64,000 bases of DNA from a virus. The notes under the pieces were generated by a model. The model had not been told where the DNA came from, did no database searches, and saw nothing but the letters and a program-made list of their open reading frames with translations. Made by a program: the position numbers and the translations under genes. Shown in pieces: positions 1 through 64,000 of this stretch (its first letter is position 1; each line of letters opens with the position of its first letter). The stretch is taken from positions 51,478-115,477 of the IMG/VR virus record IMGVR_UViG_3300006931_000002; one strand, given 5' to 3'.

Positions 1-1
1 C

Positions 2-175
2 ACCACACAGGACGTCATCTGCGCCCACTGCACGATCGACACAAGGTCGTTGCACGCCAAGTACTACCCCGGCTGCGATGTCAGGTGGCATGACCTGCAC
101 GACCACCGCATGTCTTCGGCGACCCACGCCGCGGCGGTGCGCATTCTCCGCGCTGCAAGGGTGGCGGCTCGGTGA
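2..175 (+). CDS. 3' end of a small Cys/His protein (partial)
   Basis: The window opens inside this gene. The frame starting at base 2 is open to a TGA at 173-175 and gives 57 residues of a C-terminus. A CAHC motif near the visible start, followed by further Cys and His residues, suggests part of a small zinc-binding fold. It ends 22 bases before the next gene on the same strand. The N-terminus is missing, so no family can be named. Confidence 0.45.
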   Translation, partial: TTQDVICAHCTIDTRSLHAKYYPGCDVRWHDLHDHRMSSATHAAAVRILRAARVAAR

Positions 176-197
176 ACCACTCCCGAAAGGATCAGCG

Positions 198-1106
198 TTG
201 AGTACGGCCAATGCAACCCAACCCCTCTTCCCCGTCAACGGGGACATCACCCTCAGCCCGGTTCCCCAGGTCCACATCGTCGACGTCACCCCGGCGATGG
301 CGGCCGAGTGGCTGACGAACCGTAACAACCACAACCGGAAAATGTCCGCGAGCCGGGTCGCAACCTACATCGCCGAGATGCGGCGCGGCGACTGGCAGTA
401 CAACGGCGATCCGATCCGCTTCGACATCAACGGAACTCTCCTTGACGGCCAGCACCGGCTGTCCGCAGTAGTCGGTGCTGCGGTCACCGCCCGGTTCGTG
501 CTCGCGACCGGCCTGCCGACCGAGTCCCAGGACACGATGGACCAGGGCGGCAAGCGCAACGTGAACAACATGCTCGACCTGCGGGGCGTTGCAAACCCGA
601 ACCATGTCGCAGCAGTCGGCCAGATGTGCTGGGGCTACGCGAACGACCGGCTATCTGGTGCCGCAACGTGGAAACGCGGCACACCCGCGCAGGTGCTCCC
701 GTTCATCGAGGAGCATTTGGAGTCGTTGCGGGCGGCGGTCGGACAGTCACGGTCACTCCGGAGGATGGTCACAACGAGCCTGGCGGCGGCGGGTACCGCC
801 TACTGGGTATTTGCCCGGGCCGATGCGGACGCTGCGCGAGAATTCTGGAGTCCTCTGCTCGATGGGGTTGGGCTGGCCGAGTCGTCGCCGATTCTGCTGC
901 TACGTTCGCGGCTGATCCGGGAGGCGGGCGCGTCCCGCAAGCTCCCCGCTAGAGATCTTCTCGCCGTGTACATCAAGGCGTGGAACGCTTGGTTGGCGGA
1001 CCAGACGATTTCACTGCTGGTGTGGAAGGACAGTCAGCCTTTCCCGAAGGCGATGACTCCGGCAGCAGCTGCCGCACTCGCTGCCGCCTTGAACGAGGAC
1101 AACTAA
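198..1106 (+). CDS. ParB-N-domain-like phage protein
   Basis: 302-residue protein. The TTG start at 198 is preferred over an upstream ATG at 78 because GAAAGG lies at 185-190 and the upstream gene runs to 175. Residues about 25-110 look like a ParB N-terminal (nuclease-like) fold with the signature LLDGQHRLSAV (GQHR at 84-87), as seen in phage ParB-like proteins; a later MDQGGKR segment also recurs in that group. The rest is helical. The function in the phage is unknown (DNA binding or nucleotide-dependent switching are possible). A second, shorter GQHR protein lies at 45780-46178. Confidence 0.75.
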   Translation: MSTANATQPLFPVNGDITLSPVPQVHIVDVTPAMAAEWLTNRNNHNRKMSASRVATYIAEMRRGDWQYNGDPIRFDINGTLLDGQHRLSAVVGAAVTARFVLATGLPTESQDTMDQGGKRNVNNMLDLRGVANPNHVAAVGQMCWGYANDRLSGAATWKRGTPAQVLPFIEEHLESLRAAVGQSRSLRRMVTTSLAAAGTAYWVFARADADAAREFWSPLLDGVGLAESSPILLLRSRLIREAGASRKLPARDLLAVYIKAWNAWLADQTISLLVWKDSQPFPKAMTPAAAAALAAALNEDN

Positions 1107-1135
1107 GTCAAGGTAGGAGAGAAAAGGAGACCCCC

Positions 1136-1585
1136 ATGACTGATCACCCTGACGTGACCCGCTCTGCGGAACTGCTCCGCATGAAGGCCGGCCTCGTCGC
1201 CACTCTGATCGGTGAGATCGGCGACCTGGCCGGCACGATCAGCGAAGCGTCCCGCACGCCGGCCTCCGAGGACCCGGTGTTGGACGACCGGATCGGCCAC
1301 CTTGTTGCCGGTCTGCGGAAGCTGAACGCCGAGCGGGCGAAGCAGATCATCGACTCGGTGCTCCGTGACATCGACATCACGGGGACCGTTGACATTGCCC
1401 GCCAGGCGAAGGTCGAGATGCAGTCGTCCGGTTCGAAGGTGAACCAGACGACGTTGACCGATGAGCTTCGCCGCCGCGGGGTCGAGTTGGGGAACTACAA
1501 GGCCGGCGTGTTGTGGGATGCGGTCAAGGCCGACCCGGTGCCGTCGTTGAACGGCCGCCGCCCGCTGTCGGCGCTACCGCTCTGA
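1136..1585 (+). CDS. hypothetical helical protein
   Basis: 149 residues. The ATG at 1136 has a strong ribosome site (AAAAGGAGA, 1122-1130), so the longer frame upstream is rejected. The protein is Ala/Leu/Asp rich and largely helical. Its C-terminal half (about 95-140, containing KVNQTTLTDELRRRGVELG) looks like a small helix-turn-helix-type fold, but I do not recognise the family. It ends in TGATG, coupling it to the next gene. Confidence 0.7.
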   Translation: MTDHPDVTRSAELLRMKAGLVATLIGEIGDLAGTISEASRTPASEDPVLDDRIGHLVAGLRKLNAERAKQIIDSVLRDIDITGTVDIARQAKVEMQSSGSKVNQTTLTDELRRRGVELGNYKAGVLWDAVKADPVPSLNGRRPLSALPL

Positions 1586-2055
1586 TGACCGCCAAGGAAG
1601 CTCCGGACTACTTCGCCATTCCGGACCCGCTCGACGAGTCGAAGGTGTCCTACTGGTATCGGCCGAAGAACAGTGCCACGTTGAAGCCGTGGCCGCCGCG
1701 CCGCTCGAAGTGGGGGGTGCTCTGGTCGAAGGATGTTCCGTCCGATCTGCGGAAGGGCACGCCGGAGCGTCGGGCGTTTGTCAACGCCCACTACGCCCGG
1801 GTGGCGGCAGCGCGGCGGACGGCGAATGAGGTCATCCGTGCCGATCCCGCGCGGGCTGCTGCCCGATTCGCCGGGCTGGCCATTCGCTGCGCCTTCTGCG
1901 GCAAAGCGTTGACCGACGAACGGAGCAAGACATATGGCGTCGGACCCGAGTGTCGCAGTGGCACGCCGCGTGAAGTGGTCGACGCGATTGCCGAGCTGGT
2001 GCGCGAGGTCTACGGCGAGGGTCTGACCCGCAACAGTTCGGAGGTGGCATGCTGA
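1585..2055 (+). CDS. DUF6011-type zinc protein
   Basis: 156 residues, starting in a TGATG overlap with the previous gene. Residues 102-123 carry CAFCGKALTDERSKTYGVGPEC, the pattern of small actinobacterial/phage DUF6011 proteins: a CxxC pair, then S..YG.GPEC. The Cys residues probably bind zinc. The N-terminal half is unrelated to anything I recognise. Its role is unknown; such proteins are common in phage early regions. Confidence 0.75.
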   Translation: MTAKEAPDYFAIPDPLDESKVSYWYRPKNSATLKPWPPRRSKWGVLWSKDVPSDLRKGTPERRAFVNAHYARVAAARRTANEVIRADPARAAARFAGLAIRCAFCGKALTDERSKTYGVGPECRSGTPREVVDAIAELVREVYGEGLTRNSSEVAC

Positions 2056-2648
2056 TGGCTGAGGTCGCGCGATCGGATGCGGCCGAGTTTTACGGCAACG
2101 GCAACCCGAAGACTGACGCAGATGGCAACAGGCTCTGTCCCCATGGCGCCGGCGCAGATCCGGAGCGCTTCCGTTCATCAACATGTAACGACTGCCAGAT
2201 CGCGGAGGAAACCCGGAAGAAGTGGCAGCGCGAGCACGGCGACCCCCGCGAGCGCCGCCGTCGTACAGCCGATGCAAAAGCTAGGGCCAGAGCCGAGGGC
2301 ACTGTCTACATCGCAGAGAACGTGACACACGGATCTGTGAGCTCCGCGAGGTTTGGATGCGAATGCGAACCCTGCGCGAAGCTCCGGACATACATCAAGA
2401 GGTTCCGAAGAAAGGGACTCACGGCGTCAATGGCGGCAGCCGAATGGCGGCGTGCTGAGGCCGCGCTGGCTTTGGCTCAGCGCGAGTACCAGCGAACGAG
2501 GACTGAAACTGCCGCCCGCATGGTGGCGAACCGCTTGGCGGAACTTCGGGCACTCGACTTTCTGATGCGTCAAGCGCCCGGGGCATCAGGGTCGATGCAC
2601 TCCGGCCGGGGATCGGTTCGCAATCCAATCAAGGGGAAGGTCCTGTGA
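2049..2648 (+). CDS. Cys-cluster helical protein
   Basis: 199 residues, ATG start inside the upstream gene (7-bp overlap). Two Cys clusters are visible, a CPHG...C..C group near residues 30-50 and CECEPC near 103-108. The second resembles the CKCEPC cluster at the end of the sigma-like protein at 22426-23199. A long basic helix follows. The C-terminal motif LDFLMRQAPGASG resembles LDQLMREAPGAPRG at the end of the 43394-43894 frame. Nucleic-acid binding is an inference. Confidence 0.7.
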   Translation: MLMAEVARSDAAEFYGNGNPKTDADGNRLCPHGAGADPERFRSSTCNDCQIAEETRKKWQREHGDPRERRRRTADAKARARAEGTVYIAENVTHGSVSSARFGCECEPCAKLRTYIKRFRRKGLTASMAAAEWRRAEAALALAQREYQRTRTETAARMVANRLAELRALDFLMRQAPGASGSMHSGRGSVRNPIKGKVL

Positions 2649-2707
2649 AGGGTCCTGAGGACAAGCCGCTCAAGCTCACGGAGAAGGTGTACTCATGGCA
2701 GCGTTGA
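2645..2707 (+). CDS. possible 20-residue ORF
   Basis: A GTG overlapping the upstream stop opens a 20-codon frame that ends just inside the next gene (GTGA-type junction like its neighbours). It is too short to judge from composition and may simply be the leader before 2695. Confidence 0.2.
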   Translation: MKGPEDKPLKLTEKVYSWQR

Positions 2708-2955
2708 GCAACGGGCCAGTCGGCGAGATGGCGCCGATTGACGTTGACGCGATTGCCCGGGGGCCCGTGCGCAAGACTGCACCGCCCGTCAGGCCGATCG
2801 GCCCGAAGCTGCTGACCCACAACTTCCCGATCCGCCCGGATTTGGTGGTGCCGTTGACACTGCCCGCCGAACTGACGGCGGCGGACGCCCACAGGATCGC
2901 CGAGTTCGTGGCCGCCCTCGCATTCCCGGAGAGGCCGGCGACGTCCGGTGTCTGA
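2695..2955 (+). CDS. hypothetical protein
   Basis: 86 residues, ATG start with GGAGAAGG upstream (about 2680-2687). The protein is Pro/Ala rich with no recognisable motif. Residues 40-80 (PIRPDLVVPLTLPAELTAAD and on) suggest a short beta strand and a helix that would pair with another chain. It overlaps the next gene by 8 bp, so the two are translationally coupled. Confidence 0.65.
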   Translation: MAALSNGPVGEMAPIDVDAIARGPVRKTAPPVRPIGPKLLTHNFPIRPDLVVPLTLPAELTAADAHRIAEFVAALAFPERPATSGV

Positions 2956-3241
2956 CCGTCTGTCGGCGTCGATCCGCCGCACCCACACCGTGTTCGAGGT
3001 GGGACGTCGGATCGGTCGTCTGATCGTCGCTTCGGTGCGTCTTGGCTGGCGTGCCGAGAAAGGTTCGACGGTGACCGGGGTGACGGTCGTCGCGTCGTCG
3101 TCGCAGGCGGAGACGCTTCTCTACAGCCTGGACTTGGCGCCGCGGCCGATTTCCAGGGCTGTGGAGATCGAGACTGAACGCGGCTGGGAAATGATCGGCC
3201 TGGACGCCCCGGACACGGCCGACGGGGTGTGGGATGTCTGA
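2948..3241 (+). CDS. hypothetical protein
   Basis: 97 residues, GTG start 8 bp inside the preceding gene. The N-terminus is basic (RLSASIRRTHTVFEVGRRIG) with a hydrophobic stretch that is too short and charged for a clear membrane span. Function unknown. It overlaps the next gene by 8 bp. Confidence 0.65.
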   Translation: MSDRLSASIRRTHTVFEVGRRIGRLIVASVRLGWRAEKGSTVTGVTVVASSSQAETLLYSLDLAPRPISRAVEIETERGWEMIGLDAPDTADGVWDV

Positions 3242-3458
3242 CGGCCCGCGCATCGAGTGGGGTCACCGTCTCGCCGCGGACTTCCCGGGCCGGGAGCGGA
3301 TGCGGGACCGCGACCGGATTCACGCCTGCCTCGACGAGCATGGCCGTCCGAATCGAGTGCCGTGCGCCAACCCGGATGTGATGGGCTATCCCATGGATCA
3401 TGTCTGGCGTCTGGTCACCGGCTGGCAGACCGGGCCGGTTCCGGAATGGAGACCCTGA
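3234..3458 (+). CDS. small EWGHR-motif protein (copy 1)
   Basis: 74 residues, ATG start overlapping the upstream gene. It contains RIEWGHR near the start and DHVWRLVTGWQ near the end. The next gene has the same two blocks (RVEWGHR and VHVWRRRQIGEW), so the two are likely tandem paralogues. Function unknown. Confidence 0.65.
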   Translation: MSDGPRIEWGHRLAADFPGRERMRDRDRIHACLDEHGRPNRVPCANPDVMGYPMDHVWRLVTGWQTGPVPEWRP

Positions 3459-3871
3459 TGGCCGAGTGGGAGCCGAGTCCGGTGGACCGTGTCGAGTGGG
3501 GTCATCGGAACCCGGACGGGTCGGTGTCGGGCTGCTGGTCCTACCACGCCAACGGCGCGGCTTTTCTGTCCAGCGAGCCATGTGGCCGGCCGATGTGGAA
3601 CGGCGCGCCGACAGTGCATGTCTGGCGCCGCCGCCAGATCGGCGAGTGGAAGGCCGAAGGCTTCGTCGACCCGGACACCGTTGCCGGAACACCGGAGAAC
3701 CTTCGGGCGCTCGCCCGGTTCCTGGCTCCGTACCGCTGCTGCGGGAATGTCGATCCCGCCGGCTGCGACTCCCGGTGCGGGTGGGACCGTCTGGGGCTGT
3801 CTTGGGATCTGTCGGTGATGGAACGCCGCGTCCGCGAGGAACTGGAGCGGCTGGAGAAGGTCGATGGCTGA
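3458..3871 (+). CDS. EWGHR-motif protein (copy 2)
   Basis: 137 residues. The ATG at 3458 forms TGATG with the upstream stop and is favoured over the in-frame ATG at 3446. It shares EWGHR and HVWRxxxxxxW blocks with the 3234-3458 protein. A Cys-rich patch, CCGNVDPAGCDSRCGW, lies near residue 100, followed by a charged helix. Probably a small zinc protein; no family recognised. Confidence 0.7.
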   Translation: MAEWEPSPVDRVEWGHRNPDGSVSGCWSYHANGAAFLSSEPCGRPMWNGAPTVHVWRRRQIGEWKAEGFVDPDTVAGTPENLRALARFLAPYRCCGNVDPAGCDSRCGWDRLGLSWDLSVMERRVREELERLEKVDG

Positions 3872-4088
3872 CCCCCGCCTGAGTGCGAACAGGCAGGCGG
3901 TGACGATGGCGCCATCGGAGTCGGCTCTCCGCTCGGAACTGATCGCCCTTGTCGAGGCTCTTGAAACCGAAGCGTCGGAGGCCCGCGGCACGTCGAATCT
4001 GGCCATGGCCATGGAGGCGTCTGGCCGGCTGGTGGCCGCCTACCGGCTGCGCCGCGTCTTGAACGGGGAGGACTGGCGCGATGGATGA
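3864..4088 (+). CDS. small helical protein
   Basis: 74 residues, ATG start with an 8-bp overlap on each side. It is predicted to be almost wholly helical, with regular Leu/Ala spacing. No motif recognised. Confidence 0.6.
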   Translation: MADPRLSANRQAVTMAPSESALRSELIALVEALETEASEARGTSNLAMAMEASGRLVAAYRLRRVLNGEDWRDG

Positions 4089-4677
4089 TCCTCGCCGCCG
4101 GGTGCTGGCCCGTGTCGAAACCGAGCCGATCCCGGCTGGCCTGTGGGACTCGTTGTCGGACGCGCTGATGGAGACGGCCGCCGGCTTCGGGGTGATGTGC
4201 GGCGGCCACGTCGTCGACTGCGCGGAGGACGGCTGGGAGCCGGCGCCGAGCGTCGAACCTGAGTCGTGGCGTCCGACCGGCGAGATCGAGCGGCTGCGCG
4301 CCGCGCTGGCCGAGACTGAAGGCGACCTTCTTCGACTCGTGCGGTCGATGACTGTTCCGTGGGAGCGGATACCGGAGGCCCGCAGGGAGAAGATCCGCCA
4401 GCGGTGCCGCCAGCTTGAAGCGGAGATCGCGGCCGGGGACCGTCCGGAGCCGATCGGCATGGAAGACCTGACGGTTTGGCTGTGGAAGTTGCTCGCCGCG
4501 GTCTTTCCGAACGCGCCAGCGAAGCCGATCAGCGCCGAGACGATCGCGACCGCTGTGGAGCATCTTGCGGTGCTGCATGATCTAGCCCGGGAGGCCGACC
4601 GGCCGTCCACGTTCAAGGAAGACGGGCAAACCTTGAACGCAGACGGCGGCCGTTCAACTTTCGACCGTCAAGGTTGA
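4081..4677 (+). CDS. hypothetical protein, last gene of the leftmost rightward cluster
   Basis: 198 residues, ATG start 8 bp inside the preceding gene. Residues 70-130 form a charged coiled-coil-like helix (GEIERLRAALAETEGDLLRL). The last 23 residues are encoded by four alternating GTTCAA/TTGAAC blocks, so the 3' end may double as a DNA or RNA signal. It converges on the lipoprotein gene with a 3-bp gap. Confidence 0.7.
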   Translation: MDDPRRRVLARVETEPIPAGLWDSLSDALMETAAGFGVMCGGHVVDCAEDGWEPAPSVEPESWRPTGEIERLRAALAETEGDLLRLVRSMTVPWERIPEARREKIRQRCRQLEAEIAAGDRPEPIGMEDLTVWLWKLLAAVFPNAPAKPISAETIATAVEHLAVLHDLAREADRPSTFKEDGQTLNADGGRSTFDRQG

Positions 4678-4680
4678 ACG
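4610..4680 (+). repeat. two tandem inverted repeats at a convergent gene junction
   Basis: Arms CGTTCAAGG (4610-4618) and CCTTGAACG (4631-4639) form one perfect 9-bp dyad. CGTTCAAC (4651-4658) and GTTGAACG (4673-4680) form a second 8-bp dyad. The four GTTCAA/TTGAAC cores are spaced 22, 19 and 22 bases apart. The second dyad covers the stop of the rightward gene and abuts the stop of the leftward one, so it could act as a bidirectional terminator. The regular spacing would also suit a dimeric DNA-binding protein. Confidence 0.6.
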
Positions 4681-5106
4681 TCAGGCCGCGTACCGGGTGA
4701 TGTCCCCAACCCGGCAGGTGTAGGGGCCGTTCGCGGTTTGCAGGCTGGAGGCGTCCTGCGGGGAGGATGCCTGTCCGGGTGCGAGGCCGTTGACGGAGAC
4801 GAGTCCGGTGCCGATCTGGGTTTTGCCGTCGGGCGATTCCATCACGATGTTGACGATGTAGTTCGACGCCTTCGACGAGTGGTTGGTGACGACCACCTTT
4901 GCCGCCGCGAACCCTGCATCGTCGGGCGCGCAGGCGGTGATGGCGACGTCCTCCGAGTGCGCCGGTCCGGCGCTGGCCTTCGCGGTCGCCCCACCGGTTG
5001 AGGTGGAGGCGCTGGCCCCGGTGGAGGTCTTGCAGGCTGCGAGACTGGCAGCGGCGAGCCCGGCGGCGGCGAGCATCACCCAGCGTCTGTGGTCGTTGCG
5101 TGGCAT
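4681..5106 (-). CDS. predicted lipoprotein
   Basis: 141 residues. The ATG at 5106 is chosen because AAGGGGG sits about 7 bases upstream; the ATG at 5112 is too close to it. Residues 7-25 are a signal peptide (basic HRRW, hydrophobic core, lipobox LAAC with Cys25), so the mature protein is expected to be lipid-anchored on the cell surface. A Thr/Ser/Ala-rich linker follows, then a beta-rich domain with two further Cys that could form a disulphide. A perfect LexA box lies about 80 bases upstream. Phage lipoproteins often block superinfection; that role is inference. Confidence 0.8.
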   Translation of the reverse strand: MPRNDHRRWVMLAAAGLAAASLAACKTSTGASASTSTGGATAKASAGPAHSEDVAITACAPDDAGFAAAKVVVTNHSSKASNYIVNIVMESPDGKTQIGTGLVSVNGLAPGQASSPQDASSLQTANGPYTCRVGDITRYAA

Positions 5107-5183
5107 GTGCATTCCCCCTTGCGATGTTGGCGGGGGGACGGTAGCGCACGTTTGCTCACAAGACAGCCACCGGGGGTGACCGA

Positions 5184-5199
5184 TCGAACACAGGTTCGA
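5184..5199. promoter_or_regulatory. LexA (SOS) box
   Basis: TCGAAC-ACAG-GTTCGA is a perfect match to the actinobacterial LexA operator pattern TCGAAC-N4-GTTCGA. It lies between the lipoprotein gene and the two leftward genes upstream of it, about 80 bases before the lipoprotein start, and suggests DNA-damage control of that gene. Confidence 0.7.
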
Positions 5200-5224
5200 T
5201 GGAGGCGGGTGAACGCCCTCCATC
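5198..5224 (-). terminator. terminator-like hairpin
   Basis: GATGGAGG (5198-5205) pairs with CCTCCATC (5217-5224). It starts about 10 bases past the stop of the leftward gene at 5234-5422. There is no T-run, which is usual for GC-rich actinobacterial terminators. Confidence 0.5.
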
Positions 5225-5233
5225 CGGAGGACG

Positions 5234-5422
5234 CTAGACGTGCGAGCCGGTCCCCGGGCAGGTCCGCCGGGTCTTCGGATGCTGGTGATCTGAAATGACC
5301 CCAGCAGTTGCCCACACCGTCGAATCGCATGCGCCACACGTCGCCCACTGACCCTTGGCGCGTCCATCGTCATACTCCGGATCGGCATCATCCTGATCTG
5401 GCTGCCTACCCCACTTGGCCAA
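5234..5422 (-). CDS. small zinc-ribbon-like protein
   Basis: 62 residues from a TTG at 5422 with GGAAAGGA about 9 bases upstream, which overlaps the end of the preceding leftward gene. It contains TCGACDSTVW and a later Cys, half of a zinc-ribbon pattern. The longer frame to 5509 overlaps a better gene and is not used. Function unknown. Confidence 0.55.
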   Translation of the reverse strand: MAKWGRQPDQDDADPEYDDGRAKGQWATCGACDSTVWATAGVISDHQHPKTRRTCPGTGSHV

Positions 5423-5427
5423 GACGA

Positions 5428-5940
5428 TCAGATCCTTTCCGTGGTGATGTACTCGCGATCTGCCCGTAGAGGCTGACCCGCAGACAGCGTATAGACGAAA
5501 AGCAGGCAAATCTCCGCACCCGAGTGGAAATCCACGCTGATGCCAGGCCGCCGGACCGAGGTCTTCCCTTCACCGAGCGAGTGGCGGCGCACCCGTGCGA
5601 TCTCCCGAGAGCCGCCATTGGTGACAACCGCGGCGAGCCAGCCTTCAAAGGCCGCCACATCGACCTTGCCTGACGTCACGTCGAGGCGGGGCAGCGTCAC
5701 AGGGGGCAACGCGGCGGCACCTTCGACGATCCGCTCGCCACCCACATCGCCGCCGGGCGGGCTGGCCCGCACGGTCTGAACGTAGATCTGCGCCCCTGTT
5801 GTGAACCGGAACCGGACCCCAGCAGGCTTGTCGTGGAACTGGTCGGTGTCGTCGGCGAACGTGACCGCCAGGTCGATTGCCGGGTCAGCGGCCTCGGCGA
5901 TCTGCCCCATCAGGTAGGTGGTGAAGCGTGGCAATCGCAT
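5428..5940 (-). CDS. hypothetical protein
   Basis: 170 residues. The ATG at 5940 has a strong GGAGGAC site just upstream, so the longer frame to 5997 is not used. The composition is mixed alpha/beta with no motif I recognise; the middle (residues 30-60) looks like beta strands (GVRFRFTTGAQIYVQTV). It is followed within 6 bases by the zinc-ribbon gene, so the two probably form one transcript. Confidence 0.7.
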   Translation of the reverse strand: MRLPRFTTYLMGQIAEAADPAIDLAVTFADDTDQFHDKPAGVRFRFTTGAQIYVQTVRASPPGGDVGGERIVEGAAALPPVTLPRLDVTSGKVDVAAFEGWLAAVVTNGGSREIARVRRHSLGEGKTSVRRPGISVDFHSGAEICLLFVYTLSAGQPLRADREYITTERI

Positions 5941-6018
5941 GCGTCCTCCGGGTTGCTGGTTGTCCCTGACGGTAGGGCGGGCAACCCGGAACAACACAAA
6001 CCGAAAGTGCGTGTCGCG

Positions 6019-6279
6019 TCACGAGATGTCCGTGTTGTCCCGTTCCGCACGCCACCCGGGTCTGTTGCGGTCGAGCCATGGCTCCACATCTCGCCGGCGC
6101 CATACCCTCACGCGCCCGTCCACGGACGTCCACCACGGCGCCGGGAAGTCCCGATAGCGCGAGAAGTGGTAGGCGCGGGTCTTCGCCACGCCCAGCCACA
6201 GCCGAATCTCGGCAATGGTGATCAGCTCGCCTGGGGCTGCCCGGCCGTCGTCTGCCCCCTGCCCGTCGGTGCTGTCCAC
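6019..6279 (-). CDS. MerR/AlpA-type HTH DNA-binding protein
   Basis: 86 residues, GTG start without a good ribosome site. Residues 18-60 match the short winged helix of AlpA/excisionase-type proteins: ITIAEIRLWLGVAKTRAYHF, then FPAPWW and VRVWRRRDVEPWLDR. These usually bind specific DNA as an excision factor or small activator. It lies about 5.7 kb from the integrase, so a role as its directionality factor is only possible. Confidence 0.7.
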   Translation of the reverse strand: MDSTDGQGADDGRAAPGELITIAEIRLWLGVAKTRAYHFSRYRDFPAPWWTSVDGRVRVWRRRDVEPWLDRNRPGWRAERDNTDIS

Positions 6280-6401
6280 AGGTTCACACGCTGGGGCTGA
6301 CCGTGCGGTTCCCCCGTACGTACTTCCGACATGGTCCTCGACGCGCTAACCTGACGTCCCAGTCGCGCGCCGCAACGGTCGCGTTGCTTTGAGACAGAAA
6401 A

Positions 6402-6433
6402 GCCCCGGGCAGGCTGGCGGGCCGACCCGGGGC
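6402..6433 (+). terminator. hairpin in the 5' leader of 6457
   Basis: GCCCCGGG (6402-6409) and CCCGGGGC (6426-6433) form a perfect 8-bp stem with a 16-base loop. It sits between divergent genes and about 24 bases before the ATG at 6457, so it could attenuate that gene. The rest of the intergenic stretch 6280-6401 holds no gene I can support. Confidence 0.45.
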
Positions 6434-6456
6434 ACGACGCCATCGGAGGGCGCCGT

Positions 6457-6885
6457 ATGTCCACATCATCCCCGACGGACCCTGCGCCGGACCAGTCCAC
6501 GCCCAGACCACAGCGAACGTCCCGCGACGGCGGATTCTCGATCTGGCACAGCCACGTGACCGATGGCTGGGAAGCCCGAATCGCGATCGGCACATCAGTG
6601 TTGGACCTGGTCCGCGGCCTGTCCATGTACCTACCCGGCGGGGTGCGGCTCGTCGACACCCGACCTGATGACGGCTCTGGAATGGCGCTACTGGTGTTTG
6701 AGCCGGACGAGCCGGACGGCGTCGTTGACCGGATGCTCGCCGCGGACCGCGCGGAGCTGGGTGCAGACCTGGCCACGCTGAACCTTGAGGCCGGGCTCGC
6801 CGCGATCGTCGGCACACAGCCGGATGGCGAGACGACGCCGGACGCTGCCGGCTCACAGCCGGACCTGCATGGGGCGTCGTCGTGA
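6457..6885 (+). CDS. GWEARI-motif protein
   Basis: 142 residues, ATG start with GGAGGG at 6446-6451. The N-terminal 25 residues are Pro/Ser rich. Residues 35-70 (DGWEARIAIGTSVLDLVRGL) resemble DDWEVRVPVRIPSAALIWGL in the next gene, so the pair are probably paralogues. Function unknown. The genes overlap by 4 bp. Confidence 0.7.
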   Translation: MSTSSPTDPAPDQSTPRPQRTSRDGGFSIWHSHVTDGWEARIAIGTSVLDLVRGLSMYLPGGVRLVDTRPDDGSGMALLVFEPDEPDGVVDRMLAADRAELGADLATLNLEAGLAAIVGTQPDGETTPDAAGSQPDLHGASS

Positions 6886-7106
6886 ACGGCCCGTCGGTCG
6901 TCGTCATAACCCACACCGCCGGCTCCGACGACTGGGAGGTCCGTGTCCCCGTCCGTATCCCGTCGGCTGCGCTGATCTGGGGTCTTCGGACGCTTCCGTC
7001 CGGGCTGGGGCTGAACACTGCCGGCCCGGACGTCGAGGACGAAGAGGCGTTGCTGTTCCAGTTCACCCGGCTCAACCCGGCCACTGCCCGCGATTCCAAG
7101 GACTAG
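6882..7106 (+). CDS. paralogue of the preceding gene
   Basis: 74 residues from a GTG in a GTGA overlap. It aligns with the core of the 6457-6885 protein (DWEVRV block, then a WGLRTLPSGLGL segment like VRGLSMYLPGGVRL). Function unknown. Confidence 0.7.
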   Translation: MNGPSVVVITHTAGSDDWEVRVPVRIPSAALIWGLRTLPSGLGLNTAGPDVEDEEALLFQFTRLNPATARDSKD

Positions 7107-7146
7107 CGTCCCGCCGATCCCACACGCTTCACGGGGAGACACACGT

Positions 7147-8133
7147 GTGCCACCGTCCGCCCGCACCGGACAGGAGATGTCCTTGGACCACACCGACCGC
7201 CGCCGCATCCTCACCGCTGGGATTCTCCTCCCGGTGGGCCTCTTGACCGCCGGAGGAACAGTCGGCGCCAGCACGACCAGCGTCCGCACCGACATCGACA
7301 CGGGTGTTGCCGGCATAGTCGCCCGCTGGGAGTCGACGAACCTCGTCGACGTCCTCAACGCCACCCACCACTGGGCGTACCTGTGCCGCCAGCTCGGCAG
7401 CAGGGGCCGAGACTGGCAGTTGACCACAGGGCGGGTGGCGCTGCTCTCAGCCCGCGCACATGCCGACCTGGGCGAAACAACCATGGCGCTTGCCGAAGCG
7501 CAGAAAGCCCGGGTTTTGGGCCGGGCCTGCGGCGACACGGCCACCGAAGCCGAAGCGACACTCGTCGCAGCAGAGGTTCATGACGCGGCCACCCCAACGT
7601 CGGCGATCCCCCTACAGATGACACGGGCCGCACGGCGCCGCGCCGGCACATCGTGGCTGGGTGTAGCCGCCGCGTCGATCGAAGCGGCGATCCTCGCACG
7701 GGGAGGACCGGGCTCCGCATCCGACGTGATCGACGTGCTGCGGGACGCGGACACAGCAGCCCGGCTGCTGCCCGAACCGCGACCCGGCGAGTTCAGCCCC
7801 GGCCAGCTTGCCGCGTTCGGCGGCTGTGCTCTGATCCGAGCGGGAAGGCCTGACGAGGCGACGGACCGTCTCTCTGACGCCGTGTTCGACGAGCACGCTG
7901 CTCCGGGGATGGCGTCGGCGGTGCTTGTCTACCGGGCTTCGGCGGCGGTCGCCGGCCGCCGGTTCGATGAGGGTGCGGCGCTTGCCGGGCGGGCGTTGGA
8001 CGTGTCCGCCCAGAGGCCCACTGCATGGCTGGCCGCGTCGGTACGGGGTCAGGCGCAGACGGCAGGCGGTAAGGGCGGGTATGACGCCCTGGTCGGCCGA
8101 CTCGGTGGTTGGCCTGCGGCGGCAACGGTCTGA
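7147..8133 (+). CDS. TPR-like helical repeat protein
   Basis: Up to 328 residues. GTG 7147 has GGGGAG about 9 bases upstream; a TTG at 7183 with its own GGAG is an alternative. A segment after the start, DRRRILTAGILLPVGLL, looks like a signal or membrane anchor. The rest consists of Ala-rich helix pairs typical of tetratricopeptide-type domains found behind actinobacterial HTH regulators (WQLTTGRVALLSARAHADLG, SAVLVYRASAAVAGRRFDEG). No HTH is present, so this may be a truncated or free-standing regulator domain. Confidence 0.7.
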   Translation: MPPSARTGQEMSLDHTDRRRILTAGILLPVGLLTAGGTVGASTTSVRTDIDTGVAGIVARWESTNLVDVLNATHHWAYLCRQLGSRGRDWQLTTGRVALLSARAHADLGETTMALAEAQKARVLGRACGDTATEAEATLVAAEVHDAATPTSAIPLQMTRAARRRAGTSWLGVAAASIEAAILARGGPGSASDVIDVLRDADTAARLLPEPRPGEFSPGQLAAFGGCALIRAGRPDEATDRLSDAVFDEHAAPGMASAVLVYRASAAVAGRRFDEGAALAGRALDVSAQRPTAWLAASVRGQAQTAGGKGGYDALVGRLGGWPAAATV

Positions 8134-8485
8134 GGGGGCGGCGGATGGTCAACTCCTGCGGGACCTGCACTGGGCGGCAGAATTGAGTGCCTACGGCGAG
8201 CCGTCACCACCCAGACAGCCGTGCATCCGGTTCGCCGCGATCCCCTGTCCGACCTGTCGGGTGGAGCGGGAAGCGGTCGCGAAGGAACAGGCGGCAGGCA
8301 CGTTCGTCGCCACCCGCTCCCGGCCGGGGGCGAAGAACAACCTGCGGCCCCTAGGTGCGCGGCCTGCGGGCTGCACCTGTCGGACCGTCTGGAAGGCGGG
8401 TGAGGGGCCGGAGGCCGCCCGGGAGCGGCAGGGGTGGGGCGAGACCCGACCGTCGACACCCCAGGACGCCGGACCGCCTGTTTGA
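8105..8485 (+). CDS. small Cys-containing protein
   Basis: 126 residues from a GTG that overlaps the upstream gene by 29 bp; no clear ribosome site, so translation is probably coupled. CPTC near residue 50 and CTC near 92 may bind zinc. Basic and Pro-rich elsewhere. Not recognised. Confidence 0.55.
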   Translation: MVGLRRQRSEGAADGQLLRDLHWAAELSAYGEPSPPRQPCIRFAAIPCPTCRVEREAVAKEQAAGTFVATRSRPGAKNNLRPLGARPAGCTCRTVWKAGEGPEAARERQGWGETRPSTPQDAGPPV

Positions 8486-8489
8486 GCGC

Positions 8490-9434
8490 TCACGCGGCTT
8501 TGGTCGGGTAGACCGAGCCGGTGCGTTCCAAACGTTCCAGCCGCGTGAGTACCACGGCGGCAGGGTCGGTGACGCACGCCAACATGCCGGCGAACGCCGG
8601 ATCGAGGAACAGATCGTTGAGGATGTCGAACCAGCCGTAGCGACACATCCGCGCCAACCGTTCGAGCAATGATCGGCGGGTGCGCGAGTCGCATTCGGGG
8701 ATGTCGAGATCGGCAGGCCAAAGCAGGTCGAGTAGCCAGTCGGCGTCGTCGTACGAGTCGTCCCGGTCGGCCGCGGGCAGCGGTGGGGTGGCCTCTTCGG
8801 TGCGCTGTTCGCCTCGGGTCGCGGGTGGTGGGGTGGCCTCGCGCGCACGCGCCCGCGCGGTCTGTGGTTGCGCTGGTTCAACTGCGGCGTGCTCCTTCGT
8901 CGCCCGCGACGCGAGGGGATCATCGTTGGCGTCGCCGCCGACGAAGGAGGTGGCCGCAGTTCCCGCGCTGGCAACTGCTACGTGGTCGCCTTCGGCTCCC
9001 CATATCTCTTCTGAGTGCGCAACCAACTTGCCGACAACTTCGGCCATTTTGTCGGTTGCTGGTTGCCGACAACTCTGCGGGACGGTGGGCAGCCGGTTGC
9101 CTGCTACCTCCGGCACGGACGCCCGGTAGAGCGCCTTCCGGCCGTTGCCTCCGCGCCGAACATGGACTAGCCATCCGGTCTTGACCAGTTGCGCCTTGTG
9201 ATAGCCAACGGTCCGGTCGGGCATGCCGGTGGCGGAAGCGATCGCGGCGTTCGACGCGGAGAGGACGCCGTCTGGCGTCATCAGTTCGGCGAGGTCGCGG
9301 GCGGTTGCTCGGAACACGCGGGCGGACGCTGGCCACTCGGCGGCACGGATGGCCCGTAGCCAGCCTGAGCGGTCTGTGGTGGGCGTGGTCTCAGTCGCCG
9401 CATGTGAGGGCTCGGAACAGCTAGAATTGGGCAC
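8490..9434 (-). CDS. winged-helix DNA-binding protein
   Basis: 314 residues, GTG start with GAGG upstream. Residues 20-100 form a winged-helix domain: ASNAAIASATGMPDRTVGYH is the recognition-helix region, then a wing around LVHVRRGGNGRKALYR. A long Pro/Ala/Glu linker (120-220) follows, then a helical C-terminal domain. This layout is common in actinobacterial plasmid and phage replication or regulatory proteins. It is transcribed leftward, divergent from the GntR gene across 297 bases of operator-rich DNA. Confidence 0.75.
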   Translation of the reverse strand: MPNSSCSEPSHAATETTPTTDRSGWLRAIRAAEWPASARVFRATARDLAELMTPDGVLSASNAAIASATGMPDRTVGYHKAQLVKTGWLVHVRRGGNGRKALYRASVPEVAGNRLPTVPQSCRQPATDKMAEVVGKLVAHSEEIWGAEGDHVAVASAGTAATSFVGGDANDDPLASRATKEHAAVEPAQPQTARARAREATPPPATRGEQRTEEATPPLPAADRDDSYDDADWLLDLLWPADLDIPECDSRTRRSLLERLARMCRYGWFDILNDLFLDPAFAGMLACVTDPAAVVLTRLERLERTGSVYPTKAA

Positions 9435-9605
9435 GTCGGCCTCGTAGTCCTCTTCGTCGGTGGTGCAGGTCGGCCCGACCCCGGCAGGCGCGCCAACGCC
9501 TCCGGGGTCATACTTTTGTCCCGATTCTACTGGTAGCCGAACAGATGTGCGGTTCGCCTACCTGGGCGGGGTCACTCCTTTCCGCCGCCAGGTGACAGTC
9601 ACGTT

Positions 9606-9644
9606 TCGAACGCATGTACGTGATCACGACGTGCCGCTACGTGA
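9606..9644. promoter_or_regulatory. operator cluster between winged-helix and GntR genes
   Basis: TACGTGA occurs at 9617-9623 and again at 9638-9644, exactly two helical turns apart. CGTGATCACG (9619-9628) is a perfect palindrome. TCGAAC-GCAT-GTACGT (9606-9621) is a one-mismatch LexA-type dyad. The rest of the 9435-9731 gap has no gene I can support. Confidence 0.5.
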
Positions 9645-9708
9645 CGTGTCCGTGAGAACACCTACTGACCGCTCCAGGCGGCTAGGCTGGGGGCACTGTA
9701 CCGGTAAA

Positions 9709-9720
9709 CCCGTTAACGGG
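9709..9720. promoter_or_regulatory. palindrome overlapping the GntR ribosome site
   Basis: CCCGTTAACGGG is a perfect 12-bp palindrome whose right end forms the GGGAGG ribosome site of the GTG at 9732. The half-site TAACGGG recurs at about 10550 downstream of the gene. It is a likely autoregulatory operator of the GntR protein. Confidence 0.55.
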
Positions 9721-9731
9721 AGGACCACATC

Positions 9732-10490
9732 GTGATCAGCCGCCAAGACTCCCGCCCGGCCTACCTTCAGATCGCGGACGACCTCCGCGAGGACATCGAG
9801 TCGCGCCGACTGGCAGCCGGCGCGCAACTGCCTACCATCGCCGAGCTTGTCGAGCGGTACGACGTCGGCACGAACACTGTCGTGCGCGCCATTGGCCATC
9901 TCCGCTCGCTCGGCCTAGTGGAATCCCGCCAGGGGATGGGCAGCTACGTGCGCGAGGTTCAGCCCTGGATCGCGATCTCGTCGGAGTGGTGGTCGCCTCC
10001 CGGCAACGGAGAGTCGGACCACTGGACGCGGGTCAACCGGGAGCACGGCCACACGGGCTCCCAGGACGTCATCTTCGTTGGCACCCGCGTGCCGCCCGAG
10101 CGGATTCGCGACGAGATGGGCCTTGGCGACGATGGCACGGCGGTTCTTCGGGACAGGGTCCTGTTCCAGGACGGCTTGCCGATGCAGCTCGCCCGTAGCT
10201 GGTTCCCGCACGCGGTGGCCGATGGAACCCCGCTTGCCGAAAGCCGGAAGATCAAGGGTGGGACGCCGCGGATTCTCGCCGAGCTGGCCGAGCCCCCAGT
10301 GGAAGTGCGGAAGGAGACTGTCGCCCGACCGCCGACGCAGGCCGAGCGTACGGCCCTCAACCTCCCGGAGGGCATCCCGGTCCTGGACATATTGATGACC
10401 GTGGTCAACGGGTCGGGCGAGGTGATCGAGGTCGGGGAGGTCGTCGCCCGTGGCGACCGACACCGACTTCGGGATCGCCATCCCGCCTGA
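9732..10490 (+). CDS. GntR/HutC-family transcriptional repressor
   Basis: 252 residues, GTG start with GGGAGG upstream. Residues 5-75 are a GntR winged helix (PAYLQIADDLREDIESRRLA, LPTIAELVERYDVGTNTVVR, LVESRQGMGSYV). Residues 95-245 are a UTRA ligand-binding domain (VLRDRVLFQDGLPMQLARSW, then IPVLDILMTVV). Such proteins repress by binding palindromes and release on binding a small ligand; related proteins control actinomycete integrating elements. The last 10 residues depart from the usual ending, and the next frame reads FGIAIPPEP there, so a 3' frameshift is possible. Confidence 0.9.
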   Translation: MISRQDSRPAYLQIADDLREDIESRRLAAGAQLPTIAELVERYDVGTNTVVRAIGHLRSLGLVESRQGMGSYVREVQPWIAISSEWWSPPGNGESDHWTRVNREHGHTGSQDVIFVGTRVPPERIRDEMGLGDDGTAVLRDRVLFQDGLPMQLARSWFPHAVADGTPLAESRKIKGGTPRILAELAEPPVEVRKETVARPPTQAERTALNLPEGIPVLDILMTVVNGSGEVIEVGEVVARGDRHRLRDRHPA

Positions 10491-10533
10491 GCCGGAGTCG
10501 GCTGCGCGGAGCGCAACTGGCTCGTATGGGGTC

Positions 10534-10563
10534 TTGTGGCTTTGTGGGGTAACGGGGTAAAGT
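10534..10563 (+). promoter_or_regulatory. promoter for the 10.66-11.9 kb small-gene run
   Basis: TTGTGG (10534-10539), an 18-base spacer and TAAAGT (10558-10563) form a good sigma-70-type promoter. The spacer holds TAACGGGG, the same half-site as the palindrome at the GntR start, so the GntR protein may repress it. Confidence 0.5.
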
Positions 10564-10580
10564 CGCGATCACGGCCTAGC

Positions 10581-10622
10581 GGACCCTCGGCGTCAGCCGG
10601 CAAGCATCAACGCCGAGGGTCC
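10581..10622 (+). terminator. 13-bp hairpin in the leader of 10662
   Basis: GGACCCTCGGCGT (10581-10593) pairs perfectly with ACGCCGAGGGTCC (10610-10622), loop 16. It lies between the predicted promoter and the first small gene, so it could be a leader structure or attenuator. It could also simply terminate the GntR transcript. Confidence 0.6.
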
Positions 10623-10661
10623 TAGGTCGGCCCGTTCCTGCTGTCACAGGAGGCCCGACCC

Positions 10662-10796
10662 GTGTCCCATCATCCCCTTTCCTTCGTCCCCAACCCGCCG
10701 TCCGGTCCCGCGTCCGATCCGTCCAGCCCCGACGAGGAGGCCGCCGCCGCGACCCTCGCCGAGATGCTTGGCACCGCCGAGGACACCGACCAGTGA
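10662..10796 (+). CDS. 44-residue acidic protein
   Basis: GTG start with AGGAGG 7-12 bases upstream. Pro-rich N-terminus, then an acidic/Ala helix (DEEAAAATLAEMLGTAEDTD). First of four tiny genes joined by GTGA overlaps. Function unknown. Confidence 0.65.
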   Translation: MSHHPLSFVPNPPSGPASDPSSPDEEAAAATLAEMLGTAEDTDQ

Positions 10797-10939
10797 GCGC
10801 CGACAAGAAGGCGACCACCCCGCCCCCCGACCCGAACACGCTTCTCCGCGAGCTGGACACCGACGGCCGGATGGGCCAGCAGGTCCGCGACCGCTTCTTC
10901 GGCCAGTCGCTCCGCGGCGGGGAAGGCGGCACCCGGTGA
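10793..10939 (+). CDS. 48-residue protein
   Basis: GTG in a GTGA overlap with the gene before and after. Basic start (ADKKATTPPPDPN) then a short helix. No motif recognised. Confidence 0.6.
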   Translation: MSADKKATTPPPDPNTLLRELDTDGRMGQQVRDRFFGQSLRGGEGGTR

Positions 10940-11106
10940 GCGGCCTCGAAGGCTCGGTGGGCACCTGCTCCAACGACGGCTGCAACGGCACCGTCTGGAT
11001 CGGCCCGTCGGGCTCGGAGGTTCACGCCAACAACCAGCCCTGCCCGGCGACCGGCCAGTGGGCTGTCAACCCGAAGCTCACCGCAGCACAGGCGGCGGGC
11101 CGGTGA
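10936..11106 (+). CDS. 56-residue Cys protein
   Basis: GTG in a GTGA overlap. CSNDGCNGTVWIG followed by NNQPCPATGQW gives three Cys in a zinc-ribbon-like arrangement. Function unknown. Confidence 0.6.
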   Translation: MSGLEGSVGTCSNDGCNGTVWIGPSGSEVHANNQPCPATGQWAVNPKLTAAQAAGR

Positions 11107-11252
11107 CCGTCAACGACGACAACTCACGTGAGGCTGTCGACCTCGACCCGCGGGTTCAGGTCGAAACACTGAAGGAACGGCTTGACCCGCTGGCGGCCAT
11201 CCAGGAGCGGGTCGCCGAGGGTGAGAAGCGCGGGAAGGGCGGCAAGCGGTGA
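11103..11252 (+). CDS. 49-residue charged protein
   Basis: GTG in a GTGA overlap. A short amphipathic helix (VQVETLKERLDPLAAIQERV) ends in a Lys/Gly/Arg-rich tail that may contact nucleic acid. Not recognised. Confidence 0.6.
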   Translation: MTVNDDNSREAVDLDPRVQVETLKERLDPLAAIQERVAEGEKRGKGGKR

Positions 11253-11569
11253 CCGCCGTCTTCCCCGAGGCGGGTACCGGCTGGGACCCGTGGGCCGACT
11301 TCGACGCCTTCGAGGAACTGTTGACCGCCACTTCCGATCCCGTCCCACCGATGCGCACCGTCGACGTTGACGGGGTGCCGATGGTCCCAGCAGCCCGGCT
11401 GGAGGCGGCGTACGCGATGGTCGCCCGGCTGGCCGACGAGAACCGCCGCCGCGTCGGTGATCTGACCATCGCCAGGTCCACGCGGCTGGTCGACGTCGAG
11501 GCCGACGCGATGGTCCTCGCGCTGGACCTGATCCGCGGGTATCTAGCCGAACCCGATGGCGACTCGTAG
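11249..11569 (+). CDS. hypothetical helical protein
   Basis: 106 residues, GTG start overlapping the previous gene by 4 bp. Acidic N-terminus (WADFDAFEELLTA) then two long helices. It ends 14 bp inside the HNH gene. Function unknown. Confidence 0.65.
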   Translation: MTAVFPEAGTGWDPWADFDAFEELLTATSDPVPPMRTVDVDGVPMVPAARLEAAYAMVARLADENRRRVGDLTIARSTRLVDVEADAMVLALDLIRGYLAEPDGDS

Positions 11570-11906
11570 TAGGGCGACGAAAGAGCGGATGATCGCTCAG
11601 GCTGGCGGGCTGTGCTCCTACTGTCGAGTGCAGCCCGCCGACCATCTTGACCACATCGTCCCCAGGTCCCGGGGTGGGTCGAACGCGATGTCGAACCTGA
11701 CCCCGGCGTGCCACGAGTGCGGCCAGTCGAAGGCTGATCTGACCGTCCACGACTGGGCGCTGGTCCTGGCCGCTGAGATCGTCGCGGCAAGGCCGCCGAC
11801 ACGGCCCGCCTGGCGCTGGAACCCGCGGCGACTACGACATCTGCGGGCAAGCCACCGTGCAGCGAACCTGTCAGTGCAATCTTCGGCAAGACGAAGATGG
11901 ATCTAA
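11556..11906 (+). CDS. HNH endonuclease
   Basis: 116 residues, ATG start inside the preceding gene. A classic HNH core spans residues 15-63: CSYCRV, then DHLDHIVPRSRGGSN with the catalytic His, then NLTPACHECGQSKAD with the second zinc Cys pair. This compact form nicks or cuts DNA and is typical of phage HNH proteins near integrase or terminase genes. The C-terminal tail is basic (RWNPRRLRHLRASHR), for DNA contact. Unlike the other HNH genes of the window, it sits in an operon without its own promoter. Confidence 0.9.
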   Translation: MATRSRATKERMIAQAGGLCSYCRVQPADHLDHIVPRSRGGSNAMSNLTPACHECGQSKADLTVHDWALVLAAEIVAARPPTRPAWRWNPRRLRHLRASHRAANLSVQSSARRRWI

Positions 11907-11935
11907 CAGGTTGGGGCGCGGCATGATGTAGGGCC

Positions 11936-13447
11936 GTGCAGCCCAAGACCAACCGCGCCCTGAAACGCATCGTCATCTACTGCCGCATCTCCCAGGACCG
12001 CACAGGCGCGGGACTGGGCGTCGAACGGCAAGACGCCGCATGCAGGGAACTGCTCGCCCGGCTCGGCTTCACAGAGGCAGAGATCGCCGCCGCCGTGGTA
12101 CTCATCGACAACGACATGTCTGCGACCAGGCGTCGCAAACCCCGGCCTGGCTATCGGCGCCTGCTCGAAGGGCTGCGGCAGCGCCAGTGGGATGTCCTCG
12201 CCACCTTGCACAACGACCGGCTGCTTCGGAACAACCGGGAGCTGGAAGACTTCATCGCCGTCGTCGAAGCGAACCCGCTGCGGATCGTCACCGTCCTTGC
12301 CGGCGAGTATGACCTGGCGACGGCGACGGGCAGGATGACAGCCCGCATCGTGGGCGCGGTCGCACAGAAGGAAGCCGAGCAGGAAGCCGAACGGCTTCGG
12401 GAGCAGAGAAGGCAGGCAGCCGAGATGGGGCGGCTACATGGCGGCCGGCGACCGTTCGGCTGGGGTGCAGAAGTCGGCAAAGGTACAGACGGGGCGCCGC
12501 TGATTGACCGGTCGCGGCCACATCCACTGGAGGCGTCGCTGATCCGCGAGGCGGCGGTGGATGTGCTTCACTCCGGGACAACGTGGGGTGCGGTCGCCCG
12601 GCGCTGGAACCAGGCCGATGTTCTGACCCCGTTCGGCAACCGGTGGACCGGGCAGACGGTGATGCAGACCTTGACCGCGCCCCGGCACGCCGGCCTGACC
12701 ATCATCAGACCAGACGATCCGGACGGAGCCGTCACCTACGGCCACGCCAAGACGTCAATCATCACTCCAGAGCAGCATCATGCGCTGGTCGAGTTGACCC
12801 GCGTGCCAGCTCGTCGGGCGATCACACCCCGCGGCCGGGTTCATCTGCTGTCGGGGATCGCGCGCTGCGGCGCTGAGAACTGTGAGATGCCTGTCCAGGT
12901 TGCCGGCACCGATCGGGCTGGCCGTCCGGTGTATGGCTGTGGGGGACGCCGCCCAGGGATTCCGCATCGTGGGCATGCGAACCGGCCGACGGCTCTGGTA
13001 GAGGAAGCGGTGACCCGGCTGGTCTGTGCTCGGCTGGCTCGCTCAGATGCGGTGATGTTGCTGACACCTGACGACGGCCCGGCGAAGATCGCGGCGGAGG
13101 AGGCTCGGCAAGTACGGGAACGACGGAAAAGGGCCGCAGCGCGGTGGATGCTGGGCGAGTTGGACGACGACGAGTGGGCCGCGGTGAAGGCCGAGGCTGA
13201 CCCGCTGTTGGCTGATTTGGAGCGGCGGGCCGCCCCACCGCCTGCCGCGCTGATCTTTGAGGGGCTTGTCGGCTTGGGATCGCTGGGGGCGACGCGGAAG
13301 GCGTGGGACGCGATCGGCGACTTGGACCGTCGCCGGACGGTTGTGGACGCGCTGCTGTGGATCACGATCCTGCCGACTGGACGGTGGGGTGTGGCCTCGA
13401 CTGACGGCGGCTCGGCGGCGTGGCTGCGGTACGGCTGGAAGCTTTGA
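11936..13447 (+). CDS. large serine recombinase (integrase)
   Basis: 503 residues, GTG start. Residues 11-150 are the resolvase-type catalytic domain with the nucleophile in YCRISQDRTG (Ser19) and DRLLRNNRELEDF. The long helix E and recombinase domain follow (GRRPFGWG, then TWGAVARRWNQADVLTPFGN). A zinc-ribbon region comes next (SGIARCGAENCEMPVQV, Cys pair later lost or variable), then a charged coiled coil near 385-420. Such enzymes integrate phage DNA between attP and attB. A strong dyad 14 bases past the stop is the likely attP. Confidence 0.93.
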   Translation: MQPKTNRALKRIVIYCRISQDRTGAGLGVERQDAACRELLARLGFTEAEIAAAVVLIDNDMSATRRRKPRPGYRRLLEGLRQRQWDVLATLHNDRLLRNNRELEDFIAVVEANPLRIVTVLAGEYDLATATGRMTARIVGAVAQKEAEQEAERLREQRRQAAEMGRLHGGRRPFGWGAEVGKGTDGAPLIDRSRPHPLEASLIREAAVDVLHSGTTWGAVARRWNQADVLTPFGNRWTGQTVMQTLTAPRHAGLTIIRPDDPDGAVTYGHAKTSIITPEQHHALVELTRVPARRAITPRGRVHLLSGIARCGAENCEMPVQVAGTDRAGRPVYGCGGRRPGIPHRGHANRPTALVEEAVTRLVCARLARSDAVMLLTPDDGPAKIAAEEARQVRERRKRAAARWMLGELDDDEWAAVKAEADPLLADLERRAAPPPAALIFEGLVGLGSLGATRKAWDAIGDLDRRRTVVDALLWITILPTGRWGVASTDGGSAAWLRYGWKL

Positions 13448-13460
13448 CCCCTGGCATGCT

Positions 13461-13499
13461 GTTGCATCTTGTGGCATGGTTCGTTCCACCAGATGCAAC
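13461..13499. other. candidate attP of the serine integrase
   Basis: GTTGCATCTTGTGG (13461-13474) and CCACCAGATGCAAC (13486-13499) are 14-bp arms with a single mismatch around an 11-base centre. The dyad starts 14 bases after the integrase stop. Serine-integrase attP sites are about 40-50 bp imperfect dyads beside int, which this fits. A plain transcription terminator is the main alternative. Confidence 0.5.
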
Positions 13500-13505
13500 G
13501 GGTAG

Positions 13506-13751
13506 GTGGATGCGGTGGACGTACCAGCAGATCGCCCTGACGTCGTGTGGGTCGAGTTTGAGCCGGGTCGGACGTTCGCGGACTTGGATGAGTGGGCAGT
13601 GGCGTCGGCGGCCCAGGCCCCTCCGCTGTCGGACGCGCAGTGTGCGCTGATCCGGTGGGCGTTCGCGCCCGCGGTGGAGGCACTGGCGAGGCAGGAGGCG
13701 GCGGCAGTTTCGGATGGACCCGCGGTGTCGGGGGTCGATCGGGCTGCGTGA
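13506..13751 (+). CDS. small hypothetical protein
   Basis: 81 residues, GTG start (a second GTG at 13515 is equally possible); weak ribosome site. Acidic N-terminal half with VVWVEFEPGRTFADLDEW, then an Ala-rich helix. Not recognised. Confidence 0.5.
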   Translation: MDAVDVPADRPDVVWVEFEPGRTFADLDEWAVASAAQAPPLSDAQCALIRWAFAPAVEALARQEAAAVSDGPAVSGVDRAA

Positions 13752-14064
13752 CCCGCGCGACTTCTACTGCGTCGTAGAGGTTCTACTGTGTCGTAGATGT
13801 TTCGGGTTGCGGAACCCTGCTCCGCTTGTCACATCAGGGCCCCAACGGGCTACTAGGGTAGTCTGATCCGACTACGTAGCGCATCACCGATCCGTCCGGA
13901 TATGACCCGGGTTCCGAACACGCTGAGTAGGCCACCGAGGCGATTGGCGCAGACTGCCAGCGCGACAGGCAGACAACGGCGCGGAAAACTATCGCCCACC
14001 GTCAGTGTTGCGGCATACGGTCCGTTACCCGGAACAGGATGACCAAGCGGCCTGTGGGGGAGTC
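13752..14064. promoter_or_regulatory. operator-rich 313-bp gap with tandem dyads
   Basis: TTCTACTGCGTCGTAGA (13762-13778) and TTCTACTGTGTCGTAGA (13781-13797) are near-identical 17-mers, 19 bases apart. Each is itself a dyad (TCTAC...GTAGA). Further GTAG/CTAC dyads occur near 13850-13880 (CTACTAGGGTAG and ACTACGTAG). I see no gene here. The pattern suits cooperative binding of a dimeric phage repressor; the XRE-like protein at 14286-15104 is the nearest candidate. Confidence 0.6.
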
Positions 14065-14289
14065 GTGGCGAACGACAAGTTGACCAACTGGCTGGCCAAG
14101 ACGGCGCAGGCGCGAACCGACGCCGCCGAGAAGGCCCGAGCGCAGATGGCCCTCAACGACAATACGGACTGGGTTGTGGTCGCCAAATGTGCCGAGAAGA
14201 TCGTCTACATCGACCGGACGATGGCCAGCCTCGACAAGGCGCTCGCGGGAAGCGACACCGACCATCCCGGCGACCGGCCCGCGGTCTAA
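14065..14289 (+). CDS. small helical protein downstream of the operators
   Basis: 74 residues. GTG 14065 has GGGGGAG just upstream and is preferred over the longer frame from 14005. Largely helical and charged (NWLAKTAQARTDAAEKARAQ). It ends 4 bp into the convergent repressor gene. Function unknown; its position makes it a possible early regulator. Confidence 0.6.
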   Translation: MANDKLTNWLAKTAQARTDAAEKARAQMALNDNTDWVVVAKCAEKIVYIDRTMASLDKALAGSDTDHPGDRPAV

Positions 14290-15104
14290 CCGTCGATGTC
14301 CTCCGGGTCCAGGTCCCGCCGGCCCTCACGCAGTTTCCGCAGCGCTTCGGCGGCCTCCTCGTCGGTGGGCAGTTCGCTGTCAGGACGGGTGATGATGTGG
14401 CCGACCGACGTGACCGCATCAGGAATTCGGGAAGGCCGTCCTGGCTGGTCAGACGACCATTTCACCATCGCCTCGACCATCCGGGTTGCCGCTTCGACGG
14501 CACCGTCGCGCAGCACTTCGGGTAGTTCCTGGAGCTGGTCGACAAGCGCTCGGATCTTCGCGTCGAGAACCGGGCTGTCCTCGTCAAGGTCGCCGATCGA
14601 CTGGGCGAGCAGGTGGCGAAGGTTTGCCTCGGGGATGCCCAGCCCCTTGGACAGGCCGGTGAGGCTACGGGCGTTCGGTGTCCGCTCTGGCGGGGTCCGT
14701 TCGAGCCGGAACACGGTCGACGTGGACAGCCATGGCCGGCCCTGGTCGTCTGTTCCGGCGACTTGGGCGACCTGGTCGTAGCTCATCTTCTGCCGTGTCC
14801 GTCGGTCGAAGATCTCCCGCTGGAACGGGGTTGGTGCTGGCAGGGTGCGTAGCGGCTCGTTGTCGGGGTCGCGGACGTGTTTGGCCAACGTGCCGGGCTC
14901 GATCCAGAACGACGATTCGAGCATTTGCCAGTTGACGGCGCGGGCTTCGACGCCGTCCCGCCAGCCGTTGACGGTGTTCGGCGAGACAGGCCAGATGTTG
15001 ACGAAGGCGATGTGCAGGTCTTCCATGCGGTCGCGCAGCACCCGGTAGAGGTACTGGGACTGGCCGCTGGTGAGGCTGCGCCCTGTCGGCTGGTCGGGGG
15101 ACAC
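14286..15104 (-). CDS. XRE-like HTH regulator, candidate immunity repressor
   Basis: 272 residues, GTG start at 15104 without a visible ribosome site, so possibly a leaderless message. Residues 95-175 hold a Cro/C1-type HTH with an insertion: REIFDRRTRQKMSYDQVAQV, then WLSTSTVFRLERT and SLTGLSKGLGIPEANLRHLL. An acidic C-terminal region may mediate oligomers. It is transcribed leftward and divergent from the gene at 15256, with a perfect palindrome in the 151-base gap. This is the usual arrangement of a phage repressor facing an early gene. Confidence 0.7.
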   Translation of the reverse strand: MSPDQPTGRSLTSGQSQYLYRVLRDRMEDLHIAFVNIWPVSPNTVNGWRDGVEARAVNWQMLESSFWIEPGTLAKHVRDPDNEPLRTLPAPTPFQREIFDRRTRQKMSYDQVAQVAGTDDQGRPWLSTSTVFRLERTPPERTPNARSLTGLSKGLGIPEANLRHLLAQSIGDLDEDSPVLDAKIRALVDQLQELPEVLRDGAVEAATRMVEAMVKWSSDQPGRPSRIPDAVTSVGHIITRPDSELPTDEEAAEALRKLREGRRDLDPEDIDG

Positions 15105-15220
15105 GGGAGCATGGTGTCACATCCCGGCTTCACTCCGGTGGGGTTGTCGGGGTTTTCTTTGTGGCACAGTCGATGCTTCGTTGCCCTTCGTTCCCGTTCG
15201 GCATCAGCCGGAGCTGAGAG

Positions 15221-15249
15221 TTGATCGATCAAGGAACGTATGGGAAGAT
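15221..15249 (+). promoter_or_regulatory. early promoter with overlapping palindromic operator
   Basis: TTGATCGATCAA (15221-15232) is a perfect 12-bp palindrome whose first six bases serve as a -35. After a 17-base spacer comes GAAGAT (15244-15249), six bases before the ATG at 15256. There is no ribosome site, so the message is probably leaderless. Binding at the palindrome would block this promoter. Confidence 0.55.
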
Positions 15250-15255
15250 ACGGAC

Positions 15256-15558
15256 ATGCCCACGAACACCCCCACACTGCTGGTTGGTGCCCGGCTGGTC
15301 CGAACGACCCGGGCGGCCGAACTACTGGGCTGCGACCCGGTCAAGGCAGCCAAGTTGGCTGCCGACGGTCTGGCCTTTATGAAGCGCACCGCCACCGCGT
15401 ACGACGACGTCGACCCGAAGCTGTACCTGGTCCCGGTGCTGCCCGCACCTGGTTCCGGCCGTCTGGGTCACGTCTTCGACGAGGCCCGGGTGCGGATCTT
15501 CGCTCGGAGCCCCCTGTGGAAGGGCTGGCTCGCCGAGCGGTCGAAGAAGGCCGCCTAG
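15256..15558 (+). CDS. small putative HTH protein, first early gene
   Basis: 100 residues, ATG start with a -10-like element six bases upstream and no ribosome site. Residues 10-35 (GARLVRTTRAAELLGCDPVK) read like a MerR-type helix-turn-helix beginning. The C-terminus is basic (WKGWLAERSKKAA). It lies opposite the candidate repressor, in the place of a cro or excisionase gene, but I cannot assign it. Confidence 0.65.
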   Translation: MPTNTPTLLVGARLVRTTRAAELLGCDPVKAAKLAADGLAFMKRTATAYDDVDPKLYLVPVLPAPGSGRLGHVFDEARVRIFARSPLWKGWLAERSKKAA

Positions 15559-15642
15559 AACGTCGGACGCCCCATGCCGCGGCTACGGCAGGGAGCGTCC
15601 TGAACCCAACCCCAAGACGTCAGTACCTGATTGGAGAGGGCC

Positions 15643-16065
15643 TTGTCCGAGAGTAACCCGAGCCCGGCGGAGCGGCAGGCACACGCCCTGACCGTTGGAG
15701 CCGATCTGGCGACCCGCCTGGACGGGATCGCCCACCTGTACGTCACCGCCGGATCGTGGACAGGCATCCCGCAGCTAGGCGTCTCCGTGTCCTACGACTG
15801 CGGCAACCCGGAGGGCCACGAGTGCCAGAAGCTGACAGCGTTCCGGGCGGCGATCGACACGCTGGGCCTGTCCGTGACCGCCGCCGGGCCTCTCGGCGAG
15901 GACGGGTTGGCGGTGCACGCCGACCACGACCGCGACGGAACTCCCCTCCAATTCTTCGTGCATATCGGCCCTGGTGCGGCCCAGGAGGCTGCACTGTCGT
16001 GGCTGGCCGGACTGGGCTTCACGGTTGTGTGGCCCGATGCGGCTTCGCTGGCGGTGGCCGCATGA
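15643..16065 (+). CDS. hypothetical protein of the recombination operon
   Basis: 140 residues. TTG 15643 has GGAGAGGG 4-11 bases upstream. Alternating beta and helix with conserved-looking GVSVSYDCGNPEGHECQKL. It overlaps the Rad52-like gene by 4 bp. Function unknown. Confidence 0.7.
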   Translation: MSESNPSPAERQAHALTVGADLATRLDGIAHLYVTAGSWTGIPQLGVSVSYDCGNPEGHECQKLTAFRAAIDTLGLSVTAAGPLGEDGLAVHADHDRDGTPLQFFVHIGPGAAQEAALSWLAGLGFTVVWPDAASLAVAA

Positions 16066-17135
16066 GCGCCGACTGGGTGGACACCCTGACGCCGGAGATG
16101 TTCGCCAAGTTCACCGAGCTGTACCGCGTCTCTCAGATGTGGAAGGCGGAGGAAACCGCGCGGGGCCGATTCACGGAGGAACAGTACGACCAGCTTCTCC
16201 GTCCGATCGACCCGAAGCGGGTACTGGTCGCCAACAGGCAGTCCCACGTCTCGCAGCAGGACGTCCGCGCTCACCTGAACCGGATCTTCGGGTTTGAAGC
16301 GTGGGACAAGGAGATCCGCGAACTGCGCCTTGTCCGCGACGGGGTGAAGAAGAACAACGACGGCAAGGAAGTCCCAGCCGTCACCTACCTGTGCGTCATG
16401 CGGCTGACGATCCGCGACTCGCAGGGCCGGTTCGTCAAGTTCTCCGACGACGTCGGCACTGGCACAAGCCCGAACCTGCCGGACTACGGTGGCGCCCACG
16501 ACTTCGCGTCGAAGAACGCCGTGTCCTACGCGCTCAAGCGCTGCGCGATCGACCTTGGCGACCAGTTCGGCCTGTCGCTGTACAACAAGGGACAGTTGGA
16601 GGCGCTGGTCCGCGGCTCGTTCGGTGACCCGCGTCGGCAGCAGGTGCCGTCAGGGGACGTCCAGGACGGCGTTCCCCAGCAGGTTTCGATGGGCGACACC
16701 GAAGGTGGCGTAGACACCGAGACAGGGGAGATCGCCCCAGCGCCGCAGGCCCGTGTCCAGCAGGATCGCGCCGCCGAGGGCCGCACCCGTCAGATCGGTC
16801 AGAACGGCAATGGCACCCGACCGGTTCAGAGGGCCCAGCAGTCGCAGCCGGCGACGGTAGCCGAGCCGGAGGTTCCGAACGGCACCAACGTCAACGAGTG
16901 GAAGAACTACCTTCTCGCCGTCGCGGTCTACTCCGACCCGGCCCGCTACCGGAAGGACGACGGCAAGGCGAACGTCCCGAACGTCGCCACCGAGTACACG
17001 CGGTTCATGCGGGGCGGGGCGTTGAAGGACGCGACGATCGAGGACATCAAGGTGTTCGCCGCGCATCTGCTGACGGGTGCGGTGATGGCCGGACGTCACA
17101 CGGTCGGCAACACCCCGGCGGGGGTGGCCGCGTGA
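16062..17135 (+). CDS. Rad52-family single-strand annealing protein
   Basis: 357 residues, ATGA overlap with the previous gene. Residues 35-190 match the Rad52/22 annealing domain. It begins with RVLVANRQSHVSQQDVRAHL and FGFEAWDKEI, and the hallmark AHDFASKNAVSYALKRCAID is followed by LGDQFGLSLYNKG. The C-terminal 150 residues are a low-complexity linker and a helical tail (TNVNEWKNYLLAVAVYSDPA). It should anneal complementary strands during phage recombination and DNA repair; the VRR-NUC nuclease downstream may be a partner. The longer frame from 15756 is a shadow. Confidence 0.9.
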   Translation: MSADWVDTLTPEMFAKFTELYRVSQMWKAEETARGRFTEEQYDQLLRPIDPKRVLVANRQSHVSQQDVRAHLNRIFGFEAWDKEIRELRLVRDGVKKNNDGKEVPAVTYLCVMRLTIRDSQGRFVKFSDDVGTGTSPNLPDYGGAHDFASKNAVSYALKRCAIDLGDQFGLSLYNKGQLEALVRGSFGDPRRQQVPSGDVQDGVPQQVSMGDTEGGVDTETGEIAPAPQARVQQDRAAEGRTRQIGQNGNGTRPVQRAQQSQPATVAEPEVPNGTNVNEWKNYLLAVAVYSDPARYRKDDGKANVPNVATEYTRFMRGGALKDATIEDIKVFAAHLLTGAVMAGRHTVGNTPAGVAA

Positions 17136-17302
17136 CCGCGGTGGAGCGGGCGCTGGCCGGGGTTCTCGGGCCCCGGCCGGTCCGAGCCCGGAAGCTGGCC
17201 GCAGTGACTGGCCTGCCGAAGGCCGAGGTTCGGAATGGTCTTCGCCGCTTGCAGGACGAGGGCCGGGCCATGTCCCACGACCGACGGTGGGTGGCCCAGT
17301 GA
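17132..17302 (+). CDS. 56-residue winged-helix-like protein
   Basis: GTG in a GTGA overlap. RKLAAVTGLPKAEVRNGLRR followed by LQDEGRAMSHDRRWV looks like a minimal HTH with a short wing, as in small phage DNA-binding proteins. Target unknown. Confidence 0.6.
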   Translation: MTAVERALAGVLGPRPVRARKLAAVTGLPKAEVRNGLRRLQDEGRAMSHDRRWVAQ

Positions 17303-17655
17303 GCGGCGACCCGATGGCCGAGATGTACATGGCGTTCACCGCATCACCAGCGGCCGAGATCGAGCGATCCCTCGTCGCCAGCCTTGGCCAGCAGGTGCCT
17401 CACGGCTGGCGACTGGAAAACCCGGCGGACATCACCTGCCGGGTACTGGTCGACCCGTCTGGCGCCCGGCATGTGTTGTCGATGTCGGTGCGGCTGGACC
17501 TGCTGCATCCACACGGCCAGCGGCCATCTCACCGGTCACCGCTCGACGACCCCAACCGAGAATCCCGTCTCGCCGAGATCCGTGAGGCGATGGCCACCGA
17601 ACCCGCCGCCGTTCTCCCCTTGACTCGTTCGACCGCGCCGGAGGCGACCCCGTGA
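17299..17655 (+). CDS. hypothetical protein
   Basis: 118 residues, GTG 17299 in a GTGA-type overlap (the frame opens slightly earlier). Middle part beta-rich (ITCRVLVDPSGARHVLSMSV). Not recognised. Confidence 0.65.
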   Translation: MSGDPMAEMYMAFTASPAAEIERSLVASLGQQVPHGWRLENPADITCRVLVDPSGARHVLSMSVRLDLLHPHGQRPSHRSPLDDPNRESRLAEIREAMATEPAAVLPLTRSTAPEATP

Positions 17656-18734
17656 GTCACTACACCGTTCTCGTCATCGGCGGCGATGTCGAAGGCCAAC
17701 TCGCACCGTTCAACGAGGAACTTGCGGTCGAGCCCTACATCGACTCGGAGGCCCCCGCCGACCACTGGTATGCACATGCCACCCGTGAGGCGTTCGGACT
17801 GGACGAAGACGCCCCGGTCACCGCCGAGCAGATCGTCGAGACCTACAACCGCAAGTACATACTGAGTGCGACCACGAAGGGACAGCTGGCGCTTCCGGTC
17901 GCTTCGGTTGTCGGCGAGCCGACCGACCCCTATGCCCCGTGGACGCTTCCGTCGCCCGAGCGGGCACGGAAGATGGCCGAGGGCATCGACGAAGAGGTGC
18001 TGTTCGTCCACGAGGGCCAGGTCGCCTGCTGGTCGACAAGTAACCCCCGCGGCAAGTGGGACTGGTTCTCCGTCGGCGGCCGGTGGACAGGCTTCTGGCT
18101 GCTCACGAGTGAGGGTGCGGCCCTTCTCGGTATGAAGGACGACGAGGCGCCCTTCGTCGGCCACGCCGGCTTCATGACGCCTGGCCCCGACGCTGGCCAT
18201 GCGGACAGCGCGCTTCGTCGCCACATCGACCTCGACGGGATGCGCGCCGATGCCGAGGCCGAGGCGCGCAAGACGTGGGCCGACTACGCCACCCTCGTCG
18301 GACCGGTCATCGACCAGCACGGGATCGGCGAGTCGTGGGATGCGGTGTTCCTGCGGGTAACCGGCCAGCCCACTGGAGTCGGTGGCGTTGACCAGGATCT
18401 CGTCGACCAGGCGCGCCGCGAGTACCACGACCAGCCATACATCCGCGCTCTGTGGGGCCATGAGGACTTCCGCTGGCACGACGGCCCGCACGACCATTTC
18501 GGCCCGGACCTGTCGGAAGCGTCCGCGGAAGCATTCGCCCAGCGTGCCCGCGACAAGGCCGGCGTCCCCTACGCCGTAGTTCGTAATGGAGAGTGGCACG
18601 CCAAGGGCGAGATGGGCTGGTTCGGTATGTCGCGAAACGAGCGGACGCAGTCGGAGTGGAATGCGCTCGTAGCCGCGCTTCTTGACACCCTCGACCCGGA
18701 TGAGCGGCTCACGCTCGTGGATTGCCATGTCTGA
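17652..18734 (+). CDS. conserved phage protein with KWDWxxxGGRW motif
   Basis: 360 residues, GTG start in a GTGA overlap. It contains NPRGKWDWFSVGGRWTGFW near residue 135, a signature I associate with a widespread actinophage protein of unknown function. Mixed alpha/beta throughout; no signal peptide. One of the longest genes of the early operon, so probably an important enzyme, but the reaction cannot be inferred. Confidence 0.8.
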   Translation: MSHYTVLVIGGDVEGQLAPFNEELAVEPYIDSEAPADHWYAHATREAFGLDEDAPVTAEQIVETYNRKYILSATTKGQLALPVASVVGEPTDPYAPWTLPSPERARKMAEGIDEEVLFVHEGQVACWSTSNPRGKWDWFSVGGRWTGFWLLTSEGAALLGMKDDEAPFVGHAGFMTPGPDAGHADSALRRHIDLDGMRADAEAEARKTWADYATLVGPVIDQHGIGESWDAVFLRVTGQPTGVGGVDQDLVDQARREYHDQPYIRALWGHEDFRWHDGPHDHFGPDLSEASAEAFAQRARDKAGVPYAVVRNGEWHAKGEMGWFGMSRNERTQSEWNALVAALLDTLDPDERLTLVDCHV

Positions 18735-19161
18735 CCTCGACATCCCCGCCCTGCGGGCACTGGCCGAGACGACGATTGCCGGTCAGAGCGCACCAGTGGG
18801 GACGCTCGCGGTCGACCCGGCTGATGGTGCGGTCGCGGTCCATGTCGGCGACGACCTGTGGCGCACCGGCGGTGTTTCCCTGCTGTCCGGCAGTCGGGTT
18901 GTCGACTGGGGCTACCAGCTGGAAGCGGTTCCGGTGCCGGTGGCCGATCTGCTGACATTGCTGGACGCGGCCGAACGGCGGGAGCAGCCATCGGCGGAAG
19001 GCTGGAAGCGTGCCCGTCTCGAACGGGACGCCCTGCGACGGGACCGGGACCGCCTCCGCCGGGCGATCGGCGACTTCCTCGCCACCTACACCCTGCACAC
19101 GGACATCACCCGCGGTCTCGCTGCCGCGCTTACCGCATCGGGGGATAAGACCGATGACTGA
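18727..19161 (+). CDS. hypothetical protein with coiled coil
   Basis: 144 residues, ATG 18727 overlapping the upstream gene by 8 bp. N-terminal beta-rich domain, then a basic/acidic coiled coil (RARLERDALRRDRDRLRRAI). Not recognised. Confidence 0.65.
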   Translation: MSDLDIPALRALAETTIAGQSAPVGTLAVDPADGAVAVHVGDDLWRTGGVSLLSGSRVVDWGYQLEAVPVPVADLLTLLDAAERREQPSAEGWKRARLERDALRRDRDRLRRAIGDFLATYTLHTDITRGLAAALTASGDKTDD

Positions 19162-19432
19162 CCCGGTTGTCATGCCCTTCATCCGCCTGGTCCCGCTCCC
19201 GGACCGGGTGTGGACCGACGAGGACAGGGATCAGGCTCTACGCGCCCTAGAGCACGCCCGTCAGGGCTTCGCTAGCGCCGGCTACATGGTCGGCTGGGCG
19301 GCCACTGTGCCGGGCTATGGCCGCTGTGCCCACGCCACCGTGTCCGCACTGGAGTCGGCCCGCTGGGAGTTGGACCGGCTGTTGGACCGGATCGCCACCG
19401 TCGACATGGGGGTCGATCACAGTGACCTCTGA
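19154..19432 (+). CDS. hypothetical helical protein
   Basis: 92 residues, ATG 19154 inside the previous gene. Two long helices around a Gly/Tyr turn (GYMVGWAATVPGYGRC). No family recognised. Confidence 0.65.
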   Translation: MTDPVVMPFIRLVPLPDRVWTDEDRDQALRALEHARQGFASAGYMVGWAATVPGYGRCAHATVSALESARWELDRLLDRIATVDMGVDHSDL

Positions 19433-19496
19433 CCAGCAGGCGGCCTGCCGGAAGGCTGCGAAGGGCACTCCGAAGCCGCGGACGGCCGCAGCATGA
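19422..19496 (+). CDS. possible 24-residue basic peptide
   Basis: GTG 19422 opens 24 codons ending in the ATGA that starts the methyltransferase gene. It is Lys/Arg/Ala rich. The tight overlap at both ends is like its neighbours, but it is too short to be sure. Confidence 0.35.
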   Translation: MTSDQQAACRKAAKGTPKPRTAAA

Positions 19497-20230
19497 CCGC
19501 GCCGACGACCCAAACCGCCGCGGTCGACATCCGTACAGTCGACGACCCGCCCGGCGTGGACAACCCCTACTGGATGCAGGTCCGCCAGATCCCGACCGAT
19601 CCGATCCTCAGCCGGGTGTTCGCCGACGACCCGTGGTCGCCTGCAAGCTACAACCTTGAGCTGGTCCGGAAGGGTGGCCCTGGTTTCGACTCGCGGGACA
19701 CGCTGGTTCACCGCTTTTCGTGGGCGATCCCCGACCCGCTGTCAGTCCAGTTCGTCGCGGCCTACACGGTCGGGTTCGACGGGCTTGTGGAGATCGGCGC
19801 CGGCACCGGCTACTGGGCATGGCAGTTGACCCAGCGCGGTATCGACGTGGCCGCGTTCGACGAAGCCCCGCCGGACGTCGCCGAGAACGTGTACTGCCAG
19901 GACGACAAGCTCCCCGCCGACCAGCGGCTTCGGCCCACCTTCCACCCGGTGGTCGAAGGCAACACCCGGGCGGCCATGGACTATCCGGATCGGGTTCTGT
20001 TCCTCTGCTGGCCGCCCTACGGCTCGCCGATGGCCGCCGCAGCGCTCGACTTCTACACCGGCAACCGGCTGATTTACCTCGGTGAGGGTGACGGCGGCTG
20101 CTGTGCGGACGACAACTTCTTCGCCGCGCTCGGCAAGGGCTGGGTTGAGGTCGCCGAGCATCGGCCGGTCAACTGGTCCGGAATTCACGATTGGATCACG
20201 GTGTACGACCGGAAGGCCGATGTCGCATGA
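19493..20230 (+). CDS. SAM-dependent methyltransferase-like protein
   Basis: 245 residues, ATG start. LVEIGAGTGYWAWQL (about residue 98) is a class I methyltransferase motif I. DVAAFDEAPP is the following acidic loop, and LFLCWPPYGSPMA (about 165) replaces the NPPY-type motif IV. The C-terminal half keeps the alternating strands of the fold. The substrate is unknown. DNA modification is possible because NPPY/WPPY-like motifs occur in N-methyltransferases, but small-molecule targets fit as well. Confidence 0.8.
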   Translation: MTAPTTQTAAVDIRTVDDPPGVDNPYWMQVRQIPTDPILSRVFADDPWSPASYNLELVRKGGPGFDSRDTLVHRFSWAIPDPLSVQFVAAYTVGFDGLVEIGAGTGYWAWQLTQRGIDVAAFDEAPPDVAENVYCQDDKLPADQRLRPTFHPVVEGNTRAAMDYPDRVLFLCWPPYGSPMAAAALDFYTGNRLIYLGEGDGGCCADDNFFAALGKGWVEVAEHRPVNWSGIHDWITVYDRKADVA

Positions 20231-20398
20231 CCGCCCCGACCGTGGACCGGGAGACCGGGGAGATCCGCCACAACACCCGGCCCCGGCTCGGGGAATGCCG
20301 CCAGGGCTGGATCTGGGACGGCACCGGGCTGGCGCAAGCACCGCCGGGAACTGCCAAGCCCGATCGAGGTACAGGCCAAGTTCGACCTGCTCGACGAC
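20227..20398 (+). other. 5' part of a probably frameshifted gene
   Basis: An ATG at 20227 (ATGA overlap with the methyltransferase) opens a plausible protein start, TAPTVDRETGEIRHNTRPRL and so on, for about 40 codons. After about 20345 this frame becomes Arg/Gly-rich and unlike a protein. The +1 frame then continues with good protein sequence (SPIEVQAKFDLLDDM) into the gene at 20399. Skipping one base joins the two. Confidence 0.5.
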
Positions 20399-20698
20399 AT
20401 GGTCAAGGAGCAGAGCGAGGAATGGTCCCGCCTCGCAAAGGCCGCCACACAGGCGCGGGTTGCCTACGAACGGGCAAAGGCGGAGGCGTTCCTACGCGCC
20501 GAAGGCCCGATGGACGTCCGCAAGAAGATCGCCGACCTGGAAACGGCCGATCTTCTACTCGCCGCCGAGACAGCCAACATCATCGCCGACACGGCGAAGA
20601 ACGAGATGTGGCGCCTCAAGACCATGCAGGAGTCCAACCGGTCGACCAACGCGACCGTCAACCAGGAAATGCGTCTAGCTGGTCAGGGGCAGACCTGA
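20399..20698 (+). CDS. coiled-coil phage protein (possibly lacking its true N-terminus)
   Basis: 99 residues from ATG 20399. Coding-quality sequence extends at least 16 codons further upstream without an ATG, GTG or TTG. The real product may therefore begin at 20227 through a +1 shift, or at an unusual CTG (20351). Long charged helices (EWSRLAKAATQARVAYERAK) suggest a coiled coil. Function unknown. Confidence 0.65.
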   Translation: MVKEQSEEWSRLAKAATQARVAYERAKAEAFLRAEGPMDVRKKIADLETADLLLAAETANIIADTAKNEMWRLKTMQESNRSTNATVNQEMRLAGQGQT

Positions 20699-20892
20699 TG
20701 ACCGCCGACGTGATCGCTTGCCAGCACTGCGACTGGACCGTGCCCTACGGCCTGCTGGTCGCGGCCGAGACCGAGGCCCGCGCGGTCTGGCACGTCTTTG
20801 AGACCCATCCCGACGTGTGGCAGGTGCTGCACTCGGCCGGACTTGTTGGCCCGTCACCGAAGGACCCGCGCCCGAAAGGAGCTGCCCTGTGA
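20698..20892 (+). CDS. small Cys/His protein
   Basis: 64 residues, ATG in a TGATG junction. CQHCDWTVPYG near the start plus later His (HVFETHPDVW) resembles a short zinc finger. It is in frame with the 20227 start, but that long frame is not a single gene. It overlaps the next gene by 4 bp. Confidence 0.65.
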   Translation: MTADVIACQHCDWTVPYGLLVAAETEARAVWHVFETHPDVWQVLHSAGLVGPSPKDPRPKGAAL

Positions 20893-21521
20893 CCGCCCTC
20901 GACGACCGGATCACCAGGGCCGAACTGGTCCCGGCCTATGACACGACGCTTGCCGGCGCTGTCCGGGCTGCCGATGTCCTCGTCCCCGCGTTGCAGGCCG
21001 CGATCGACGACGGCCGGTTTCCCGACGTGGAAACCGCCGCCGACGTCCTGCTGGAGATCGACGACCTAGTGAAGGCGCTCCGGGCCGCCCGCGGGATGCT
21101 GGCCCGCTACACGGCCAAGGTCCTGCCGTGGAAGCGGAAGAAGCTCCGGTTCGAGGCGCTGAACTTCGAGGCGGAGCGGACAGCCAAGGGCGAGTGGAAG
21201 TACATCCCGCCAGCGGCCTGGCGTGCAATCGCAGCGCAGGTCTGCACCGTGGTCGACCCGACGTCGGGGGAGATCCTGACAGTGCCGCAGCGGCACGCCG
21301 AACTGATCCTTCTCGAAGCCGCCAAGTTTCTCGGCAAGAATCCCAACTTTGTCATCACCCCGTTCAAGGACCGTGGCATGCCACTGGACGGGATCGCGGA
21401 GTGGATTCCAGCGGAGGACGCGGAACCCGGCGTGGCCGTCCGACGTCTGAGCGAGACCAACCCTGCGGTCGGGTTCGCGGCCCGCATCCACGAGACCGCT
21501 GGAACGGTGGCCGATGTCTGA
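20889..21521 (+). CDS. hypothetical phage protein
   Basis: 210 residues, GTG in a GTGA overlap; the longer frame from 20817 overlaps the previous gene. N-terminal helices, then a basic segment (KVLPWKRKKLRFEALNFEAE) and a C-terminal alpha/beta region. No motif recognised. Confidence 0.7.
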   Translation: MTALDDRITRAELVPAYDTTLAGAVRAADVLVPALQAAIDDGRFPDVETAADVLLEIDDLVKALRAARGMLARYTAKVLPWKRKKLRFEALNFEAERTAKGEWKYIPPAAWRAIAAQVCTVVDPTSGEILTVPQRHAELILLEAAKFLGKNPNFVITPFKDRGMPLDGIAEWIPAEDAEPGVAVRRLSETNPAVGFAARIHETAGTVADV

Positions 21522-21627
21522 TCTTCTTCCGTTCGCTGTCCGCGTTGCCGAGATCATGGCCGTCGCTGGTCTGATCGGCATGGCCATCGGCTGGACGCAT
21601 GCAACCCGGACAGGTGGTGCCCGATGA
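21514..21627 (+). CDS. 37-residue single-span membrane peptide
   Basis: ATG 21514 overlaps the previous gene by 8 bp and the stop sits in ATGA of the next. Residues 7-28 are hydrophobic (AVRVAEIMAVAGLIGMAIGW), a likely membrane span. Pairs with the membrane protein that follows. Confidence 0.6.
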   Translation: MSDLLPFAVRVAEIMAVAGLIGMAIGWTHATRTGGAR

Positions 21628-21920
21628 GCCACGACACCGTTCTTTGGGCGCTCCATTACACCGGGCTGGTGATCAACGTTGCCGTCCTCTGCCGCGAGGT
21701 CACAGCCAGCGGGCCGCGCGTCCTCAAGATTCGCCGATACGCGCCGCTCGACGGTGCTTCCTCGCTGGCATGCACGTTGACGGCAATGGCCCTCGGCGCC
21801 CACATCCTCGCCGGGATCTGGGCGTTCCGCGCGGCACACGCCGGGTGGCGTTGGTGGAACAATCGGCCACCTCGCCCGCCTCGCCGCCGGACTGTTCTCG
21901 CCACGGCAGGTGCCCGATGA
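21624..21920 (+). CDS. small membrane protein
   Basis: 98 residues. Two hydrophobic stretches (about 5-24 and 47-68) and a basic tail (RPPRPPRRRT). The topology would fit a small holin-like or membrane-anchoring protein. It sits in the early operon with no lysis genes near, so lysis is not implied. Confidence 0.65.
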   Translation: MSHDTVLWALHYTGLVINVAVLCREVTASGPRVLKIRRYAPLDGASSLACTLTAMALGAHILAGIWAFRAAHAGWRWWNNRPPRPPRRRTVLATAGAR

Positions 21921-22429
21921 ACACCCCAGACACCCCCCTCGACCTCGACTGGGTGCAGGGACTTTTCGACGGCATCGGCGACGACGAGTTCCGCGCCCAG
22001 TTCGCCGAGTGGGCGAACTTCGCCGTCCCGCTCTACGACGCCGACATGAAGGCCAACCCGCCGACCGACGCCGAACGGCAGGTCTGGTCCGAAACCGTGC
22101 TGGCCCTGCGGCATCTGCCAAACGGCTGGCGGGAACTGCTCGGCTTCGGCGACGCCATCCAATATCCGGCGAAGAACCACCGGTCGCAGGTTCGCGCGGC
22201 CCGCGTCGCGGAGACCTACGGCCGCGGACTCGCACTGCTCGCCCGGAACCCGGGCGGGGTGACCCTCTTCGGCGCCCACTTCTGCAAAGCACCCCATGAC
22301 GACTGCCCCTACGACTGGACACCCCGTGCACCGGTCGATGTGGCCGCGGCGATGGCCGAGGTCCGCCGTCTACTCGACGCCTACGCGGCCACGTTGGACG
22401 ACGCCGAACCACTGGCGGACGTGGCATGA
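21917..22429 (+). CDS. hypothetical protein
   Basis: 170 residues, ATG start in an ATGA overlap. Acidic helical N-terminus (LDWVQGLFDGIGDDEFRAQF) and a middle segment LPNGWRELLGFGDAIQYP. No recognised family. Confidence 0.65.
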   Translation: MNTPDTPLDLDWVQGLFDGIGDDEFRAQFAEWANFAVPLYDADMKANPPTDAERQVWSETVLALRHLPNGWRELLGFGDAIQYPAKNHRSQVRAARVAETYGRGLALLARNPGGVTLFGAHFCKAPHDDCPYDWTPRAPVDVAAAMAEVRRLLDAYAATLDDAEPLADVA

Positions 22430-23199
22430 ACACCATTGACGCCCATGTTGCCCACGGCTACACCATGACCGACATCGCCCGCCTTGCCCGGGTCGGTGTC
22501 GCCAAAGCACGGACCAGCGGTGGCACATCCAAAGACCGCTACCAGGCCGCCTGGGATGCGGTGGTGCTCGCGCTCGCCGAAGCAGACAAGCCACCCACCG
22601 GAGGCGCCCTCACTGTCGCCGCAGCCGGCGCGGTCGAGGACGCCTGGCATGACCACCGCCACCACCACGGCATCACCAACGCAGGCAGGTCCGCGTCGAA
22701 GCATGCCGTCTACTGGCTGGACCTGTGTGCGCCAACACCATCACCCGAACCGCGGGCGGTCGAACATCTGGCGCTGACCCAGATCTGGGGCCAGCTAAAC
22801 GACAACGACCGACAGGCCCTGACCGCGCTGGCAACGATGGGCACCTACCAGGCCGCCGCCGACGCCCTCGAACTGGACTACCGCAGGTTCGCGAACCGGG
22901 TCCGCGCCGCCCGCCGACGTTTCCTCGACCTGTGGCACGAAGGGGAGACCCCGTCTCGGCTGTGGCGGGTCGACCGGCGAGAGCGGACTGTCAGCCTGTT
23001 CGGCGAGGACAACCCGAACCGGTACTACACGATCCGCAAGGGTGTGGCGATCGGCCAGCGGAAGCCGTCGGCTGAACATGGGACATGGAAGCGGTACTGC
23101 GGGGGGTGCAAGTGCGAGCCCTGCAAGGCTGCGGCACAGGTCTACAACAAGGCCCAGTACGACCGTCGTAAGGCGGCCCGTCTGGAGGGTGCGTCGTGA
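22426..23199 (+). CDS. sigma-region-4-like HTH protein with Cys-cluster tail
   Basis: 257 residues, ATGA overlap. Residues 1-45 contain a first HTH-like piece (HGYTMTDIARLARVGVAKAR). Residues 118-170 resemble sigma-factor region 4 (IWGQLNDNDRQALTALATMG, TYQAAADALELDYRRFANRV). The C-terminal end carries HGTWKRYCGGCKCEPCKAAA, a small Cys cluster seen also in the 2049-2648 and 26984-27595 proteins. It could direct phage transcription, but a region 2 is not evident, so it is not called a sigma factor. Confidence 0.7.
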   Translation: MNTIDAHVAHGYTMTDIARLARVGVAKARTSGGTSKDRYQAAWDAVVLALAEADKPPTGGALTVAAAGAVEDAWHDHRHHHGITNAGRSASKHAVYWLDLCAPTPSPEPRAVEHLALTQIWGQLNDNDRQALTALATMGTYQAAADALELDYRRFANRVRAARRRFLDLWHEGETPSRLWRVDRRERTVSLFGEDNPNRYYTIRKGVAIGQRKPSAEHGTWKRYCGGCKCEPCKAAAQVYNKAQYDRRKAARLEGAS

Positions 23200-23609
23200 C
23201 CGTCTTCGCCTCCCCAGCGCCGACCGCAGAGCAGATCCCATACCTGTGGGCGTTGGGCACCGACCCGGCACCAACTGGGATGGCATCCGGTCCACGCTGG
23301 CAGCAGATGACGTCCACCGAGAAGGCGCTGTACGCCATGTCCGAGGCCGAATGGCAGGAACAGGTTATTGCGCTCGCGGAGCATTTCGGCTGGTGGTGGT
23401 GGCGAGACAACATGTCGACCCGCAACCGCCGCGGCATGACCGACCTGATCCTGTTCCGTGACCGCATCATCTGGGCCGAACTGAAGAAGGAGACCGGGAA
23501 GTCCCGCCCAGGTCAGCCCGAATTCGCGGCCCGGGTGATCCGCGCTGGAGGCAAGCACTACATCTGGCGTCCCCGCCACAAAGCCGAGGTGTTGGAGGTG
23601 TTGAGGTGA
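23196..23609 (+). CDS. VRR-NUC domain nuclease
   Basis: 137 residues, GTG in a GTGA overlap. Residues 58-135 match the VRR-NUC fold: WQEQVIALAEHFGWWWWRDN, the acidic residue in RRGMTDLILFRD, and the E-x-K motif in IIWAELKKETGK. GKHYIWRP and a final helix follow. Phage members act as structure-specific or Holliday-junction-type nucleases; this fits a recombination module with the Rad52-like protein. Confidence 0.88.
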   Translation: MTVFASPAPTAEQIPYLWALGTDPAPTGMASGPRWQQMTSTEKALYAMSEAEWQEQVIALAEHFGWWWWRDNMSTRNRRGMTDLILFRDRIIWAELKKETGKSRPGQPEFAARVIRAGGKHYIWRPRHKAEVLEVLR

Positions 23610-23926
23610 CATCTCGGTCCCGCGCACGGTTCTACGTGGACCATGAAGGCCATGACGTCTCGATTGGGCCACGGAGCGCATGCTGTTTGACCTGCAAACG
23701 TGGCTACCTAGAAGCCGACCGAGTGATCATCCAGCGGGCGACGGATGGCGGGGTGAAGGCAGAAGACCTGCTGCCGGCGGAACGGATGGCCGTAGTGCGG
23801 GCGCTGACCGCGAAAGGTATACCTGCACGGCAGGTAGCCGACCGGCTTGGCATGTCGAAACGCCACGTCGAACGAGACCTTGCTCGACTCCGAGAGTTGG
23901 GATCCGGATGGCAGGTGGCGTCATGA
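23606..23926 (+). CDS. Cys-pair plus HTH protein (copy 1)
   Basis: 106 residues, 4-bp overlap with the nuclease gene. CCLTCKRGY near residue 27 is followed by an HTH (MAVVRALTAKGIPARQVADR, LGMSKRHVERDLARL). The next gene has the same order of parts, so this is a tandem duplicate. Likely a small DNA-binding regulator. Confidence 0.75.
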   Translation: MTSRSRARFYVDHEGHDVSIGPRSACCLTCKRGYLEADRVIIQRATDGGVKAEDLLPAERMAVVRALTAKGIPARQVADRLGMSKRHVERDLARLRELGSGWQVAS

Positions 23927-24177
23927 CGAGCCGTCCCGGCGACTATGCCCGCAAGCACGCCGGCCACGTGGTCACGGTCCGCGTCGACGGTGAGCGGTTC
24001 TGCCGAACCTGCGCCGACAGCCGGGTGGCCGAACGGCGAAACGCTGTGCGTGTCCTGACGCTGCTGGGCTGTTCGGCGAAGCAGATCGCCATCCGGTTGG
24101 GGATCTCGTCGCGGACAGTGGTCCGCGACCGGAACCGGCTGCGGGAACTTGCCTCGGAACGGAGGGCGACGGCATGA
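23923..24177 (+). CDS. Cys-pair plus HTH protein (copy 2)
   Basis: 84 residues from ATG 23923 (the longer upstream frame is a shadow of copy 1). FCRTCADSR near residue 27, then an HTH: LTLLGCSAKQIAIRLGISSR and TVVRDRNRLREL. Similar to the preceding protein and to small actinophage regulators. It overlaps WhiB by 4 bp. Confidence 0.75.
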   Translation: MTSRPGDYARKHAGHVVTVRVDGERFCRTCADSRVAERRNAVRVLTLLGCSAKQIAIRLGISSRTVVRDRNRLRELASERRATA

Positions 24178-24611
24178 CGACCCTTCTCGAAGCGCTGCTC
24201 GACAACCTGCCGGACCTTGAAGGCAAGGGCACCTGTCGGAATTACATGGAGGTGTTCGACCACGCCGCCGAAGGTCATCCGGGCGCGATCGACCAGGCGA
24301 AGGCGATCTGTGCCCGCTGCCCGGTGCTCGCCCGCTGCCAGGCAGATCTGACCGCGGTCGGAGGGTGGGGGGTCGTCGCAGGCCTGACCGCAGACGAGCG
24401 GGACCGGCAGATCCGTAGCGGTAGGCAGTACATCCGGCCCCTGCCGGCCGTCACCGTGGCGAGGACAGGTCCGGCGTCGAAACGCTGCCCGGCCTGTGAG
24501 CGCATCGTGCTGTGGACCAAAGGGCGGAGGGCTGCCGGCCCGTGGTGGTGTTCGGACCGCTGTCGCCGTGTTGGCCGCCGGATCGTTGAGGCCGAGGATG
24601 ATGCGGCGTGA
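24174..24611 (+). CDS. whiB: WhiB-family Fe-S regulator with an extra Cys-rich tail
   Basis: 145 residues. Four WhiB cysteines are present (C21, C46, C49, C55: TCRNYMEVFD and ICARCPVLARC), followed by the Gly/Trp turn GGWGVVAGLT, so a [4Fe-4S] cluster is expected. WhiB proteins bind the principal sigma factor; phage copies can shut down host whiB genes. After residue 100 a second Cys set (CPACERIVLWTKG and WWCSDRCRR) looks like a zinc finger not found in typical WhiB proteins. Confidence 0.9.
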   Translation: MTTLLEALLDNLPDLEGKGTCRNYMEVFDHAAEGHPGAIDQAKAICARCPVLARCQADLTAVGGWGVVAGLTADERDRQIRSGRQYIRPLPAVTVARTGPASKRCPACERIVLWTKGRRAAGPWWCSDRCRRVGRRIVEAEDDAA

Positions 24612-25609
24612 ACGGCGACGGCGAGTCTGACACGCGCATTGTCGACGGCGATTCTGGGGTGAATTCCAGTAGAATGGAAGACGTGATGACCGGGGGGTTG
24701 GAAGTGCCGCGGCCCATTTCGGATGCCATGGTGCAATCCGCAATTGACGCAGCCGAACAAGCCGGTGGTTTCGCTCGCGAGGATAGCCGCGCCGACCGTG
24801 AGCGGCTGTTCCGTGCCGCCCTCGGAGCAGCTTTCGCACCTTTGCTCGCCCGCGCCGTCAGTGCTGAAGCCGAGGTGACTCGTCTCCGCGGGCTGGATGC
24901 TGCACAGCAGCAGTCCCGGGCGGTCGCCGCGGAGGGCATGGTTGCCGAGCTGACCGCACGTGTCGCCGAACTGGAGGCAGAGCGCGCCGACATGGAGGCT
25001 GCATTCCACGACGCGATGGGCTACCGGCCAACCGGTGAGGGTGCCGTCCTCGTGCTGGCGCTGATCACCCGGCTTCAGGAAGCGTGGCGGCAGGGCGACG
25101 AACGGGCGGACCGCCGGTTGACGTTGTGGGGTCAGGTGGCCCGGGTTCGGGCGCTGCATGCCAGTAGCCACTACTGCACATCGAAGCCGACGCGCGCCTG
25201 GACGACCTGGTACGGCCCGACGCAGAAGTGTCCGACCTTGCGTGCCCTCGACGACGTCGAAGTTACAAGTAACTCGCCGGATCGCTTGCAGGTGCAGGTA
25301 GAAGCCGCAAGCGGCGTTGGAAGTAGGGCTGCAAGTAGCCCGCTGGACCCAGACTTGACCCATCCCGCCTGGGATGAGGCGTGCCGCATCGGGGCCGCGT
25401 TCCATGGCGAGACCGACCACGAATGCTGGCCGCCCGCGCCGAGTCCGCGTGTGCGCCACTGGGTCTGCCCGGACTGCACGGCGAAGTGGGAGCCGGCGAC
25501 GGTTGGTACCGGTTCGCAGGTGTTCGGCGAAGGCTGGGAACGGGTCGACACCGGAGAACAGGTGATGTTGGAGACGTGGCGGCCCGACGGACCGGGTGAG
25601 GCGTCATGA
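24608..25609 (+). CDS. coiled-coil protein with C-terminal zinc motif
   Basis: 333 residues from GTG 24608 (GTGA overlap), or 308 from the in-frame GTG 24683. The latter lies seven bases after a TAGAAT element (24670-24675) and may give a leaderless message. Residues 90-135 are a coiled coil (EAEVTRLRGLDAAQQQSRAV, MVAELTARVAELEAERADM). VCPDCTAKWEP near the C-terminus is a Cys pair. Function unknown. Confidence 0.75.
   Translation: MNGDGESDTRIVDGDSGVNSSRMEDVMTGGLEVPRPISDAMVQSAIDAAEQAGGFAREDSRADRERLFRAALGAAFAPLLARAVSAEAEVTRLRGLDAAQQQSRAVAAEGMVAELTARVAELEAERADMEAAFHDAMGYRPTGEGAVLVLALITRLQEAWRQGDERADRRLTLWGQVARVRALHASSHYCTSKPTRAWTTWYGPTQKCPTLRALDDVEVTSNSPDRLQVQVEAASGVGSRAASSPLDPDLTHPAWDEACRIGAAFHGETDHECWPPAPSPRVRHWVCPDCTAKWEPATVGTGSQVFGEGWERVDTGEQVMLETWRPDGPGEAS
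24670..24675 (+). promoter_or_regulatory. TAGAAT -10 element, internal leaderless start
   Basis: TAGAAT ends seven bases before GTG 24683, in frame with the coiled-coil gene. The same spacing is seen at five other genes of the window. Confidence 0.45.
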
Positions 25610-25866
25610 TCCGCTTTCGCTGTGTCTGTGGCCACGGCCGTTCACACGAGCACTACCGAAGGGGCTCGGACTGCGGCCTGTGCGGTTGCGACCGGTGGCG
25701 TTGGCGATGGTTCCACCCGCGGACTTGGCGCCAACGGCGGCGGCAGACCCGGGCGCTCGCCGACCTGGTCCAGCTAACCGAAGAACTCGACCTGTACCAC
25801 GTCTACCCGTCTGAGGCTCGGGCCGCTGCCCGGGAGGCCCGGAAAGGGGGAGAGGTCGATGGCTGA
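25606..25866 (+). CDS. small zinc-finger protein
   Basis: 86 residues, ATGA overlap. Cys/His-rich start (FRCVCGHGRSHEHY, then CGLCGCDRW) suggests a zinc ribbon; Trp/Arg-rich middle and helical end. Not recognised. Confidence 0.65.
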   Translation: MIRFRCVCGHGRSHEHYRRGSDCGLCGCDRWRWRWFHPRTWRQRRRQTRALADLVQLTEELDLYHVYPSEARAAAREARKGGEVDG

Positions 25867-26146
25867 CAATCTGTGTTTCATCTGCCATCTGCCGGTGAAC
25901 TGGTTCGGCGACGACGACAACGGCGAATGGCTCCACGCCGACCGTTCGGCGTTGTGCATTGTCGTCCGCCGCACCCCTTGGTCGACGCGGTTGCTGTGGA
26001 ACGTGTGGCGCCGGCCAGTCCCTCACCTGTTCAAGCGGTGGACGGTCGACACCTGGAGCGGCCCGGTGAACGGGTTTTGGCTTCGTCGGAGCGCCGATCG
26101 GTATCGGGCTGAGGCGATGCAAGACGACGCTGTGCAGGTGTCCTGA
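25859..26146 (+). CDS. small Trp-rich protein
   Basis: 95 residues, ATG overlapping by 8 bp. CFICHLPVNWFGDDDNGEW at the start is a Cys-pair motif; many Trp and Arg follow. Not recognised. Confidence 0.65.
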   Translation: MADNLCFICHLPVNWFGDDDNGEWLHADRSALCIVVRRTPWSTRLLWNVWRRPVPHLFKRWTVDTWSGPVNGFWLRRSADRYRAEAMQDDAVQVS

Positions 26147-26373
26147 TGCGCTCAGTCCTTGATGACCAGTACCGTGCCGACAGCCCGCCAGTTGACCCCG
26201 GTCAGAGTGCCGCCGGGTCCGTCGATCCAGGTGAAGCCGTGGCCGCGGACGATTTGTTCGCATCGGTCGAGGACGACATCGGGCTGGGCGGGTCGGATCT
26301 GGACGACCAGCTCCCCGTCGATGAGCAGACGCACCCGTCAACCGTCGCACATCCATTCGAGGGAGACCAGTAG
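26146..26373 (+). CDS. questionable forward ORF
   Basis: 75 codons placed neatly between a TGATG and a TAGATG junction, which favours a gene. Its third positions are less GC-rich than neighbours, and the protein is a bland Asp/Pro/Ser string. The opposite strand encodes a better-looking protein at 26152-26334. One of the two is probably a shadow. Confidence 0.35.
   Translation: MRSVLDDQYRADSPPVDPGQSAAGSVDPGEAVAADDLFASVEDDIGLGGSDLDDQLPVDEQTHPSTVAHPFEGDQ
26152..26334 (-). CDS. possible antisense small gene
   Basis: 60 residues, GTG start without a clear ribosome site. The reading is protein-like (LLIDGELVVQIRPAQPDVVL, FTWIDGPGGTLTGV) with GC-rich third positions, unlike the forward frame over the same bases. 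It would be the only leftward gene inside the early operon. Confidence 0.4.
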   Translation of the reverse strand: MRLLIDGELVVQIRPAQPDVVLDRCEQIVRGHGFTWIDGPGGTLTGVNWRAVGTVLVIKD

Positions 26374-26946
26374 ATGCGCAAGATCCCAACGCTGTTCGTC
26401 CGCGATGAGGCCGATCGCCGCTACGTCACCGGTGTCGTGTCCCCGGGATGCGAGTGGGTGATCGAGGGTGTCGGGACCGCAACGAGGAAGTACGACGGAA
26501 CCTGCATGATGTTCGATGGCGCCGAGTGGTGGGCGCGACGCGAGGTGAAGCCCGGCAAGCTGCCCCCGGCCGGCTGGGTCGAAGTCGAGCACGACGAGAC
26601 CACTGGGAAGTCGGTCGGCTGGGAACCGGCGGAGCAGTCCCCGTTCGCCAAGCTGTGGCGCGATGCCCTCGACAACGCGGTGTTCGGCCCGGACTCGTTC
26701 GCCGCAGGCACCTACGAACTGTGCGGGCCGAAGGTCAACGGCAACCCGGAAGGTTTCGCCGTCCACCTGCTGATCGCCCATGCCGACGCGCAGGTTCTGG
26801 CCTGCCCTACGAATGCGAACGGTATCCGCGGGTTCGTAGCCGAGGCTCACAAGAGTGATCGCTACGAGGGCATCGTCTGGCACTGGGAGCGTGAAGACGG
26901 CACGGTGCTCATGGCCAAACTTAAGGCCCGGGACCTGCGCCCATGA
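26374..26946 (+). CDS. RNA ligase (DUF5565-type)
   Basis: 190 residues, ATG with GAGGGAGA about 8 bases upstream. The nucleotidyltransferase core is clear: TRKYDGTCMM holds the lysine (K39) that would carry AMP in the KxDG motif. GTYELCGPKVNG follows, then YEGIVWHWE (motif IV) and LMAKLKARDL (motif V lysines). The size and motif set match small phage ligases of the DUF5565 group rather than DNA ligases. It should seal RNA nicks; phages use such enzymes to repair tRNAs cut by host anticodon nucleases, which is an inference here. Confidence 0.85.
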   Translation: MRKIPTLFVRDEADRRYVTGVVSPGCEWVIEGVGTATRKYDGTCMMFDGAEWWARREVKPGKLPPAGWVEVEHDETTGKSVGWEPAEQSPFAKLWRDALDNAVFGPDSFAAGTYELCGPKVNGNPEGFAVHLLIAHADAQVLACPTNANGIRGFVAEAHKSDRYEGIVWHWEREDGTVLMAKLKARDLRP

Positions 26947-26983
26947 TCTGCGCCTGGTTTGCCCGGCGAATGGAGTGGCACTG

Positions 26984-27595
26984 ATGGCCACCGAGCACGG
27001 CACGATCGCTGCCTACCGTCGCTGTCCGACGAAATGCGACGACTGCCGGACAGCGATGAACGACTACAACCGGACCCGCCGCCGGCTCGCGATGCAGGGC
27101 AGGCCGACAACGCCGCTGATCGACGCCGGGCCAGTACACGACCACGTCGCCGAACTACGCGCCGCAGGCATGTCGTTCGACCGGATCGCCACGGCAGCGG
27201 GGATGGCCTGCCGAACCCTGTGGCAGATGACCGTGGACCGTCAGGCCCGGGTCAGCCCGAATGTTGCCCGCCGCATCCTCGCCGTGGCCGTCGACGATCC
27301 GATGTTCGTCGACGTCGAACCGATGTGGCGGCTGGTCCACGGCATGGTCGCCCGCGGCTATCCGATGGTGTGGATCGCCCGGCAGATCGGCCAACCTGCG
27401 CGGGCGTCCCTCAAGTTGGGCGAGCGGCAGGTGAAAGCATCTACAGCGACGAAGATCCGCGCGTTGGCTGAACAGTGTGCGCTGACCCCGGGGCCGTCGA
27501 GGCAGGCGGAACGGTATGCGGCCCATCAGGGCTGGAAGGTCGAGTGGCTTTGGGAAGACCTGATCTCCCGGGCCGAAGAGAGGGAAGCGGCATGA
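26984..27595 (+). CDS. HTH protein with N-terminal Cys cluster
   Basis: 203 residues from ATG 26984, which follows the RNA ligase by 37 bases (a 13-codon ORF lies between). The N-terminus HGTIAAYRRCPTKCDDCRTA resembles the Cys-cluster tail of the sigma-like protein at 22426. Two HTH-like repeats follow: VAELRAAGMSFDRIATAAGM and VHGMVARGYPMVWIARQIGQ. VSPNVARRILAV matches a phrase common in actinophage HTH proteins. Probably a DNA-binding regulator. Confidence 0.75.
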   Translation: MATEHGTIAAYRRCPTKCDDCRTAMNDYNRTRRRLAMQGRPTTPLIDAGPVHDHVAELRAAGMSFDRIATAAGMACRTLWQMTVDRQARVSPNVARRILAVAVDDPMFVDVEPMWRLVHGMVARGYPMVWIARQIGQPARASLKLGERQVKASTATKIRALAEQCALTPGPSRQAERYAAHQGWKVEWLWEDLISRAEEREAA

Positions 27596-27909
27596 CAACG
27601 CTGATCCTCTGGTGTGCCGGCGTCGCCTTGGTCTGTGCCGCCGCGGTCGCTTACCTCTGCCGGGCAAACCACCGGGTCACACGTTCCCGCCAGCGCCTGG
27701 ACGCCGCAATGATCGTCGCCGAAGCGGAGGCGAAAAGGCGGTGGCGCCACCATCTGACCGATGATCCGTTCGCCTTCTCCGACGCGGAGGTGGACGTCAT
27801 CATCGCCCAGGTGTTCGGCATGGACCCGACGCAGATGCGGGCGGAGGCGCGGCGGCAGAACCGCGAGGAGTTCGGCCGGGTTGCCAAGAAAGACGGGGAG
27901 AAGCCGTGA
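27592..27909 (+). CDS. single-span membrane protein
   Basis: 105 residues, ATGA overlap. Residues 3-23 are a membrane span (LILWCAGVALVCAAAVAYLC); the rest is a charged cytoplasmic helix. Function unknown. Confidence 0.65.
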   Translation: MTTLILWCAGVALVCAAAVAYLCRANHRVTRSRQRLDAAMIVAEAEAKRRWRHHLTDDPFAFSDAEVDVIIAQVFGMDPTQMRAEARRQNREEFGRVAKKDGEKP

Positions 27910-28298
27910 GCGCCCGCATACCAGACTCGACCCTCCGCTCCTGTGACCATCCGGGCTGCGAGGCAACCTTCGACGCGGCAGGCAGGGCCGAACCGGGCTG
28001 GGTCCAGGTCCCGTCCCGCAACGACCACTACTGTCCAAAGCACCACGACTCGCCGGTACCCGCAGCAACACGCCGGCTGATCGACCGTCACGGTGCCGAC
28101 TGGAGGACCGACCTTGGCGGCCTTCATCCGGATCTGCTGTGGGACTACGAGGACGTCCGTGACTTCCTGATCGCCTGCCCAACGCCGTCGTTGCTTTGGC
28201 AGCGGGCACTGTTGGAAGCCTTGCGGGTGATGAACGATGAGATCTCTGATCAGGTGGTCTTCGACTTCCTCGATGGCGGCGACGAGGAGCCGCTATGA
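27906..28298 (+). CDS. Cys/His zinc-type protein
   Basis: 130 residues, GTG in a GTGA overlap. CDHPGCEATFDAAGR and HYCPKHHD in the first 50 residues form a plausible zinc finger; an acidic helical domain follows. Not recognised. Confidence 0.65.
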   Translation: MSARIPDSTLRSCDHPGCEATFDAAGRAEPGWVQVPSRNDHYCPKHHDSPVPAATRRLIDRHGADWRTDLGGLHPDLLWDYEDVRDFLIACPTPSLLWQRALLEALRVMNDEISDQVVFDFLDGGDEEPL

Positions 28299-28834
28299 GT
28301 TTGCCTACTCCAGACGCGGCGCCGCGTCCCCTGCCGACCGGTCCCGGCAAGTGCCTGAGCTGTCCGGCCATCGTCCCTGACCGTGGCGTCGACCCGCTGT
28401 GTCGTGACTGTAAGGATGAATGGGCCGCGGAGGCATCGGAGGACAGACCACCTCGCGCGAACTACCTCAACGTGCTCGCCTTGTGGCATCTGAACAACGC
28501 CGCCCCGGCAGTGGAGGCCGCGTTCGGCTCGACACCCTACTTGGTGGGGTCCTGTCTGGACCGCGCGGACTTCCGCGACGTCGACATCCGGGTCCTGTTG
28601 GACGACGACGACTTCGACCGGCTGTTCCCCGGCGTCGACGAGGGGGAGGCCGACCCTCTGTGGTCGCTGCTGTGTGCTACCACGTCGGCCTGGCTTGGTG
28701 GCCTGACCGGACTCCCGGTCGACTTCCAGGTCCAGAGACGCGATCTTGCCAATGCGCGCTATCCGAAACGCCCGCGGCATCCCCTCGGAGTGGTCGGGCT
28801 GTACGCGGGTGGGGGTGATTCCGGTGTCCGCTGA
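28295..28834 (+). CDS. nucleotidyltransferase-like protein
   Basis: 179 residues, ATGA overlap. An N-terminal Cys set (CLSCPAIVPD and CRDCKDEW) precedes a minimal nucleotidyltransferase core. That core is YLVGSCLDRADFRDVDIRVL (the GS loop and the D-x-D metal ligands) with a third carboxylate in LPVDFQVQRR. Substrate unknown; members of this fold modify RNA, proteins or antibiotics. Its nearness to the RNA ligase makes RNA end-processing one option. Confidence 0.75.
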   Translation: MSLPTPDAAPRPLPTGPGKCLSCPAIVPDRGVDPLCRDCKDEWAAEASEDRPPRANYLNVLALWHLNNAAPAVEAAFGSTPYLVGSCLDRADFRDVDIRVLLDDDDFDRLFPGVDEGEADPLWSLLCATTSAWLGGLTGLPVDFQVQRRDLANARYPKRPRHPLGVVGLYAGGGDSGVR

Positions 28835-29054
28835 CCCGCCACCTCCTTGGGGCCGTGCCTCGTGGGCTCGCCCTCGTGGGCTGTGCTCTGCCTGTGCTAC
28901 CTCCCGGGCTCTCACCCAGGAAGGCCTCATCCACTGGCACAACGCCCCGGGTGGTCATGGCCGTGGATGGCGTCCGGACGGGATAACGCCGGGCGCGACC
29001 TGTGTAGGGGCTGGACGCCCACCACATGTAGAGGCCAAGGGGGAGGCGCCGTGA
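28824..29054 (+). CDS. hypothetical Pro/Gly-rich protein
   Basis: 76 residues from GTG 28824, overlapping the previous gene by 11 bp. CSACATSR near residue 22; otherwise Pro/Gly/Arg rich. Low information content, so weaker than its neighbours. Confidence 0.5.
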   Translation: MSADPPPPWGRASWARPRGLCSACATSRALTQEGLIHWHNAPGGHGRGWRPDGITPGATCVGAGRPPHVEAKGEAP

Positions 29055-29353
29055 ACGAGCGCGACGAGGCGACGTTGCGGAACCTTCCGCAGATCCTCGA
29101 AGGCATCCTGATCTTGCACCGGGCCACCAACCCCAATCCATACGCCGAACTTGACATCCGAGTAGAAGACGGCCCGCTCGCCGGGCAGGTCATCCACAAC
29201 GACGGCTCGTACTGGCAGGGCGACTACTGGCATCCCGAGGTCGACGGGATCGGGCACCGCTACGTCCTCGGAACCCGGCTGGCCGGCGGTCGTGAGCCTG
29301 AGCCGTTGTGGTTCTACAAGGGCGTGCGACCAGACGACGGCCGGACGATCTGA
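29051..29353 (+). CDS. hypothetical protein, last gene before the recombinase cassette
   Basis: 100 residues, GTG in a GTGA overlap. N-terminal helix then beta-rich part (AELDIRVEDGPLAGQVIHND). Not recognised. Confidence 0.65.
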   Translation: MNERDEATLRNLPQILEGILILHRATNPNPYAELDIRVEDGPLAGQVIHNDGSYWQGDYWHPEVDGIGHRYVLGTRLAGGREPEPLWFYKGVRPDDGRTI

Positions 29354-29387
29354 CCAATATCGGCTTTTGCAAAACAGGCACCGGGTT

Positions 29388-29406
29388 AGGAGTTCGGGCC
29401 CGACTC
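29388..29406. terminator. hairpin before the recombinase gene
   Basis: GGAGTTCGGGCCCGACTCC forms a 6-bp stem around a 7-base GC loop. It lies between the end of the early operon and the recombinase gene, in a 112-base gap that is more AT-rich than its surroundings. Termination of the operon is the simplest reading. Confidence 0.4.
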
Positions 29407-29465
29407 CCCCACCAACATCGACTAGCGATATCCGTAAATTCCCAGTACCAGGGGAGCGATCTTCA

Positions 29466-30488
29466 ATGGACCTTGAACAGGCCGGTGGCGGAGCACTCGT
29501 ACCCGTGGCGACATCCCTCGCCGAGATCCACGAGGCGCTCGACGAGCAGGCGAGGGCGTACGCCGCGCGATCGATCACGGCCAGTACTCGGCGGGCCTAC
29601 GAAACGGATTGGTCACTGTTCGTTGACTGGTGTGCGCGGCAGCACTTTCAGCCGCTACCTGCCACGCCCGAGACCGTCTACCGATACATCGCAGACCTAG
29701 CTGCTGGCACGACCGGCGGCCAACCCATGAAGACGTCAACCATTCTGCGGCGCGTCTCATCGATCTCCGTTATCCACAAGTCCGCCGGCTACAACTCCCC
29801 CACCGCCGACCGTGCCGTGCAGACAGTCCTCAAAGGTGTCAAGCGACGCCCAGGCCGGGAGCACCGCCCGGTTGCCAAGACCGCGGCAACCACAGCGATC
29901 GTTCGCCGCATCGTGGCCGGCATCGGTACCGAGACGCCCGTGGACATCCGTGACCGGGCGATCATCCTTATCGGATTTCCCAGCGCGCTCCGACGGTCCG
30001 AACTCACAGCACTCGACATCCCGGATCTCGTTGACTCGGGTGGCGAACTGCTGGTCTACATCGCGTCGTCGAAGACCGACCAGGAGGGCGAAGGCCTATG
30101 GCTTGGCATCCCGTCGGGCAGTCGAGCTGAGACCGACCCTGTACGGGCGTGGAACGCATGGCGCGAACTCGCCGCTGCGGCAGGTGACCCTGACGGCCCG
30201 GCGTTCCGCCCGGTCGGCCGCTCAGGGAAGGTCCTCCCCCGGCGCCTTTCGGATCAGTCCGTCGCGCTCATCGTGAAGCGCCGCGCGCTCGCGGCAGGGC
30301 TGAGCGCCGACGAGTTCGCCGCCCACTCTCTACGCTCTGGGTTCGCCACAAGCGCCGCAGAAGCGGGCGCCGAAGAACGAGAGATCATGCGCCAAGGCCG
30401 GTGGCGGTCAGTCCAGATGGCCCGTCGCTATGTCCAGCGCGGGAAGGCGCTCGACAAGAACAACCCGGCGCGGAAGCTCGGCCTTTAG
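29466..30488 (+). CDS. tyrosine recombinase (intact)
   Basis: 340 residues, ATG with GGGGAG upstream. The N-terminal SAM-like core-binding domain (residues 20-105) is followed by the catalytic domain with all expected residues: R176 in SALRRSELTAL, K203 in SSKTD, H287 and R290 in AHSLRSGFATS, W313 in GRWRS, and Y322 in RRYVQRG. It should cut and join DNA at specific sites. It begins a cassette with an endonuclease VII gene and a second, degenerate recombinase. A serine integrase is already present at 11.9 kb, so its job is probably not phage integration. Confidence 0.92.
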   Translation: MDLEQAGGGALVPVATSLAEIHEALDEQARAYAARSITASTRRAYETDWSLFVDWCARQHFQPLPATPETVYRYIADLAAGTTGGQPMKTSTILRRVSSISVIHKSAGYNSPTADRAVQTVLKGVKRRPGREHRPVAKTAATTAIVRRIVAGIGTETPVDIRDRAIILIGFPSALRRSELTALDIPDLVDSGGELLVYIASSKTDQEGEGLWLGIPSGSRAETDPVRAWNAWRELAAAAGDPDGPAFRPVGRSGKVLPRRLSDQSVALIVKRRALAAGLSADEFAAHSLRSGFATSAAEAGAEEREIMRQGRWRSVQMARRYVQRGKALDKNNPARKLGL

Positions 30489-30523
30489 GTATGTCGCACC
30501 CGCCTGACCAGCGAATCTAGTCG

Positions 30524-30529
30524 TATAAT
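30524..30529 (+). promoter_or_regulatory. TATAAT -10 element of a leaderless gene
   Basis: TATAAT ends six bases before ATG 30536, with no ribosome site between. This is the best -10 match in the window and should give a leaderless message for the endonuclease gene. Confidence 0.6.
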
Positions 30530-30535
30530 CAACCT

Positions 30536-31165
30536 ATGCCGCAATGTGGCCGCACGAATCGCGAACGGACCGGCAGGTGTACGGAAGAGTGTGCGCGCGC
30601 GAGTCGTGGATCTCCTCCGACATACATCGCGCCTGCCTGCGCCATGCACATGAACGCAACAGAGTTGCGCGCGCTCGTAGCGGCCGAGAAGAGTGCCACC
30701 GTCGCGAGGCGAGCCCACGAACGCGAACGTCGCATTGCCGCGCGTCTCGCTGGATGGCCCCAGCCGCCCGATCCGGCCTGCTGGTCATGGGAGATAACAG
30801 CCGAAGACCGTGAAGAGGTAGCCCGGCTCGGTGTGGACGCACTTGCCCGTTGGCAGGTCGACCAGTGTGGCGCATGCGGCGACTGGAGCACCTGGGTTGA
30901 GGACCACGATCATGAGACGGGTTACACGCGCGGCATGCTCTGCCGGAGATGCAACGGAATAGAACCCGGAGCCGAGCCGGGAAGCCTGCTCCACAAATGG
31001 CGCACGCGCTCAGCCGCGACACTGTTCGGACTGTCGGAGACGTACATCGACCCATTCACCCGTCACGCTGGACCAACTCGGCCGCGGGCGACAGACCTCA
31101 CCCGGCACCCCACCTACGCAATCACGAGCCTCATCGGCGCACAGACCACCCCGGAGACCCGATGA
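30536..31165 (+). CDS. recombination endonuclease VII-type HNH protein
   Basis: 209 residues, leaderless ATG. Residues 111-141 hold the endonuclease VII core: C111 and C114 in QCGACGDW, DHDHETGYTRGMLC with the catalytic His pair (124, 126), and C136, C139 and N140 in CRRCNG. T4 gp49-like enzymes of this family cut branched DNA; phage copies often behave as mobile HNH genes. The N-terminal 100 residues are basic and helical. The C-terminal RHPTYAITSLIGA resembles SHPTYALATVLDE at the end of the next gene's product. It overlaps that gene by 4 bp. Confidence 0.88.
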   Translation: MPQCGRTNRERTGRCTEECARASRGSPPTYIAPACAMHMNATELRALVAAEKSATVARRAHERERRIAARLAGWPQPPDPACWSWEITAEDREEVARLGVDALARWQVDQCGACGDWSTWVEDHDHETGYTRGMLCRRCNGIEPGAEPGSLLHKWRTRSAATLFGLSETYIDPFTRHAGPTRPRATDLTRHPTYAITSLIGAQTTPETR

Positions 31166-32052
31166 CCGCCAACGCCCTCTCAGAGGATCCCGAGGGTGCC
31201 GCACCCTGGCCGTCCATCCTCGACCAGTACCTCGCCAGGTATGCCCCGGCTACACGGTCGGGCTACAGTCGCGATCTGGCGGACTGGACCGAGTGGTGCG
31301 CCGACCTCGATGTTCCACCACTCGATGCCCAGCGCACCCACGTAGATCTGTGGGTCCGTCATCTCGCCGAGAACCTCGGCCGCGGGCAGTCAACCATCCA
31401 CCGCAAACTTGCTGCGGTTGCTGGCGCCTACCGGTGTGCCGTGGCCGAGACGCTCATTGAGGCCTCTCCCGTCGACCATGCCCGCCGTCCACACTTGGAC
31501 GATCAGTCGTCAACCGTGGGGCTGACGAGAGAGCAGGTTGCCAAGTTGCGGGCGGTCGCGAAGGCCGATGGACCACGGTCCCGTGCGCTCATCGATGTAC
31601 TTGTCTTCAACGGGCTCCAGATCTCGGAGGCCCTCTCGATACGAATCGAGGACGTGCAGGATGAGGGCGGCCACAAGGTGGCCACCATCGCACGAAGGGG
31701 TGGGCGGACGCGGCCCGCCCCCCTTGCACCGGTGGTCTTTGAGTCGTTCCAGCAGTGCGCTGCCGGACGTACCGAAGGTCCACTGTTTGGAGATCTCGAC
31801 CGACACAACGCCTACACGCTCGTGGTGCGCCTTGCCCGCCGCGCCGGGTTTCGCGTTACCCCGCAGGGACTTCGCTGCACTTGGGTGGTCCTCTCCCGTG
31901 AGGCCGGGGTCCCGTTGGAGGATGTGCAAGACGCCGCTGGCCATGCAGATCCGAGGACGACGCGTCGATACGACCGGGTGCGGCGCAGTCTTGAAAGTCA
32001 TCCAACATACGCGCTTGCAACGGTGCTCGATGAAGTCACACCCACCTCCTGA
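31162..32052 (+). CDS. tyrosine recombinase with degenerate active site
   Basis: 296 residues, ATGA overlap with the endonuclease gene. The fold is clear: a SAM-like domain at 20-105, then FNGLQISEALSIRIEDV, VTPQGLRCTW, AAGHADPRTTRRYDR with Y270. Two catalytic positions are changed: the first Arg is Gln153 (GLQISE instead of GLRISE) and the His of HxxR is Gln235 (QGLR). R238, H261 and Y270 remain. It may be inactive or act as a DNA-binding partner of the intact recombinase. Confidence 0.85.
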   Translation: MTANALSEDPEGAAPWPSILDQYLARYAPATRSGYSRDLADWTEWCADLDVPPLDAQRTHVDLWVRHLAENLGRGQSTIHRKLAAVAGAYRCAVAETLIEASPVDHARRPHLDDQSSTVGLTREQVAKLRAVAKADGPRSRALIDVLVFNGLQISEALSIRIEDVQDEGGHKVATIARRGGRTRPAPLAPVVFESFQQCAAGRTEGPLFGDLDRHNAYTLVVRLARRAGFRVTPQGLRCTWVVLSREAGVPLEDVQDAAGHADPRTTRRYDRVRRSLESHPTYALATVLDEVTPTS

Positions 32053-32070
32053 CCTGCACTGACGCCGCAA

Positions 32071-32076
32071 TAGAAT
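32071..32076 (+). promoter_or_regulatory. TAGAAT -10 element of a leaderless gene
   Basis: TAGAAT ends seven bases before GTG 32084, with no ribosome site. CTGACC about 15 bases further upstream may be the -35. Confidence 0.55.
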
Positions 32077-32083
32077 CGGGTCT

Positions 32084-32812
32084 GTGACGGTCCTCGACCC
32101 CGTGGCGGAAGAGATTCGCGGTCTGCTGTGGGACTTTTACCGCTCCTACAAGCCGACCGGCGACAACGACGACGGCGAGGACACGCCGCTCGCGTTCCGC
32201 CTGTACCACCAGTTCGGGACACCGCTACAGGGTGACGATGTGGCGATCCGGAAGGCGAAGCCGCACTCGCAGGCTCCGGGTGACATCCCGGCGTTGTCGT
32301 TGGCGGAGAAGGTCCGCGAAGAGGTCATCTACTGGGCTGGCAAGCTGCATCCGGTGCAGGGCTTCGGCAAGACGGAGCCAACCTTCGTCTGGGCGTTGGA
32401 GAACCTTGCCGACCTGTCGACGGGTCATCCGTTCGGCGAAGAGGTGCTGGCCGATTTCCGATCGCTACGCGCCCAAGCACTGATCATGTTGCGGTTTGAG
32501 CGTGCCCCGGTTCCGATCCGCTCCCCCGGTGCCCGCTGTGGGGTGTGCGGAAACAGAACACTGGTCCAGGACCCGAAGTCGGGAGACGTGTACTGCTCGA
32601 TGGGCGGCCCGGAGGGGTGCCACGATGATCAGCAGTGGCCTTCATGCCGCGCCCTGTGTTCGGGCTGCGCAGACCGGCGTGACCCTGCCTGCCCGGTCTG
32701 CTGGGGGCAGCTTCCGTTGGTGCTGTGCCGTCGTTCGGAACGGTCGATGCGCCATGCGTGGCGGGTCGGGCATGACCGTCTGCACGAGCTGACCCAGTGG
32801 GGGGCCGCATGA
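32084..32812 (+). CDS. Cys-rich hypothetical protein
   Basis: 242 residues, leaderless GTG. N-terminal 130 residues helical, ending LRFERAPVPIRSPG. The C-terminal third has three Cys groups (CGVCGNRTL, CRALCSGCADR, CPVCWGQL), likely zinc sites. First gene of the rightward cluster after the recombinase cassette. Not recognised. Confidence 0.7.
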   Translation: MTVLDPVAEEIRGLLWDFYRSYKPTGDNDDGEDTPLAFRLYHQFGTPLQGDDVAIRKAKPHSQAPGDIPALSLAEKVREEVIYWAGKLHPVQGFGKTEPTFVWALENLADLSTGHPFGEEVLADFRSLRAQALIMLRFERAPVPIRSPGARCGVCGNRTLVQDPKSGDVYCSMGGPEGCHDDQQWPSCRALCSGCADRRDPACPVCWGQLPLVLCRRSERSMRHAWRVGHDRLHELTQWGAA

Positions 32813-33075
32813 TCGGCTGGTATGGCGGGCGGCCTCCGATCCCATCCGATCCGCCCCCTGCGCAGAGCGCGGGTGTAGCACCGAACGGTGAAGGCTGGTT
32901 CGATCCGTGTGTCCGCGACCACAACTTCCGGCGCCGCGGGCCACGCCCCGAGGTGGTCGCCGATCTGAACGGGCTGCTGGACCAGGTCGCGAAGATCCGT
33001 CTGGTTGAGATCGACCGCGACCCGCGCGGGGTGTTGTGGCGGTTCGCCGACGAGCCGAAGGTGGTCGCGGCGTGA
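32809..33075 (+). CDS. hypothetical protein
   Basis: 88 residues, ATGA overlap. Pro-rich start, then a helix and strand (VVADLNGLLDQVAKIRLVEI). Not recognised. Confidence 0.6.
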   Translation: MIGWYGGRPPIPSDPPPAQSAGVAPNGEGWFDPCVRDHNFRRRGPRPEVVADLNGLLDQVAKIRLVEIDRDPRGVLWRFADEPKVVAA

Positions 33076-33350
33076 GCGCCGAGGGCGACGAAACCTTTCC
33101 GGAGCCGATCGGCGACATCGTCGAGGGTCTGTGGCATTACGTTGAGGACAACGGGCTTGAGGACTGTAGCCCGGACCTCAGTGATCTGCTCTGGGATCAG
33201 TGGGTTGTCGCCGTGATCGCCTGCACTCACGGCAAGTATCGGGGTACGTCGCGCGGCTTCCACGGGTTCACCGAAGCCGTGTCAAAGGCCGCCGACAGGT
33301 TCCGTGAGAGCCACCCGCCGGCTGTGGAAGCCACGGCTTCTGACGTTTGA
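33072..33350 (+). CDS. hypothetical acidic protein
   Basis: 92 residues, GTG in a GTGA overlap. Acidic and helical (EGLWHYVEDNGLEDCSPDLS). Last gene of this short cluster; a new promoter follows. Confidence 0.6.
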   Translation: MSAEGDETFPEPIGDIVEGLWHYVEDNGLEDCSPDLSDLLWDQWVVAVIACTHGKYRGTSRGFHGFTEAVSKAADRFRESHPPAVEATASDV

Positions 33351-33376
33351 GGCGTAACATGTCGACAATTTCGGCG

Positions 33377-33382
33377 TAGAAT
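33377..33382 (+). promoter_or_regulatory. TAGAAT -10 element upstream of lsr2
   Basis: TAGAAT lies in an unusually AT-rich leader, 31 bases before GTG 33414. The leader carries TCTCC (33386-33390), which can pair with GGAGA (33405-33409), the ribosome site, so translation may also be tuned. Confidence 0.5.
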
Positions 33383-33413
33383 TGATCTCCTAATCCTATT
33401 CCTTGGAGAATCT

Positions 33414-33740
33414 GTGGTCCAGAAGACGTTTACCGAACTGGTCGACGACCTCGACGGCGGTGCGGCCGACGAGACAGTCCGGTTCGGCCTCGACGGAGCC
33501 CTGTATGAGATCGACCTGTCCGAGCCGAACGCGACCGATCTACGGGAGACGCTGGCCCCGTTTGTCACGGCCGCCCGGCGGGTGAAGCGCGACGGCACAG
33601 CGGCCACTGGCCGCACCCGGTCGGCCGATCGGTCCGGGGAGATTCGCGGCTGGGCGCGTGCCAACGGGTACACAGTGTCGGACCGGGGCCGGATCTCGGC
33701 GACGGTGATTGAGGCGTTCGAGGCCGAGCAGGCAGCCTAG
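33414..33740 (+). CDS. lsr2: Lsr2-family nucleoid-associated protein
   Basis: 108 residues, GTG with GGAGA upstream. The N-terminal dimerisation domain (TFTELVDDLDGGAADETVRF, YEIDLSEPNATDLRETLAPF) and C-terminal DNA-binding domain (IRGWARANGYTVSDRGRISA) are both complete. Lsr2 proteins bind AT-rich DNA in the minor groove and silence foreign genes in actinobacteria. A phage copy could protect or silence phage AT-rich genes or interfere with host Lsr2. It has its own promoter. Confidence 0.93.
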   Translation: MVQKTFTELVDDLDGGAADETVRFGLDGALYEIDLSEPNATDLRETLAPFVTAARRVKRDGTAATGRTRSADRSGEIRGWARANGYTVSDRGRISATVIEAFEAEQAA

Positions 33741-33782
33741 CGAGGGAAGGACCGAACCCGACCAATGTTGAGGTGATGTCTG

Positions 33783-34112
33783 GTGAGCACTGACGACACC
33801 TACTGGGTTGACGGCAACCAGGTGTCCAAGGCGGAGTATGTCGCCGCCGAGCGTGCCGCCGGCTTCCGTAACACACTCGGCCAGCCTGACGAGCCTGCGA
33901 CAAGTTGGTGGCATGGCGTCGGGGCGGATGGCTTTCACCACTCGGGACACATGGGGTGGCTGCGCGGCTCTCCGCTGGACCTGAGCGGGCTCGGAATCCC
34001 GCAGACCACGTCGGTGGTCAACGCTGTGGAACCGCTGCCGGCCGGCAAGTCGACGCCCTCCCCGAAGCCGAAACCTGTCCGCCGTCGCTGGTGGAGAAGG
34101 AGACGCCGGTGA
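33783..34112 (+). CDS. hypothetical protein with basic tail
   Basis: 109 residues, GTG start after a 42-base gap. Tyr/Trp/His-rich core (YWVDGNQVSKAEYVAAERAA; SWWHGVGADGFHHSGHMGW) and a strongly basic C-terminus (PKPVRRRWWRRRRR) suited to nucleic acid or membrane contact. Not recognised. Confidence 0.65.
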   Translation: MSTDDTYWVDGNQVSKAEYVAAERAAGFRNTLGQPDEPATSWWHGVGADGFHHSGHMGWLRGSPLDLSGLGIPQTTSVVNAVEPLPAGKSTPSPKPKPVRRRWWRRRRR

Positions 34113-34390
34113 CCATCGTCCTCGCGGTCGTCCTGACCGCCGCTGGTTTCGCGTTGGGCCGCCGCTCCGCCCGCCTGTCCCGTTCCGACACGACCACCGT
34201 CTATGCGGTCCGCACCGGGCGGGACCCCTACTACGTGGCGGTTCACCTGTTCCGAGACCGGGATGAGGCCGAACAGTTCCGCGACGCCCAGATCCCAGCG
34301 CAGTCCCACCGCGGGGATGGCGAACCGCTGCTGGAGACCTACCGGCTTCGGCCGGCAGGCGCTGCCGACCGGATCGAGGCTGGCCAATGA
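34109..34390 (+). CDS. membrane-anchored small protein
   Basis: 93 residues, GTG in a GTGA overlap. Residues 2-18 are a membrane span (TIVLAVVLTAAGFALG) followed by RRSAR; the soluble part is alpha/beta. Function unknown. Confidence 0.65.
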   Translation: MTIVLAVVLTAAGFALGRRSARLSRSDTTTVYAVRTGRDPYYVAVHLFRDRDEAEQFRDAQIPAQSHRGDGEPLLETYRLRPAGAADRIEAGQ

Positions 34391-34668
34391 GCAACGACAT
34401 CCGCCCGCCGATCCCCCAGTTCCACTGTGAGTGCTGCGGCCTGCCGCTGGTGTTCGAGAAGACCCGAGGTGTCGGCTACGTCTGCGAGCGCTGCAAGCTC
34501 CACTATGACGACGGCTGGCGGCTCGACTCGGCAGGACTTCGCCCTCAGCGGGACGTCGACCACGAGCTGATGTCTGCCGTCTGGTGGGCGCTGGTCGATG
34601 TCGAGTCCAACGGCCCGCTGGCCGACGCGATCCGAAAGGCGTTGCCTGATGGCCAAGCAGACCTTTGA
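34387..34668 (+). CDS. zinc-ribbon protein
   Basis: 93 residues, ATGA overlap. HCECCGLPLVFEKTRG and YVCERCKLHYDD form a complete two-pair zinc ribbon in residues 13-40; a helix follows. Not recognised beyond that. Confidence 0.7.
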   Translation: MSNDIRPPIPQFHCECCGLPLVFEKTRGVGYVCERCKLHYDDGWRLDSAGLRPQRDVDHELMSAVWWALVDVESNGPLADAIRKALPDGQADL

Positions 34669-34999
34669 CCGCGCCGGCTTCTTCGCCGTCCTCGACGCCG
34701 AGCGGATGACCCGTGACCTGTCCTGGCGGCAGGTCGCCAAGGAAACCGGCATGTCCGCGTCGACGTTCACCCGGCTGCGTGACGGCCATGGGCCCGACCT
34801 GGACTCCTTGGGCGTGCTTTGCAACTGGATCGGCCTCGATCCGGGCGCCTTCTACCCCACCGTGAACCGGCTGGGGAAGTTTAGTCTGGGTTGGTTTGTC
34901 GCCGAACTCGCGGGCGACAACACCTTGTCTCCGACGGCCCGGACAGCAATCCGCAAGGTTGTTGTCGGTGTCTACGAGGCATTGAAGGAGCTGCCGTGA
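34649..34999 (+). CDS. XRE-family HTH protein
   Basis: 116 residues, ATG 34649 overlapping the previous gene by 20 bp. Residues 9-65 are a Cro/C1-type HTH (FFAVLDAERMTRDLSWRQVA, KETGMSASTFTRLRDGHGPD, LGVLCNWIGLDPGAF). A helical dimer region follows. It may regulate part of the phage programme; no nearby palindrome stands out. Confidence 0.85.
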   Translation: MAKQTFDRAGFFAVLDAERMTRDLSWRQVAKETGMSASTFTRLRDGHGPDLDSLGVLCNWIGLDPGAFYPTVNRLGKFSLGWFVAELAGDNTLSPTARTAIRKVVVGVYEALKELP

Positions 35000-35157
35000 A
35001 GGACTCCGATCTCCGCTGCATGCGCTGGCCGTTGGGCCTTCTCTGCCTCCTTGACTGTGCAGCCGGTGGCTGCCGCTGGCCTGCCATCTGCTGCCTGCAC
35101 AACCGGGTGTTCGCCGTCGCATGGCGGGTCGGCATGCACCGGGGGGTGGTCCGGTGA
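34996..35157 (+). CDS. 53-residue Cys-rich protein
   Basis: GTG in a GTGA overlap. Six Cys and many Trp/Arg (MRWPLGLLCLLDCAAGGCRW). Partly hydrophobic. Not recognised. Confidence 0.55.
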   Translation: MKDSDLRCMRWPLGLLCLLDCAAGGCRWPAICCLHNRVFAVAWRVGMHRGVVR

Positions 35158-35501
35158 CCGATGGCGGGGCAGTGACGCGCGGCCTTCACGACCTGGACTG
35201 GGTCATCACCCTCGACGGTGGACGGCTGCACCACGCCGTCCTGACCGACAGGCAGGCCGAAGACCTCGAATACGACGGCACGCTTGGCGTCGAAGTCCCC
35301 CACGACGGCCCGTTCCGCTTGGACTGCGGCCGACTGGTCGATGGCCTGTCGATCCCTGGGGTGTTCTCCCGGATGTCGCTACCCCGCTGCCGGCGGTGTT
35401 GCACGGTCAACGGGTTGCCGCAGGGCATCGGGAGCCCGAAGAACGACGGCGAGTGTCGGAAGATCCTCGGATTGGAGGACAGGGATGGGTCTTCTTCCTG
35501 A
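35154..35501 (+). CDS. hypothetical protein
   Basis: 115 residues, GTG in a GTGA overlap. Beta-rich first half (WVITLDGGRLHHAVLTDRQA) and a Cys group (LPRCRRCCTVNGLP) near residue 80. Not recognised. Confidence 0.65.
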   Translation: MTDGGAVTRGLHDLDWVITLDGGRLHHAVLTDRQAEDLEYDGTLGVEVPHDGPFRLDCGRLVDGLSIPGVFSRMSLPRCRRCCTVNGLPQGIGSPKNDGECRKILGLEDRDGSSS

Positions 35502-35664
35502 ACAGCAGGACGACGACGATCCCTGCGCCCATGAGTGGGAGCGGTCTTGGGTACAGACCGACGACTTCTGCGGCGAGCACGACGGCCTGTACTGCCCGCT
35601 GTGCGTCACCTTCGTCGATCTGATGTTGGAGCCGGACCCGCGTAAGGCGGTAGACGATGCCTGA
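35485..35664 (+). CDS. 59-residue zinc-type protein
   Basis: ATG 35485, 17-bp overlap with the previous gene and AGGACAGG upstream. CAHEWERSW, then FCGEHDGLYCPLC: a compact Cys/His zinc site. Not recognised. Confidence 0.6.
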   Translation: MGLLPEQQDDDDPCAHEWERSWVQTDDFCGEHDGLYCPLCVTFVDLMLEPDPRKAVDDA

Positions 35665-36187
35665 CGATCCGATCATCGTGTTCGTACTGGCCCGGCTCGC
35701 CGAGGAAGAGGCTGACGCGCGGGCGGCGATAGCCGCGTTCAGCAACCGTCGCCACCAAGATCAGGGTGCGTGGGCCGCCCTCGTCGACGAAAACGGCCCC
35801 GGCGTCGAACTGCTGAACTGGACCCCCTCGACCGAACCCCCCGAAACGCAGGTCGACGTGATGGGCGGCAAGTGGAGCCAGGTCGGCTACTGGGATACCG
35901 AATACGTCGGCTACGACGGCGAACACCTCGACGACTACGAGGACATCGTCAAACACATCGCCCGGCAGGATCCACGGGCCACACTCGCACGGGTGGCAGC
36001 GCTACGCGCCCTGGTGGGCGATCATCGCCCGCAGCGGTATCTACCGACCAGCCATCCGGCGTGGTTCGAGTGCTCGCGCTGCATCGCGCCGAAGGAAGAG
36101 CAGGAAGACTGGCCCTGCGACGTCGTCAAGGGTGTCGCCGCGATCTGGCGTTCGCATCCCGACTTCGACCCGGCGTGGCAGTCATGA
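35657..36187 (+). CDS. DUF6221-family protein
   Basis: 176 residues, ATG with 8-bp overlap. The start (IIVFVLARLAEEEADARAAI), the middle (HIARQDPRATLARVAALRAL) and the end (IWRSHPDFDPAW) match the DUF6221 pattern common in Streptomyces and its phages. Function unknown in the whole family. Confidence 0.8.
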   Translation: MPDDPIIVFVLARLAEEEADARAAIAAFSNRRHQDQGAWAALVDENGPGVELLNWTPSTEPPETQVDVMGGKWSQVGYWDTEYVGYDGEHLDDYEDIVKHIARQDPRATLARVAALRALVGDHRPQRYLPTSHPAWFECSRCIAPKEEQEDWPCDVVKGVAAIWRSHPDFDPAWQS

Positions 36188-36387
36188 ACGGCCCCATGCT
36201 TGCCCGCTCGAAGCTGGCCACCGACGACCCGTACGACGAGCACTATCTGTACCACCCCCACCGTTCCCACGGCCGACGGAAGGCATGCGACTGCCGGGCA
36301 CGGGATGGCAGCTGGTGGCGTCGCCAGATGCGCCGCCGGGAGGGCCGGGCCTGGCGCCGCGAACAGAGAGGCGAAGACCAGCCGTGA
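36184..36387 (+). CDS. small basic protein
   Basis: 67 residues, ATGA overlap. Basic, His/Arg rich (YLYHPHRSHGRRKACDCRAR; WWRRQMRRREGRAWRRE). Probable nucleic-acid binding, otherwise unassigned. Confidence 0.6.
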   Translation: MNGPMLARSKLATDDPYDEHYLYHPHRSHGRRKACDCRARDGSWWRRQMRRREGRAWRREQRGEDQP

Positions 36388-36641
36388 AGATCGAACTGTT
36401 CGCCACCGTCCACGGCGGCGACAACGCCGGCTGGTATCAGCGCGACGTCGACTGGCCGGCGATCCCCCGTACGGGAGAGACCATCATCGCCACCGACAAC
36501 TGGCCCGGGGCGTTGACCGTCGACCATGTCGGCTACCTGTACGACGGCACCCCGGTAGTCCAGACCAAGCCAATCTCCGCGGAGCGGCCGATCGTGCCAA
36601 CGAACCTGGCGGACCACGGATGGGAGAAGTTGCCGTCGTGA
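36384..36641 (+). CDS. hypothetical beta-rich protein
   Basis: 85 residues, GTG in a GTGA overlap. Almost all beta strand (IELFATVHGGDNAGWYQRDV, TVDHVGYLYDGTPVVQTKPI), a small barrel-like composition. Not recognised. Confidence 0.65.
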   Translation: MKIELFATVHGGDNAGWYQRDVDWPAIPRTGETIIATDNWPGALTVDHVGYLYDGTPVVQTKPISAERPIVPTNLADHGWEKLPS

Positions 36642-36952
36642 CTGACGACCGGCACTGGTGTGAGCACTGCGGCGGATGGTTCGCTGTCGACCACTACGAC
36701 GACCTGATCGTGCCCGACGACGATGACAGTCCCTGTATGGGTGGCGGCCACAAGGTCGGAGTCGAGTACGGTCCGATCGGCCGGCTACTGGCCATCGAAG
36801 CTGCGGCGAAGGAACTGGCTGCCGCGACCGATCCCGAAGCGCTCGACGACGGCACCCTGGAGCCCTACTCGACCGCTTGGTACAGGCGCGACTGGATAGC
36901 GGAGGCCCACGGGAAGCTCGCCGGGCTGCTGGGCGTCGGTGCTGACGCTTGA
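36638..36952 (+). CDS. small zinc-type protein
   Basis: 104 residues. GTG 36638 sits in a GTGA overlap with GGGAGAAG eight bases upstream, so the ATG at 36620 is not used. HWCEHCGGWFAVDHY followed by a later Cys suggests a zinc site, then helical acidic region. Not recognised. Confidence 0.65.
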   Translation: MTDDRHWCEHCGGWFAVDHYDDLIVPDDDDSPCMGGGHKVGVEYGPIGRLLAIEAAAKELAAATDPEALDDGTLEPYSTAWYRRDWIAEAHGKLAGLLGVGADA

Positions 36953-37015
36953 TTGGCCCTTTCGCTGCTCCCCTGCCCGTGACATCCTGTCTTCCCTGAT
37001 CTAGGGGGGACGCCC

Positions 37016-37303
37016 ATGATGGAGCCATACGGCCCGGACCGCCTGCCCGACGACACGGGACCCCTCGCGGCCTTCAACATCGACCTGATGACTATCGAGC
37101 AGCGCTTCGCCGCCGCCCTGCTGACAGAAGCCGTCCGCGACGCCGACGACGCGCTGTTCGACGACATGGCCCCAGGCAACCCGGACTGGGCCGAGATGAT
37201 GCGAGCCGTCCGCGAGGTGATGCTGACCATGAACGCCCTCCAACGGAAGGGTGCGGTGAAGGTCCTCAACGCGACGATCCAAGCCCTGCGAGACGTCGAC
37301 TAG
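37016..37303 (+). CDS. hypothetical helical protein
   Basis: 95 residues, ATG with GGGGGGA upstream after a 63-base gap. All-helical (FNIDLMTIEQRFAAALLTEA). Not recognised. The gap before it shows no clear promoter. Confidence 0.65.
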   Translation: MMEPYGPDRLPDDTGPLAAFNIDLMTIEQRFAAALLTEAVRDADDALFDDMAPGNPDWAEMMRAVREVMLTMNALQRKGAVKVLNATIQALRDVD

Positions 37304-37311
37304 GACCCCAC

Positions 37312-37342
37312 TTGACCTGCGCCGATCGCGATGTCCTATATT
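37312..37342 (+). promoter_or_regulatory. candidate promoter for 37374
   Basis: TTGACC (37312-37317) and TATATT (37337-37342), spacer 19, upstream of a gene with its own GGAGG site. The spacer is long by two bases but both hexamers are good. Confidence 0.45.
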
Positions 37343-37373
37343 GGGCCTGCACCGCTATGCCCGGAGGTCGCCG

Positions 37374-37607
37374 ATGCGTCCTGCGGGCATGCTCGTCTTG
37401 GAAGAGATCGCGATCTGGCTGGGTCCGCCGTACTGGCCCAACACGACCCGGTGTAAATCCACCTACCGGCTGTTGCTGCGCGAGGGCATCGCCCCGGCGG
37501 TCAGAGGCCACCAGCGGAAACCCTCTCTCTGGCGCTTCGTCGACCTCGAACCCCTCAAGGACCTCGTCCCCAGTGCCCGCTACGACGACGAATGGGAGGC
37601 GGCATGA
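37374..37607 (+). CDS. small hypothetical protein, possible HTH
   Basis: 77 residues. ATG 37374 has GGAGG seven bases upstream. MLVLEEIAIWLGPPYWPNTT then RLLLREGIAPAVRG and LWRFVDLEPLK recall small winged-helix excisionase-type proteins, but the match is loose. Confidence 0.6.
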   Translation: MRPAGMLVLEEIAIWLGPPYWPNTTRCKSTYRLLLREGIAPAVRGHQRKPSLWRFVDLEPLKDLVPSARYDDEWEAA

Positions 37608-37780
37608 CCGAGACCGCCGAGCTTGGCTCGTTCGCCGCGGCGTGGGCTGAGGCGCTTCGTACCGCCCGTTCCCGCCCCGTCTGTGGCCAGTGTGACCAGC
37701 CGTGGGACGCGGAACCCTGCGGGGCCATGCACGCCGTGGTGGCGACCGAACCGGCGGTCGAGGTTCACCCTTCCGCCTGA
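37604..37780 (+). CDS. 58-residue Cys protein
   Basis: ATGA overlap. VCGQCDQPWDAEPCGAMHA is a compact Cys/His zinc motif. It overlaps the convergent leftward gene by 16 bp. Confidence 0.6.
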   Translation: MTETAELGSFAAAWAEALRTARSRPVCGQCDQPWDAEPCGAMHAVVATEPAVEVHPSA

Positions 37781-37947
37781 CGGGCGAGTTTCGCCGCGTG
37801 GCGTGCACGGTTTCCGTACTCCCGGCGCCGGCCGTGTGCCTCCTGGAACTCGGCCAGCGCCTTTCTGCGCCGGCGGACCCGTTCGATTCGGGCTGCTACC
37901 CGGGCGTCGACAATCGCCCCCACGTCTACATCAACCGAAACGTTCAT
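37765..37947 (-). CDS. 60-residue basic coiled-coil protein
   Basis: ATG 37947 lies inside the left arm of a dyad (37941-37968), so the gene may regulate itself. The protein is a single Arg/Ala-rich helix (IERVRRRRKALAEFQEAHGR). The longer frame to 38055 runs through the tRNA-like sequence and is rejected. Confidence 0.55.
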   Translation of the reverse strand: MNVSVDVDVGAIVDARVAARIERVRRRRKALAEFQEAHGRRREYGNRARHAAKLARQAEG

Positions 37948-37968
37948 ACGTTGATCATCGCATGAACG
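37941..37968. promoter_or_regulatory. dyad overlapping the start of the leftward gene
   Basis: CGTTCAT (37941-37947) and ATGAACG (37962-37968) are perfect arms around a 14-base centre containing TTGATCA. A protein bound here would cover the start codon of the basic coiled-coil gene. Confidence 0.45.
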
Positions 37969-37987
37969 GTCCAGTCTTTTTGCACTG

Positions 37988-38099
37988 CACCACCGGGCGG
38001 GGATTGAACCCGCGCGCTCCTGTCCCCGAACGGGTGCGACGCCATGGCCGGTCACGGTCCCGCCTTCGCCGGGTGCTCTACCGCTGAGCTACCGGGGTG
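37988..38099 (-). tRNA. tRNA-like sequence with an unusually long middle
   Basis: Read leftward, it has a standard D-arm (GCTC-AGCGGTA-GAGC) and a perfect T-arm (GCGGG-TTCAATC-CCCGC). The acceptor pairs CACCCCGG with CCGG(T)GGTG, one bulged T. Between the two arms there are 61 bases instead of about 23. The only anticodon-arm candidate has a 4-bp stem and loop GCGAAGG, which would read GAA (Phe) but lacks the usual U33. No CCA is encoded. It may be a pseudo-tRNA, a tRNA with an insertion, or a tRNA mimic. Confidence 0.55.
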
Positions 38100-38185
38100 T
38101 TGTGGGCGCCGCCCGGTGGGTTTGTTCGTCGCGATCGCCCGTCGGATGGGCGGCACCTGCACCCACTCTACCAGCGGAAACGCGG

Positions 38186-38191
38186 TAGAAT
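38186..38191 (+). promoter_or_regulatory. TAGAAT -10 element of a leaderless gene
   Basis: TAGAAT ends six bases before GTG 38198; no ribosome site is present. Confidence 0.55.
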
Positions 38192-38197
38192 GGGCAG

Positions 38198-38383
38198 GTG
38201 GAAGAAGCTCGGTATCAGCTCATCGTCGATGAGCGTGACCCCAATACGGTGACTGTGGTGGACCGGGTTGGCGAACGGCTCCCCAATGGGCACCGAAGGC
38301 ACGCCAAGGGCTGTTCCCGCCGACTCAAGACCCGCTGGTCTGGGATGCGCTGCGACTGTGGCGCCCGTTGGCAGTGCTACTAG
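38198..38383 (+). CDS. 61-residue zinc-type protein
   Basis: Leaderless GTG. N-terminal strands (YQLIVDERDPNTVTVVDRVG), then HAKGCSRRLKTRWSGMRCDC, a Cys/His cluster. Not recognised. Confidence 0.6.
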   Translation: MEEARYQLIVDERDPNTVTVVDRVGERLPNGHRRHAKGCSRRLKTRWSGMRCDCGARWQCY

Positions 38384-38398
38384 GCGCGGGGGTCTGAC

Positions 38399-38677
38399 AT
38401 GCCGTGGATCAACAGGATTCGCGAGTCGACACATCCGGCTTCACGATGCAAGAAGCCGCCCGTCGGCGGATTTGCCGCCGGCTCGGTGTTCGAGTGTGAC
38501 GACTGCAAACGCCACTGGCGCTTCGACGGTCCCGGACAGCAAGACTGGACCGAGCTTCCTTCCGGTGCTTCCGACCCGGCTGAGACATGGTCGAACCTTC
38601 TCGTCGACCTCGACGAAGACGAGGCAACTGAGAAGCTGACAGCGTTCCTGACCGGCCCGGCATCCGACCAGCCGTGA
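38399..38677 (+). CDS. zinc-type hypothetical protein
   Basis: 92 residues, ATG start 15 bases after the previous gene. SVFECDDCKRHWRFDG is a half zinc ribbon; acidic helical end. Not recognised. Confidence 0.6.
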   Translation: MPWINRIRESTHPASRCKKPPVGGFAAGSVFECDDCKRHWRFDGPGQQDWTELPSGASDPAETWSNLLVDLDEDEATEKLTAFLTGPASDQP

Positions 38678-38826
38678 GCCTCCTTCTCGGCGCCTGCGAG
38701 GACTGCGGCCACGAGGTCCGCACCGGTCAGCGGCTCGACTATGTGATCCTCCGCGCCGGCCACCTTCGCCGCTGGTTCTGGTGGCACAGGGACTGCGACG
38801 ACCTCGAAGACCACCGGAACGGCTGA
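38674..38826 (+). CDS. 50-residue zinc-type protein
   Basis: GTG in a GTGA overlap. ACEDCGHEVRTGQRL and RWFWWHRDCDD form a plausible Cys/His zinc site. Last small gene before the terminase genes. Confidence 0.6.
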   Translation: MSLLLGACEDCGHEVRTGQRLDYVILRAGHLRRWFWWHRDCDDLEDHRNG

Positions 38827-38867
38827 GCCCCTGACCCATCGACCATGAACACCTGTGGAGCGTCCCG

Positions 38868-39413
38868 ATGCGGTGCCGAGGCAAGACAAAGGCCGGCGGC
38901 CAGTGCAAGAAGGACGCAATTCGCGGCGGACTGGTGTGCAACACGCATGGCGGTAGCGCCCCGCAGGTGAAGGCCAAGGCCGCGGTCCGCGCCGAGGTCA
39001 CCGCATGGGGCCTGACCGACGAGAAGGTCGACCCCGGGGAAACCCTGCTACGGCTTCTCGCCCAGTCGGCCCGCCGCGCCCAGGTCTACGCCGCCGAACT
39101 ACAAGCCAAGGTCGACGAGTTCGGCCTGGAGAAAGCCACGGTCGGTGTCGCCTTCGGCGAGGGCGGCCTGATGGGCGAGTACATTCGCGCGTTGGCCCAG
39201 CTCGAAGCCGACGAACGGGACCGCTGCGCGAACTTCTCCCGCCTCGCGCTGGCCGCCGGGCTGGAGGAACGTCGGGTCAAGCTGGCCGAACAGCAGGGCA
39301 GTCTGATCACGGACTTCCTGCGTGCGGTGATGGGCGACCCGGAACTTGGGCTGACCGCAGAGCAGCGGAGTGCGATGCCAGCCGTGATCCGGCGTCATCT
39401 CCACTCTGCGTAG
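38868..39413 (+). CDS. terS: terminase small subunit (putative)
   Basis: 181 residues, ATG start. The N-terminus, MRCRGKTKAGGQCKKDAIRG then CNTHGGSAPQVKAKA, is the Cys/His start typical of actinophage small terminases. The middle is helical, and the end has LAAGLEERRVKLAEQQGSLI and a last helix, as in that family. It recognises phage DNA for packaging and works with the large subunit 74 bases downstream. Confidence 0.8.
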   Translation: MRCRGKTKAGGQCKKDAIRGGLVCNTHGGSAPQVKAKAAVRAEVTAWGLTDEKVDPGETLLRLLAQSARRAQVYAAELQAKVDEFGLEKATVGVAFGEGGLMGEYIRALAQLEADERDRCANFSRLALAAGLEERRVKLAEQQGSLITDFLRAVMGDPELGLTAEQRSAMPAVIRRHLHSA

Positions 39414-39438
39414 TCGAAATCACCCGCTTGTGATCTTT

Positions 39439-39464
39439 GCGCCGGGGCTGAGACCCCAAGGCGC
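39439..39464. terminator. hairpin between small and large terminase genes
   Basis: GCGCC (39439-39443) with GGCGC (39460-39464), and inside it GGGG (39444-39447) with CCCC (39454-39457). The stem ends 24 bases before the terL start and may attenuate or be a processing site. Confidence 0.45.
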
Positions 39465-39487
39465 TCACGCTGCGTGGCGAGGGCCGG

Positions 39488-41101
39488 ATGTCGCTCCTGC
39501 CCGACGACCTCGTTGCCGCGTTTGAACTGGCCGCCGATGCGCTCGACGTCGACTCCCGCCAGCAGCAGTACCGCACCAACCCGGCGATGTGGATCGCCGA
39601 CCGGCTCGACGAGTATCTGTGGTCCAAGCAGGTCGACATCCTGACCGCGCTGACCCGACACCGCCGCGTCGCGGTCAAGTCGTGCCACGGTGCTGGGAAG
39701 TCGCACACTGCCTCCCGGGCGGTGGCGTGGTGGCTGTCAATCTGGCCGCCTGGTACTGCGTTTGTCGTCACGACCGCGCCGACGGCCAAGCAGGTTGAGG
39801 CGATCCTGTGGCGGTACATCGGGCAGGCCGCGAAGAAGGCTGACGCTGCGGGGAAGCCGCTCGTCGGCCGCGTTCTCACCACAGAGTGGAAGATCGACAC
39901 CGAGCTGATCGCGTTCGGCCGGAAGCCCGCCGACTACGACACCGAGGCGTTCCAGGGCATCCACGCCGAACACGTCCTCGTCGTCATCGACGAGGCGTCG
40001 GGTGTGCCCGAGCAGTTGTGGACCGCGGCCGACTCGTTGACGTCGAACGATGGCTGCGCACTGCTGGCGATCGGTAACCCGGCCGACCCGGCGTCATACT
40101 TCGCCAGGGCCTGCGAGTCATGGCACACGATCACCATCTCGGCGTTCGACACACCCAACCTGACCGGCGAGAAGGTCCCCGACCAGCTCCGCAAGGTGCT
40201 CGTCTCCAAGTCGTGGGTTGAGGAGAAGCGCACCGACTGGGGTGAGGACTCCCCCCTGTGGTCGGAGAAGGTTCTCGGCGAGTTCCCCACCGACGCCTCC
40301 GACCAGGTCGTCCGCTCCTCGGACCTCGCGAAGTGCCGGCAACCCAGCGACCGGGTGTACGCCCCGTCGGATCTGCTGCCCGTCGTCCTCGGCGTCGACG
40401 TTGGCGGCGGCGGCGACGAGACGGTGATCCGGGAGCGCCGCGGCCGGATGGTCGGACGCGAATGGCGGGACCGGAACGACAACACGATGACCGTCGTCAA
40501 CAACGTGCTCCACGCGATCGAGGTAACCGGGGCGACGCTGGTCAACGTCGACTCGATCGGCATCGGCGCCGGCGTGTGCGACCGGCTGAACGAGCTACGC
40601 GACCAGGGCAAGCATGCCGCCACCATCGTGGGTGTGAACGTCGGCCAGGCCGCGACCGACACCGAGCGGTTCGCGAACCTGCGGGCCGAACTGTGGTGGG
40701 TCATAGGCCGGCTGGGCTCCGAGCGGGGCGAATGGGACCTTGCCCCGGCCGAGTACTCGACTGACGGGGTGTGGCTGTCCGGGATGGAAAACCCGGATGC
40801 GGCGTGCGCCCAGTTGCTGGCGCCGAAGTGGTTTGCGGACATCAAGGGCCGCATCCAGATCGAGAAGAAGGACGAGGTCCGTAAGCGGCTGGGCCGCAGC
40901 CCGGACAACGCCGACGCTCTCCTTCTGTCGTTCGTCGACCTGCGCGGCGGCACGCAGTTCTTCATGGACCAGTGGTTCGCCCAAGAGGACGCCGCCGGCC
41001 CGAAGCCGCAGCTTCCGCCCGATGAGACCCCGGCCCCGTTGGGCATCGAAGACCTGTTCCCCGGCCAGACCTCACAGGACGGGTGGCGGAGGCCGCTGTG
41101 A
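39488..41101 (+). CDS. terL: terminase large subunit
   Basis: 537 residues, ATG start. ATPase domain: Walker A KSCHGAGKS (64-72) and Walker B VLVVIDEA (163-170). The RNase-H-like nuclease domain shows its acidic residues in LGVDVGGGGDE (D304), LVNVDSIGIGAG (D355) and SPDNADALLL (D473/D476). It pumps DNA into proheads and cuts concatemers. A portal gene follows, as expected. Confidence 0.96.
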   Translation: MSLLPDDLVAAFELAADALDVDSRQQQYRTNPAMWIADRLDEYLWSKQVDILTALTRHRRVAVKSCHGAGKSHTASRAVAWWLSIWPPGTAFVVTTAPTAKQVEAILWRYIGQAAKKADAAGKPLVGRVLTTEWKIDTELIAFGRKPADYDTEAFQGIHAEHVLVVIDEASGVPEQLWTAADSLTSNDGCALLAIGNPADPASYFARACESWHTITISAFDTPNLTGEKVPDQLRKVLVSKSWVEEKRTDWGEDSPLWSEKVLGEFPTDASDQVVRSSDLAKCRQPSDRVYAPSDLLPVVLGVDVGGGGDETVIRERRGRMVGREWRDRNDNTMTVVNNVLHAIEVTGATLVNVDSIGIGAGVCDRLNELRDQGKHAATIVGVNVGQAATDTERFANLRAELWWVIGRLGSERGEWDLAPAEYSTDGVWLSGMENPDAACAQLLAPKWFADIKGRIQIEKKDEVRKRLGRSPDNADALLLSFVDLRGGTQFFMDQWFAQEDAAGPKPQLPPDETPAPLGIEDLFPGQTSQDGWRRPL

Positions 41102-41373
41102 GCATCTGGAGTTCCCTCACCCTGCCAGAGCCGATCCGCGACATCGACGGCCACGAACTCGACGTGGCCCGCACCGGGATGCATCCAGCCGCAGCGCCTT
41201 CTGGCTATGCGGTCCGGATCGCCGCCTCGGACCCCGCTGTCGTGCCCGATGTGTACGTCGAACTGTCCGAACAGGACGCGGCCCGGCTGCGGGATGCACT
41301 GACAGCCGCGCTTGCCGAGAACGCCGAGAATGCCAGACGCTGGCGTGAGATAGCCGAGCAGGCCCGGCACTGA
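41098..41373 (+). CDS. hypothetical protein between terminase and portal
   Basis: 91 residues, GTG in a GTGA overlap with terL. Beta-rich first part (YAVRIAASDPAVVPDVYVEL) and a C-terminal helix. Not recognised; small genes are common at this place. Confidence 0.65.
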   Translation: MSIWSSLTLPEPIRDIDGHELDVARTGMHPAAAPSGYAVRIAASDPAVVPDVYVELSEQDAARLRDALTAALAENAENARRWREIAEQARH

Positions 41374-41394
41374 CCTGAACGCCGCGGAGGGCCG

Positions 41395-43527
41395 ATGTCC
41401 TCCCGTAGCCGTCGCCGCGCCCAGCAGCGCCGCCGCCTCGACAAGGCCAGCTACGCGGCCGGCGCCCGTGCGATTGGCGCGCAAACCCGGGACATGTCCG
41501 CGCAGGCCAATGCCCTAGCAACGATGCAGTCCGGGATGCCGATCGGATCCTACGAGCCGCTTCCCCGCGAGCTGCCCTACACGGTGCCGTTCGGCCCGCT
41601 GACCCCCCTGCCGCCCTACGGCATCGACCCGCTACGGCCTGATGGCCGCAGTGATCCGCGGGCCTGGGAATATCCGGTCGGCTGGAACATTCCAGGCGGC
41701 GAACACAGGCTCATCCCGTTCGACACGCTACGGGCGGCAGCGCGGACCGACATCGTCCAGGACTGCATGCGGGTCATACGGACGGAAATCTGCGGCCTCG
41801 ACTGGGGTATCGCCGTTTCTGAGGATGCGATCGCCACTGCGGCCGAGTTGGGTGGGCTGCGGCAGACGGAGGCGAAGCAGCAGCTCCGCGAGAAGCTGGC
41901 CCCGCAGATCGCGAAGGCCCGGGACTTCTGGCAGATGCCCGACCCGCGTGAGGGGCTGTCCTTCTCGGACTGGCTGTGGATCGGCCTCGAAGAAGTGTTG
42001 ACATTGGATGCGTGGCCGCTGTTCCCGCAGCTGACCTACGGCAACGAACTGTTCGCACTGTGGAACATCGACGGCAGTGTCATTAAGCCGCTGTTGGACG
42101 GCTACGGCCGCCGGCCCGAACCTCCGGACCCCGCCTTCCAAGAGATCATGTATGGCTTCCCTCGGGGCGAGTACAAGGCTCCGGTCGGGAATGACGGCAC
42201 CGTCGAGGGCGGGCGCACCGCCGACGAGCTGATCTACAACGTTCGGAACAAGCGGGTCCACTCCCCCTACGGCTTCGGCCCGGTTGAGAACGCCTTGGTG
42301 CGGATCAACCTGTGGATGAAGCGCGCCGAGTGGATGACCCGCCAGTTCGACTCGTCCGCGCTGCCCCTGGCACTCATGGAACTTCCGGAGACGGTCCGGA
42401 TGACTCCGGATGAGATGCAACGCTGGCGCCGGTCGATCAACACCCAGCTTGCCGGGGATCTCGCGGAGCGGCAGCGGATTCAGATCGGCCTGCCAGGTGG
42501 GAAGCTCGCGAAGTTCGCGGACAACTCGGAGCTGTACAAGCCCGAGTACGACACGTACATCGTCAAGCTGATCTGCGCGTCGTTTCAGGTGACCCCGGCG
42601 GAGATCGGGTTCATCGAAACCGGCGGACTGGGTGGGGCGAGCTATCACGAGGGTCAGGAGAACATCCAGTACCGGAAGATGATCCTGCCGTGGGCGAAGT
42701 GGCTGTCCGGCATCTTCAACATGATCAACCGCCGGTATCTGGGTTTGGACCCGGCGATCGAGTTCCGCTTCCTCGGATTGGAAGAAGAAGACGAAGCCGC
42801 CGCCGACGCGGTCCTTCTGTCCCGCGTCGAATCGGGCCGGATGACGTTGAACGAGGCCCGCGACGAGATGGGCCTAGCCCCCTATGCGGACATGCCCGAA
42901 GCAGACGAACCCTACATCCTGTCGAGGATGGGCCCGCAGTTCATCCGCGGGTTGCAGGAGCAGCAGGAAGCCCAGGGTGAGGCGGTCAAGGCCGGCGCCG
43001 AGGCGGCGAAAGCGAACCTTGCGGCCGGCAACCTGCCCTCCGGCAAGCCGCTGAACACGCCGAAGGGCGAGCGGGAGGACGGCGACGAGCAGACCCCGGA
43101 CGAAGGCAGCCCGGACGCCGGCTCGAAGCCCCCAGCACAGGGCAACGCGAAGTCCGGCGACACACAGAAGCCCGTGAAGGGTGCGGAGAAGTCCGCCGCG
43201 GTCGCCGAACTCGACGCCTTCGCCAACTGGGCCCGCAAGCTCGCCAAGGGGCAGACGAAGGCCCGGCCGTTCACGTTCACCGCTGTCCCTGACGAAACAG
43301 CGAAGACGTTGAACCATCTCGTCGCCGACGACTCCCCCGCCGACGCCGCAAGCCTGGCGAAGGCAACCGCGGCCGAGCTGCGCAAGGCTGGCGGTGGTGG
43401 CGGGGGGCGAGCCGAAAGCCCGCCCCCGGGATCGGGAGCGGGCAGCGTGGCTGGGCTTCCAAGCCCACGACCAGCTAGGGCCACGGATGGCCGGGCACGT
43501 CTCCCGGGCCGCATCTGGGCTTATTGA
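41395..43527 (+). CDS. portal protein
   Basis: 710 residues, ATG start. Residues 100-480 carry the portal core (VQDCMRVIRTEICGLDWGIA, RNKRVHSPYGFGPVENALVR, DTYIVKLICASFQVTPAEIG, GRMTLNEARDEMGLAPY). A long acidic/Lys-rich linker and a helical end follow. From the G-run at 43402-43407 onward, the frame becomes Pro/Gly/Arg rich, while the +1 frame continues a good protein. The true C-terminus may thus be a fusion to the next frame through a +1 shift. Forms the 12-subunit DNA channel. Confidence 0.92.
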   Translation: MSSRSRRRAQQRRRLDKASYAAGARAIGAQTRDMSAQANALATMQSGMPIGSYEPLPRELPYTVPFGPLTPLPPYGIDPLRPDGRSDPRAWEYPVGWNIPGGEHRLIPFDTLRAAARTDIVQDCMRVIRTEICGLDWGIAVSEDAIATAAELGGLRQTEAKQQLREKLAPQIAKARDFWQMPDPREGLSFSDWLWIGLEEVLTLDAWPLFPQLTYGNELFALWNIDGSVIKPLLDGYGRRPEPPDPAFQEIMYGFPRGEYKAPVGNDGTVEGGRTADELIYNVRNKRVHSPYGFGPVENALVRINLWMKRAEWMTRQFDSSALPLALMELPETVRMTPDEMQRWRRSINTQLAGDLAERQRIQIGLPGGKLAKFADNSELYKPEYDTYIVKLICASFQVTPAEIGFIETGGLGGASYHEGQENIQYRKMILPWAKWLSGIFNMINRRYLGLDPAIEFRFLGLEEEDEAAADAVLLSRVESGRMTLNEARDEMGLAPYADMPEADEPYILSRMGPQFIRGLQEQQEAQGEAVKAGAEAAKANLAAGNLPSGKPLNTPKGEREDGDEQTPDEGSPDAGSKPPAQGNAKSGDTQKPVKGAEKSAAVAELDAFANWARKLAKGQTKARPFTFTAVPDETAKTLNHLVADDSPADAASLAKATAAELRKAGGGGGGRAESPPPGSGAGSVAGLPSPRPARATDGRARLPGRIWAY

Positions 43528-43894
43528 TGCGGAGGCAGTGGCGCGGGCCCTCGCGTCCCGCTGGCCGTCGGGGACGACCACCGACCCGGCAGTACTGCGG
43601 GCTGAGATTCGGATGATCCTCGACCAGCATGCCCGTAAGGGTGTGCTCGGCCCGGCACTCGCCGAGGTCTACCGGGCGGGATGGAAGGCGGGCGAGGTAG
43701 CGGCAGACGACGCAGTGGCGCGGGTGAAACCGACGGCGCCACCGACAGTCGCAGTGCCGCTACACCACCAACCGACACCCGCGTTCAAGGCCGCGAAGCC
43801 TGACGACGCCGGGCGGAAACGTGAACTGCGCGACCTCGACCAGCTCATGCGCGAAGCGCCCGGCGCCCCACGTGGTGGCCGCAGCATCTTCTGA
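43394..43894 (+). CDS. head protein segment (MuF N-terminal-like), overlapping portal
   Basis: 166 residues from GTG 43394, overlapping the portal gene by 134 bp. Protein-like sequence begins just at the G-run (GGEPKARPRDRERAAWLGFQ), so it is likelier a portal extension than a separate start. Residues 55-105 (VLRAEIRMILDQHARKGVLG, LAEVYRAGWKAGEVAADDAV) resemble the N-terminal part of actinophage MuF head proteins. The end LDQLMREAPGAPRGGRSIF looks natural. The rest of MuF appears at 44701 after an inserted HNH gene. Confidence 0.65.
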   Translation: MVAGGEPKARPRDRERAAWLGFQAHDQLGPRMAGHVSRAASGLIDAEAVARALASRWPSGTTTDPAVLRAEIRMILDQHARKGVLGPALAEVYRAGWKAGEVAADDAVARVKPTAPPTVAVPLHHQPTPAFKAAKPDDAGRKRELRDLDQLMREAPGAPRGGRSIF

Positions 43895-43897
43895 GAC

Positions 43898-43940
43898 CGT
43901 GCTGGCGTCGGGACCTTGAGGCGGCCACGACGCCAGCACG
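43898..43940. terminator. 12-bp hairpin after the head segment
   Basis: CGTGCTGGCGTC (43898-43909) pairs perfectly with GACGCCAGCACG (43929-43940), loop 19. It stands between the forward head segment and the leftward HNH gene, so it can terminate both. Confidence 0.6.
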
Positions 43941-43961
43941 CACAACCCGGCTATCGCTTCC

Positions 43962-44645
43962 TCAACGCGGAAGGGGGTCGTGGTCCGGCGGGAAAGCCAG
44001 CGCCAAAAGGGCCTCCGGGTCCTCCACGAGCATCCGGGCGCGGTCCTCGCATCGGCAACCCTCCTGTCGATGTCGATACTGCGACCTGCTGGACATCGGC
44101 CTACCGCAGAACACGCATTCAGCGCCATCCTCGTGGGACGTGTACACATGCCTGTGGTCCCCGTCGAGAATCCCGATTGTCGACCCGCGAGCGCTATTGC
44201 ATGGCTGACAGGCCGCACGACCATTGGGAAGTACGCGCGCGCCTTTTCTGCTGGCGGGGCGTACATGTTCGAAGGTGGCGGCGGCGGTTCCTGGCGCAGC
44301 ACCCTCGATCGACAGCGGAACTCCACAGTGGCAGCAGGCCGGCCCGTCGCGCTCCAAGATCCACGCCAGAATTCGGTTTGAGTTCGACGTGGGCATGTGG
44401 ACGGTCGCGGTCCCGGCTTCAATGCGGGTGGCGCGCGCTTGGTTGCATGGCGCACAACTTGGCCGGATGTTGAGGGCTTGGTAGGTGCCACCTGCGCTCG
44501 GTGGTGTGATGAGTTCGGCGACAGCGGCAACCGTGCCGGACGTGAGGCCGTTGATGGATAGGCGGGCGCCGCAGCTCCAGCATCTGCCACTGGTCGTTCG
44601 CAATGCGCGTTCGAGGTTGCGCCGCTTGCGCCGATCGTCGGCCAC
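43962..44645 (-). CDS. double HNH endonuclease-like protein
   Basis: 227 residues, leaderless GTG at 44645. Two HNH-type units: the first has CWSCGARLSI, AVAELITPPSAGGTY and NIRPSCAPCNQARA; the second CCHCGVPLSI, TFEHVRPASRKGARV and NGRAACQPCNSARG. In the first unit the active-site His is Leu (ELITP versus EHVRP), so only the second is expected to cut. A third Cys set (ECVFCGRPMSS) follows. It is the only leftward gene of the head module, inserted between two parts of a head protein. Confidence 0.82.
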   Translation of the reverse strand: MADDRRKRRNLERALRTTSGRCWSCGARLSINGLTSGTVAAVAELITPPSAGGTYQALNIRPSCAPCNQARATRIEAGTATVHMPTSNSNRILAWILERDGPACCHCGVPLSIEGAAPGTAAATFEHVRPASRKGARVLPNGRAACQPCNSARGSTIGILDGDHRHVYTSHEDGAECVFCGRPMSSRSQYRHRQEGCRCEDRARMLVEDPEALLALAFPPDHDPLPR

Positions 44646-44651
44646 GTCACC

Positions 44652-44657
44652 ATTCTA
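44652..44657 (-). promoter_or_regulatory. TAGAAT -10 element of the leftward HNH gene
   Basis: On the minus strand TAGAAT ends six bases before the GTG at 44645, with no ribosome site. It shares GGTAGAATGG with the element at 38186. Confidence 0.6.
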
Positions 44658-44700
44658 CCTGCGGGAACAGGCTCGATCATGTGACCTTGGCGGGTGACCT

Positions 44701-45483
44701 GTGGCCACACCGGTCGTAGACGCCTCAATCAACTGGGATGCGTGGACCCCGGGTTCCATCCCCGCGGCCCGTCAAGCATCCAAGCTGGACGAGCTGATCG
44801 CCACCGCCGTCGGCCGCAACCCGAACTGGTCCGACCGGGCAGCACAACGCGGCAGCCTGCTCGCCTCGATCGAGGACCACCGTCTTGACCGTCTGGCCGC
44901 TGCGGTGACTGATGCGGTAGCCCGCGGCGACTCGGCCGACACCCTGGCCCGCACCCTGCGCGGAGTGTTGGACGACCCCCAGTGGGCCGGAATGGTTGCC
45001 ACTACTGAGATGGCGCGGGCGATGACAGCCGCGTCGATGGAGTCGTACAGGACGTCGGGCGTTGTTGAGGCCTACTCGATCCTCACGGCTAACGACGTCA
45101 GGGTGTGCCAGGACTGCCAGACCAACCAGGACGACGGGCCGTACCCGCTCGACACCGACCCACCCGCCGGCATTTGCCCCACCCATCCGGGTTGCCGATG
45201 TGCAGTGATCGCCGACACGATGCCGCTGGCCGACGCGCAGGCCATGGGCTACGTCCCTGGCATCTCCTCCGGCGCACTCGACGACACGCTGGGCAACGCC
45301 GAGGCTGAGGCGGAACCAACCGAACCGGCACCCCCACCGCCGGTCGACATCGCCCAGCACGACACCGTAGGCAGCACCCGCCACATGGATCCGTCCGCGG
45401 TCGCCGCCGCCCTGGCAGCACTCGGCGCCCGGCGGCAGGCACAACAGGACACCGCCGACGAGGAAGACGACGACGAGGAGTAG
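44701..45483 (+). CDS. MuF-type minor head protein (C-terminal part)
   Basis: 260 residues, GTG start. VDASINWDAWTPGSIPAARQ, then DR..AVARGDSADTLARTLRG and ATTEMARAMTAASMESYRTS. The MuF Cys/His end follows (RVCQDCQTNQDDGPYPLD then GICPTHPGCRCAVI). An acidic tail follows. In related phages this region is joined to a segment like the 43394-43894 frame, so the HNH gene has probably split one gene in two. MuF proteins bind the portal inside the head. Confidence 0.82.
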   Translation: MATPVVDASINWDAWTPGSIPAARQASKLDELIATAVGRNPNWSDRAAQRGSLLASIEDHRLDRLAAAVTDAVARGDSADTLARTLRGVLDDPQWAGMVATTEMARAMTAASMESYRTSGVVEAYSILTANDVRVCQDCQTNQDDGPYPLDTDPPAGICPTHPGCRCAVIADTMPLADAQAMGYVPGISSGALDDTLGNAEAEAEPTEPAPPPPVDIAQHDTVGSTRHMDPSAVAAALAALGARRQAQQDTADEEDDDEE

Positions 45484-45486
45484 CCG

Positions 45487-45780
45487 GTGGGCACGCTCGT
45501 CGATCTGTTCGGATGGCCCAACGGGAGCGTGCTGACCAACCTGATCGCCTCGCTGATCTGGGGCATGCCGGCCGCTGGACTGGCCGTCTGGCGTGCCCGT
45601 GTGCATCTCCGCCGACTTCACGGCCGCCACGACGCCCACGAACAGGCCGTGGCAGCATTGCACGCCGAAGTGAAGGTGCTGCGCCAAGAGCGTGTCGCCA
45701 CGATGCCGCCCGTCGACTACCGGAAGCTGCTCGACGAAGTCGAACGGCAGAAACGACGCAACGGGCACGGAGGCTTGTAG
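45487..45780 (+). CDS. small membrane protein with coiled coil
   Basis: 97 residues, GTG start. A membrane span lies at about 13-35 (GSVLTNLIASLIWGMPAAGL), then a basic helix and coiled coil (AVAALHAEVKVLRQERVATM). Similar genes often sit near MuF in actinophages. Function unknown. Confidence 0.65.
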   Translation: MGTLVDLFGWPNGSVLTNLIASLIWGMPAAGLAVWRARVHLRRLHGRHDAHEQAVAALHAEVKVLRQERVATMPPVDYRKLLDEVERQKRRNGHGGL

Positions 45781-46178
45781 TGGCCGACCAGCCCGCCCAC
45801 CGGCCCTACACCGCCGAAGACCTCGGCCTCGATGACGAGCTGACGCCGATCGACGTCGACCCCCAGCTTGTCCAGGTCGACCGGGTCCACTATCAAAGGC
45901 CACGGTCGGAAGAGAAGGTTCTCGCGCTGATGGACAACCCGGAGGCCCGCGAAGCCCACCCGGTGCTGATCGGCGTGCGCAAGAGCGGATCTCTCCTGTC
46001 TGTTGACGGCCAGCACCGTCTTGAGGCAGCCATGCGGCTCGGAGATGAGTCGGTGCCCGCCCGCGCGTTCCTCTCCGACGGGTGGAAACAGGAACGAGAC
46101 GTCTACCTGCGGCTGGCCCAGTTCCACGAGGCGATGCACGCCCAGACCACAGGCGACGGGGATGGCGATGCGGGCTGA
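45780..46178 (+). CDS. ParB-N-domain-like protein (short)
   Basis: 132 residues, GTG overlapping the previous stop by one base. RVHYQRPRSEEKVLALMDNP then VDGQHRLEAAMRLGDESVPA gives the GQHR motif of the ParB N-terminal fold, as in the longer protein at 198-1106. Probably a DNA-binding or nuclease-like phage protein; role unknown. Confidence 0.75.
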   Translation: MADQPAHRPYTAEDLGLDDELTPIDVDPQLVQVDRVHYQRPRSEEKVLALMDNPEAREAHPVLIGVRKSGSLLSVDGQHRLEAAMRLGDESVPARAFLSDGWKQERDVYLRLAQFHEAMHAQTTGDGDGDAG

Positions 46179-46389
46179 CCCGGACGACCTTGCCGCCCGC
46201 GTCCACGCCGTCCGCCTCGCCCTGACCTGCGACCCATCCCCGTTGGGGATCATCCTCGCTGACGTGCTGCTACCGATGGCGGTCGACGTGCTGGACGCAG
46301 ACCGGCCCAACTATCGGCGACTACAGGCCCTCGGGGACCTTGTCGGCCGGTGTGAGGCCGCGGTCGGACTGCCCACGCTGGTCGGCTAA
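46168..46389 (+). CDS. small helical protein
   Basis: 73 residues, ATG 46168 (46162 is alternative) with GACGGGG upstream. All-helical (LAARVHAVRLALTCDPSPLG). Not recognised. Confidence 0.6.
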   Translation: MRADPDDLAARVHAVRLALTCDPSPLGIILADVLLPMAVDVLDADRPNYRRLQALGDLVGRCEAAVGLPTLVG

Positions 46390-46399
46390 GGAGGCTGCC

Positions 46400-46618
46400 A
46401 TGAGCTGGACCCGGCGGGGCTATCCGAGCAAGGGCGAACCTGTCGCGGACCTGCCTGAGCCGCCTACCGGACCCGGGCCAGGTGCCCGCGGGCTGGTGTC
46501 GCTCAACCCGCCGCCACCGATTCCGGTTGAGCGCAAACCTGACGGAACGCCGCCGCCCGACTTTGACGGCCGACCTTATAGAGGCACGGCGGGCCTCAAA
46601 GCCCGGGACGCCGGCTAG
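46400..46618 (+). CDS. Pro-rich protein
   Basis: 72 residues, ATG with AAGGAGG upstream. Pro/Gly rich and probably disordered. The region 46619-46740 after it has a small hairpin (ACCTC...GAGGT at 46682-46695) but no gene I can support. Confidence 0.6.
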   Translation: MSWTRRGYPSKGEPVADLPEPPTGPGPGARGLVSLNPPPPIPVERKPDGTPPPDFDGRPYRGTAGLKARDAG

Positions 46619-46740
46619 CACGACTCGACCCGCCGCCCTCTCCCACCATTCTGTCCCAGCCCTCGCGCGGCTGGTCCTTCAACCTCCCGCGAGGTGGTTT
46701 CGCCGCAGGTCGGGACAGGTCCGGAATGGCCGACAAGGGG

Positions 46741-46761
46741 TAGAATCGAACACGGGTTCGC
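46741..46761 (+). promoter_or_regulatory. TAGAAT promoter overlapped by a LexA box
   Basis: TAGAAT (46741-46746) is directly followed by TCGAAC-ACGG-GTTCGC (46746-46761), which matches CGAAC-N4-GTTCG at every fixed base. LexA bound here would cover the transcription start of the zinc-array endonuclease gene. A 90-base leader with further small hairpins follows. Confidence 0.7.
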
Positions 46762-46840
46762 ATAAGCGAGCGGCCCGAGGTGGTGTTACGAGCACCAACC
46801 CCGGGCCTGACCGCACCACCTGTCGAGAGGTGTAACGGCT

Positions 46841-48112
46841 GTGGCCGAGGATACGTGCGAAGTCGAAGGCTGTATCGGCACGGGCCGGATCACGCGCGGC
46901 ATGTGTTCCAAGCACTACCAGCGGTGGCGGGCCACCGGCACCACCGATCTGATCTCCGGCAGGGTTGAGCGCCCGTGCGCGGTCGACGACTGTGATCGAC
47001 CGTTCCGGACCCGGGACTTGTGCGCGATGCACTACGCGCGGCTAATCAACTACGGGTCAACGGAGGACCCGCGCAACAGGCCAAAGCCGACCTGCGCGGC
47101 CGAAGAGCCCTGCAACAAGACCGCTACCGCTGGCGGATTGTGTGGTACGCACTACGCCCGGCGGCGCAAGCATGGGACCACGGCGGCGCTCCCCAAGAAG
47201 CCGATCCGGACCGAGTCCCCCTGCTCGGTTGAGGGCTGCACGGACCGTGTCCGGTCCAAGGGACTGTGTAACGCCCACTACCAGCAGTGGCGGAAGCCGC
47301 CCAAGCCTGAGCCGGTGCCCTGCGCGGTTGAAGGCTGTCCCGACCCGGCGTCACAAAGGTCTACGCGCGGCCTGTGCAGTACCCATCAGCGCCGGTGGAA
47401 CCAGACCGGCTCGACCGACAAGCCGGTGCGCAAGCGTGCCGAGTGCACGGTAGATGGCTGCACCGAGCCGAACCACTGCCGGGACTTCTGTAAGCGCCAC
47501 TACGAGCGCTGGCGTCGCAGCGGTGACCCGCTCGCCGCGAAGCGTGAGGTACGACGCCCACGGCTGCCTGAAGCGCTCGTGGGCGTTACAGAGAAGACGT
47601 GCTCGCGCTGCAAGGAGGTCCGGGCGCTCGTCGAGTTCAACAAGCGCACCGGCACCCCTGATGGCCTGTCCTACCACTGCAAGTACTGCGCGGCGCGGAT
47701 GCCGTCGGCGACCAAGCAGCGCGAGCGGTACCAGAACGACCCGGAGTTTCGGCGTCGCACCGCCGAACGCCTCAAGGCGATCGAAGCGGGCAAAGGCCCC
47801 GAGTGGAAGCGGCAGCGAAACCGCGAGTCCAAGCTCTGGCACAACTACCGGATGACCCTCACCGAGTTTGACGCGATGTCCGAGGCGCAGGGCCATGTCT
47901 GCCTGATCTGCAAGCGCCCGCCCTACGGCGGTCGGCCCGACGCGCGCAAGCAGTACCTGTCGGTTGACCACGATCACGTGACCGGCAAGATTCGCGGCCT
48001 GCTCTGCGACGGCTGCAACATCTCCATCGGCCACTTCTCCGACGACCCCGAGCGGCTGCGCGCGGCCCTCGCCTACCTGTTGATGCACGCCCCCGAGGCG
48101 GACGCGGCCTGA
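46841..48112 (+). CDS. endonuclease VII fused to a zinc-finger array
   Basis: 423 residues, GTG start with GAGAGG upstream. Residues 1-230 contain six repeats of the form C-x4-C ... LC-xx-HY-xRW (CEVEGCIGTG...MCSKHYQRW; CAVDDCDRPF...LCAMHYARL and so on). A CSRCKEVRALVEFNKRTG unit and YHCKYC follow. The C-terminal part (about 350-405) is the endonuclease VII core: VCLICKRPPYGG, LSVDHDHVTGKIRGLL, CDGCN. The array probably binds specific DNA and guides cutting. It has a private promoter with a LexA box and lies just upstream of the prohead protease gene. Confidence 0.88.
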   Translation: MAEDTCEVEGCIGTGRITRGMCSKHYQRWRATGTTDLISGRVERPCAVDDCDRPFRTRDLCAMHYARLINYGSTEDPRNRPKPTCAAEEPCNKTATAGGLCGTHYARRRKHGTTAALPKKPIRTESPCSVEGCTDRVRSKGLCNAHYQQWRKPPKPEPVPCAVEGCPDPASQRSTRGLCSTHQRRWNQTGSTDKPVRKRAECTVDGCTEPNHCRDFCKRHYERWRRSGDPLAAKREVRRPRLPEALVGVTEKTCSRCKEVRALVEFNKRTGTPDGLSYHCKYCAARMPSATKQRERYQNDPEFRRRTAERLKAIEAGKGPEWKRQRNRESKLWHNYRMTLTEFDAMSEAQGHVCLICKRPPYGGRPDARKQYLSVDHDHVTGKIRGLLCDGCNISIGHFSDDPERLRAALAYLLMHAPEADAA

Positions 48113-48124
48113 GTTTCAGCGCGA

Positions 48125-48156
48125 CTCCCTTGCGGGTTCATCCGCCCGTAAGGGAG
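48125..48156 (+). promoter_or_regulatory. hairpin covering the ribosome site of the protease gene
   Basis: CTCCCTTGCGGG (48125-48136) pairs with CCCGTAAGGGAG (48145-48156), one G-T wobble. The right arm contains AGGGAG, the ribosome site of ATG 48164. If formed in the mRNA it would block initiation. Confidence 0.6.
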
Positions 48157-48163
48157 CTTCGCC

Positions 48164-50065
48164 ATGCTCGCAGCCGAACGGTTGGACGTTTTCGCGCCCT
48201 TCCTCAAGAAGGAAAGGGACGCCGACGGCATCCTCTGGGTCGAGGGGAAGTTCACCGGCCCGGACCTGGACTCCGACGGCCAGCGGATGGACCCGACCTG
48301 GTTGCGGTCCTCGGCGGTCCCCGGATACATGCGGGGACCGTCCGGGGGGAACGTTCGTGAAGGCCACTCGGCTCAGAGGCCGATCGGCAAGGCCGTCGAG
48401 GTCTGGGAGACCGACGACGGTTCGTGGCACATGCGGGCGAAGATCGTCGATGACGCTGCCGCGAAGAAGATCGAGCATGGTGTCCTGGCGGGCCTGAGCG
48501 TCGGAATCGCGAATCCGGTGATTGTCAAGGCTGCCGACGCGCCCAATGGGTGCTGCGCGGGCGGAACCATGATCGAAGTCTCGGCGGTTGATCGCCCAGC
48601 GTTGCCGTCCGCCACGCTCCGTATCGCTGGCGTGCTGGACAAGGCTGCCGGCTCCCTCGAACTCGTCGAAGACCCCGCGCTCGAAGAAGACCTCGACGCC
48701 ATCGAGAAGGCGGCCGAGGGTGACGTCATCGCCCGCCCGCAGATGCTGCTCAAGACCTCGGACGGGCAGGTGCGCCCGATGACCGCCGCGCTCGTGGACG
48801 AACTCACCGCCCCGACCGTCGTCGCCAACCCTGACGACCCAGACGCGGCAGATCCCGAGGCGCTGGAGAAGGCGAAGAAGGGCAAGAAGGCCCCGCCGTT
48901 CGCCGCGGACGACAACCCGCAGGCCGACGACTCCGGAGACGACTCCGACGAGTCGGACGACGACGGAGACAAGGCCGAGAAGGCTGCGACCGTCGACGTG
49001 CCGTCGGTCGACCTGGATGCGATCGTGAAGGCGGTCGTCGCCGAACTGGAGAAGAAGAAGTTCACCCAGGCCGAACGCGACGACGCCGCCAACTCGGGTG
49101 CCGCGATGCCGGACGGTTCGTTCCCGATCCGCAACCGTACGGACCTGGAGAACGCGATCCACGCCGTCGGCCGGGCCAAGGACCCCGACGCAGCCAAGGC
49201 CCACATCGTCAAGCGTGCCAAGGCGTTGGACGCCACGGACCTGCTGCCCGCCGACTGGCCCGGCTCCACCAAGAAGACCGCCGAACCGGAGATGGTCAAG
49301 GGTGCCGGTGTCGACGACGAACTGGACGACATCGCCCGCGCCAAGCGCGTCCTCGCGGACTTGGCTGCGCTCGTGCAGTCCGAGGCTGCGGGCTTCCTCT
49401 CCGGCGGCGGCGCCGGTGAGGTCGCCGACATGGACATGCTTGTCAGCGTCATGGCGACCCTGACGTGCTTTGTGGAGCGCGAGACCTACGAATTGGAGGC
49501 CGCCGCCATGGCGGAGAACACTGCTGCCGGCGGCGACACCACCCCGGCTCCGACCGTGATGCAGCTCGCCGCAACCCCGGACGTCGAGAAGACGGCCGAG
49601 CCTGCCGCGCCCGCGGTCCCGAGCCTGTCGGACGAGCTTGCCCGCCGGCTCGACAAGGCCATGAAGAAGGCCCGCAAGGTTGCTGCGGCGAAGGCCGCCG
49701 CCGCCGCCCAGACCACCTCCCCCGAGGCGGCCAGCACCACTGACACCGAGACGCTGACAAAGGCTGTCGCCGACAAGGTGACCGCCGACCTGACGGTGCA
49801 GCTCGGCGACGTCCTCACGAAGGCCATGGGCCCGGTCATCGACCGGGTGGCAGAGGTGGAGACGCTGCTGAAGTCCACCCCGAGGCCGGGCGGACCCGCG
49901 GTGACGCGAGTTCAGCCCCCGGTGTCCCCCGCCGAATCCGTCGAGCGCGCGGAGAAGGCGCAGAAGGCGAACATCCTCAAGGGGATGCTTGCCGCGAACC
50001 CGGCCGGTCCGATGCGGGCGGCGCTCGTCGCCCAGCTCGCCGAACTGGAGCCGAACGCCGCCTGA
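48164..50065 (+). CDS. prohead protease fused to scaffold
   Basis: 633 residues, ATG start. Residues 20-170 form an HK97-type serine protease: VREGHSAQRPIGKAV (H68), KKIEHGVLAGLSVGI (S112) and MIEVSAVDRPALPSATL. Acidic low-complexity linkers follow. A DUF6582-like segment follows at about 300-360 (SGAAMPDGSFPIRNRTDLEN, RAKDPDAAKAHIVKRAKALD). The rest is long charged helices with Ala-rich coiled coil (LARRLDKAMKKARKVAAAKA). It would cleave itself and capsid proteins while acting as internal scaffold. Confidence 0.9.
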   Translation: MLAAERLDVFAPFLKKERDADGILWVEGKFTGPDLDSDGQRMDPTWLRSSAVPGYMRGPSGGNVREGHSAQRPIGKAVEVWETDDGSWHMRAKIVDDAAAKKIEHGVLAGLSVGIANPVIVKAADAPNGCCAGGTMIEVSAVDRPALPSATLRIAGVLDKAAGSLELVEDPALEEDLDAIEKAAEGDVIARPQMLLKTSDGQVRPMTAALVDELTAPTVVANPDDPDAADPEALEKAKKGKKAPPFAADDNPQADDSGDDSDESDDDGDKAEKAATVDVPSVDLDAIVKAVVAELEKKKFTQAERDDAANSGAAMPDGSFPIRNRTDLENAIHAVGRAKDPDAAKAHIVKRAKALDATDLLPADWPGSTKKTAEPEMVKGAGVDDELDDIARAKRVLADLAALVQSEAAGFLSGGGAGEVADMDMLVSVMATLTCFVERETYELEAAAMAENTAAGGDTTPAPTVMQLAATPDVEKTAEPAAPAVPSLSDELARRLDKAMKKARKVAAAKAAAAAQTTSPEAASTTDTETLTKAVADKVTADLTVQLGDVLTKAMGPVIDRVAEVETLLKSTPRPGGPAVTRVQPPVSPAESVERAEKAQKANILKGMLAANPAGPMRAALVAQLAELEPNAA

Positions 50066-50088
50066 GCGGCATCCCCCACACCACTTCC

Positions 50089-50122
50089 AAGGCCCGTCAC
50101 CCCCGTCGGTGGCGGGCCTTTC
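50089..50122 (+). terminator. terminator-like hairpin before the capsid gene
   Basis: AAGGCCCG (50089-50096) pairs with CGGGCCTT (50113-50120) and a T follows; the loop holds a second small stem (CACC with GGTG). It separates protease/scaffold from the capsid gene and may set their ratio. Confidence 0.65.
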
Positions 50123-50144
50123 GCATGCCCAGAAGGGGCACCAG

Positions 50145-51917
50145 ATGAGCACCGGCACCCACGGTGACCTCCGCGACCTGTTCGGCGCCGACCTGAGCCC
50201 CGCCGAACTGACCACCGCGGCGGTCAACTACAAGATGGCCGTCGACGCGGCCCCTTCCACAGTGAAGGGCGACGTCGAGGTCGACATCATCACCAAGTCG
50301 CTGCGCCCGACGGTCCGCGGCAACGCCCGCGACGTCCTGACGAAGGCGTATGGCGCGCTCGGCGCTGACCAGAACGCGATGGCCGCCATCGAGGCCGCCG
50401 TGGCGCAACAGCTCGGCTCGGACTTCCTGGCGAAGGACATCACGACCACATCACCGGTTCCCGGCGGCCTGGTTGCCTACGACCTGGAAGCGCCCAGCAA
50501 GATGCTCGCGCCGGTCCTCACCCCGTGGCGGAACAAGTTCCCCCGGAACAAGGGCGTCGGCACGTCCCACCGTTACAAGCGGATCACCGGCATCACCGGT
50601 TCCGGCACAGGTGGAGTGGGTGTCGTCCACCCCGGGTTCACCGACTCGACGCAGGTCAACTTCGCGAACCCGGGTTCGGCGAACTCGCAGTGGGCGAACC
50701 GCCCCCGGAAGATCTCCTACGCGGGTGACGACGTCAACCTGCCGTACGTCCAGTTCGGCCTGTCCGACGAGCAGTCGTGGTTCACCTACTTCACGGCGAT
50801 CGGTTTCCAGGACACCCGTGAACTGTCCCGGCAGTCCACCCTCTACTCGTCGATGATGGTCGAGGAGCGTGTCCTGCTCTACGGCCGCGGCACCCTCGGT
50901 GGCTACTCGGGTGTTCTCGCCGCCCCGACCGGCACCCCGACGGGTGCGGCCCGGACCGCGGCGACCGGTGAGACGGCGCTGACCGGCTTCACGACCAACA
51001 TCTACGTCAAGGTGGTCGCCGAGTCGGGCGAGTTCGGCGTCTCCCAGGTCAGCTCGGCGTCGGCCGGTATCGGAGTCTCCTCTGGCCAGGTCGTCGACAT
51101 CACCATTCCGAACCCGGTCGTCGGCGCCACCGGCTACAAGATCTTCGTGTCGACGGGTGCGTCCGACCCAGGTGATGCGTCGCGCTGGCTGTACCTCGGC
51201 CCGGCGTTCCCGAACAACCAGTCCCTCGGCCGCACCCCCACCCAGACGATCACGTTGCAGGGTGCGCTGCCGACGTCCGGCCAGTCCGTCGCCGCGTTCA
51301 CCTGCACCGACGGCACCGTCGTCAACCTGGCATCGGTCGACGGCCAGTCGGCCCGCTCCGACTCGTACGACGGCGTCATCCCGTGGATTCACGCCCAGGC
51401 GAGCACCACCGGCTATGTCGGCCGGCTCAACGCCCCGTTCTCGACCGCGTCGCCGGGCGCCGAGTTCCAGACGGCGTTCGTCACGACCTACGACGCGACC
51501 CGCGCCGACCCGGAGGAGATCTGGCTCGCCGCCCGCGACCGGGTCCAGATCTCCAACAGCCTCAAGGGCCAGTCGTCGAGCAACTACCGGCTGACCCTGT
51601 CCGAAGACCAGCTGATGAACGTCCGCCTCGGATCGCTCGTCACCGGTATTCAGAACGAGGCCACCGGACGGGTTGTGGACATCAACGTCCACCCCTACCT
51701 GCCGCAGGGCAACGCGGTCATCCTCCAGAACAGCATCACCATTCCCGGGGTGAACGTTCCGAACGCCTGGAATCTGTTCAACACCCAGGACTACATGGCG
51801 ATCGACTGGCCGGTTACCGGAATGTCGTACGATACCTCTGTGTATTGGGCCGGCACTCTGAGTAGCTATGCCCCGGACCGGTCGTCCATGCTGGTGGGAA
51901 TTCAGCCGGCGAGCTGA
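50145..51917 (+). CDS. major capsid protein with inserted domain
   Basis: 590 residues, ATG with AGAAGGGG upstream. HK97-like features: LAKDITTTSPVPGGLVAYDL, FPRNKGVGTSHRYKRITGIT, RQSTLYSSMMVEERVLLYGR, and the C-terminal AARDRVQISNSLKGQSSSNY. Residues about 270-385 form an extra beta domain (NIYVKVVAESGEFGVSQVSS, VVGATGYKIFVSTGASDPGD) of fibronectin-III/Ig type, probably exposed on the capsid surface. The strong position after protease and scaffold supports the call. Confidence 0.93.
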   Translation: MSTGTHGDLRDLFGADLSPAELTTAAVNYKMAVDAAPSTVKGDVEVDIITKSLRPTVRGNARDVLTKAYGALGADQNAMAAIEAAVAQQLGSDFLAKDITTTSPVPGGLVAYDLEAPSKMLAPVLTPWRNKFPRNKGVGTSHRYKRITGITGSGTGGVGVVHPGFTDSTQVNFANPGSANSQWANRPRKISYAGDDVNLPYVQFGLSDEQSWFTYFTAIGFQDTRELSRQSTLYSSMMVEERVLLYGRGTLGGYSGVLAAPTGTPTGAARTAATGETALTGFTTNIYVKVVAESGEFGVSQVSSASAGIGVSSGQVVDITIPNPVVGATGYKIFVSTGASDPGDASRWLYLGPAFPNNQSLGRTPTQTITLQGALPTSGQSVAAFTCTDGTVVNLASVDGQSARSDSYDGVIPWIHAQASTTGYVGRLNAPFSTASPGAEFQTAFVTTYDATRADPEEIWLAARDRVQISNSLKGQSSSNYRLTLSEDQLMNVRLGSLVTGIQNEATGRVVDINVHPYLPQGNAVILQNSITIPGVNVPNAWNLFNTQDYMAIDWPVTGMSYDTSVYWAGTLSSYAPDRSSMLVGIQPAS

Positions 51918-51940
51918 CAGTCACAGCCCGACGGGGGTCT

Positions 51941-51963
51941 TCGAACACACATTCGGATAGAAT
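51941..51963 (+). promoter_or_regulatory. TAGAAT promoter with degenerate LexA-like dyad
   Basis: TCGAAC-ACAC-ATTCGG (51941-51956) keeps nine of ten fixed bases of CGAAC-N4-GTTCG. TAGAAT (51958-51963) follows, six bases before the leaderless GTG at 51970. Confidence 0.6.
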
Positions 51964-51969
51964 CCGTGT

Positions 51970-52557
51970 GTGTCTGAGATTCCCGTCGGGCTGTGTCAAT
52001 GCGGGTGTGGCGAGAAGACATACATTCCGCGCCAGAGTCGACCTGCACTTGGCTGGATCAATGGTGTCCCGTGTCGATGGAAACGCGGACATGCGCCCGC
52101 GTGGAACCGCCGCGAGACCCATTGGACCGAGAGCGACACTGGATGCTGGGTCTGGCTTGGGCCATTCGATGAGCATGGCTACGGGGTGGGCACTCGGCGA
52201 CTTGGCCGGAACAACTGGCGAAACGTCGCTGCCCACCGGGCCGTCTATGAGGAACTCGTCGGCCCGATCCCGGACGGCTTGGTCCTCGACCACCTGTGCC
52301 GGAATCCTCCTTGCGTGAACCCGGAGCACCTAGAGCCGGTCACCCAGAAAGTGAACGTGCAGCGCGGTCTCTGTCTCAAGCTGACCGAAGACGAGTTGCC
52401 TCGCATCTACGAACTGACGATGCAGGGCACTCCGTCGCGCGTGATCGCCGGCATGTACGGCGTCGGCAAGTCCACGATCAACGCCCGGCTCGACGCCTAC
52501 ATCAAGGCCAACAACCTTCCCGCGCTGCCGCGTCTCAGGAAGCCGCGCCCCGCCTAG
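51970..52557 (+). CDS. HNH endonuclease with HTH tail
   Basis: 195 residues, leaderless GTG. CQCGCGEKTYI at the start is a zinc motif, and GCWVWLGPFDEHGYG leads into an HNH core: AAHRAVYEELVGPIPDGLVL, DHLCRNPPCVNPEHLEPVT. A C-terminal HTH (MQGTPSRVIAGMYGVGKSTI) probably gives target specificity. Inserted between the capsid gene and the next head gene with its own promoter; typical of free-standing homing genes. Confidence 0.9.
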   Translation: MSEIPVGLCQCGCGEKTYIPRQSRPALGWINGVPCRWKRGHAPAWNRRETHWTESDTGCWVWLGPFDEHGYGVGTRRLGRNNWRNVAAHRAVYEELVGPIPDGLVLDHLCRNPPCVNPEHLEPVTQKVNVQRGLCLKLTEDELPRIYELTMQGTPSRVIAGMYGVGKSTINARLDAYIKANNLPALPRLRKPRPA

Positions 52558-52559
52558 CT

Positions 52560-52603
52560 CCCCGCCCCCACTACTCCGGGGCGGGGCCTACTCGCCCCGG
52601 AGT
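52560..52603 (+). promoter_or_regulatory. two mutually exclusive hairpins over a ribosome site
   Basis: Hairpin A: CCCCGCCCC (52560-52568) with GGGGCGGGG (52578-52586). Hairpin B: ACTCCGGGGCG (52573-52583) with CGCCCCGGAGT (52593-52603), perfect 11 bp. They share 52578-52583, so only one can form. Hairpin B contains GGAG (52599-52602), the ribosome site of ATG 52608; hairpin A would free it. This is the layout of an RNA switch. Confidence 0.65.
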
Positions 52604-52607
52604 ACCC

Positions 52608-52928
52608 ATGCAGGTCTATCCGATCATCGGGTCGCCGTTCCAGATCGAAACGGTTCCCGCCTCGAACGGTGTGGTGACACTCCAACTCGTCGCCCGCGGC
52701 AACTTCAACCTCCCCGGCGCGGGTTTCGCCGCGGTCCTCGCGCAGATCAACACCTACCTGTCGTCGTCGAAGTGCACGTCGATTCTGCGGCTCACCAGCT
52801 CGCAGACCGGGGTTGCCGTCGCCCTCGACGTGTCCGGATGCTCCTACCCGGTCCTGACCGCTGACGTTGCCTCGCAGGTATCGGCGCTGACGACGATCGT
52901 GCAGACCGCGGCGGATGTGAGCGTCTGA
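52608..52928 (+). CDS. small virion or head-completion protein (putative)
   Basis: 106 residues, ATG start with GGAG inside the hairpin described above. Beta-rich, neutral (VYPIIGSPFQIETVPASNGV; LRLTSSQTGVAVALDVSGCS). Its place after the capsid gene suggests a capsid decoration or structural part; no family recognised. Confidence 0.65.
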   Translation: MQVYPIIGSPFQIETVPASNGVVTLQLVARGNFNLPGAGFAAVLAQINTYLSSSKCTSILRLTSSQTGVAVALDVSGCSYPVLTADVASQVSALTTIVQTAADVSV

Positions 52929-53209
52929 TGGTCGCGTCACCGAACCCGCCGTTCATCACCGGCAACGTCACAGCCACGTCGGGTGGCGTTTCGATCCCGG
53001 TCGAGACCATCAAGCCGGCGCCGGGCCTGGCGGGTGCGGTGACGCTGATCGCCGGAACAGCGGCAGTCACGCTGACCGGGCCGACCTGCCCGACCGGGTT
53101 TGTGCTGCCCGTCGGCGTGCCTGTGTCGCTGATGCTCGGCGGCACGAAGTTGACCGCCACATCGGGCGGCACCGGGGTCATTTCCTACGCGTACGCCACG
53201 GGAGGCTGA
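52928..53209 (+). CDS. small beta-rich virion protein (putative)
   Basis: 93 residues, ATG in a TGATG junction. Pro/Gly/Thr/Val-rich strands (VTATSGGVSIPVETIKPAPG; LPVGVPVSLMLGGTKLTATS), like a decoration protein. Not recognised. Confidence 0.6.
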   Translation: MVASPNPPFITGNVTATSGGVSIPVETIKPAPGLAGAVTLIAGTAAVTLTGPTCPTGFVLPVGVPVSLMLGGTKLTATSGGTGVISYAYATGG

Positions 53210-53214
53210 TTTCG

Positions 53215-53466
53215 TTGCGCATGGCGTCACCGGACGGGGCGTGTATCGGCCTCGATGTGCAGACCGAACACGGCAAGACCTCGTACAACGGCCGCATCTT
53301 CGATGTCGAGAGCCCTCGGCATATTCGCATGCTCCGCGAGCAGGGTGCGTTTCCTGTCGGCGTCGGCGGGACACCTCGCGCGGCCGGTCATCCCTGCCCC
53401 TGCGGGTTTCAGAGCTGGTTTCGTCGTTGCTCCAGGTGCGGGCGCGACAACCCGAAGGAGAACTGA
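53215..53466 (+). CDS. small zinc-type protein
   Basis: 83 residues. TTG 53215 has GGAGG seven bases upstream (ATG 53221 is the alternative). TSYNGRIFDVESPRHIRMLR then a Cys-rich end (CPCGFQSWFRRCSRCGRDN). Similar small proteins follow capsid genes in other actinophages; function unknown. Confidence 0.65.
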   Translation: MRMASPDGACIGLDVQTEHGKTSYNGRIFDVESPRHIRMLREQGAFPVGVGGTPRAAGHPCPCGFQSWFRRCSRCGRDNPKEN

Positions 53467-53468
53467 CG

Positions 53469-54335
53469 ATGGCCACGGCCTACCGTTTCGCCCGCATCGT
53501 CGCACCGGATGGTGTGAACCCGATCCGGTCGACGACGATCACCGCGAAGCTGCCGGGAACGTCGACGACTGTCACCCTGTATACCGATCCGACGCTGGCA
53601 ACGGTGCTGTCCGGTGCCGGGCAGTTCACGACTGACGTCAACGGCTTCGCCCAGTGGGCGACGACGGTTGGGACTGTCGACTTCTACAACGGCAGCACGC
53701 TCATCGAGTCGAACGTGTCGGTTCCCCGGTTCGACCCGGTCGACGCCCCGCTGAACGCGTCGGGTGGTCTGTCGTCGGCCTACACCGGTCAGGCGGGTTT
53801 CGCGCTCGATGGCTCTCCGTCGGGGGTCTACTACGCGAACATGTCCCGGCGGGATGCTGGGACCGACCTGGCCGCGTTCACGTCGAACACGATGCTGTCG
53901 ACGGCGATCTGGCTCCCTGCCGGCGCGGTCGTCACCAACTTGACGTTCGTGTCCGGGGCGACCGCCGCAGCCGGGCCGACGCACAGCTTCGCCGCGCTCT
54001 ACTCGACGGCGGCAACTCCGGCGCTGCTCGCTAACTCCGCGGATGCGACGAACACTGTCGTCTGGGCGGCGGAGACGGCCTACACCTATGCGATGTCGAG
54101 CCCGTACACGGTCACGACGTCGGGTGTGTACTACGCCGCCCTGTCGATCACCGACGGTACGACGATGCCGTCGATCGTCGGTATCGGCCGGGCGGGTGCG
54201 GGCGCGTCGAAGGCTGTGATCTCGGGGAACAAGCAGATCTCGCAGACCTCCGGTTCGTCCCTGAACGGCACTCCCCCGGCGACGATCACCGGTTCGACCG
54301 CATCCGGCAAGATCCCCCTGGTCATCGTCACCTGA
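53469..54335 (+). CDS. beta-rich virion protein (putative appendage)
   Basis: 288 residues, ATG start. N-terminal domain (VNPIRSTTITAKLPGTSTTV, YTDPTLATVLSGAGQFTTDV, TVDFYNGSTLIESNVSVPRF) is a phage fibre-type strand domain. The C-terminal domain (LYSTAATPALLANSADATNT, TVTTSGVYYAALSITDGTTM) resembles the C-terminal part of the 58029-60173 protein. It probably forms a surface fibre or receptor-binding part. Confidence 0.75.
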   Translation: MATAYRFARIVAPDGVNPIRSTTITAKLPGTSTTVTLYTDPTLATVLSGAGQFTTDVNGFAQWATTVGTVDFYNGSTLIESNVSVPRFDPVDAPLNASGGLSSAYTGQAGFALDGSPSGVYYANMSRRDAGTDLAAFTSNTMLSTAIWLPAGAVVTNLTFVSGATAAAGPTHSFAALYSTAATPALLANSADATNTVVWAAETAYTYAMSSPYTVTTSGVYYAALSITDGTTMPSIVGIGRAGAGASKAVISGNKQISQTSGSSLNGTPPATITGSTASGKIPLVIVT

Positions 54336-54634
54336 TGGCCGGTCAGACCCGTCGTACCTCCGGCCCGCGTCCGCAACAGCAGGCGCGGGCCGTGCAGGTC
54401 TCACCGCCTGTCGTCGATATCCCACCGGAGACACCGCCGGTCGAACCTGCCGAGGTTCCGCCCGGCGAGGTCGCCGCACCGGTCGAGCCGCCGCCGTTCG
54501 ACGCGGACGATCCGCGGCCCGGCCAGTCGATCCGCGCCCACGTCCCCCACTCGGGCTACACGAGTTTCGCCTACGGGCATCGCTCGTTCACCGTCGACCC
54601 GGAAACGGATCTGATCGTCGCCGAAACCGGCTGA
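54335..54634 (+). CDS. Pro-rich protein
   Basis: 99 residues, ATG overlapping the previous stop by one base. A disordered Pro/Val/Glu first part (SPPVVDIPPETPPVEPAEVP) is followed by a small strand segment (SGYTSFAYGHRSFTVDPETD). Not recognised. The 69-base gap after it is GC-rich with possible short stems. Confidence 0.6.
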   Translation: MAGQTRRTSGPRPQQQARAVQVSPPVVDIPPETPPVEPAEVPPGEVAAPVEPPPFDADDPRPGQSIRAHVPHSGYTSFAYGHRSFTVDPETDLIVAETG

Positions 54635-54703
54635 ACTTCCCCCCCGTACCCTCCCGCCCGCCGCGCCGCGGGCTGATTCTCCACGCCCGAAAGGGGCTGC
54701 GCG

Positions 54704-55255
54704 ATGCGCGAGGACGTTTCCCGGGCGGTCGACGCTGCCCATGTTGGTGCGGCCGTGGCCGACCATGAGCCGGCCCGGTGGCGTTGCAACTGGCGCCTGG
54801 AGAAGCGGTGGGGCGATGACCAGAGCGTCGACCCGTACGAGGTCATCGAGCGGGAAGGCAACCTTCTGCTGTATGGCGGGGCGTCGCTCATCTGGGAGAC
54901 CTTGATCGGCAACGGTGGAGCGGGGGCGTTGCAGTATCTGAACTCCGGTCACGCTTTCTTGGGGGTGGGCGATAGCTCGACCGCTGAGGCCGCGACCCAA
55001 ACGGATCTGCAAGCAGCAACGAACAAGACCTACAAGGCTGCGACGCCTTCGCACACGGACGGGACGTCTTCGGGAAACGCCTCGATCACCTACAGTGCCA
55101 CGTTCGCCACGGGTGACGCCAACTATACTTGGTCTGAGTGGTTGCTAACCAATGCCGCGTCAGGAGGCCGCGCGCTGAATAGAAAAGTTGCGGCACTCGG
55201 TGTCAAAACGTCTGCCGCGTCGTGGGCGCTATCTGTGACAATCACGTTGTCGTAG
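54704..55255 (+). CDS. conserved phage virion-type protein
   Basis: 183 residues, ATG with AAGGGG upstream. LLLYGGASLIWETLIGNGGA, then LGVGDSSTAEAATQTDLQAA and FATGDANYTWSEWLLTNAAS match a conserved phage protein of fibre clusters. The end SWALSVTITLS looks natural. Probably structural. Confidence 0.75.
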   Translation: MREDVSRAVDAAHVGAAVADHEPARWRCNWRLEKRWGDDQSVDPYEVIEREGNLLLYGGASLIWETLIGNGGAGALQYLNSGHAFLGVGDSSTAEAATQTDLQAATNKTYKAATPSHTDGTSSGNASITYSATFATGDANYTWSEWLLTNAASGGRALNRKVAALGVKTSAASWALSVTITLS

Positions 55256-55283
55256 TTGATCGCGGCGACTGACGTCATGCCGA

Positions 55284-55312
55284 CCGAACGGGCGTTCGAT
55301 TTCATGTAGAAT
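55284..55312 (+). promoter_or_regulatory. LexA box plus TAGAAT promoter
   Basis: CCGAAC-GGGC-GTTCGA (55284-55299) matches CGAAC-N4-GTTCG at every fixed base and lies just upstream of TAGAAT (55307-55312). It would control the zinc-array HNH gene at 55385 through a 70-base leader. Confidence 0.65.
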
Positions 55313-55384
55313 AGGTGTGGGCGAAGAGGTGCAACTCTCCGCCCACGTGCCGAACCATCCTTGGGCGAGAAGGAGTGGCCCGAC

Positions 55385-56372
55385 GTGGCCGATGGTATCT
55401 GCGTCAACGACGGCTGTGAACTGCCTCGTTACGTGAAGGAGCGATGCAAGAAGCACTACCGGGCGTGGCACCGCAAGTACGGCACCCCGAGGGTGCATGT
55501 CGAGCGGCCTACGGTCTGCACCGTGGAGGGCTGCGACCAGCCTGTCACAGCCCGCGATCTGTGCCCGATGCACTACCAGCGTTGGCGGACGAAGGGCGAC
55601 CCCGGCCCGGCCGACCCGCACCGGATCCGTGGCCCACGCGTCAAGCTCTGCTCGGTAGAGGGCTGCGGCGAAATGGTGAAGGCGCGTGGCTGGTGCAGCA
55701 TGCACTACGCGCGAGTCATCCGCCATGGAGAACCCGGCGGCCCCGACATCCAGCGCCTCCCCCTCGATGCCGAGCGGGCACCCTGCAAGATCGATGGCTG
55801 CGAGAAGCCTGCAAGCCGTCAGGGTAAGGGCTGGTGTTGGACCCACTACGGGCGCTACAGGACGGCAGGTGATCCCGGCCCAGCCGAGATCGGCTCCTAC
55901 CGGTCGCGGACTGGTGAGTGCGAGATCGGCGGCTGCGGCAGGCCGATCCAGTCCGACCGGCTTTGCCAGATGCACTACCCGCAGGTTGCAGGGCAAGGAC
56001 GTGACAGCACCAGTTCGTCGGGCTCGCGGCGACGGTCACATCACTCGCGATGGCTACCGGACCATCACTGTCGACGGCAAGCAGATGCTAGAACACCGGG
56101 CCGTGATGGAACAGTTGATCGGTCGCCCGTTGGCTCCCGGCGAGAAGGTCCATCACATCAACGGGAACAAGATCGACAATTCGCCGGCGAATCTTCAGCT
56201 TTGGTTCAAGGGTCAACCAGCCGGTCAGCGGGTCTCTGACCTGATCGCCTACATCGCCGAGTTCCACGCCGACGCGGTCCGAGCTGAGATCCGCCGGCAG
56301 GAACGCGAGCGTCGTACCGGCCAGCTTCGTCTCGAAGGCATGCCTGCCGCGCATGTGTCCGAAGTTTCCTAG
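55385..56372 (+). pseudogene. zinc-array HNH endonuclease gene, frameshifted
   Basis: GTG 55385 has GAGAAGGAG nine bases upstream. The first frame encodes five zinc units of the kind seen at 46841 (CVNDGCELPR...RCKKHYRAW; CTVEGCDQPV...LCPMHYQRW; and so on) up to CQMHYP near 55980. The HNH domain lies in the +1 frame from there: DGHITRDGYRTITVDGKQML, EHRAVMEQLIGRPLAPGEKV, HHINGNKIDNSPANLQLW. Skipping one base near 55980 restores a single protein. A GTG at 56001 could still start the HNH part alone. The first frame otherwise ends at 56239. Confidence 0.75.
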
Positions 56373-56409
56373 CCGCATGAGCTGAGACGCACGGAGGTGA
56401 TGAGCCTCC

Positions 56410-58032
56410 GTGCCGACCTATCCGATCGCACCCACGCTGCCCGCGCACGACCAGGCCGCCTGGGACACCACGCTCAACACTGCCCTGACGACGATCGTCG
56501 ACCGGGTCAACACCCACGCCGACCAGCACGCCACAGGCGGCGGCGACGCCATCACCCCGGCGAACATCGGCGCAGTAGCCACCCAGACCACCGCGGCTTC
56601 CACATCGGCTGTGGTGCTCGCCGTCAAACAGGCCGCGGACCTTCTCGCCCGGGTGGGTCTGCTCGCGGACGGCACGATCGTGTCCGGCGACGCTCCGCTG
56701 ACGATTTCCAACGTGACCGGGACGTCGACGGTCACGGTCACGACCAGCACGAACCATGGCTATGGCACGGGCGACGTGGTCACGATCTCCGGGGTTGGCG
56801 GGATTACCGGCGTCAACGGCGTCAAAACGATCACGAAGGTTGCTCCCACCCAGTTCACGTTGAACAGCACGACCGGCGCAGGGTCCTACACCTCCGGTGG
56901 CACCGTTCAACGCAACCTCGGCGGTACCGGGTCCACCAACGAAGGTGTCTGGAATCTTCTCCTGCCCGACACGTCCCGTGACGGGCTTGTCGTACGTGGC
57001 CGGGAATCGTCGACGAAAAACCTGATCCTCGCCCGCGACTATGCCGGCGCCCCGATCTTCGGTGTCGGCCAGGTCGGCGGAGCGACCATGTATTCGGGGC
57101 TTGCCTCCGATGCGATCGGCACCGCGCCGACAGTCACCACCCGGGCATCTGTCATCACCGCCGGCGGCGGTATCCGGGGTGCGGCCGGTGACCCTGCCGG
57201 CGGCGTGGACGTGCTCGCGCTCGGTAACTCGTCGACCCCGCCGACCGGTAACCCGGACGGGTCGCACCAGGCGGAAGGGTCGTTCGCGACTTCTGAGGGC
57301 ACGGTCACCTGGTCGCGGAACGGACGGCTGCGCAGTCGCAGCGCCGCAGGCCATGAGGATGAGCTGGCCGCCCCGGTCGAGCGGCGCACCCAAACAGTGG
57401 CCGCACCGGGCGGCGACACGGCCCTCACGTACACGGGCACGCTGCCGCCGTCGGTAGCCGTCGTCAACATCACCGCCACGTCGGACGATCAGGCCGAGGG
57501 GCCTTTGGTCCGCTACACGACCACCGCGGCCACCAACGTGGATGCGGGGCTGCTCTCGCCGTTCGGTGTGGTACAGCCACGGTGGGCGCCTTACCTTGTC
57601 GCGCGGATCAGAACAGACCCGTCGGCGATTACCAGCACGCGGATCGGCGTGGGGCTGGTCTCCGCTGACATTGCCTCCAACATGGGGCCGTCGGTTTCCG
57701 GTGCCTACACGACTGCGGCCGGGGCGTTTGTCCGCTACTCGTCGGCGGCGGATGGTACAGCCGCCTGGCGTACGGTGACCGGCGACGGGTCGAACGCCAC
57801 GGTGAATACGGCGTCGGTGTCGATTGCGTCGGATACGTCCTATCTGATCGCCATCGAGGTCAACGCGGCGAACACCGCCATCCGCTTTTGGATCAACGGC
57901 ACTCTGGTGGCCACCCATACCACCAATCTTCCGCCCGGGTCGACCGCGTTGGGCTACACAGCCCGGCTGCGAACCTTGTCGTCATCGGCGCGGGCGATCC
58001 GCATCGGCCGAATGGTGGTGACGTCCCTGTGA
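56410..58032 (+). CDS. tail fibre or appendage protein
   Basis: 540 residues, GTG with GGAGG upstream. N-terminal helix (AWDTTLNTALTTIVDRVNTH, AITPANIGAV) is fibre-like. Residues 95-160 hold a strand domain common in phage appendages (TVTTSTNHGYGTGDVVTISG, GVNGVKTITKVAPTQFTLNS). The C-terminal 200 residues look like a lectin-type sandwich (ATNVDAGLLSPFGVVQPRWA, YLIAIEVNAANTAIRFWING). Likely receptor or cell-wall binding. Confidence 0.82.
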   Translation: MPTYPIAPTLPAHDQAAWDTTLNTALTTIVDRVNTHADQHATGGGDAITPANIGAVATQTTAASTSAVVLAVKQAADLLARVGLLADGTIVSGDAPLTISNVTGTSTVTVTTSTNHGYGTGDVVTISGVGGITGVNGVKTITKVAPTQFTLNSTTGAGSYTSGGTVQRNLGGTGSTNEGVWNLLLPDTSRDGLVVRGRESSTKNLILARDYAGAPIFGVGQVGGATMYSGLASDAIGTAPTVTTRASVITAGGGIRGAAGDPAGGVDVLALGNSSTPPTGNPDGSHQAEGSFATSEGTVTWSRNGRLRSRSAAGHEDELAAPVERRTQTVAAPGGDTALTYTGTLPPSVAVVNITATSDDQAEGPLVRYTTTAATNVDAGLLSPFGVVQPRWAPYLVARIRTDPSAITSTRIGVGLVSADIASNMGPSVSGAYTTAAGAFVRYSSAADGTAAWRTVTGDGSNATVNTASVSIASDTSYLIAIEVNAANTAIRFWINGTLVATHTTNLPPGSTALGYTARLRTLSSSARAIRIGRMVVTSL

Positions 58033-60173
58033 GCGGCACCGCACCTTTCTTCCCTCCCTCCAGCCTGGTCGTCAACGTCAAGGATTTCGGCGCTAAGGGC
58101 GATGGGACCACCGACGACACCAACTCGATTGCCGCTGCGGTTACCGCTGTCACTCCGGCGTCGGTGACCGCACTGTCGGGGACGGTGTTTTTCCCGGCGG
58201 GCACGTATGTGACCGGGCAGATCAACCTGCCGGAACGGGTGACGTTGGAGGGTGTCGGGCTCGCCACCCAGTTGACGTTGCGGGCGTCGGCGACCACCCT
58301 CGAAAACCTCATCATGAACGTTCAGAACTATTCGGGTGTCAACGACGCTCAGGCTTGTGGTGTTCACAAGATGCGCCTTGAAGGCAATAAGGGCTCCGTT
58401 TCTGGCAGTAACTGGAACTGCGGCATCGTGTTTCAGAACTCGACACCGTCGGGTTCCTACGAGTATACCGACTCCCGGCATCAGGTCAGCAATGTCCTGA
58501 TTCAGAACTTCTCCGGTGACGGCTTCGTCCAGACGGGCCGCGGTGTTGTTCAGGGGACCAACATCCAGGTGTGGACCTGCAACGGGTTCGGCTTCAACCT
58601 GTCGATCGACAGCATGTACACCAACTGCGATGCGGGCGGCAACGGGCTGGACGGGTTCCTGGTCCAGGGCAACAACATGCTGTCCAACTGTAAGGCCTGG
58701 TATTCGGGCTACAGCCTGATGACGAACCGTTTCGGGTCGAGTACGGCGGTGAGTGTTTCCGCTCCCGCCAACTCGTGGGACGGCGGCAACATCACCGGCG
58801 GTCTGACCTACAGCCTGGCCAACGGCTTCGGCAACGGCTTCCTGTACTACAACATCGGCGGCTCCAGCGCGGCCGGGAACTTCAATGGTGGGGAATCGGT
58901 CGGCTGCTGCGCCCAGGACAACGCCCGCGCCGGTTTCTACATCCGCGGCGGACGGCAGACGCTGGTCGGCATCGAAGCGGACAGCAACGGCCACAACGGC
59001 ACCTCCGACGGGACCTCGACCGGCACGCCGGTCGGCTCCTTCGCGGGTGTGGATCTGGGGACGTCGAGCAACTGCACGGTCAGCGGTCTGACGTGGGACC
59101 GGGCGGCGAACCTTAACCATCAGGCTGCCGGGCTGAACATCGCTTCGGGTGCGGCCGGGAACCGCGTCGAGCTGATCTTCTATGGCAAGTTGAACGACAA
59201 CTCGACCAACATGCCGCCCTTGCAGGCGTCCAGCGTCATCGGCACGAACAATGTGAAACTCGGCGTGATGGGCGGCGGCTTTTCCACCCCATCGTATTCG
59301 TCGAGCTGGACACCGGACCCGTTCCTGGCCGAGTCGCACACCATGACCCTGACCGGGAACACGACGGTCAACAACCCTGCGCTGACCGGCACGAACACGG
59401 GTACCGGTATCTATCTGACCGTCGGCATGCGGCTGTCGCTCACGTTCACGCAGGACGCGACCGGCGGGCGGACCGTCACCCTGGGGAATGCGTTCAAGAC
59501 CAACGGGTTTGCGTTCTCCGTCGCAGCATCAACGACCAGTACGATCACGTTTGCCTACGATGGCACGAACTGGCAGGCCATTTCGGGGGCGAACGGCGAC
59601 TATGCGGGGATCACGTCGAGCCGGGCGGCCCGTGTCGAATCAGGCTCGTTCCTGGTGACTGCGATCGGCGGTACGTCGACGAGCACGTCGTGGACGTTGG
59701 GTCAGGTCTACTATGCGCCGCTTGATGTGGCCGTGTCGCAGACGTTCACCGGCTTGGCGACGGATATCACCGTTGTCGGCTCGGGTGGTACAAGTCCGCT
59801 GATCCACCTTGGCCTGTTCGCGGATGATGGTACGGGTGCGCGGCCGACAGGCTCTGTGCTGACCAACACCGAGGTCACGTTCGACCCGACCAGCGGTACC
59901 GGTGACCGGTATGTGGCCTGGGGTGCCGCGCAGACGTTCGGCACGGGCCGGCTGTGGATCGCGTTCATGCTGACGTCCGGCTCGGCGATGGGCTCGACAC
60001 CTACGGTGGTCACGTTGGCTCCGACGCAGGTCATCGGACTGGCCAGCCTCGGTAACAACTCCCACAGGGGCTGGTGCATGTCTGGGTCCAGCAATGCGTC
60101 GACGCTGCCGACCGTGTCGTCCCTGTTCAGGAATGGCGGCCTGTGGCCGATCATGGGCATGAAGGCTCAGTAG
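58029..60173 (+). CDS. pectate-lyase-fold tail spike-type protein
   Basis: 714 residues, GTG in a GTGA overlap. Residues 12-60 (VVNVKDFGAKGDGTTDDTNS, VFFPAGTYVTGQINLPERVT) are the start of a right-handed beta helix as in phage spikes and pectate lyases; Asn/Gly-rich turns run to about 420. A middle beta domain (NPALTGTNTGTGIYLTVGMR) and a C-terminal sandwich (GQVYYAPLDVAVSQTFTGLA, FGTGRLWIAFMLTSG) follow, the latter like the 53469-54335 protein. It probably binds or degrades cell-surface polysaccharide. Confidence 0.87.
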   Translation: MSGTAPFFPPSSLVVNVKDFGAKGDGTTDDTNSIAAAVTAVTPASVTALSGTVFFPAGTYVTGQINLPERVTLEGVGLATQLTLRASATTLENLIMNVQNYSGVNDAQACGVHKMRLEGNKGSVSGSNWNCGIVFQNSTPSGSYEYTDSRHQVSNVLIQNFSGDGFVQTGRGVVQGTNIQVWTCNGFGFNLSIDSMYTNCDAGGNGLDGFLVQGNNMLSNCKAWYSGYSLMTNRFGSSTAVSVSAPANSWDGGNITGGLTYSLANGFGNGFLYYNIGGSSAAGNFNGGESVGCCAQDNARAGFYIRGGRQTLVGIEADSNGHNGTSDGTSTGTPVGSFAGVDLGTSSNCTVSGLTWDRAANLNHQAAGLNIASGAAGNRVELIFYGKLNDNSTNMPPLQASSVIGTNNVKLGVMGGGFSTPSYSSSWTPDPFLAESHTMTLTGNTTVNNPALTGTNTGTGIYLTVGMRLSLTFTQDATGGRTVTLGNAFKTNGFAFSVAASTTSTITFAYDGTNWQAISGANGDYAGITSSRAARVESGSFLVTAIGGTSTSTSWTLGQVYYAPLDVAVSQTFTGLATDITVVGSGGTSPLIHLGLFADDGTGARPTGSVLTNTEVTFDPTSGTGDRYVAWGAAQTFGTGRLWIAFMLTSGSAMGSTPTVVTLAPTQVIGLASLGNNSHRGWCMSGSSNASTLPTVSSLFRNGGLWPIMGMKAQ

Positions 60174-60215
60174 TTTTCCCGGTCGGGTTGGCGGTAACGA
60201 CGGGTAGGGGTGGCG

Positions 60216-62798
60216 ATGTCCACCTACTACACCGAGACGTTTCCGTCGGCGAGCCCGGCGTTTGGCGGCGACCAGGCGTGGACGGAGATCACCGGCGACT
60301 GGGTGAACGCGGGTTCCAATACGGCCACGGTTACGTTGGGCTCGGCGGTTGCCTACGCCCGCTGTGATAACACGTCGGTGCCGTCCGCGGACATGGCGGT
60401 CACGGTCACGGTCAACGCCGCCCCGTCGGGCCGGTCGGCCGGCGTCGCGGCCCGTATGTCCAATTCGGGCACACTGCTGGCCTCGCAGTCGTTCTACGCG
60501 GCCGATGTTCATTTCGACACGGGCACCATGTATGTGTTGAAATGCGTGTCCGGCACGGTCAGCGTGTTGACGTCGGTCGCGTTCACCGCACCGTCGTTTC
60601 CCTGCACGATCACCCTGTCGGTGTATGGCACCGCCCTTGAGGTTGATCTGAACGGGTCGGCGATCTGGTCCGGCACGGACTCGTCGATCAGCGGTGGCAA
60701 CCGGGCCGGGCTGGACACCTACAACTCGTCCGGCGACGTTGTCTTCTCAGCCTTCACCGTCGCCACCGCGGTGCAAGCCCTCGTGTCCGTGCCCAGCACG
60801 GATAGTGGCAGCGCATCCGAGACTGCTGCTGTCACCCTGCTCAACGCGGACAGCGCGTCGGCCGCCGAAACAGCGTCGATCACTATCACCATCACCTCGT
60901 CGGATGCGGCGCAGCTCGCCGACGGCAATGGCGGCTACGGATCCGGGCTGTACGGCGAGGGCGGCTACGGGGCCGGCGGTACTGGTACACCCACGTCGAT
61001 CGGTGTCATCCCCGCCTCGGCGGATACGGCGACGGCAGCCGAGTTGGCTGCTGTTACAACGGCGCTGGCATCCGCAGACGCCGGCTCTGTGGCCGATGTG
61101 GGCACAGTCGCCGCGTCGGTGGCGAGTACCGACAGTGCGGTCGCCGCGTCGTCGCCCGAGTCGCTGGCCGCCTCGGTGGCTGACACGGACACAGCCAGCT
61201 TGGCGGACAGTGCAGCCCCGGCGGTCGGCCTGGCGTCGGTTTCCGATGGGGCGACGTTCGACGAGGCCAGCCCGACCATAACCCTGACCGGTCCCACCGA
61301 TGGGGCGGCAGGGCTCGACACCGGCCAGGTTGCCGCATCGCTGGCCTCTGTTGACGGCGCCAGCGCGGCCGACACGGGAAGCATCCCCGTCGTCGGCCCG
61401 ACCTCGACGGACACGGCGGCAGCTAACGACACGGCGGCCGTCACAGCCACGCTGGGCGATTCGGACAGCGGCACCGCAGCCGACCTGGTCGCGGTCACCG
61501 CCACGGCCACGGACGCGGATGGTGCGACCCTTTCCGAGGCGGCCGCCACGGCGGTTGTCAAAGCCGACAGTGACACGGCGATCGCAACGGATGGACTGGT
61601 CTCTCTCACTGCGACGGTTGCCGACGTTGACCTGGTCGCTGCGACCGGTTCCGGGGATGGCTACGGCTCCGGTGGCTACGGCGGCGGCGGGTACGGCGGC
61701 AGCGTTCCGACGATCTCGCTGAGCCGCGCGGACAGCGCCACAGCGGTTGACGCGGCGACGCTCACCCCGTCGGTGACCAGCTCGGATGCGGCCAGCCTCT
61801 CCGAGGCCACACCGACGGTCGCCGTGGCCAGTGCGGACGCTGGCGCCGTCGCCGAGAGCAGTGCGCTCACCTACCTGCTTACCGGTGCCGACAGCATCAC
61901 CGCCGCAGATTCGACGGTGCTCGCTCCATCAGTGTCCGGGTCGGACGGTGTGGTTGCCGCCGAGCTGGTGGTGTCCCTAACCGCCACGGTGGCCGGTACG
62001 GACGGGGCGACCGCCGGCGAGACGGCCTCGGTAGCGGCGACGCTGGCGGCTTCGGATGCTGCTGGTGGCACCGAAACGGCGCTCATCCAACTGTCCGACA
62101 CCGACAGCATGTCCCTGGCCGAGGCGACATCGGGTATCACCGTCTACGCCTCGGATCTACACGTGGCGATCGACAGCCTGGGCAGTCTCACCGCGATTGT
62201 GTCCGATGTCGACACGGTCGCGGTGGCGATGAGCGGCGACAACGACCTGCCGGCCGCTATCCGGGTCGCCGCTGCAACGCCGGACGGGGTCGGGCTCGCC
62301 GAGGCTGTCACGTCAATGTCCGCGACGGTCACGGCCGCCGAACTGGCCTCCGTGGTCGAGCAGATGCCGGCTGTTGGTCTGACCGGTGCGGATACGGCGA
62401 ACGCGGCGGATACCGCCGGGCTTGCTGTTGCCGCGCAGGGTGCGGATGGTGCGTCCGCGGTCGAGGCTGTCGCATCCATGTCGGCGGCCGTCGCCGGTTC
62501 GGAACTCGGCCGGGCCGAAGACCTCGCCCACATCGACGCCACGGTCAACGGCGGAACAGACGCTGCCACGTTCGATGACACGGACGCGCTCGCCCGGGTA
62601 ATCACGGCGATCCTCACCGGTTTGGACGAGGCCGCCGAACCCTCCGATGCGACTGGCTACGGCGACCCCGGCTATGGCGGCGGCCAGTACGGCGGATCAC
62701 CCGGCGGTGTCGTCATCGCCGGCACGCCAAGCCCGGCGGTGATCGTGTCCGGCGGCGACGAGCCCGCGCTAGTCCTGTCCGGCACGCCGACGATCTGA
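60216..62798 (+). CDS. lectin-like domain plus Asp/Ala/Ser repeat protein
   Basis: 860 residues. ATG 60216 has AGGGG six bases upstream (GTG 60210 overlaps it). Residues 1-185 look like a concanavalin-type sandwich (TETFPSASPAFGGDQAWTEI, YVLKCVSGTVSVLTSVAFTA, GGNRAGLDTYNSSGDVVFSA). Then come about 30 degenerate units of 18-20 residues, of the form D-[ST]-A-x-x-A-[DE]-x-A-x-V-x-x-x-V-x-S-x (for example DTATAAELAAVTTALASA). They are interrupted by three Gly/Tyr-rich segments. The C-terminus ends in short strands. It may be a long flexible fibre or decoration. Confidence 0.82.
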   Translation: MSTYYTETFPSASPAFGGDQAWTEITGDWVNAGSNTATVTLGSAVAYARCDNTSVPSADMAVTVTVNAAPSGRSAGVAARMSNSGTLLASQSFYAADVHFDTGTMYVLKCVSGTVSVLTSVAFTAPSFPCTITLSVYGTALEVDLNGSAIWSGTDSSISGGNRAGLDTYNSSGDVVFSAFTVATAVQALVSVPSTDSGSASETAAVTLLNADSASAAETASITITITSSDAAQLADGNGGYGSGLYGEGGYGAGGTGTPTSIGVIPASADTATAAELAAVTTALASADAGSVADVGTVAASVASTDSAVAASSPESLAASVADTDTASLADSAAPAVGLASVSDGATFDEASPTITLTGPTDGAAGLDTGQVAASLASVDGASAADTGSIPVVGPTSTDTAAANDTAAVTATLGDSDSGTAADLVAVTATATDADGATLSEAAATAVVKADSDTAIATDGLVSLTATVADVDLVAATGSGDGYGSGGYGGGGYGGSVPTISLSRADSATAVDAATLTPSVTSSDAASLSEATPTVAVASADAGAVAESSALTYLLTGADSITAADSTVLAPSVSGSDGVVAAELVVSLTATVAGTDGATAGETASVAATLAASDAAGGTETALIQLSDTDSMSLAEATSGITVYASDLHVAIDSLGSLTAIVSDVDTVAVAMSGDNDLPAAIRVAAATPDGVGLAEAVTSMSATVTAAELASVVEQMPAVGLTGADTANAADTAGLAVAAQGADGASAVEAVASMSAAVAGSELGRAEDLAHIDATVNGGTDAATFDDTDALARVITAILTGLDEAAEPSDATGYGDPGYGGGQYGGSPGGVVIAGTPSPAVIVSGGDEPALVLSGTPTI
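60924..60986 (+). repeat. Gly/Tyr-rich coding segment 1
   Basis: Encodes GNGGYGSGLYGEGGYGAGG inside the repeat protein. Similar segments are at about 61648-61703 and 62651-62708. Confidence 0.7.
61648..61703 (+). repeat. Gly/Tyr-rich coding segment 2
   Basis: Encodes GSGDGYGSGGYGGGGYGGS. It follows segment 1 by roughly 13 repeat units. Confidence 0.7.
62651..62708 (+). repeat. Gly/Tyr-rich coding segment 3
   Basis: Encodes ATGYGDPGYGGGQYGGSPG close to the C-terminus of the repeat protein. Confidence 0.7.
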
Positions 62799-62817
62799 GC
62801 CGCATAGGGGGATGCCG

Positions 62818-63978
62818 ATGTCGACGACCCCCTATGCGGCCGGTCAGGCGGTGCGGCTGCCCGCGAAGTTCACCGATCCGGTCACCGGTCTGGGTGTCGA
62901 TCCGGAAACGCTCGATCTGACGATCGACCTGCCGGACGGTACGTCGGTCGTACACCATCTCGCCGATCTGACGCGTCTCGCCCAGGGCTCCTACGAGTAC
63001 GTCTACACGCCGACATCTCCGGGCCACTACGGCTACGAGTACAAGTCGACGGCGCCCAACGGCGGCCTGCCCGGCCAGTTCGACGTGCTGCCCGACCGGG
63101 TGTTCACCGATGCTGGGCAGACCTATGGCTGGCCGACGGCCTACATCACTGTCGCGGAGTTCCGCGCGATGCCCACAGGGGCGAACGTCGACGATCTGAT
63201 CAACAACGGGTCGCGGGCTGCGAACGACGCCGAGTTGGCGAACATCCTGTTGCGCGCCTCCCAGTGGGCCGACTCGTACTGCACGATCCCACTAGGTGCC
63301 CACCTGGTGCTGTCCGAACACCAGACAGTCCAAGTCCAGCGGGACAGCACGGTAGTCATCTCCCCGCGGCAAACGTCCGGTGGGATACCTCCGGTGTCCT
63401 GTTCGCGGCTGGCCTACGGCACCCCCGGCAACCTGTCTTCGACGATCATCCCCACGGCGCAGTGGGTTGAGGACGGAGCTTTCTCGATCCCCCTGGGTGG
63501 CGGCGGAACGTCGTCATGGTCGGGGTCGTTGCAGTTCGGCGGTCAATCTGCCGGCAGGGTCGCGGTCGAATACGACTACATCGCCGGCTTCCCCCAGACC
63601 ACCCTGACCGCCCAGGCGACCAGCGGGGCGACCTCGCTGACCGTGGCCGACCGGACCGGCATCCAACCCGGGCAGACGCTGCGCATCCACGACCCCGGCC
63701 TGGAAGAGACGGTCACCGTCTCTCCCGCCTGGACCGCGGCGACGGGGCCGGGAACGGTCACCGTCTCAGCCACCGTTGCGGCCCACGCCTCTGGTGCGGG
63801 GGTCGGATCGATGCCCGAAGACATCAAAACCGCGGTCGGCCAGATGACGGTTGTGCTGATCCGCCGCTCGTCGGACACCGGCTCACCGTCAGTCGACCAG
63901 TCCGTGGGCACCGACATGGCCGTCTTCCAACAGTCCGCGCGGACCATCCTCGACCGGTACCGCCGGGTCGCGATCTGA
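62818..63978 (+). CDS. head-tail connector protein (putative)
   Basis: 386 residues. ATG 62818 has AGGGGG upstream (ATG 62812 is too close to it). The N-terminal domain is Ig-like (AVRLPAKFTDPVTGLGVDPE, YEYVYTPTSPGHYGYEYKST). Residues 105-150 resemble head-tail adaptor helices (AYITVAEFRAMPTGANVDDL, LANILLRASQWADSYC). A strand domain at about 255-320 and a final helix (DIKTAVGQMTVVLIRRSSDT) follow, as in such adaptors. It probably joins the portal ring to the tail. Confidence 0.72.
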   Translation: MSTTPYAAGQAVRLPAKFTDPVTGLGVDPETLDLTIDLPDGTSVVHHLADLTRLAQGSYEYVYTPTSPGHYGYEYKSTAPNGGLPGQFDVLPDRVFTDAGQTYGWPTAYITVAEFRAMPTGANVDDLINNGSRAANDAELANILLRASQWADSYCTIPLGAHLVLSEHQTVQVQRDSTVVISPRQTSGGIPPVSCSRLAYGTPGNLSSTIIPTAQWVEDGAFSIPLGGGGTSSWSGSLQFGGQSAGRVAVEYDYIAGFPQTTLTAQATSGATSLTVADRTGIQPGQTLRIHDPGLEETVTVSPAWTAATGPGTVTVSATVAAHASGAGVGSMPEDIKTAVGQMTVVLIRRSSDTGSPSVDQSVGTDMAVFQQSARTILDRYRRVAI

Positions 63979-64000
63979 CCTGCCCAGCATTCCGGAGGCG
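63979..64000 (+). other. end of window, ribosome site of the next gene
   Basis: The last bases hold GGAGG (63994-63998), likely the ribosome site of a rightward gene that starts beyond the window. Confidence 0.5.

Follow-up and report, generated by a model that had tools for sequence, protein, structure and literature searches.

Genes and signals at the recombinase locus

The window, a 64,000-nt stretch covering positions 51478–115477 of a 115,477-bp IMG/VR phage record, has three codirectional open reading frames within positions 29466–32052, each backed by Pfam. The first (29466–30488, + strand) encodes a Cre-like tyrosine recombinase of 340 aa, TyrR1 (PF00589, E=2e-15); the second (30536–31165, + strand) a beta-beta-alpha-metal nuclease of the endonuclease VII (EndoVII) family with 209 aa (PF02945, E=2e-8); and the third (31162–32052, + strand) an XerC/D-like recombinase-fold protein of 296 aa, TyrR2 (PF00589, E=4e-13), in which three catalytic positions are altered. 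These genes and domains confirm the original prediction of a tyrosine recombinase, an endonuclease VII-type gene and a second recombinase packed in 2.7 kb. The EndoVII stop codon overlaps the TyrR2 start by 4 nt (ATGA), whereas TyrR1 and EndoVII are separated by a gap of +47 nt with no start/stop overlap.

Promoter-like elements had been proposed inside and after the gene set, both as TAGAAT. The one after it is present as CTGACC-16-TAGAAT (32049–32076, + strand), the only sigma70-like match in the region. It precedes, and belongs to, a conserved zinc-ribbon-like gene (32084–32812, + strand), whose product is 80–100% identical in relatives and which anchors the right side of the locus. The element inside is instead a TATAAT -10-like box (30524–30529, + strand) lying 6 nt 5′ of the EndoVII start, and may serve as a leaderless-type promoter. 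A hairpin that had been claimed before TyrR1 folds no better than chance (z=-0.18 for 29380–29415; z=+0.82 for 29354–29440). We found no + strand terminator in the region and no match to known RNA families in the locus.

TyrR1 has the PF00589 catalytic domain with the full R-K-H-R-W-Y set, as expected of a Cre-like enzyme (R-K-H-R-H/W-Y), and was correctly predicted to be intact. In a search against PDB, TyrR1 aligns with Cre over most of its own length (E about 2e-14), and Dre is among its phage matches. The phage also encodes the large serine integrase that had been noted before (PF07508, at about 11936–13447 of the window); TyrR1 is therefore unlikely to be the enzyme that integrates the phage for lysogeny. 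No lox-like palindrome stands out above shuffled sequences around TyrR1, in a search that covered the vicinity of the gene and whose reach ends short of imperfect or distant sites. A 20-nt block, CAACATCGACTAGCGATATC (29413–29432, + strand), is the same in the window and in a sister phage (L004/L009); it lies 34–53 nt 5′ of the TyrR1 ATG, occurs once in the searched sequence and forms no significant palindrome. Its position agrees with that of sites found 5′ of related modules, which makes it a weak candidate for a TyrR1 site or operator.

The EndoVII match clears the curated PF02945 cut-off, and the protein has the residues expected of the family: D123-H124-x-H126, N140, E143 and two zinc-binding Cys pairs. 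A profile search reaches T4 EndoVII at E=1e-8. The top Foldseek match of its AlphaFold model (pLDDT 78) is the beta-beta-alpha-Me enzyme Hpy99I, at a non-significant E=1.5. With T4 EndoVII and its relatives, including Hpy99I and F-CphI (PMC6083498), the subfamily shares the catalytic D-H-x-H, R, N and E and the Cys pairs; it differs from them in an N-terminal region with PACWSWP and WQxGRC motifs and in its dedicated slot behind a site-specific recombinase gene.

TyrR2 has the recombinase fold of the predicted second tyrosine recombinase, but it does not look like an ordinary active enzyme. Its catalytic positions read QRQRHY, with three of six changed (Arg I to Gln, the beta-hairpin Lys to Arg and His II to Gln), while three homologues retain R, K and H at these positions. 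Since Arg I, Lys and His II are replaced, TyrR2 is probably inactive as a recombinase on its own, and more likely serves as a partner that binds DNA or regulates, or is a copy in decay.

Exchange of the locus between sister phages

Through the conserved gene at 32084–32812, we found three syntenic relatives: L008 on a 38-kb contig, L004/L009 on a 115-kb contig and L010 on a 100-kb contig. L008 is nearly identical to the window on both sides of the locus, with 99.1% and 96.3% identity to the left and 99.7% to the right. Between these flanks, window positions 28533–32048 (a block with no strand assigned, delimited by comparison of contigs) are unrelated to the L008 sequence apart from a distant tyrosine recombinase, and appear to have been swapped as a unit. 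All three relatives have one different tyrosine recombinase between the same conserved neighbors, ending before the promoter at 32049, and the promoter itself is the same in 4/4 phages and marks the right edge of the variable region. The amino acid identity of the sister recombinases to TyrR1 is 65% in L004, 48% in L008 and 35% in L010. None of the three sister phages has an EndoVII of this subfamily or TyrR2, each having a single PF00589 match, and in L004 the tyrosine recombinase is separated from the 32049 promoter by a GIY-YIG gene. Large serine integrases are encoded besides TyrR in three phages (G000, G001 and G004). As judged from these comparisons, this is a swap-prone recombinase locus, with exchanged content, of a phage family with genomes of about 115 kb.

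The original prediction regarded the three genes as a discrete mobile cassette, whose boundaries and target repeats might be read from related phages lacking it. The relatives have the right edge at 32049 in common with the window, yet they yield neither repeats nor an empty site. Direct or inverted repeats flanking the trio are short, chance-like matches rather than terminal repeats, and the phage has no second copy of the gene set. Because there is no empty site among the three syntenic relatives and each has a different, single recombinase, the trio does not form a discrete element; the lack of an empty-site counterpart had been named in the original prediction itself as grounds for refuting the cassette.

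Multi-recombinase elements provide the closest comparison for such a trio. RIT (recombinase in trio), GInt and SE elements (PMC3414803, PMC5385486, PMC10214605) likewise have several recombinase genes in one operon with short overlaps. GInts and SEs also encode an inactive recombinase-fold partner, GinC and Tfp, respectively (PMC10214605, PMC5385486), which, like TyrR2 and the third protein of the trios from Streptomyces described below, lacks catalytic residues. These precedents, the overlapping, codirectional EndoVII and TyrR2 genes and the recurrence of trios of an active TyrR, EndoVII and an inactive TyrR-like protein would fit a self-mobilizing element of this kind with a nuclease as a further component. 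We consider this highly improbable, as the window has only two recombinase-fold genes with a nuclease in the middle, a fixed phage locus, no terminal repeats or other ends, no empty or target site in relatives, no second copy and no sign of transposition, and the third protein of the other trios is of a different family and on the other strand.

The exchange itself is explained by the strongest rival to the reading that we prefer. The EndoVII could be a free-standing homing-type nuclease that cuts EndoVII-less genomes near the recombinase gene, with repair copying the nuclease together with the flanking allele. This would account for a variable locus and for different nucleases beside the recombinase, EndoVII here and GIY-YIG at the same place in L004. 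Homing endonucleases with EndoVII motifs are known, such as F-CphI (PMC6083498), and the limits of segments exchanged between phages are marked by nuclease genes (PMC10448857). As homing would predict, the EndoVII is an optional gene absent from sisters, inside a tract (28533–32048) swapped between near-identical phages, and exchange breakpoints fall at the recombinase/EndoVII junction. It does not explain the coupling to unrelated recombinases that we describe in the next section: a sequence-specific enzyme should track one conserved target, but the subfamily follows serine recombinases, which are unrelated, as well as several tyrosine types; joint function is suggested by the fusion protein and by translational coupling with an overlap of exactly 4 nt; and another EndoVII subfamily is free of such linkage. 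We therefore regard homing as unlikely, although it is the main alternative.

The recombinase–EndoVII pair in other phages and plasmids

A plain search with the window EndoVII returned few relatives, two of which, in ZL12 and in a Streptomyces janthinus phage-plasmid, lie directly behind a tyrosine recombinase. With a profile search, we collected 42 viral and 34 genome loci of the subfamily, most of them on metagenomic contigs of uncertain completeness. Of the 42 viral loci, 34 have a recombinase gene directly 5′ of EndoVII on the same strand, of the tyrosine type at 24 loci and of the small serine type at 10; counted by clusters at 70% identity, the figure is 26 of 33. Adjacency was scored with recombinase models that were built from the loci themselves and then checked with Pfam; PF00589 and PF00239 searches of whole contigs confirm the recombinases independently. 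At two further loci (L070 and L074), a divergent serine recombinase adjoins EndoVII. Among genome contigs the pairing was seen in only 5 of 33 scored loci. Compared with other slots of the same loci, the immediate-upstream slot is strongly enriched for recombinases (Fisher p about 1e-30, with the number of other slots estimated and relatedness ignored). The other EndoVII subfamily, taken as a control, has an adjacent recombinase at 0 of 67 loci, and a Pfam re-check of 50 of its contigs found few tyrosine recombinases, none adjacent; these are different and mostly short contigs, and the comparison speaks to subfamily specificity rather than being a matched one. Several module contigs encode an additional recombinase that belongs to the opposite class. 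An AAA_31-family ParA is seen in only 7 of 47 module or sister records, too few to mark most of them as phage-plasmids.

The two genes are tightly coupled in most pairs. An overlap of exactly 4 nt between the stop codon of the recombinase and the start codon of EndoVII is seen in 11/11 serine pairs and 18/31 tyrosine pairs, counts in which start codons were picked nearest to a 4-nt overlap, favoring this value where several starts exist. Candidate start codons give the same TyrR/EndoVII overlap in both ZL12 and S. janthinus, and in the Streptomyces violaceusniger plasmid pSTRVI02 the recombinase and nuclease are fused into one protein of 520 aa. Such exact coupling and the fusion suggest that the two proteins function jointly.

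Partner identity is less stable than layout. L088 and L092 have EndoVII in common and differ in their recombinases, the reverse is true of L092 and L068, and the EndoVII genes of L067 and L029 are 79% identical at the nucleotide level despite serine and tyrosine partners, respectively. On the EndoVII tree, adjacency does not form one clade, with 15 changes, at least five of them forced by well-supported branches, against 23.6 expected after shuffling; as serine-paired loci were counted as non-adjacent, this result concerns tyrosine pairs only. Distances of recombinases and EndoVII show no overall co-phylogeny (Mantel r=0.04), which points to exchange rather than co-descent. On this evidence, the gene junction is where partners are swapped, and the layout outlasts the swaps.

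The coupling and the fusion, together with the fact that tyrosine recombinases pass through a Holliday junction and that T4 EndoVII cleaves such junctions, would also be expected if EndoVII finished or redirected the recombinase's own reaction by cutting its intermediate, for example turning a one-strand exchange into a stable product. Serine recombinases make no Holliday junction, however, and pair with the same EndoVII subfamily, as L067 and L029 illustrate, so we judge this explanation improbable. The same breadth of partners suggests that the nuclease probably serves genome separation rather than one recombination chemistry.

By gene order, the window belongs with these modules, since its EndoVII gene immediately follows that of a site-specific recombinase and both are read from the same strand. 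It is an atypical member, with its gap of +47 nt, a promoter-like box of its own before EndoVII and coupling to TyrR2 instead. A reciprocal search from the TyrR1 clade found EndoVII in none of about 26 other members, which makes the dependence between recombinase and EndoVII one-sided; and since neither its closest clade nor the three sister phages have EndoVII, TyrR1 can work alone. The open junction, the separate box and the absence of EndoVII elsewhere in the clade are what one would see had EndoVII and TyrR2 landed as unrelated morons beside a resident TyrR1 in one phage. Such a coincidence seems very unlikely, because the window EndoVII falls in the recombinase-linked subfamily and its nearest relative by identity, in L064, is also located behind a tyrosine recombinase.

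Elsewhere, the gene that accompanies the pair varies. In L015, L068, L088 and L092 (partly also L082), EndoVII is followed by a recombinase-like gene on the opposite strand, whose product is truncated and lacks the Lys, His, second Arg and Tyr; a weak SAM-like or integrase match is the basis for its fold. Trios of recombinase, EndoVII and recombinase-like protein are thus a repeated arrangement in phage-plasmids of Streptomyces, where the third protein is independent and catalytically dead; TyrR2 differs from it in family and in its set of losses. The 90-kb linear phage-plasmid of S. janthinus has the adjacent TyrR–EndoVII pair in the same order as the window, and its third gene, read from the opposite strand, encodes a TyrR-like protein that is truncated and catalytically dead. 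The Streptomyces phage-plasmid ZL12 has this order too, and its third protein is codirectional and of unclear family; we considered this gene (P0004) as a degenerate recombinase and found only a weak LacI match.

We found no published description of a recombinase–EndoVII pair in open PMC text. Fang et al. remark only that, among four prophage fragments, genes with the EndoVII motif commonly lie close to integrase, portal or other phage genes. The original prediction that this make-up had not been described holds in a broader form: the combination of a recombinase with a nuclease of the Holliday-junction type is real, occurs repeatedly and seems to be undescribed.

Candidate sites and a possible role in genome monomerization

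Short palindromes are concentrated upstream of the tyrosine modules. Within 700 bp 5′ of the tyrosine recombinase, dif/lox-like ATAA-N6-8-TTAT palindromes are present in 9 of 24 modules, compared with 0.2 expected after shuffling, and their density is 0.56 per kb upstream versus 0.024 downstream of these genes; the ATAA/TTAT core was chosen after the first matches had been seen, and the enrichment is exploratory. L063 has a perfect lox-like site with 13-8-13 geometry, and L075, L034 and L015 have dif-like palindromes. Four related serine modules have a res-like palindrome in common about 185 bp upstream. These palindromes are candidate recombination sites, and could instead be operators.

Cre keeps the plasmid prophage P1 monomeric (PMC2409434). 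The systems Cre-loxP of P1 and Dre of D6, which resolve phage-plasmid dimers, resemble the locus in that TyrR1 is a full-length Cre-like protein by sequence and that, in related modules such as L063, a short palindrome lies near the recombinase gene. They differ from it in that the window phage has no lox-like TyrR1 site that we could find, encodes a separate serine integrase and has no AAA_31 ParA match. We know of no pairing of Cre or Dre with EndoVII in P1 or D6.

We put about equal weight for and against the proposal that the window holds a local version of a recombinase–EndoVII module that monomerizes phage genomes, with EndoVII clearing branched DNA. TyrR1 would most likely act at a short site near its own gene and keep the genome monomeric by dimer or concatemer resolution. 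EndoVII would be the accessory nuclease of such recombinases, most likely cutting the Holliday junctions or branched DNA by which sister genomes stay connected after replication and homologous recombination; site-specific recombination would then end in separate, unbranched monomers. The proposal is favored by the recurrence, coupling and partner exchange of the pair, the upstream palindromes, the separate integrase, the precedent of Cre in P1, and ZL12 and the S. janthinus plasmid, both phage-plasmids that have the module. It is disfavored by the absence of EndoVII from the TyrR1 clade and the sisters, the +47-nt gap, the promoter-like box of EndoVII, the lack of a lox-like TyrR1 site, the small share of records with ParA and the chance that the upstream palindromes are operators.

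More broadly, and somewhat more tentatively, this EndoVII branch may be a standing partner of site-specific recombinases whatever their chemistry. The pairs would then form exchangeable monomer-resolution modules of actinobacterial phages and phage-plasmids, some versions of which add a catalytically dead, recombinase-fold regulator that binds the site.

Site-specific resolution systems are usually seen as a recombinase and its site, sometimes with architectural helper proteins. If this reading is correct, these modules would add a helper of a new kind: a nuclease encoded behind tyrosine and serine recombinases alike, coupled to them in translation by an exact overlap and, in one natural case, fused. 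The EndoVII branch, most of which is annotated as hypothetical or 'endonuclease domain', would gain a concrete function. The upstream palindromes are leads to new Cre-lox-like tools, and the way in which phages cleanly separate large circular or concatemeric genomes would become testable.

Recombinase and EndoVII genes in related elements

In the Streptomyces violaceusniger plasmid pSTRVI02, the tyrosine recombinase and EndoVII are fused in one chain (L016 2762-4324; WP_014043951.1), for which the sole annotation is 'endonuclease domain-containing protein'. The Streptomyces phage-plasmid ZL12 has a near-perfect 34-bp intergenic palindrome, CCAACCCCGGAAATCCAAGGATTCCCGGGGTTGG, located 5' of its recombinase (L011 5030-5063), a candidate recombinase site or terminator. 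Repeated palindromes containing TGTCCA/TTGGAC are conserved 5' of the serine recombinase across four related loci with this gene directly upstream of EndoVII (L067, L085, L086 and L097), and resemble a multi-subsite res site.

Other genes of the phage

A second EndoVII-family protein of 423 aa (46841-48112), with a C-terminal EndoVII domain (PF02945, E=2e-23), is encoded in the window a few kb past the portal gene, with no recombinase alongside. Outside the window, the same phage record (G000) has TnpB-like and IS200 TnpA-like ORFs (L021 1750-2955 and 2972-3388), recognised by eye on the basis of their N-termini, and on this reading the pair appears to form an IS605-type element within the phage.

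Comparison with sister phages

An 81-nt block (28965-29045) with 95% identity to the sister contig L004, between flanks that are not alignable, is absent from sister contigs L008 and L010 and had no match in an Rfam search; it possibly has a regulatory role. At the position equivalent to the window locus, L004 carries a GIY-YIG nuclease gene on the minus strand (7030-7623), convergent with its recombinase. The left exchange point between the window and L008 falls inside an ORF (window 28295-28834; L008 5452-5994), and therefore the C-terminal halves of the encoded protein differ between the two phages.
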